From a virus: 20,198 nt of DNA. Shown piece after piece: positions 1-20,198 of the stretch (position 1 is its first letter; each line of letters opens with the position of its first letter). The position numbers and the translations under genes are program-made. The stretch spans positions 1 through 20,198 of IMG/VR virus record IMGVR_UViG_3300050026_000081; one strand, written 5' to 3'. Under the pieces are notes generated by a model. The model was not told where the DNA came from and made no database searches. It saw only the letters and a list, made by a program, of their open reading frames with translations.

Positions 1-595
1 GCCTGGGATCAGCAAGGAATATAGAAAGCTGGGAGCGAAGTACCTCTGGGCTGGCGTAGGCAGCGACGTTCAGAACGTGGCGAACATGCTGGGGGTCAGC
101 GACACGAACGGGATGCTCTCCACGCTGGGACGATACCAGAACGGCATGATTGGAAAGGGCATCAGCGAAGGATCGGATATCGAAACAGGGGGCGCTGACA
201 ACGCGCTGGTCAGGCTTGCCACGAAGAATACTGTCGGCAGCGAGAAGTATAGCGATGCACTGGGTGGCAGTGGCTACCGTATATGTTACGATCTCAAGGA
301 ACTGGAACGCACCGACTGGTATGCCTATAATGGGGACCAGTTCGGGACAGCCAGGGGCAGCGCGTTCGACAACCGCAAATCGTCGACAGATATTATCAGC
401 AGTATCGTCAGGAGTTGGTCCAGTAGCAATGAATTCATGTTCAGGCGCGGGGTGTCGCTGCAGAACCTTTTCGAGGTCAATGCTGATTCAGATTATGAGC
501 GGGATGCCCTGATTGCGGAACTGAAGCGAAAAGGCATCCAGGAAGTGAACGGCATACCCGTTGATAAGCTGGTTGTAACTAAAATGACACATTGA
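1..595 (+). CDS. C-terminal part of a phage protein, possibly minor head protein with ART-like tail
   Basis: The reading frame (codons from base 2) is open to the left edge, so this is a truncated 3' end. A GTG at 77 is internal, because coherent protein (KEYRKLGAKYLWAG) precedes it. The visible ~197 residues have no membrane segment. The C-terminal half contains RTDWYAYNGDQFG and later SSSNEFMFRRGVSLQNL, then ERDALIAELKRKGIQEVNG. From memory, tails of this kind occur at the C-terminus of SPP1 gp7-type minor head proteins, and its position left of the capsid genes fits. The arrangement Arg ... Ser-Ser-Thr ... Asn-Glu-Phe-x-Phe-Arg-Arg-Gly is loosely reminiscent of ADP-ribosyltransferase folds, but a true E-x-E is not evident. 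It is probably a head-associated or injected protein; enzymatic activity is only a guess. Confidence 0.6.
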   Translation, partial: PGISKEYRKLGAKYLWAGVGSDVQNVANMLGVSDTNGMLSTLGRYQNGMIGKGISEGSDIETGGADNALVRLATKNTVGSEKYSDALGGSGYRICYDLKELERTDWYAYNGDQFGTARGSAFDNRKSSTDIISSIVRSWSSSNEFMFRRGVSLQNLFEVNADSDYERDALIAELKRKGIQEVNGIPVDKLVVTKMTH

Positions 596-606
596 TGACA
601 CATTGA
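585..606 (+). repeat. Perfect tandem duplication of 11 bp at the gene end
   Basis: TGACACATTGA occurs twice head to tail (585-595 and 596-606). The first copy supplies the stop codon of the upstream gene (TGA 593-595). The second lies just before the Shine-Dalgarno-like GAGGGTGAG of the next gene. It looks like a replication-slippage duplication with no coding effect. Confidence 0.8.
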
Positions 607-618
607 GGGTGAGTCAGG

Positions 619-1005
619 GTGATCAACGAGCTGGCACTCTACCGGGTGCATATACCGGAAATTGAGGATTGGGCGGTCGCCAATGGGCAGGAGCCGCCGC
701 TGGTCATGGGAGTCTGCCTCCGGGTGTTGGATAAGGAGGTCGGCTTTCATGACACGAACCGCGGCCATGCCTTTGCCGGTCACATGGAGAAGGAAACACC
801 GGACGGTTTTATCTGGCACCGGATCGAGCCAGAACTGGAGCCGCATGACATGGGCATGATCCGTTTCGTGATCGTGGACCTTCCGACGTTCGAGAAGGAA
901 TGCCGGCCCCGGATCATTGGCTGGCTGCCGGACAAATTCAGCAGCACCGCCGAACTGTGGGAATTCTACCGCAGAGCATACAAGAATGCGGGTTATCATG
1001 GATAA
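619..1005 (+). CDS. Conserved-looking small phage protein of unknown function
   Basis: A 128-residue ORF starting at GTG 619; a purine-rich GAGGGTGAG (605-613) gives reasonable spacing. The composition is that of a folded soluble protein (mixed charge, several Trp, no membrane segment or signal peptide). It ends FYRRAYKNAGYHG. I do not recognise the family. It sits between the truncated minor-head-like gene and a strong terminator, so it is the last gene of the upstream transcript. Candidates are a minor head-associated protein or an accessory cargo gene; nothing in the sequence decides between them. Confidence 0.65.
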   Translation: MINELALYRVHIPEIEDWAVANGQEPPLVMGVCLRVLDKEVGFHDTNRGHAFAGHMEKETPDGFIWHRIEPELEPHDMGMIRFVIVDLPTFEKECRPRIIGWLPDKFSSTAELWEFYRRAYKNAGYHG

Positions 1006-1066
1006 GCCGGAAAAAACGAGGCGCTACAAGGCTCTCAGGCGTTTTAGAAAAGGGCGTCAGGTATAA
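998..1066 (+). CDS. Possible 22-residue basic micro-ORF
   Basis: The ATG at 998 overlaps the end of the preceding gene and reads MDKPEKTRRYKALRRFRKGR plus QV, then TAA. The peptide is very basic (about half Lys/Arg). There is no strong Shine-Dalgarno site, only translational coupling to the upstream stop (TAA 1003-1005). The rest of the space up to the terminator has no other coding signal. It may be a chance ORF. Confidence 0.15.
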   Translation: MDKPEKTRRYKALRRFRKGRQV

Positions 1067-1117
1067 ACATACCAGGCCGGTGAATATCGACAGCCCTGGG
1101 GCAAATATGAAAGAGGT

Positions 1118-1154
1118 AAAAAACCAGCAATAGCAACACTTTGCTGGTTTTTTT
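1118..1154 (+). terminator. Strong rho-independent terminator
   Basis: A perfect 13-bp stem (AAAAAACCAGCAA at 1118-1130 with TTGCTGGTTTTTT at 1141-1153) encloses a 10-base loop and ends in a run of T. The A-tract on the left and T-tract on the right make it potentially bidirectional. It separates the upstream gene pair from the head-maturation genes, so late transcription must pass it by read-through or antitermination, or restart from a promoter that I do not see. Confidence 0.9.
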
Positions 1155-1158
1155 ATTT

Positions 1159-1173
1159 AGGGGGTGATGCATT
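1159..1173 (+). promoter_or_regulatory. Shine-Dalgarno site selecting an ATT start codon
   Basis: AGGGGGTGAT (1159-1168) matches the extended anti-16S consensus AGGAGGTGAT at 9 of 10 positions and lies 6 bases before ATT 1171. In that frame there is no ATG, GTG or TTG between the stop at 1165-1167 and GTG 1240, which lies inside conserved protein. ATG 1167 and GTG 1164 overlap the site itself and are in another frame. Confidence 0.65.
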
Positions 1174-1686
1174 ACGCAGGTCACGGTCGATATCTTAAAG
1201 TCGGATTTAAAGAAGCGCTACACACTGGGCGAGGTCTACGTGCCGAACGAATTCGACACGCAGGGAGACATGGCGACGGCGGAAGAGATCGAGAAGGCGG
1301 CCTGGAACTACATGCGGCGGCTGCAGGGGTTGGACCCGGTGACGAAGACAGCCAGGTCGATGCTCCAGCATCTTGTGAAGGCGGCGCAGGCCGGATCAGG
1401 GATCACGGTGGACATAACAGAATTCTGGTCGGACGTCGAAAAGGGCGCAGCAGCGATCAACGACATGCACGAGCGGGACCTGGCTGGCGAGCAACCGGAA
1501 ATCGTCGAGAGCTATCTGTCGCCTTCGGACTTTACGCTGCAGGCGCATGACGGCTCGCGGCTGGTCAAAAGGGGAACGTGGATGCTGGGTGTGGTATGGC
1601 CGGAGCAATACTTCCAGAAGATCCTGCGCAGGGAGCGCACCGGCTACAGCATGGAGGGTAAAGGGAGGCGAGTACCGGTTGGCTGA
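1171..1686 (+). CDS. xkdF: XkdF-like phage head protein/putative protease (N-terminal module), probable ATT start
   Basis: Read from ATT 1171 the product is 171 residues. The start of the XkdF family pattern is seen at residues ~14-30 (KKRYTLGEVYVPNEFDTQGD), followed by ATAEEIEKAAWNYMRRLQG, PEIVESYL, GTWMLGVVWP (~135) and TGYSMEGKGRR (~157). XkdF (PBSX) and relatives are annotated as putative serine proteases of head maturation; the ESYL and GYSMEG segments are the recurring motifs. The usual GTG call at 1240 would remove the conserved N-terminus. The gene stops just after GYSMEGKGRRVPVG. The part that commonly follows in this family (DIVAVAGVDRAANKRQF) is instead in the next ORF, in the +1 frame, which overlaps by 8 bases. 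So this is either a naturally split gene, a frameshifted gene, or a site of sequence error. Confidence 0.8.
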   Translation: MTQVTVDILKSDLKKRYTLGEVYVPNEFDTQGDMATAEEIEKAAWNYMRRLQGLDPVTKTARSMLQHLVKAAQAGSGITVDITEFWSDVEKGAAAINDMHERDLAGEQPEIVESYLSPSDFTLQAHDGSRLVKRGTWMLGVVWPEQYFQKILRRERTGYSMEGKGRRVPVG

Positions 1687-3205
1687 ACAGCAGGAAGATC
1701 CGAAGCATGCGCTGTACGACCTGGACATCGTGGCCGTAGCTGGCGTGGACAGAGCAGCAAATAAGCGCCAGTTTCTGGTAGTCAAGAGGGCAGACGCAGA
1801 AGGGGGTGAACAAGTGGCAGACAAGACCAAGACAGAGGACGGCGTAGAGTATCCGGCTGCAGCATACGCCTACGTGCCAGATCCGGACGAGCCGAGTGGC
1901 TGGAAGATCAGGCTCTGGGATAAGACCAAGAAGGAGACAGCAGCGCAGATCGGCGATGCGGTGGCAGCGCTGGGTAAAGGCTTCAGAGGCAAGAAAGCAG
2001 AGATTCCTGCTGCGGATCTGCCCGGCGTCAAGGCAAAGGTCAAAGCGGCGTGGAAGCGGGTCAACCCGGACGCGAAACAGGAAGACGTCCCCGAGATTTT
2101 CAAGGCGAGGCAATCGCTCCTGGAATTCCTCAAGAAGTTTTTGGGGGCAGCAGCGGACAACGACGACACCGGGCATGCCCGATCGTTTTCGGATGTTGCC
2201 GGAGACAAGGAGAAGGACCAGGTAGTGTGGCAGGCATTATCCTCGCTCCAGGAAGCGCTTGATTCCATCCTGGACGACGATGACGTCAAGGACAAGAAGG
2301 GCGCTGCAGAGAAGGCGCTGACGGAATTCCGTGACCACCTGGACAGTAACGGCATCTTCAAGATCGGCCGGCGCATGAACGCAGAGAAGCTTGGCAACTT
2401 GAAGGACGTCCACCAATCGATCGGGCACCTGATCAACTGGGCGGAGGCACAGGATAACGACCAGTCAGGGAACGACGACACCGGGGACCAAGACGGTGCA
2501 GGGGCGGACGGCGACAATGGTACCGCTAATGGTAGCGAGGCTGGTGACGGCGAGGGGCCGGGCGCTTCCGGCGATGCCGAGAGCGCAAACAATGACCTGG
2601 ACCTCGGAGGGCAGGTCAGCACGGACAAGCGGGGCAAGAGACCGACTACAGCAGGAAAGGAAGGTGTGAACGTGGAGAAGAACCAGGAGGATATTTTCAA
2701 GGGCGAGATCGCCGCCCTCAAAAAGTCGAATGAGGACATGGCGAAGGCGAACGCGACGATCATGGCGCAGCTGACTGCTCAGGCAGAACTCAACAAGTCT
2801 GAGAAGGATCTTCGGATCAAGAACGAATGCGTTGCCAAGGCCGCAGGATTCAAGTACCTGGCGACGCCGACCGCTGAGCTGGGCGAGATGCTCTACAAGG
2901 CGCAGCAATCGATGAGCGCCGAGGACTACGCCAAGCTGGAGGCGACATTCAAGGCAGCGAACGAGGCCGCCAAGAACGCCGGGGTGTTCAAGGTAATCGG
3001 CTCCGATGCCGCAACCAAGGGCGGCGGAGCGGTCGAGAAGGCTGAGGCGCTGGCCAAGGAGACGGTCAGCAAGTCAGGCGGCAAACTGAACCACGCAGCG
3101 GCAATGGCCGAGATCTTCAAGAACGACCCCGAGCTGTACGCCGAGTACGACGCCGAGCAGAAGGCTGGCGGGATGGACGATCGGGACGACGGCGTGAACG
3201 AGTAA
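1679..3205 (+). CDS. XkdF C-terminal module fused to a capsid scaffold-like protein
   Basis: I place the start at TTG 1679, inside the end of xkdF, with AGGGAGG at 1662-1668; upstream in this frame the sequence is an arginine/serine-rich shadow. The product is 508 residues. Residues ~12-37 (LYDLDIVAVAGVDRAANKRQF) complete the XkdF-type module. Residues ~55-143 hold YPAAAYAYVPDP...GFRGKKAEIPAADLP, a segment familiar from Gram-positive phage head-maturation proteins. About 150-255 is helical and charged, and ~259-314 is an Asp/Gly/Asn-rich acidic linker. From ~332 a Lys/Glu/Ala-rich helical region with coiled-coil character resembles capsid scaffolds. In-frame internal starts (1814, 2672) could release shorter products. 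It lies directly before decoration and capsid genes. Scaffold function is inferred from composition and position. Confidence 0.75.
   Translation: MAEQQEDPKHALYDLDIVAVAGVDRAANKRQFLVVKRADAEGGEQVADKTKTEDGVEYPAAAYAYVPDPDEPSGWKIRLWDKTKKETAAQIGDAVAALGKGFRGKKAEIPAADLPGVKAKVKAAWKRVNPDAKQEDVPEIFKARQSLLEFLKKFLGAAADNDDTGHARSFSDVAGDKEKDQVVWQALSSLQEALDSILDDDDVKDKKGAAEKALTEFRDHLDSNGIFKIGRRMNAEKLGNLKDVHQSIGHLINWAEAQDNDQSGNDDTGDQDGAGADGDNGTANGSEAGDGEGPGASGDAESANNDLDLGGQVSTDKRGKRPTTAGKEGVNVEKNQEDIFKGEIAALKKSNEDMAKANATIMAQLTAQAELNKSEKDLRIKNECVAKAAGFKYLATPTAELGEMLYKAQQSMSAEDYAKLEATFKAANEAAKNAGVFKVIGSDAATKGGGAVEKAEALAKETVSKSGGKLNHAAAMAEIFKNDPELYAEYDAEQKAGGMDDRDDGVNE
1801..1816 (+). promoter_or_regulatory. Internal Shine-Dalgarno and in-frame GTG start (maturation segment)
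   Basis: AGGGGGTGA (1801-1809) precedes an in-frame GTG at 1814 by 4-5 bases. Initiation here would give a product beginning MADKTKTEDGVEYPAAAYAY, exactly at the border between the XkdF-type tail and the YPAAAYAYVPDP domain. Confidence 0.45.
2653..2674 (+). promoter_or_regulatory. Internal Shine-Dalgarno and in-frame GTG start (nested scaffold)
   Basis: The purine-rich AGGAAAGGAAGG (2653-2664) lies 7 bases before GTG 2672 (another GTG at 2666 is in the same frame but too close). The product would be 177 residues, just the helical scaffold-like part after the acidic linker. The layout resembles nested scaffold genes inside head proteases such as lambda C/Nu3. Confidence 0.45.
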
Positions 3206-3269
3206 CAGCCTGACGCACAGCGCAGGCATCGCCTAACTTTGGAATAACGACTAAAAAGGGGGAAGACAA

Positions 3270-3662
3270 ATGGCTTTCGAGCAGCCGCTTTTCGCACCCG
3301 CGGGCCTGGTTGCCAACAGCGACCTGAGCGCCAAGGGGTACATCTTCGTCAAGATGGTCGGCGACATGCTGGTCGACGCTTGCAGCGCCGTAACAGACAA
3401 GCCGATCGGGGTCGTCCAGAACGCACCGGCAGCAGGGCAGACAGCTGAGGTCTTATCACTCGGTGTCAGCAAGCTGCAGGCCGGATCTAGCGACCTGGAC
3501 TTTGGGAATTCGATCGGCACGGACGCAAGCGGCAACGGGGTGCCGTACACGGAGGGCGCAGACACGACCAAGTACATCTGCGGCCAGGTGATTAGCACCG
3601 GCGTCGCCGGGGCGGTCGCTTCCGTGGCGATCAACTGCATGGTTCCGCACCGGGGGGCGTAA
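3270..3662 (+). CDS. Small capsid decoration/stabilisation protein (inferred)
   Basis: A 130-residue protein with AAAAGGGGG upstream of ATG 3270. It is rich in Gly, Ala, Val and Ser, predicted mainly beta, with no membrane segment. The patterns LSAKGYIFVKM, DKPIGVVQNAPAAGQTAEV and near the end TGVAGAVASVAINC recall DUF2190-like and other small proteins encoded just before the major capsid gene, which bind the outer capsid surface. Its place between scaffold and major capsid protein is the classical position for a decoration protein. The role is inferred from position and composition; no residue proves it. Confidence 0.65.
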   Translation: MAFEQPLFAPAGLVANSDLSAKGYIFVKMVGDMLVDACSAVTDKPIGVVQNAPAAGQTAEVLSLGVSKLQAGSSDLDFGNSIGTDASGNGVPYTEGADTTKYICGQVISTGVAGAVASVAINCMVPHRGA

Positions 3663-3686
3663 CAGAAAAGGTTAAGACGCAAGACC

Positions 3687-3710
3687 AAAGAGCGCCAAGG
3701 GGCGCTTTTT
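3687..3710 (+). terminator. Intrinsic terminator between decoration and major capsid genes
   Basis: Stem AGCGCC (3691-3696) pairs with GGCGCT (3701-3706) around the loop AAGG, extended by AAAG (3687-3690) against TTTT (3707-3710). It lies within the head operon only 34 bases before the capsid start. I see no promoter between it and the capsid gene, so it probably attenuates or trims the mRNA, or is passed by antitermination. Confidence 0.75.
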
Positions 3711-3743
3711 GATTTGAACCCAAAACAGGAAGGAGTGTAAACG

Positions 3744-4745
3744 ATGCCGCAACCGACTTATTCACAGATCCACGTAAATGTACCGTTGACATTTATGTCA
3801 ATCGCGTACATTCAGGCCGCGGAGGGCTTCATCGCAGACAAGGTCTTCCCGCTCGTCCCGGTGGACAAGCAGAGCGACCGCTACTACACCTACAACAAGA
3901 ACGACTTCATGAGGGATGAGGCGCAGGAGCGGGCACCCGGAACTGAATCTGCAGGCGGTGGGTACAACCTGGACAACACGCCGTCATACTACTGCACCAT
4001 CTGGGCGTTCCATAAGGACGTTGCCTGGTATCTTAGGGCGAACGCCGATGCCGTGCTGGACATGGACAGGGACGCCAGCATCTTTATTACCCAGCGCATG
4101 CTGATCAGCAGGGAACGTCAGTGGGTCAAGGCGTACTTCCAGCCGGGCGTCTGGGGAACGACCGTTCAGGGCGTCGCATCGGGGAACGTCCCCGGGGCCA
4201 GCTTCATTCAGTGGAGCGACTACATGAACAGCGACCCGATCACAGACATCAGGGTCGGCCGCATGATGGTCAAGCAGCAGACCGGCTTCCTGCCGAATGT
4301 GCTGACGATGTCGGAATACGTGTTCGAAGTCTTGAGCAACCACCCGGATATCGTCGACCGCTACAAGTACACCACGAACAGCGTGATTACCGAGGAGATG
4401 CTGGCGAAGCTCTTCCGGGTCGACCAGCTGGTGGTGGCGGGCGCGGTCTACGCAAGCAACGAGGAAGGCCAGACGGCACAGTATCAGTTTATCAGCTCCA
4501 ACCATGCGCTGTTGTCCTACGCACCGAAGAGCGCAGGCATCTTGCAGCCGAGCGCGGGGTATGTCTTCGCATGGCGCGGTCTGACCGGCAATATGGTCGA
4601 CCGGCAATCGGCCGGCTACGCGCTGGCGATCGACAAGTTCCCGATCAGGCGGCTCAAGGTCGACCGGGTCGAGGGAGAGATGGCTTACTGCTGCAAGCAG
4701 ACAGGGTCAGACCTGGGCTATTTCTTCGAGAACGCAGCCGCCTAA
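3744..4745 (+). CDS. Major capsid protein
   Basis: A 333-residue protein with Shine-Dalgarno AAGGAGTG before ATG 3744. The sequence runs PLVPVDKQSDRYYTYNKNDF, RDEAQERAPGTESAGGGY, then FHKDVAWYLRANADAVLDMD, DRDASIFITQRMLISRERQW, and further on QTGFLPNVLTMSEYVFEVL and TEEMLAKLFRVDQLVVAGAV. This series is characteristic of a major capsid protein family of Gram-positive siphophages and prophages, presumed HK97-fold. Hundreds of copies form the shell. There is no long N-terminal delta domain, in keeping with a separate scaffold upstream. It is the most confidently identified head gene in the window and anchors the interpretation of its neighbours. Confidence 0.92.
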   Translation: MPQPTYSQIHVNVPLTFMSIAYIQAAEGFIADKVFPLVPVDKQSDRYYTYNKNDFMRDEAQERAPGTESAGGGYNLDNTPSYYCTIWAFHKDVAWYLRANADAVLDMDRDASIFITQRMLISRERQWVKAYFQPGVWGTTVQGVASGNVPGASFIQWSDYMNSDPITDIRVGRMMVKQQTGFLPNVLTMSEYVFEVLSNHPDIVDRYKYTTNSVITEEMLAKLFRVDQLVVAGAVYASNEEGQTAQYQFISSNHALLSYAPKSAGILQPSAGYVFAWRGLTGNMVDRQSAGYALAIDKFPIRRLKVDRVEGEMAYCCKQTGSDLGYFFENAAA

Positions 4746-4773
4746 CAAGCGGTAGCGGCAGGGGGCGAACCGA

Positions 4774-5082
4774 ATGGAACAGCAAGTCGTGCACAGGCGC
4801 TTTACATCTGGCGGCGTCTACCGTCAGAGCGGCGAGGTAGTCGAGCCGGTGGGTCTTACGGACGTCCGGCTCAAGAAGATGCAGGGCCAGCGCTACCTCG
4901 CTCCCTACACGGGGAAGGCTTTCGAGTGCTCCAGCTCCGGGTGCGATCGGAAATTCAGCACGCCGGAGCTGCTCGAAGGCCATACGCTGGAGGCGCATAC
5001 GAAAGGGGGGCAAGACAGCAATGAGATCACTACCGGGAACGACAAAAGCCCAGCGACTAATCGTGCAAAACCGGTTCGATAA
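4774..5082 (+). CDS. Small virion-region protein with a classical C2H2 zinc finger
   Basis: A 102-residue protein starting at ATG 4774 after AGGGGGCGA. Residues 52-75 fit the full C2H2 consensus: C52-x4-C57-x3-F61-x5-L67-x2-H70-x4-H75, including the hydrophobic core Phe and Leu. Before it is a compact basic/hydrophobic region (GVYRQSGEVVEPVGLTDVRL). The last 20 residues are polar and their DNA is shared with the next gene (62-base overlap, 5021-5082). It sits immediately downstream of the major capsid gene, where head accessory or connector proteins are found. Function unknown: it could bind DNA, be a structural zinc site in a head accessory protein, or act as a regulator. It is short but looks genuinely coding up to the overlap. 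Confidence 0.75.
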   Translation: MEQQVVHRRFTSGGVYRQSGEVVEPVGLTDVRLKKMQGQRYLAPYTGKAFECSSSGCDRKFSTPELLEGHTLEAHTKGGQDSNEITTGNDKSPATNRAKPVR

Positions 5083-6028
5083 ACCGGCGCACGTGGTGGC
5101 AGGGGTGGCTGGATGGGAAGCTGAGACATTCATCGAGATCTTCTCGGACGGCTCGCTGCAGCAGGCGGCAGCCAACAGCCAGAACGTCATCGGCGCAGCG
5201 AAGGATAACGTGGTGGTCGGCGGTAGCGGATTCCTCGATACAGAGGGGATCATCACCGTGCTGGCCGATTCATCGGCGATCGCAGCGCTGGCAGCGGTCA
5301 AGGTCGGCAGCAATGGGCGAGCAACGGCGCTTAACACTTCGGCGCTCACCCTAAACGCTGTGGAGACCGGGACAGCTACAGCATTCACGCAATCGGGGGC
5401 AGGAAAAGTAACTATCCAGCAGGCGGTAGACACGCCGGGCGACCGTGGCAGGGGCATTGTGATCGTGGGGGCGAGCGCAGCAGGAGCGGCCCAGTTCGAG
5501 ACGATCGTGCTGGGCAACCCAACCACGACCGTGGTGTCGAGCGCACTGACGTATTCAACGATATCCGGAATGTTCATGGCGGACGGCCGCAACCTGGGCG
5601 CAAGCAACGTGACGCTGAAGACGGCGGCAGCAGGGACGGCGACGATTGCCACGCTGACAGGTGGCACGAGCCAGAAGGGTGCACAGATACCGACGTCGAT
5701 CGAGGCATTCTGCGAGCAGGTCACGCACACGAACAGCGCCGATGCAGTAGACGTGACGCACCTGACATTCTACGGCTACAATGCCAGCAACGTGCTCACG
5801 GCAGAGCGGGACGTCCTGGCTGGGGGCGGCGTGGCAGCGCTGGCCGCTTGCACGACAACCGCATTCTGGAAGCAGGTGCTCCGCATCTGCACAGGGGAAT
5901 TCACGAACGCAGCGACAGGGGTGCTGACCACCGTAGCCGACGCAGCAGGCCTGAAGGTTGGCAGGGCGCTGTCGGCACCGGCAGCAGAGGGCGCAGCGAT
6001 GCAGGTCTACCTGACGCCGAACGTCTAA
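5021..6028 (+). CDS. Ala/Thr-rich virion protein, probable head decoration or head-fibre type
   Basis: A 335-residue protein at ATG 5021 (Shine-Dalgarno AAAGGGGGG upstream). The start lies inside the preceding gene. The N-terminal ~100 residues include VITVLADSSAIAAL-type sequence followed by AVKVGSNGRATALN, a pattern common in DUF2190-like decoration proteins. Residues ~110-200 are Thr/Ser/Ala/Gly-rich and probably beta. The last ~120 residues (TSIEAFCEQVTHTNSADAVD, LTFYGYNASNVLTAERDVLA) look like a separate folded domain. No membrane segment or enzymatic motif is seen. Placed between the major capsid protein and the connector, it is most likely exposed on the capsid. That is inference; a tail-related structural role cannot be excluded. 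Confidence 0.6.
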   Translation: MRSLPGTTKAQRLIVQNRFDKPAHVVAGVAGWEAETFIEIFSDGSLQQAAANSQNVIGAAKDNVVVGGSGFLDTEGIITVLADSSAIAALAAVKVGSNGRATALNTSALTLNAVETGTATAFTQSGAGKVTIQQAVDTPGDRGRGIVIVGASAAGAAQFETIVLGNPTTTVVSSALTYSTISGMFMADGRNLGASNVTLKTAAAGTATIATLTGGTSQKGAQIPTSIEAFCEQVTHTNSADAVDVTHLTFYGYNASNVLTAERDVLAGGGVAALAACTTTAFWKQVLRICTGEFTNAATGVLTTVADAAGLKVGRALSAPAAEGAAMQVYLTPNV

Positions 6029-6041
6029 GGGGGCGGCCAGC

Positions 6042-6518
6042 ATGCCAGAGACATTTCCGCTGACGGCAATGAGCGGAGACTGGACCTATAACGCCCAGCC
6101 GGACACAATCCCGCTGGACGAGGTTCGGATCGAGATCGGCGACGTCGACCCAACAGATCCGCAGCTCCGGGATACGGAGATTAACCACTATATCAACATC
6201 TACGGCAACCGGGGGAATGCGGCAATCTATGCAGCGATCGCCTGCTGCCACGCACTGGCGGCAAGGTACAGCCGCAAGGCAAACAAGGCGATTGGCAAGC
6301 TGAGGATCGACCTTTCCGACATCGCCAAGAGCTACCGGGACCAGGCGCTGGCGCTCAGGAGCCGGTCGGGTGTCACGGTGCAGCCTTTTGCAGGCGGCAT
6401 GGACCTCTCGGACAAGGACGCATACTTCCAGAACACCAGCATCACTCAGCCGCTTTTCACCAGGGCCATGATGAGCATCAACCAGGATGAGACGAACGAA
6501 CCGATTCTGCCGGACTAG
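6042..6518 (+). CDS. Head-tail connector (adaptor) protein
   Basis: A 158-residue protein beginning at ATG 6042 after GGGGGCGG. The N-terminal pattern WTYNAQPDTIPLDEVRIEIG, DVDPTDPQLRDTEINHYI, followed by GNRGNAAIYAAIACCHALAA and a helical KLRIDLSDIAKSYRDQALAL, is typical of the gp6/gp15-type adaptor family that sits under the portal in siphophages. The C-terminus (TQPLFTRAMMSINQDETNEP) is the usual tail. It begins a run of four joining genes in standard order (adaptor, stopper, tail-completion, tail terminator). Confidence 0.85.
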   Translation: MPETFPLTAMSGDWTYNAQPDTIPLDEVRIEIGDVDPTDPQLRDTEINHYINIYGNRGNAAIYAAIACCHALAARYSRKANKAIGKLRIDLSDIAKSYRDQALALRSRSGVTVQPFAGGMDLSDKDAYFQNTSITQPLFTRAMMSINQDETNEPILPD

Positions 6519-6531
6519 GAGGCGACCGGAC

Positions 6532-6879
6532 ATGGACAGGGACCTGATCGACCTCCTGAATTTGCAGGTCACGATCAACCCGTGCACGGATGTCAACGAA
6601 TATGAGGAGCCAGTCTACGGATCGGCTCCAATTGTTTTGCCGTGCTACGTCGACAGCACGATCAGGATGATCTACAACAAGGAAGGCCTGCTGGTCACGA
6701 GCACGGCGCAGGTCTATCTGAACAACACGTACATCGACGGCGACGGCAACACGCAGCCGGTGACGATCGGAGAACGGGATCAGATCACGCTGCCGAACGG
6801 GAAGCAGCCGCTCATTTTGGGCATCCTCCCATCTTACGACGAGCAGGGAAATCTTTACGCCTGGGAGATCGATACATGA
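6532..6879 (+). CDS. Head closure / stopper protein
   Basis: I start at ATG 6532, which has an AGGAGGCGA site at 6518-6526; the longer frame upstream lies inside the previous gene and is arginine-rich nonsense. The product is 115 residues, mostly beta: MDRDLIDLLNLQVTINPCTD, AQVYLNN, RDQITLPNGKQPLILGILPS, YAWEIDT. Length, beta-barrel character and position after the adaptor match SPP1 gp16-like stopper/head closure proteins. The stop overlaps the next start as ATGA (6876-6879), indicating translational coupling. Confidence 0.75.
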   Translation: MDRDLIDLLNLQVTINPCTDVNEYEEPVYGSAPIVLPCYVDSTIRMIYNKEGLLVTSTAQVYLNNTYIDGDGNTQPVTIGERDQITLPNGKQPLILGILPSYDEQGNLYAWEIDT

Positions 6880-7490
6880 GCGACAAGATTATCATCAAGG
6901 TCAAGGGGCTGGATGAATTTTACAAACTGCTGCAGCAATCAGGGAAACAGGCACCGCAACTGGCGGGGCAATGCCTATACCCGGAATGCGAGATCATCAT
7001 GACAGACAGCAAGGATAAGTACTGCCCGGTGCTGACGGGAGCGCTACGTACCACAGGACGGGTCGGGGAGCCAGCAGTGGAGGGCAAGTCGGTCACATGC
7101 GAGCTAAGCTACGGGGGACCGGCTGCGCCCTACGCTCTGGCGGTGCACGAGGGATATCCAGCACACACGATCACGGTCAAAAACAAGAAGATACTGGCTG
7201 CGCCGGTCGCGACGTATAAGGGGAAGACGCCGCCGAGCGCTTATGGATCAGGCCAGTTTCCGATGCTGAGCAAGGATGGGAATTTCGTCCTGTTCGGTAA
7301 AACGGTTCACAACCCGGGCTACAAGGGCAAGAAGTATCTGTCGATGCCAATTAATGCAGCGCTGCCGGGGCTGCCAGCGAAGCTGCTGGCTCGGTTGCAG
7401 AAGATTCTCTTTAAACAGCAGAGCAATTCCTCAGGGACGGAGCAGACGCTGGAGAGCGGCGGCGAGACCGGCGAGGCAACCACGGAATAG
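6876..7490 (+). CDS. HK97 gp10-like tail-completion / minor structural protein
   Basis: Coupled start at ATG 6876 (ATGA overlap), giving 204 residues. The N-terminus IIIKVKGLDEFYKLLQQSGK is the typical opening of gp10-like proteins. It is followed by CPVLTGALRTTGRV and GPAAPYALAVHEGYPAHTI, the conserved core of that family. The last ~25 residues are Ser/Glu/Thr-rich and disordered (NSSGTEQTLESGGETGEAT). The insert around residues 80-165 (YKGKTPPSAYGSGQF, GYKGKKYLSMPI) is the loop and end of the core. The family acts at the head-tail interface, just before the tail terminator gene, as here. Confidence 0.8.
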   Translation: MSDKIIIKVKGLDEFYKLLQQSGKQAPQLAGQCLYPECEIIMTDSKDKYCPVLTGALRTTGRVGEPAVEGKSVTCELSYGGPAAPYALAVHEGYPAHTITVKNKKILAAPVATYKGKTPPSAYGSGQFPMLSKDGNFVLFGKTVHNPGYKGKKYLSMPINAALPGLPAKLLARLQKILFKQQSNSSGTEQTLESGGETGEATTE

Positions 7491-7502
7491 GGGGCGCTGG
7501 AC

Positions 7503-7940
7503 ATGCTGACAGAGGACATCGCTGCGCTGCTGACAGCCAATGGCTTCAGCGGCAGCACGATATGCGAGGGCTTCTACCCGGGCGAGCCAGATGACGTGAT
7601 CACAATTTACGAGATGCCGGGCAAGCCTCCGGACCTTTACTCGCCATGCGAGTACCCAGAGATTCAGATCAGGGTGCGCAGCAAGAGTTATGCAACAGGT
7701 AGATCGGTGTCGGAGCAGATCTATGAGCTGCTGCACGGGCAGGCAAACGTCAAGCTGGGGCCGGGGCAGACATGGTACCTGCTGATTGCGGCGCTGCACC
7801 AGCCGCAACCGATAGGACGGGATCAGCTCCTACGGGCTGAGTTTTTCTGCAACTTCAGGACGATCAAGGAAAGAACCTGCAGTTTGCAACTAGGCGGTAT
7901 CGCTTCGCCGAGCGCACTGGGAGCGCCGGATAGCATGTAG
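7503..7940 (+). CDS. Tail terminator (minor capsid protein family)
   Basis: A 145-residue protein, ATG 7503 after ATAGGGGGCG. The pattern MLTEDIAALLTANGF, FYPGEPDDVITIYEMPGKPP, EYPEIQIRVRSKSYATGRSV, WYLLIAALHQPQPIGRDQLL, EFFCNFRTIKE fits the phage minor capsid / tail terminator family (SPP1 gp17-like), which caps the tail tube and joins it to the head. It is the last joining gene before the tail tube genes. The final ~20 residues (LGGIASPSALGAPDSM) are an extra flexible tail. Confidence 0.8.
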   Translation: MLTEDIAALLTANGFSGSTICEGFYPGEPDDVITIYEMPGKPPDLYSPCEYPEIQIRVRSKSYATGRSVSEQIYELLHGQANVKLGPGQTWYLLIAALHQPQPIGRDQLLRAEFFCNFRTIKERTCSLQLGGIASPSALGAPDSM

Positions 7941-7973
7941 GAACAGGACGATCAGGGAGAGGAGCGAAACATA

Positions 7974-8384
7974 ATGAGCAGTTCTATCTCAGGCAAGAAT
8001 GGAGCGGTCATGCTCGGAACGAACAAGGTCGCCGAGATCAGCGACTGGACGATGGACTTCGACGTCGACAACGTCGATGTGACGAGCTTTGACAGCGCAG
8101 GTTGGAAAGAATTCCTGAACACGCTGGTCGCATGGTCAGGCAAGCTGGAAGGTAACGCGGTCCCGGGCGACACGACCGGCCAGCAGGCGATATTCATGGC
8201 AGCAACCAATGGGGCGTCCGGCGCAGCGACGCTGGCGGCGGTCTTCAAGATGACGACAACGGTGCCTACATTTACAGGCACGATACTCGTCAAGAAGGTC
8301 AGCTACGATGTGCCGGTGGCAGACAAGGTCAAATTCAGCGTGGACTACCAGGGCACAGGAACGCTGACCCCGGCATGGTCATAA
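7974..8384 (+). CDS. Tail tube protein, first paralogue
   Basis: A 136-residue protein, ATG 7974 after GAGAGGAG. SGKNGAVMLGTNKVAEISDW, then DFDVDNVDVTSFDSAGWKEF and VKKVSYDVPVADKVKFSVDY are the familiar short tail tube pattern of Gram-positive siphophages. It shares DVDNVDVT-F-SAGWKEFLN, W-GK and KK-SYDVPV with the protein encoded at 8578-9195. Predicted all-beta, no membrane segment. Many copies would stack into hexameric rings around the tape measure. Which of the two paralogues is the main tube subunit cannot be told from sequence; this shorter one has the minimal domain. Confidence 0.85.
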   Translation: MSSSISGKNGAVMLGTNKVAEISDWTMDFDVDNVDVTSFDSAGWKEFLNTLVAWSGKLEGNAVPGDTTGQQAIFMAATNGASGAATLAAVFKMTTTVPTFTGTILVKKVSYDVPVADKVKFSVDYQGTGTLTPAWS

Positions 8385-8399
8385 GGGCGGGTGACTAAA

Positions 8400-8672
8400 A
8401 TGACAACCCTGAAGTATCTGGGACCAGGGCTGTACGTTGACCCGCGCTTCATGGCGCACCAGGGGAACCTGGTCGCATTCACGGACAGCGAGGCAGAGCA
8501 GCGCCTCAAGGAGAAGGCACCGGACGGCAGGGACAAGTGGGCACGGACGACGCCGGAAGCGCAGGGGGTGAAGACCGATGGCGATATCGGGGAAGACCGG
8601 GGCAGTTTACGTGCCGAGTGGAGAACCGGTGACTTTCAGCAACCAGGCGACGATACCGGACTCGACATATAA
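8400..8672 (+). CDS. Small phage tail-region protein
   Basis: I choose ATG 8400 (Shine-Dalgarno AAGGGCGGGTGA just upstream) over GTG 8391, giving 90 residues. MTTLKYLGPGLYVDPRF, then QGNLVAFTDSEAEQRLKEKA resembles small phage proteins of the type 'YTGP...G..v.v.dE.AerLl', found near connector or tail tube genes. The last ~31 codons (8578-8672) lie over the start of the second tube gene in another frame and are not informative. Between two tube paralogues its role is unknown. Confidence 0.6.
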   Translation: MTTLKYLGPGLYVDPRFMAHQGNLVAFTDSEAEQRLKEKAPDGRDKWARTTPEAQGVKTDGDIGEDRGSLRAEWRTGDFQQPGDDTGLDI

Positions 8673-9195
8673 CAATTACAAGATCGTCAACGACGCCTAT
8701 TCATGCTTGGTGCCGGGGTCGGTAACGACAGTCAAGGTGAACGGCACTATCCAGACGACAGGGTTCGTCGTCGAAGGCGCAGGCGGCAACATTTACTTCC
8801 CGGTGGCGCTTACGTCGGGCGACGTGGTGACGGTTTCGGGCTTTGCGCAGCCGATGACACAGGCCGGAGGCTTCTTTGAATGGTCAATCGACATGGACAT
8901 TGATAACGTCGACGTAACAACATTCGAGAGCGCCGGTTGGAAGGAATTCCTGAACGTCTTGGTTAGCTGGAGCGGCAAGGCGCAGCGGTACTGGGGAGAC
9001 AGCATGTTCTGGGAAGCGCTGGCAGCAGAAGCGCCGATGTGCCTGGTCTTCTATTTACAGACAGGCAGCACGAAGGATAGACTGCAGACATACGGGCTGA
9101 TCAAGAAGCTCAGCTACGATGTGCCGGTGACAGGGGTAGTCAAAGAATCGATCGACCTTCAGGGCAGCGGGGCGCTGTTCTACAGACAAAACTAG
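8578..9195 (+). CDS. Tail tube protein, second paralogue with N-terminal insert
   Basis: A 205-residue protein, ATG 8578 after GGGGGTGAAG. It opens with SGKTGAVYVPSGEP like the first tube protein, then an insert of ~75 residues (residues ~15-90, YNNYKIVNDAYSCLVPGSVT, VKVNGTIQTTGFVVEGAGGN, FPVALTSGDVVTVSG), which is a known kind of tail tube add-on domain. The shared core follows: EWSIDMDIDNVDVTTFESAG, WKEFLNVLVSWSGKAQ, IKKLSYDVPV. The start overlaps the small gene before it by 95 bases in another frame. This could be a second tube subunit, a tube-initiator or tube-tip ring, or a surface-decorated tube protein. Confidence 0.8.
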   Translation: MAISGKTGAVYVPSGEPVTFSNQATIPDSTYNNYKIVNDAYSCLVPGSVTTVKVNGTIQTTGFVVEGAGGNIYFPVALTSGDVVTVSGFAQPMTQAGGFFEWSIDMDIDNVDVTTFESAGWKEFLNVLVSWSGKAQRYWGDSMFWEALAAEAPMCLVFYLQTGSTKDRLQTYGLIKKLSYDVPVTGVVKESIDLQGSGALFYRQN

Positions 9196-9209
9196 GAGAG
9201 GATCAGAGG

Positions 9210-9599
9210 ATGCGAATCGAAAGGGCAACAGTGGGCACCCGGCAGATCGAGATCAGAGAGAAGAAGATCAGCGAGATCCGGGAGGAGATCATTCCGAAAA
9301 TCGAGGGGTTGTTCAACGGCCTGGATAAGCTGAGCACGAAGGATCTGGTCGGCATGTTCGAGGACAAGCTGATTGACTTCATACCAGAGCTGACGCTCAG
9401 CGACATCGAGGACGGATATCCGTCCGAGATCGAGAGGGTTGTGGAGGCATGGCTGCGCGTAAATTTTACTGGCGTGCAAAAGGTAATGAAGTCGCTACTG
9501 CCTTTAGCACAGATGGGTACGCAGCGCTTTCTCTCGTCGTCGGCGCAGAGTTTGGCTGGCGACCCAGCGACATCGGAGACTTCTACGCCAGTGATCTAG
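9210..9599 (+). CDS. Tail assembly chaperone (gpG-like)
   Basis: A 129-residue protein, ATG 9210 after AGGAGAGG. It is highly charged and helical (IREKKISEIREEIIPKIEGL, LIDFIPELTLSDIEDGYPSE, IERVVEAWLRVNFTGVQKVM), with a disordered Ser/Thr tail, and sits between tail tube and tape measure. This position, size and overlap with a second ORF in the -1 frame are the hallmarks of the lambda G/GT chaperone pair that wraps the tape measure. The family is divergent, so the call rests mainly on synteny plus the slippery site at 9461-9467. Confidence 0.8.
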   Translation: MRIERATVGTRQIEIREKKISEIREEIIPKIEGLFNGLDKLSTKDLVGMFEDKLIDFIPELTLSDIEDGYPSEIERVVEAWLRVNFTGVQKVMKSLLPLAQMGTQRFLSSSAQSLAGDPATSETSTPVI

Positions 9600-9856
9600 A
9601 AGCAGTCCTGAAGCGGCTGCCGGAGATGCGGAAGGCCAGGTCATACAGGGAAATCTACCCGGCCGCATTTTTGGCAGCCTCTGTTTATAACATGTTCAAG
9701 GGGAAGAAAGATGCGGCAGCGAAACCGGAGGACTACATCGGAGAGCCGCCTTGGAAAAACAAACAGAATGCCAAAGAAACAGCGCCTGACGACCCAGCGG
9801 CGGAGCAGGCGCTTATTGAAGACGCAAGAGCGAAAGGACTCAGTGGTCCGTGGTGA
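9449..9856 (+). CDS. Tail assembly chaperone, frameshift-encoded C-terminal part (gpT-like)
   Basis: This ORF is the -1 frame of the 9210 gene. The ATG at 9449 is a poor start: GGAGG (9443-9447) leaves only one base. Protein-like sequence begins at the slip (KFYWRAKGNEVATAF). The likely product is the fusion of 86 codons of the first ORF with ~129 codons of this one, about 215 residues. The T part, GWRPSDIGDFYASDLEAVLK, KARSYREIYPAAFLAASVYN, has the helical character and size of gpT domains. The last ~30 residues are charged and disordered. It directly precedes the reverse gene (17-base overlap) and the tape measure. Confidence 0.75.
   Translation: MAARKFYWRAKGNEVATAFSTDGYAALSLVVGAEFGWRPSDIGDFYASDLEAVLKRLPEMRKARSYREIYPAAFLAASVYNMFKGKKDAAAKPEDYIGEPPWKNKQNAKETAPDDPAAEQALIEDARAKGLSGPW
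9461..9467 (+). promoter_or_regulatory. -1 programmed ribosomal frameshift heptamer A AAT TTT
   Basis: In the reading frame of the 9210 gene the codons are GTA-AAT-TTT-ACT, so bases 9461-9467 form A AAT TTT, matching X XXY YYZ with X=A and Y=T. Slipping back one base gives AAA-TTT-TAC and continues in the frame of the downstream chaperone ORF. The -1 frame is open from 9377 to 9856. Confidence 0.75.
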
Positions 9857-10094
9857 GCTGGCTATCTCGCCAGGAATAACCGCAATCCCGGCAATGGTAA
9901 CTGTTCTTTGTCGGCACCTTGAAGAAGGCGACGAGAGCGAGCAGCGCAAACGGGATGGCGATCACTTTGGCGATCAGGCTAGGGATCGCCAGGCAGATCA
10001 AAACGATGATCACAAAGAAGAGACCGTCTACCCAGCCAGCAGAAGCGCGCACGCGGGGCGAATTGCAGCGGGGGCATGGTGTCCAGTTATTCAT
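9840..10094 (-). CDS. Reverse-strand membrane zinc-ribbon protein (probable moron)
   Basis: This is the only supported gene on the reverse strand. ATG at 10092-10094 is preceded on that strand by AAGGAGGAAATTCCAA, a full Shine-Dalgarno at good spacing. The 84-residue product has CPRC (C7, C10), then two hydrophobic segments (about 24-42 and 44-58, GLFFVIIVLICLAIPSLIAK and VIAIPFALLALVAFF), then CRDCG (C68, C71). The four Cys form a zinc ribbon interrupted by a transmembrane hairpin, so both zinc halves face the same side. It overlaps the end of the chaperone ORF by 17 bases and has its own promoter-like boxes and palindromes. Unrelated to morphogenesis by sequence and orientation, it looks like a lysogen-expressed cargo gene affecting host envelope or superinfection. 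Function is unknown. Confidence 0.75.
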   Translation of the reverse strand: MNNWTPCPRCNSPRVRASAGWVDGLFFVIIVLICLAIPSLIAKVIAIPFALLALVAFFKVPTKNSYHCRDCGYSWRDSQLTTDH

Positions 10095-10116
10095 TTGGAA
10101 TTTCCTCCTTTCACGA

Positions 10117-10136
10117 TAACGTTCCCGTAACGTTAC
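10117..10136. promoter_or_regulatory. Operator-like tandem palindromes upstream of reverse gene
   Basis: AACGTT occurs at 10118-10123 and 10129-10134, 11 bases apart (one helical turn). The second copy is the core of the perfect 10-base palindrome GTAACGTTAC (10127-10136). They lie between the putative -10 box and the Shine-Dalgarno of the reverse gene, a suitable place for a repressor. Confidence 0.45.
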
Positions 10137-10139
10137 CAT

Positions 10140-10168
10140 AGCATAGCAGCACATGGCAAGGGGGTTAA
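10140..10168 (-). promoter_or_regulatory. Candidate promoter of the reverse-strand gene
   Basis: On the reverse strand, TTAACC (10163-10168) and TATGCT (10140-10145) are separated by 17 bases. Each matches 4 of 6 bases of the sigma-A consensus. The start of transcription would fall in the AACGTT repeats, about 45 bases before the ATG. The boxes overlap the tape measure ribosome-binding site on the other strand. Confidence 0.4.
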
Positions 10169-10171
10169 CTG

Positions 10172-13042
10172 ATGCCCGGAGCAGGTGGAGCAGCGCAGCA
10201 GATATTATTCAGCATGGGGATCGACACGACGCAGTATGGCCAGGGGCTGGATACAGCGGGCAACAAAATGACCAGCTTCGTGTCGGGTGTCAAGAACGGC
10301 CTCAGCCAGATGGCAAGCTCGCTGATAGGTATCGGGGCAGCAATTGGGAGCGGCTTTGGCATAGACAAACTATTGCAGAACGCCACGAGCTACGGCAGCA
10401 CGCTTTATGATCTTCAGACGAGAATGAATATGACATCTTCGCAGGCGGCACAATTCGCTAACATGCTCCAGCTGGCAGGTACGAGCAGCGACTCGTTCTC
10501 AACGGCGATGGAACGTCTCGACCGGAGCTATGAATCAAGCAGCACGGCCGGAAACCTGGCGAAGAATACACTGGATGCGCTGGGCGTCAGCCTTAAGAAC
10601 GGCGCAACGGGACCGTTGAAGAGCTGGAACGATCAGCTGGCGGCGCTGGCGAAAGGGTATCAGATAGCGAATGCTGGGGGATATGGTCAGGAATTCATGA
10701 CTAACGTCTTCGCAGCACGAGGCACGGACATGGCCAGCCTGCTGCAAAATTACCAGGCATATAATGCAGCAGCTTCGCAGGTGACGGACAGCGGCATGAG
10801 CACCACGCAGGCCAAGCAAACACAGGTTGACATGGATTCACTGAAGATATCGATGGAACAGCTTGGATATGTGGCGTCAGCATCGCTGATGCCGATAGCG
10901 ACGACAATCATACCACCGCTTGTAAAAATCATCGGCATGCTGGCTGTGGCTTTAAGAAGTGTGATGCCCTACATTTTGGGGCTGGCTGCGGTGCTGGGCA
11001 CGCTCTCGGTGCTGGTACTGGCACGGACGTGGATCATATGGTTTGTGGACGGATTATCCATGATGATGAAGTCGGAGACGGTGGCGGCAGCGGTCACAAT
11101 TCTCCGAAACGCGATCCTGGCATTAAACGTCGCATTTGAGGAGAACCCGATCGGGCTGATCTTAGGAATAGTGGCAGCGCTTATCTTGCTTGGCTTGGCA
11201 GCGATGGGCGTCGACAAATGGCTCACGAAGATCGCACAGGATACCAATACCGCCTTTCAGCAGGGCATGGGACAGAACATGACGACGCTCAACAAGCAAA
11301 TGCAGGACGCACTGAACAACGTCCAGAAGCTGGGGGCCAGCTTTGACGAGCTGTACCAGGTCGGAACGGATATGGATCTCCCCAATCTGGCTGATTTGCC
11401 CGGTCAGGGTGGCGGAACGACGACAACACCGACAGGCGGCGGAGGGCCATCGCCAAAAACAGTACCGACAGTGATGCCGAATGCTCCGTGGAAACCGCAG
11501 AAACCACCGAGCGGGGGCGGACCTGGAGGCGGCGTCCCGATCGTGGTACCGCCGCCACCGGAGGGCGCATGGGACTCATTCTGGGAGAAGATCAAGAAGA
11601 ACTGGGACGAGGTCAAAAAGAAGTTGGGTCAGGCATGGCCGCCAATTCCTGTCCCGGATCTGGGTGCTGCGCTGGCAGCGGTTTGGGCGAAGGTCGTAGC
11701 AGACGCGCTGAAGGCGAGGCAGGACATCGAGAACGCACTCAGGGGGCTGAACCCTTTCCCGACGCTTGAGGCGCTCGGAGCAGCAGCATGGGCGAAAGTT
11801 AGGGCTGACGCCCAACAAGCAGGTAGAGACATCGAGAACGATCTCAAGGGGATCAACCCGTTTCCGGCGCTGGAAGCGATGGCGGTAGCGGCATGGGCAA
11901 AGATCAAGCTGGATGTCAAGAACGCAGCATCAGCGATCGGGAGCGCGCTCAAGGACATCAACCCGTTCCCGATTCTGGAAGCAGGGCTGACGGCAGCGCT
12001 GGCGTGGATGCTCAATGCATGGAAGAAGCACAGCACGCTGATCATCGCAATCTTCGTCGGCCTCGGGGTAATTCTGGTCACAGTTTTGTCAGGCGGCCTG
12101 GATATTGTAGGCGCAGCTCTCGCAGCGCTGGGCGCTGCTTTTGTCTCAGGCTTCGGAGCGATTGCAGTGGGGGCAGAAGGAGCGGCGTCAGTCATGGGGC
12201 TGGCGATCGGGGGTGGCCTGGCCGCGCTCGGAGTGCTGGCGGCACATTTCAAGGATCAGATAATTGGCTTCTTTCAGGAGATCCCAGCGAAGGCGCAACA
12301 GGTATGGCAGGATATCGCTACGTCATACACGAGCCTGATAGGACAGCTGCCAACTGAAACGAGCAGCGTGGTCGACAGCATAAAGGGCTTCTTCGCTGGC
12401 ATCGGGGCAGGTTGCTCTCAGGAATTCCAGGCGATTGTTCAGGCATTCTCAAGCTGGGTCGGACAGCTGCCGGGGATCGCGCAGGGCATAGTTCAATCGG
12501 TCATCGGAGAGTTTCAGAGCATTGTGGCAGATGTATCCAGCATTTTCAATAGCATCGTTAGCGACGCCAACAACGTCGTGAGCAGCATACGGGGCGTGGT
12601 CGGCAGCATGGGCAGCGCCATTGGCAGCGCTTTTGGCGGCGGCAGCAATACACCCATGCAAGGAGCCAGCGGCGCTGTACCGGCCATGCCGCAGGGCAGC
12701 ACATCGCTGGGATCGATGTGGGCGCAGGAAGGGATCATACCGAGCTACGGCACAGGCGGCGAGGTTTCTAGCCCACAGCTGGCGCTGGTCGGCGAGGTTC
12801 CCGAGTACATCATTCCGAAGTCGCAGCTTTCGGGGATGCTCGGCGCAGCGGCGGCCGGAGGGGGCGGCAGCGGGGCGCAGATAGACTATGCAGCGATGGG
12901 GACAGCAGTAGCGGCGGCGCTTGGCTCGGCAAAGATCGAGGCAATATTCGCGCCGACGCGGGCCGGGCTGCTCAACCTTAACAGGCAGATGCAGCCGGTC
13001 AACCAGGCTGAGACGCTGCGGAGGGGAGGCGCAACCTCGTGA
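10172..13042 (+). CDS. Tail tape measure protein
   Basis: A 956-residue protein, ATG 10172 after AAGGGGG. The N-terminus is helical and Ser/Ala-rich (DTTQYGQGLDTAGNKM, QTRMNMTSSQAAQFANMLQL), with hydrophobic stretches around residues 240-300 and 320-350 and again ~620-690. A Gly/Pro/Thr-rich linker (~410-467) leads to three tandem 35-residue repeats (497-601). The C-terminus has LALVGEVPEYIIPKSQ (~870-886), the 'GE.GPE.IIP' signature of tape measure proteins. It fixes tail length and probably takes part in DNA passage through the membrane. It is the longest gene of the window. The stop overlaps the next GTG start (GTGA, 13039-13042). Confidence 0.93.
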   Translation: MPGAGGAAQQILFSMGIDTTQYGQGLDTAGNKMTSFVSGVKNGLSQMASSLIGIGAAIGSGFGIDKLLQNATSYGSTLYDLQTRMNMTSSQAAQFANMLQLAGTSSDSFSTAMERLDRSYESSSTAGNLAKNTLDALGVSLKNGATGPLKSWNDQLAALAKGYQIANAGGYGQEFMTNVFAARGTDMASLLQNYQAYNAAASQVTDSGMSTTQAKQTQVDMDSLKISMEQLGYVASASLMPIATTIIPPLVKIIGMLAVALRSVMPYILGLAAVLGTLSVLVLARTWIIWFVDGLSMMMKSETVAAAVTILRNAILALNVAFEENPIGLILGIVAALILLGLAAMGVDKWLTKIAQDTNTAFQQGMGQNMTTLNKQMQDALNNVQKLGASFDELYQVGTDMDLPNLADLPGQGGGTTTTPTGGGGPSPKTVPTVMPNAPWKPQKPPSGGGPGGGVPIVVPPPPEGAWDSFWEKIKKNWDEVKKKLGQAWPPIPVPDLGAALAAVWAKVVADALKARQDIENALRGLNPFPTLEALGAAAWAKVRADAQQAGRDIENDLKGINPFPALEAMAVAAWAKIKLDVKNAASAIGSALKDINPFPILEAGLTAALAWMLNAWKKHSTLIIAIFVGLGVILVTVLSGGLDIVGAALAALGAAFVSGFGAIAVGAEGAASVMGLAIGGGLAALGVLAAHFKDQIIGFFQEIPAKAQQVWQDIATSYTSLIGQLPTETSSVVDSIKGFFAGIGAGCSQEFQAIVQAFSSWVGQLPGIAQGIVQSVIGEFQSIVADVSSIFNSIVSDANNVVSSIRGVVGSMGSAIGSAFGGGSNTPMQGASGAVPAMPQGSTSLGSMWAQEGIIPSYGTGGEVSSPQLALVGEVPEYIIPKSQLSGMLGAAAAGGGGSGAQIDYAAMGTAVAAALGSAKIEAIFAPTRAGLLNLNRQMQPVNQAETLRRGGATS
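11660..11974 (+). repeat. Three tandem 105-bp (35-residue) repeats in tape measure
   Basis: Copies 11660-11764, 11765-11869 and 11870-11974 each encode a helix with Trp-Ala-Lys at positions 9-11 and end in (G/D)-(I/L)-Asn-Pro-Phe-Pro-x. They are diverged at DNA level but exactly in register, suggesting old internal duplications that change tail length by a fixed unit. Confidence 0.85.
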
Positions 13043-13392
13043 GCGTGGTAGGCATCACGATAGCAGGCGTAACGATCAAGCCGCCGTCGACGTTCAACCC
13101 GGAGTATTACCCGCTGACAAAGGGCGGCAGAACGACGGACGGCACAATGCAGCTCGATTTCCTGGCCAACAAGATCAAATTGACGTTCAAGTACGCAGCG
13201 ATCGCAGGGGGCGACTTGCACCCGATTATGGCAGCGCTGCTGGCCAACCTTTTCATGACGGTCACGATACCAGACCAGGGAGGCAGCACATCGATCACAT
13301 GCTACAGGGCGAAGCTGGCGCTGGGTAACCTCGTCAGCCAGGCAGGGACGTGGATGTACAAGGACGTCGAGATCGACCTCATACAGCAGTGA
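13039..13392 (+). CDS. Small tail protein, DUF6711-like
   Basis: A 117-residue protein from GTG 13039, overlapping the tape measure stop. MSVVGITIAGVTIKPPSTF, NPEYYPLTKGGRTTDGTM, KIKLTFKYAAI, NLFMTVTIPDQGG resembles the small beta-rich DUF6711 type of tail proteins that follow tape measure genes in Gram-positive siphophages. It has no membrane segment. Position between tape measure and hub suggests a distal tail or tail-tip component. The exact role in the family is not established, as far as I know. Confidence 0.65.
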   Translation: MSVVGITIAGVTIKPPSTFNPEYYPLTKGGRTTDGTMQLDFLANKIKLTFKYAAIAGGDLHPIMAALLANLFMTVTIPDQGGSTSITCYRAKLALGNLVSQAGTWMYKDVEIDLIQQ

Positions 13393-13394
13393 GA

Positions 13395-13511
13395 TTGGGG
13401 CAGATGGCGACACATAATTTAAACGCTAACAGCGTTAGATTGGCCCCAGGTGAAGAGCAAAATACTTTTTGGTAGGGACTTACCCGGGCGCAAACAGGAG
13501 GCGAGCACAGC
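13395..13511. other. Structured non-coding gap between tail genes
   Basis: This 119-base gap, large for this compact operon, holds an outer pairing TGGGGC (13396-13401) with GCCCCA (13443-13448) and an inner hairpin AACGCT (13422-13427) loop AAC, AGCGTT (13431-13436). An alternative CTAAC/GTTAG pairing overlaps it. A weak GGTA/TACC hairpin follows at 13471-13484. AGGAGG at 13496-13501 serves the next gene. There is no T-run right after the stem, so it is not a simple terminator. It may be a leader controlling hub translation. Confidence 0.45.
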
Positions 13512-15134
13512 GTGATAGCAGTATCGGACGCGTACAAGGCAGCGATCATGGCACCGAACCGCAACATCATACCGAAGGTGCTCGTTTACTTCGACGGGGA
13601 CGATGCAACACCGGTCGAGTTCGACAGAGCAGGCTGCACCCAACTGCATCTTCTGGACGAGGTAGGGGCAGACACAAGCAACCCGCTGGGGCTGGTAAGC
13701 GCGAACGAATTGACGGCAGGCCTTAACAACCAGGGGCGACCGCTCACGCCGACAAACGTGGACTCGCCGTACTATGGGCTGCTGACGCCGAACATTCTGG
13801 TCAAGGCATATATGGGTGTACAGGTGGTCATGACGACATGGGCGGCATACACGGGCGCAGCGCTGGACTCGCTGATTGCACCGACAATGCAGAGCGGATG
13901 CTACTACAAGAACACGGCAGCGGACGCAACGACGGGACGATTAGAACCAGTATGGCCTACGACGGTCGGAGAGACGGTAGGAGACGGCAGCGCGGTATGG
14001 CAATGCATGGGGCCGCTATTCGAGGAGATACCGCTCGGCGTTTTCAGGACGACGGACTGGTCGACGCCCAGCGCCACGCTTGAGGCAACGGTCGTCTGCG
14101 AGGATCTGCTTTACCAACTAGGGCAGCTAAATGTGCCAATGCTGCACGTGCTGCAGAACACGACGATCGGCGGATTGTTCGCGCTGCTCTTTACGGCGCT
14201 CGGCTTAACAGAAGATCAGTACGAGATCGACGCAGGACTAGACCAGCCGGTGACCATCGGCTGGATACCAGACGACAGCTATTCGACGGTGGCCAACACG
14301 ACGACGACATCGGAGACCACCAACTCAGTCACGGGGGCGACGACGACGACGCCGGTCCTGGACGCGCTGCAGGCGCTGGCGGTCGCAGGGTGCTGCTGGG
14401 TCACGTGCAACCGCTATGGCAAGATCAAAGTACAGTCTATCTTCACGCCGGACACGCCGGTCACAACATGGGACCAGGGCAGCATGATCGACGGAGCAGA
14501 CAACCCACAGAAGTATCTGAACATTTACAGCCAGGTCGTGGTCAATTACAACATGCCATACATCCAGGACTCGGAGACGGTGCTGGAGTTGCAGAACCAG
14601 GTCATTCCGAGCGGGACGACAACGCTGGCCAACCTCTGCTTTACAGACGGTCCGGTGGTCAACGTGGACTCGGTCACGCTGAGCGGAGCGGTCACATCTC
14701 GGATCACGGGGATCGCATGGGGAGCTTGGACGCTCACCCTAACAGTAGAGAATTCAGGCGCAACGGAGACGGTCGACGTGGTGGCGATCGGCGAAGCGGT
14801 AGGGCTGATCACGGCAACAGCGACGGCAACGGATGCGCCGACCGTGGCGCTGATCGGCGTCAAGACGCTGACAGTTAGCTGCCCGCTAATTCAGGACCAG
14901 GCAACAGCGACGGAGTACGCGGCGACGCTGCTGAGCTTTTGCAAAGACCCAACAGTGCAATTCTCGGTCGACACTAAAGGCGACCCGGCCGTTGAGGTCG
15001 GCGACGTGATACAGCTCCAGGACACGATCGACAAGATCGGCACGGTCGACGTGGTGCCGATCAGGGTACAGCTAGACTACGACGGCGGTCTGACAGGGCA
15101 CATTGACGCACGCAAGCCGGTAGAACCGGCATAA
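13512..15134 (+). CDS. Tail hub / baseplate-like tail protein
   Basis: A 540-residue protein from GTG 13512 (AGGAGG upstream). Residues ~28-105 (VEFDRAGCTQLHLLDEVGAD, TPTNVDSPYYGLLTPNIL) and then IPLGVFRTTDWSTPSATLEA and CEDLLYQLGQL are the standard N-terminus of a tail hub/tail-tip family. The C-terminus GDPAVEVGDVIQLQD and QLDYDGGLTGHIDARKPV is the matching end. A ~70-residue insert (about 110-175, YYKNTAADATTGRLEPVWPT, VWQCMGP) is the short beta unit often seen in phage fibres. No peptidase motif is visible. The protein should close the tail tube and carry the receptor-binding proteins downstream. Confidence 0.75.
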   Translation: MIAVSDAYKAAIMAPNRNIIPKVLVYFDGDDATPVEFDRAGCTQLHLLDEVGADTSNPLGLVSANELTAGLNNQGRPLTPTNVDSPYYGLLTPNILVKAYMGVQVVMTTWAAYTGAALDSLIAPTMQSGCYYKNTAADATTGRLEPVWPTTVGETVGDGSAVWQCMGPLFEEIPLGVFRTTDWSTPSATLEATVVCEDLLYQLGQLNVPMLHVLQNTTIGGLFALLFTALGLTEDQYEIDAGLDQPVTIGWIPDDSYSTVANTTTTSETTNSVTGATTTTPVLDALQALAVAGCCWVTCNRYGKIKVQSIFTPDTPVTTWDQGSMIDGADNPQKYLNIYSQVVVNYNMPYIQDSETVLELQNQVIPSGTTTLANLCFTDGPVVNVDSVTLSGAVTSRITGIAWGAWTLTLTVENSGATETVDVVAIGEAVGLITATATATDAPTVALIGVKTLTVSCPLIQDQATATEYAATLLSFCKDPTVQFSVDTKGDPAVEVGDVIQLQDTIDKIGTVDVVPIRVQLDYDGGLTGHIDARKPVEPA

Positions 15135-15154
15135 CAAGCGAGGAGGGCGCAGGC

Positions 15155-15577
15155 ATGGCAAACGCAAGGTACCCATACAGCGAGTATCTTTTCGGCACGG
15201 AAGGAATCGACCTGCTCACGGACACGATCAAGGTCGTGCTGCTGGACTTGACGAAGTACACTTACAGCGCAGCGCACCAGTTCCTGAGCGACCTGGTCGG
15301 TGATAACGACCCAAGGATCGGGACGGCGCAGCAGATCACGACCCCGGCGCTGGACGACACGGGCGTGTTCAGTGGGAACGGCGTCACGTTTTCGGCACTC
15401 ACCGGAAATACGGTCGGAGCGATGGCAATTTACAAGGACACAGGGACGGCAGCGACCAGCCCGCTGATCGGCTATTACGATCACGACATAAACGGCAACC
15501 CGATATCGATCACGCCGAACGGGACGGACCTGACGGTCACATGGGACACAGGGGCCAACAAGATTCTGAGGGTATAA
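15155..15577 (+). CDS. Phage tail-tip protein
   Basis: A 140-residue protein, ATG 15155 after GAGGAGGGCG. The pattern FGTEGIDLLTDTIKVVLLDL, YTYSAAHQFLSDL, TGVFSGNGVTFSALTGNTVG, AMAIYKDTGTAATSPLIGYY is a widespread small tail-protein family ('IDTDTIKV.LVD...FL.D') found near receptor-binding proteins in many phages. It is beta-rich with no membrane segment. It lies between the hub and the large fibre proteins. The family is well recognised but its exact position in the virion is uncertain. Confidence 0.75.
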   Translation: MANARYPYSEYLFGTEGIDLLTDTIKVVLLDLTKYTYSAAHQFLSDLVGDNDPRIGTAQQITTPALDDTGVFSGNGVTFSALTGNTVGAMAIYKDTGTAATSPLIGYYDHDINGNPISITPNGTDLTVTWDTGANKILRV

Positions 15578-15595
15578 GCTGGGGGGTGTTTGGCG

Positions 15596-17032
15596 ATGAC
15601 AGGAATAGACAAGTACACGGTGCTCGACCTGCACATGCAGGGAGCGGACGACGGTACGAGCTTCCCAGATTCATCATTTGTGAATCCAAAGACGGCCACA
15701 GCGGTTGGTACCGTGGAGACATCTACTAGCGAGGCGACGCTAGGTCAGACATCATCGGCGTATTTTGAGCCAGCCGGTGGACGCATAAACATATCTGCCA
15801 GTGAGGATTTCGAGTTTGGCGATGGCAACTTTACCATAGACTGCTGGCTATACCCAACAGATGCAACGACAAGACGGGCGATTTTTTCAGGCAACACCGA
15901 CCAGTGGGTTGGTATTGACTACAACTATCACGGGACACGGAACGTCAACATCTGGGCCGGAGCCGGAGCGGGTTGGAACATCATACAAGCTGACTCAGGG
16001 CCATGCGGTCATATATCGTTGACGTTAAACGCATGGAATCATTTCGCGTACGTCAGATACGGAAACCAATTTATGTCATTCGTTAACGGCGTCATGGACA
16101 TCAATGCCACGGCGGGCGGTACCATCGTCCCCAGGCAGACAGAAGATAAGTCAATAGGTACATGGGCAATAAGCGGCATGGCCAACTTTGAGGGCTACAT
16201 CCAGGAATTCAGGGTGAGCAAGGGCATCGCCCGCTGGACCGCCAACTTCACGCCCCCGACAGCGCCGTACACGGCTGGGTTCGCCAGCGGCTCAGCGGGT
16301 GTAGCGCACTCGCTGCTGCTGCGGGGGGATGGCGTGGTCTTTGCGGCAGGCAACAACACCTATGGGCAGTTGGGTAACGGTGCAGCTCTTTCCCCAGATC
16401 CAACCACTGTTGATTATACGCTAGACGATACATATAGCTGTGGCGCAGATCTTATCCCTATCTCACTATCACCCGGCACGTATTATCACTTTACGTATGG
16501 CGGAACGGCGCAAAAAGTACAACTCTTTAGTGCTGGTTCAAGTTTACTGTTAGACAATGCCGTTTACGCATATTGGGATGGCACTAGCCTCTATTCGTGG
16601 GGTGGATCGGCTTGGACTGAAGTAGAAGAGGGAACGCCAGTAAGTAATGTGAACACCTGGGGTGGAGGCACATTAAGTGTCTACTCCTGTGTAGCGAATC
16701 ACAATATTACAGCATTCACGCAGATTACCACTCTGTCCAGTATAAGAACCGTGGCAGCAGGCGGCTATCATTCGCTGGCGCTTGACAGCAGCGGCAACGT
16801 CTGGGCGACCGGCTTAAACGATCACGGCCAACTCGGCCTCGGGGACACCGACAACCTCAACACATGGACGCAGGTGACGGCGCTCTCGGGTATTGTCTCG
16901 ATTGCAGCAGGCGAATACCACAGCATCGCCATAGACAGCGACGGGCACGTCTGGGCCTGGGGGTATGACAGCACCGGGCAGTTAGGCGACGGCCTGACAG
17001 CAGATGTCAGCACGCCGGAGCAGGTGATGTAA
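15596..17032 (+). CDS. Receptor-binding/fibre protein: LamG-like domain plus RCC1-like repeats
   Basis: I start at ATG 15596, which has GGGGGGTG at good spacing; TTG 15590 is less likely. The product is 478 residues. Residues ~40-220 form a LamG/concanavalin-like domain: GDGNFTIDCWLYPT, LNAWNHFAYVRYGNQFMSFV, then YIQEFRVSKGIARWTANFTP. From ~228 RCC1-like repeats follow: GVVFAAGNNTYGQLGNG, then GNVWATGLNDHGQLGLG and GHVWAWGYDSTGQLGDG. About 115 residues (~263-378) of different, AT-richer sequence separate repeats 1 and 2. Only three repeats are encoded here; a fourth lies in the next ORF. LamG domains bind sugars, so cell-surface recognition is likely. Phage RCC1-like propellers are uncommon. 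No catalytic motif is visible. Confidence 0.7.
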   Translation: MTGIDKYTVLDLHMQGADDGTSFPDSSFVNPKTATAVGTVETSTSEATLGQTSSAYFEPAGGRINISASEDFEFGDGNFTIDCWLYPTDATTRRAIFSGNTDQWVGIDYNYHGTRNVNIWAGAGAGWNIIQADSGPCGHISLTLNAWNHFAYVRYGNQFMSFVNGVMDINATAGGTIVPRQTEDKSIGTWAISGMANFEGYIQEFRVSKGIARWTANFTPPTAPYTAGFASGSAGVAHSLLLRGDGVVFAAGNNTYGQLGNGAALSPDPTTVDYTLDDTYSCGADLIPISLSPGTYYHFTYGGTAQKVQLFSAGSSLLLDNAVYAYWDGTSLYSWGGSAWTEVEEGTPVSNVNTWGGGTLSVYSCVANHNITAFTQITTLSSIRTVAAGGYHSLALDSSGNVWATGLNDHGQLGLGDTDNLNTWTQVTALSGIVSIAAGEYHSIAIDSDGHVWAWGYDSTGQLGDGLTADVSTPEQVM

Positions 17033-17033
17033 C

Positions 17034-19739
17034 GTGGGGGCGATAGCTGCATTTGCAGGCGCAGACTTCACGTTTATCCTGAACGCTGACGACACGTTTA
17101 CGTCGTTCGGCGATAACTCAAGCGGCCAACTTGGACTACGACTTCAGGTCACACCGGCAGGTTTGCCGTCACCGGGGGGCGTTGGAGCGCCACGGATCAG
17201 CACGACGTATCCGGCGCCGGCAGGTTTGCCGACACCGGGGGGAATCGGTAGCCCATCGATCGTCTCTGGGTTCATTGTACCGGCAGGGATTCCCACACCG
17301 GGAGCAATCGGAGCACCGAATCTTGGGCTGGCGCTCCCGGTACCGGCTGGCCTTTCAGCACCGGGAGCAATGGGAGCGCCGACAATCACGCAGGGAGCGA
17401 CGCCAATACCGCCAGTGACATACAGCGGAAACCTGCTGACGAACGGCTCGGCGCAGACGGGGGATCTGACGGGATGGACGGCAACGGGCGTCACCGTGGT
17501 CAGCGACGGCAGTAACTTCTGCTTCAGTTTTGAAGCGACAGCCAGCATGTCCCAGAGCATCGGGTCGCAGGCGACGCCGACCGTATTCCAGTTGACAGCG
17601 GACTGGCTACCGGCCACAGCGTACACGCCCGCATCGGTGCAGATGGACGCATACATCATGGTCACGATAGGCTACTCGGACAGCACGGTCGACACGTTCA
17701 CGGTGCCAGCACAGGGCTACATCATGACCGGCCTATGGTATAACATCGACAGCACGATCACGGCGGACGACACAAAGTCGGTCAGCAATATGACTGTGAC
17801 GGTCGTCACATCAGGCGACGCCGGGGAATTTGCTAACATCTGCCTGGTCAAACAGACCAGCGGAGCGGTCATGCTCGGCCAGGATTATGCAGGGACGACA
17901 ATAACAGCAGCGGCGGGGCTGACACAGCTGGCGGCGAACACGGCGGTTATTTCGGATCAATTCGGGTTGAACCCCAACTTTGTGACGTGCTACCCGAACA
18001 AGTGCGCAAATAGCAGCTTTGAAAACTTTGACCCGGAGACGCTGCTGCCCGCATATTGGGAGACGAGCGGCTGCGTCTCGGACGATGCCGCATTTGTGGG
18101 AGATTACAGTCTGAAGCTGGCCCCGGGCGAGTACGTGGTCCAGACAGGCACGCTGCTGGCTGACCCGGGCTGGTGGTCATGGTGCCAGCGAGGGACACGG
18201 ATCGCGCTGCAGGCCAAGGGACAGGGGCAGATCAGGATCACGGTGCTGCAGGGAGGCAGCCCGGTGCCGCTCAGCTACATGATCGGCGGCACGATGATGC
18301 AGGTGCCAGCACCATACGGCTGGGAGGTCAACTGCTCGCCGGACTGGGCAAGCATGGACGCCAGCGGCACGCTGACGACAGCGATGCGAACCTGCAACGT
18401 GGCGGCGAGCGCAACCGGAGGGCCGATCGCGATTCGCATCGACAACATAGGCGACACGAACGCCTACATCGACGCCGTGCAGATCGGGCCGGACTGGACG
18501 GGCGAGTGGCCGGGGGTTTACGTCGATGGACCAGAGAGCGAGCCGAATGAAGTGGAACTGGTGCCGCAGCTTTTCAGCGCACCGTACTCGGCGGCAGGCG
18601 TGCAATTCACGCTGGCAACACCGGTAGCACAGATCTTCTGTTCGCCGAATATCGCAGCGACAGATGCGTCGGCTTTTGCAGCTAGTTCATTCCAGCTAAT
18701 CTGCACGCCGATCAGAGGCATATACCAGGGCCAGTCAGCGATCATGGGCGTCTGGGTGTACCCGGAAGGAACGAGCGTCCCGACGACAGCGGCGGGGGCG
18801 ACAGCAGGAGCAGCGATCACACTGATCAGCTTCGGCAAGCCAGTCAGTCTGGTGCACTGGTATGAGCTGAATTATGATGACAGCTGGTGGCAGACAGCAC
18901 TGGGGCTTTGCACGGCAGCAGCACCCACACGGTACAGCCCAGATATCTGGGAGACGCCTCCCGGCTGGGTCGATGGAGCAGCGTGGTGGATCTGGGGCGT
19001 GATGCCATTGCTGAACTTAACACCCGGGGGAGATAACTACTTCAGGCATAAATTCACGCTGGCAACAGCGGACATCGTCTATATCAATGTTGTCTGCGAT
19101 GCAGAATTTGCCATGTGGGTCGATGGCTCGCCGGTTTTAACCGGGGCGTTCAACTTTTTCAATGACAATTGGACGGCGTCAGCAAACACAAACAATACGT
19201 ATTCAGAGTTGAGCTTACCAGGCCCGTACTACTTACCGCTTCCCAGCACTGCTGGCGAAATATATGCTTACACGGTAGATGGGCCGGCAGAATCGTGGGG
19301 TATCTTGAACACTTGGGGGCCAAACGGCTGGCAAGTATGGTACCCTGCGGTAGGTATAGGCGGTACGATATTTATACGAAGCGATGAGGGCGGAGGCTGG
19401 TCAATATTAAGCGGCGGCACATGGGAACCGTTTGGTCAAAGCTGGATGTTTCCGACCAGTTTATGGCTCTTGCCGGTCGTCTATGTCTCCAACCCTCCAA
19501 TCAGCGGCGACTTCTTGATCACGGGACAGGCAACTAACATGAGATCCAACATCTTCACGGTAGGGCTGCCGATGCCAGCAGGCGATCACATCGTAGCGAT
19601 TAAGGGTACGGCCGTTACAGCAACAGCGCCGGACCCGGCAGGGCTGCTCGTATCGGTACGGCACGGCGCAGGAGCGCCGATCGTGCACTCGGACAGCACG
19701 TGGAAATGCTTACCATACCCGAACCCAGCACCGCTTTAG
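17034..19739 (+). CDS. Large receptor-binding/fibre protein with RCC1-like start, repeats and carbohydrate-binding-like domains
   Basis: A 901-residue protein from GTG 17034, one base after the previous stop. AGGTGAT (17022-17028) offers a Shine-Dalgarno, so reinitiation is likely. Residues ~2-37 are one RCC1-like repeat (SFGDNSSGQLGL). Residues 41-124 are four 21-residue Pro/Gly repeats (PAGLPTPG type). About 133-280 begins NLLTNGSAQTGDLTGW, the CBM4/9-like 'NLLTNG.F..G.l.gW' pattern. About 320-495 is a second similar domain (NSSFENFDPETLLPAYWETS ... AYIDAVQIG). The C-terminal ~300 residues include a beta-sandwich-like FRHKFTLATADIVYIN interrupted by a Trp/Gly-rich segment. It is a modular adhesin of the tail tip. 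Confidence 0.7.
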   Translation: MGAIAAFAGADFTFILNADDTFTSFGDNSSGQLGLRLQVTPAGLPSPGGVGAPRISTTYPAPAGLPTPGGIGSPSIVSGFIVPAGIPTPGAIGAPNLGLALPVPAGLSAPGAMGAPTITQGATPIPPVTYSGNLLTNGSAQTGDLTGWTATGVTVVSDGSNFCFSFEATASMSQSIGSQATPTVFQLTADWLPATAYTPASVQMDAYIMVTIGYSDSTVDTFTVPAQGYIMTGLWYNIDSTITADDTKSVSNMTVTVVTSGDAGEFANICLVKQTSGAVMLGQDYAGTTITAAAGLTQLAANTAVISDQFGLNPNFVTCYPNKCANSSFENFDPETLLPAYWETSGCVSDDAAFVGDYSLKLAPGEYVVQTGTLLADPGWWSWCQRGTRIALQAKGQGQIRITVLQGGSPVPLSYMIGGTMMQVPAPYGWEVNCSPDWASMDASGTLTTAMRTCNVAASATGGPIAIRIDNIGDTNAYIDAVQIGPDWTGEWPGVYVDGPESEPNEVELVPQLFSAPYSAAGVQFTLATPVAQIFCSPNIAATDASAFAASSFQLICTPIRGIYQGQSAIMGVWVYPEGTSVPTTAAGATAGAAITLISFGKPVSLVHWYELNYDDSWWQTALGLCTAAAPTRYSPDIWETPPGWVDGAAWWIWGVMPLLNLTPGGDNYFRHKFTLATADIVYINVVCDAEFAMWVDGSPVLTGAFNFFNDNWTASANTNNTYSELSLPGPYYLPLPSTAGEIYAYTVDGPAESWGILNTWGPNGWQVWYPAVGIGGTIFIRSDEGGGWSILSGGTWEPFGQSWMFPTSLWLLPVVYVSNPPISGDFLITGQATNMRSNIFTVGLPMPAGDHIVAIKGTAVTATAPDPAGLLVSVRHGAGAPIVHSDSTWKCLPYPNPAPL
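17154..17405 (+). repeat. Four tandem 63-bp (21-residue) Pro/Gly repeats
   Basis: Copies start at 17154, 17217, 17280 and 17343. Consensus P-A-G-(L/I)-(P/S)-(T/S/A)-P-G-(G/A)-x-G-(A/S)-P then 8 variable residues. They link the RCC1-like segment to the binding domains and recall the 'aG..s...fG.P.v' spacer repeats of bacterial and phage surface proteins. Confidence 0.85.
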
Positions 19740-19743
19740 CGAC

Positions 19744-19767
19744 AAAGACCGCCTCCGTGCGGTTTTT
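19744..19767 (+). terminator. Intrinsic terminator after the fibre genes
   Basis: ACCGC (19748-19752) pairs with GCGGT (19759-19763) around the loop CTCCGT, extended by AAAG against TTTT (19764-19767). It has the same AAAG-stem-TTTT design as the one at 3687-3710 and closes the structural operon five bases after the fibre stop codon. Confidence 0.8.
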
Positions 19768-19805
19768 GGTTTGTAGACGTAAATCATCGGCAGGAGGGGA
19801 TGCAC

Positions 19806-20198
19806 TTGAGTGCGACCGAACCAGGGAAGGGCAAGGCGGTCCAGAGGAAGAATGATTATCTGACCGGCCTCGTCGAGGGGATCGCCGCAGGGGTCGAAGC
19901 GCTGAGGGTCGACCAGCGAGAGGACCGCACACTGGTAAACAGAGCGCTGGACAGAGTGCACGAGCGGCTGGACTGCATAGTCAAGAAAAAGTATGTCACG
20001 CTCGAAGAGTGTGAGGCGCGCTGCCAGGCAAAGGTCGTACAGGACATCGAGACGGCCCGCCTGCTGGCAGAAGGCAAGCGCTTTGTCAGGCCAGAAAGGG
20101 CATACATCCTCTATCCGATCTTAGCGATGCTTCTTGGCGCAGCGCTGCTGCAGATGAGCCAGCATATGCCGATGATCATAAAGGCGATGGGATGGTGA
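19806..20198 (+). CDS. Small membrane-anchored coiled-coil protein, possibly holin-associated
   Basis: ATG 19800 leaves only 2 bases after AGGAGG (19792-19797), while TTG 19806 has 8. I therefore choose TTG, giving MSATEPGKG and 130 residues. The stop is the last codon of the window. The N-terminal ~95 residues are charged and helical (DYLTGLVEGIAAGVEALRVD, VTLEECEARCQAKVVQDI) with three Cys near the middle. The C-terminus has one hydrophobic segment (YILYPILAMLLGAALLQM), a likely membrane anchor. Position after the fibres and before the expected lysis genes, and the coiled coil plus C-terminal anchor, recall XhlA-like holin accessory proteins. I do not recognise the family with certainty. 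Confidence 0.55.
   Translation: MSATEPGKGKAVQRKNDYLTGLVEGIAAGVEALRVDQREDRTLVNRALDRVHERLDCIVKKKYVTLEECEARCQAKVVQDIETARLLAEGKRFVRPERAYILYPILAMLLGAALLQMSQHMPMIIKAMGW

What the first reader, a model, noticed from the sequence alone, without database searches (positions are those of the whole stretch)
9840..10094. Reverse-strand membrane zinc-ribbon moron between chaperone and tape measure
An 84-residue protein with CPRC ... transmembrane hairpin ... CRDCG is encoded against the direction of the late operon, with its own consensus Shine-Dalgarno. Independent transcription in the lysogen is likely, so it may alter the host envelope, exclude other phages or signal membrane state.
Basis: partly seen in the sequence, partly recalled or inferred. 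Interest (0 to 1): 0.65.

Follow-up and report, generated by a model that had tools for sequence, protein, structure and literature searches.

The report
Antisense membrane zinc-ribbon phage gene
A small membrane protein gene with a split zinc-binding motif sits backwards inside a phage's tail genes; distant relatives in unrelated phages occupy the same spot, or lie beside the prophage repressor, so it is probably a stand-alone 'extra' gene that may let a carried virus protect its host cell from other phages.

Summary
An 84-codon ORF on the minus strand (9840-10094) has a consensus Shine-Dalgarno and encodes CPRC, then a transmembrane hairpin, then CRDCG. It fills the 315-nt gap between the lambda-T-like tail chaperone and the tape measure.

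It first looked like an orphan. A step-wise search then found a small, uncurated family: seven further proteins from Bacillus-type plasmids and four other viruses. All four cysteines are invariant. Every member is recovered by a profile of the others (E 1e-12 to 1e-25; best decoy 0.2). A close pair shows purifying selection (dN/dS about 0.11).

In two other phages with unrelated tail genes (L117, L127) the homologue lies in the same slot, also antisense. In a temperate phage (L126) it lies between the CI-like repressor and the integrase, and there the tail slot is closed.

These two places are where tape-measure-dependent exclusion genes sit in HK97 (gp15) and TP-J34 (Ltp). I therefore judge it a real moron, probably expressed in the lysogen, and most likely a superinfection-exclusion protein. 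Exclusion, lysogenic expression and zinc binding are inferred, not shown. No sigma-70 promoter was found, and this 20-kb fragment has no lysogeny genes.

The parts
9840..10094 (-). 84-aa split zinc-ribbon / transmembrane-hairpin protein (P0001), antisense to the late operon
   Evidence: homologues; leave-one-out profile
10065..10076 (-). first zinc knuckle, C7-P-R-C10
   Evidence: C7, P8, C10, S12, R14 invariant in 8 of 8 family members
9918..10034 (-). transmembrane hairpin, about residues 21-59
   Evidence: hydropathy; AlphaFold2 helices 21-36 and 42-59, 21-36 and 40-58
9882..9893 (-). second zinc knuckle, C68-R-D-C71
   Evidence: C68, D70, C71 invariant in 8 of 8
10104..10111 (-). Shine-Dalgarno AAAGGAGG, 9 nt before the ATG
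   Evidence: read directly
10115..10137 (.). imperfect 23-bp inverted repeat with two AACGTT cores 11 bp apart, between gene start and tape-measure start; candidate operator, noticed after the fact
   Evidence: only exact match in the window
9210..9599 (+). tail assembly chaperone G-like (context)
   Evidence: position; only weak family hits (phrog_1161 E 0.18)
9449..9856 (+). tail assembly chaperone T-like, -1 frame relative to G (context; convergent 17-bp overlap with the reverse gene)
   Evidence: Phage_tail_T 27.7 bits; slippery A AAT TTT at 9461
10172..13042 (+). tape measure protein (context)
   Evidence: phrog_2276 E 2.5e-14 and others

Best explanation
The gene is a moron: a mobile, stand-alone prophage-type gene that can sit in the gap between tail chaperone and tape measure, where the antisense strand is free while the late operon is silent in a lysogen. 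It encodes an inner-membrane hairpin whose two ends both face the cytoplasm. There the two CxxC knuckles close into one zinc ribbon under the membrane. The most likely job is superinfection exclusion at DNA entry: it occupies the inner-membrane site (or a host entry factor, or the incoming tape measure) that related phages need, and so blocks genome passage. Shown here: the gene, its family, the conserved cysteines, the repeated slot and the lysogeny-module relative. Inferred: topology, zinc, lysogenic expression, exclusion.
For: Family with four invariant cysteines. Leave-one-out profile recovers each of 8 members, E 1e-12 to 1e-25, against the best decoy at 0.2. Same antisense slot in L117 (tail chaperone phrog_9001 and tape measure phrog_13339) and L127 (Phage_tail_T and tape measure). 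The window's chaperone and tape-measure proteins do not match theirs, so the slot is not simply an inherited tail block. In L126 the homologue lies between a CI-like repressor and a tyrosine integrase, after a small lipoprotein-like and a membrane ORF. That contig carries terminase, portal and tape measure, and its chaperone T frame ends about 9 bp before the tape measure, a closed slot. HK97 gp15, a known moron, is annotated in the same gap; [quoted passage not shown] TP-J34 ltp lies between int and the cI region and is transcribed in the prophage, and the tape measure is reported as its target (PMC3952083). dN/dS about 0.11 between L112 and L119.
Against: No sigma-70-like promoter. No sequence similarity to gp15 or to any PADLOC model. 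The window contig has no repressor or integrase. Homologues also occur on plasmids without obvious phage context (L113, L114), which a phage-only role would not predict. Lysogeny modules and this tail gap can host many kinds of moron.
Confidence: 0.4

Rival explanations
1. Lysogenic-conversion or stress protein: a prophage- or plasmid-borne membrane zinc-ribbon that alters or senses the host envelope (a LITAF-like membrane adaptor), unrelated to excluding phages.
For: Homologues on Bacillus pumilus and Halobacillus plasmids with no evident phage structural genes beside them. Zinc ribbons usually bind protein or nucleic acid (general knowledge), and the model aligns around the hairpin to RPB9 and NrdR ribbons (Z about 3). 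The L127 member touches zf-LITAF-like below cut-off (16.6 against 23.8 bits).
Against: Repeated placement in the tail slot and beside repressor and integrase fits phage-phage conflict at least as well; no host target is known.
Confidence: 0.3
2. Late or lytic function: a membrane protein made during lytic growth (assembly, lysis timing or tape-measure handling), or self-protection against its own tail proteins.
For: Located in the tail block in three phages, and beside lysis genes in Priestia plasmid pG5MAi6_3 and L119.
Against: Always opposite to the late genes in those places; in L126 it is in the lysogeny module, and that phage and others (Javan370, HHU-22) lack it in the tail slot.
Confidence: 0.15
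3. Antisense RNA control: the transcript opposing the chaperone end matters, and the protein is secondary.
For: Convergent overlap with the chaperone stop in window, L117 and L127.
Against: The protein is conserved where no tail gene is opposed (L126, plasmids); dN/dS about 0.11.
Confidence: 0.05
4. Spurious ORF.
For: Codon score lower than the structural genes.
Against: Family conservation, repeated slot, invariant cysteines.
Confidence: 0.01

Closest known systems
HK97 gp15 moron (superinfection exclusion)
   Same: Small predicted membrane protein encoded between tail chaperones and tape measure (PMC10883804)
   Different: gp15 is 62 aa, in the sense orientation with a putative terminator of its own, and has no sequence similarity; its exclusion phenotype is published, this one's is untested
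TP-J34 Ltp / lactococcal Sie2009 type exclusion genes
   Same: The L126 relative lies between repressor and integrase, the place of ltp (PMC3952083)
   Different: Ltp is a surface lipoprotein; this protein shows no lipoprotein signal and carries a split zinc ribbon
zf-LITAF-like (PF10601), membrane-inserted zinc ribbons
   Same: One zinc ribbon interrupted by a hydrophobic membrane segment (general knowledge of the family)
   Different: The window protein does not match the model at E 10; the L127 member is below cut-off; hydrophobic part long enough for two spans
HK97 gp23 'reverse moron'
   Same: A moron on the strand opposite the late genes within a tail region
   Different: Another place in the tail block; sequences not compared

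Membership tests
Phage moron | Present at a site where related phages lack it | tested here: met
   Slot filled in window, L117, L127; closed in L126's phage, which shares a tail protein with the window; no antisense gene annotated there in Javan370 or HHU-22, whose tape measures resemble L117's
Phage moron | Own promoter and terminator | tested here: inconclusive
   Consensus SD, but no sigma-70-like promoter near it; host promoter type unknown
Phage moron | Expressed in the lysogen | not testable with these tools
   No transcript data; placement in L126's lysogeny module is indirect support
HK97 gp15 exclusion protein | Sequence relationship to gp15 | tested here: not met
   No alignment at E 100
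HK97 gp15 exclusion protein | Gene between tail chaperone and tape measure, membrane protein | tested here: met
HK97 gp15 exclusion protein | Blocks DNA entry of related phages | not testable with these tools
   Needs plaquing and DNA-entry assays
Ltp-type exclusion lipoprotein | Signal peptide and lipobox | tested here: not met
   Sequence read directly: no N-terminal hydrophobic signal segment before C7
zf-LITAF-like (PF10601) | Match above the Pfam cut-off | tested here: not met
   No match for the window; L127 homologue 16.6 against 23.8 bits
Zinc ribbon fold | Two CxxC knuckles forming one metal site | tested here: inconclusive
   Knuckles invariant in 8 of 8; model (pLDDT 71) aligns around the hairpin to RPB9/NrdR/VdcD ribbons at Z 2 to 3; zinc not tested
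Known anti-phage defence families (PADLOC) | Match to any model | tested here: not met
   No hit at E 10

The most novel reading that the evidence does not exclude
A previously unnamed family of phage- and plasmid-borne inner-membrane proteins in which one zinc ribbon is split by a transmembrane hairpin, carried antisense in the chaperone/tape-measure slot or in the lysogeny module, and acting as a metal-dependent exclusion device against tape-measure-mediated DNA entry.
Probability: 0.3. Interest if true: 0.65.

Novelty: new variant of a known kind. Interest (0 to 1): 0.52.

Why it matters
It gives a defined, testable family where curated libraries (Pfam, NCBIfam, PADLOC) had no model for the window protein and PHROGs only weak partial matches. 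The recurrence of one small membrane protein in the two places where tape-measure-dependent exclusion genes are known in other phages would, if function follows, extend exclusion morons to a new architecture and make the chaperone/tape-measure gap a place to search for more of them.

Tried and rejected
Close relatives of P0001 in viral contigs: only the same virus, 99.98-100% identical. Genome contigs: none. Phage records: nothing convincing. Capsid relatives: the best one, L011 (89% capsid identity), has a different, contractile-looking tail and no such gene; none of the others carries it by tblastn. RNA structure upstream: no better than shuffled. Foldseek against viral and PDB libraries: no match under E 0.001. 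PF10601 membership rejected. PHROGs 19462 and 3845 match the L117 member weakly, not the window. A bacterial host could not be assigned; genome searches by taxon could not be centred on a plasmid or Bacillota locus. The first leave-one-out run used one misframed training sequence; one search replaces it.

Full report
What is there. The minus-strand ORF at 9840-10094 is exact: 84 residues with CPRC near the N-terminus, about 39 hydrophobic residues, and CRDCG near the C-terminus. AAAGGAGG stands 9 nt before its ATG. To its left is the lambda-T-like chaperone (9449-9856, Phage_tail_T 27.7 bits), overlapped convergently by 17 bp. To its right is the tape measure, from 10172. The space between the two plus-strand genes is 315 nt, and the reverse gene plus 77 nt of upstream DNA fills it. 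The record is a 20.2-kb virus contig; three other contigs hold the same virus (99.98-100% identical).

Is it a gene. By composition alone it is plausible but not compelling: best of the three minus-strand frames, GC3 0.72, but a codon score below the structural genes. The architecture is rare: in 1.16 Mb of related phage loci read in six frames it occurs twice, this ORF being the only strong case. The deciding evidence is homology. A tblastn of plasmid records gave weak but near full-length matches with the same architecture in Priestia, Bacillus pumilus and Halobacillus (ORFs). An alignment of these (A2) then pulled viral contigs L117/L118 (35% identity, E 3e-13) and L119. The next alignment (A3) pulled L126 and L127. 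In the eight-member alignment C7, P8, C10, S12, R14, C68, D70 and C71 are invariant. A profile built from the other members recovers each held-out member at E 1e-12 to 1e-25, against the best of 10,910 decoys at about 0.2. The Priestia and L119 copies, 88% identical in protein, give dN 0.063 and dS 0.57, so the protein is under purifying selection.

Where the relatives lie. L117: the homologue (739-1029 +) lies antisense between chaperone ORFs (1186-1560 - and 983-1183 -; the latter matches tail assembly chaperone phrog_9001) and the tape measure (671 leftward; phrog_13339 E 1e-29). L127: the homologue (5995-6237 +) lies antisense between tape measure (3287-5929 -) and chaperones (6230-6559 -, Phage_tail_T 34.7 bits; 6571-6921 -, phrog_2115). 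The gaps are 315, 311 and 300 nt in window, L117 and L127. Chaperone and tape-measure sequences of the three do not match each other. L118, the sister contig of L117, has an HK97-type major head protein (phrog_10), unlike the window's (phrog_1005). So the same place is used in unlike phages. L126: the homologue follows a CI-like repressor with a peptidase S24 domain, a small lipoprotein-like ORF and a membrane ORF, and precedes a tyrosine integrase, all in one direction. That contig also encodes terminase, portal and tape measure, and its chaperone T frame ends about 9 bp before its tape measure, so its tail slot is closed. One of its tail proteins is 33% identical over 537 columns to the window's 13512-15134 product. 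Priestia pG5MAi6_3 and L119 carry the gene beside the lysis genes, opposite to them, and behind small HTH regulators. L113 and L114 are plasmid copies without obvious phage context.

Structure. Two AlphaFold2 models (single sequence; five sequences) agree: strand, two helices, two strands, at moderate confidence (pLDDT 71-73). VIA-align looped the hairpin out and matched about 41 residues spanning 2-81 to zinc ribbons of RPB9, NrdR and VdcD, at Z only 2 to 3. This fits one ribbon split by a membrane hairpin, with both ends on the same side. It does not prove it, and zinc is untested.

How it most likely works. The slot is antisense to a late operon that would be silent in a lysogen, and a relative sits in a lysogeny module. 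The same two places hold known exclusion genes: HK97 gp15 in the chaperone/tape-measure gap (annotated moron) and TP-J34 ltp between int and the cI region, transcribed in the prophage (PMC3952083). Both act at DNA entry in a tape-measure-dependent way (PMC10883804; the tape measure is named as the Ltp target in the title of Bebeacua et al. 2013, cited there). From this I infer, at about 0.4, that the protein excludes related phages at the inner membrane. A host-envelope or stress role (0.3) and a lytic role (0.15) remain.

Limits. No sigma-70-like promoter was found. A 23-bp inverted repeat at 10115-10137 could be an operator, but it was noticed after the fact. No transcript, localisation or phenotype data exist here. 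The gp15 paper itself was not held; what is said of it comes from the HK97 record and a later paper. The sequence does not resemble gp15 and matches no PADLOC model, so it is not filed under either.

Noticed in passing
window 9210-9856: Chaperone G and T ORFs overlap in the -1 frame, with a slippery A AAT TTT at 9461 inside the overlap; a lambda-like programmed frameshift is likely.
   Followed up: partly
window 7974-8384 and 8578-9195: Two neighbouring tail-tube-like genes share short DNA repeats (33 bp at 94% identity between 8290 and 9101), suggesting a duplicated tail tube gene.
   Followed up: no
window 11717-11982: Internal direct repeats of about 104-bp period within the tape measure gene.
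   Followed up: no
L011 (IMGVR_UViG_3300037993_000022): Capsid genes close to the window's (89% capsid protein) joined to a tail that looks contractile, without the moron: head-tail module exchange.
   Followed up: partly
L126 5905, 6296, 11314: TTTCACGTGAAA palindrome three times, on both sides of the homologue, one just before the integrase; possible operator.
   Followed up: no
L127 10055-12226: Reverse transcriptase (phrog_1423) next to an ORF that may end in a variable domain; looks like a diversity-generating retroelement.
   Followed up: no
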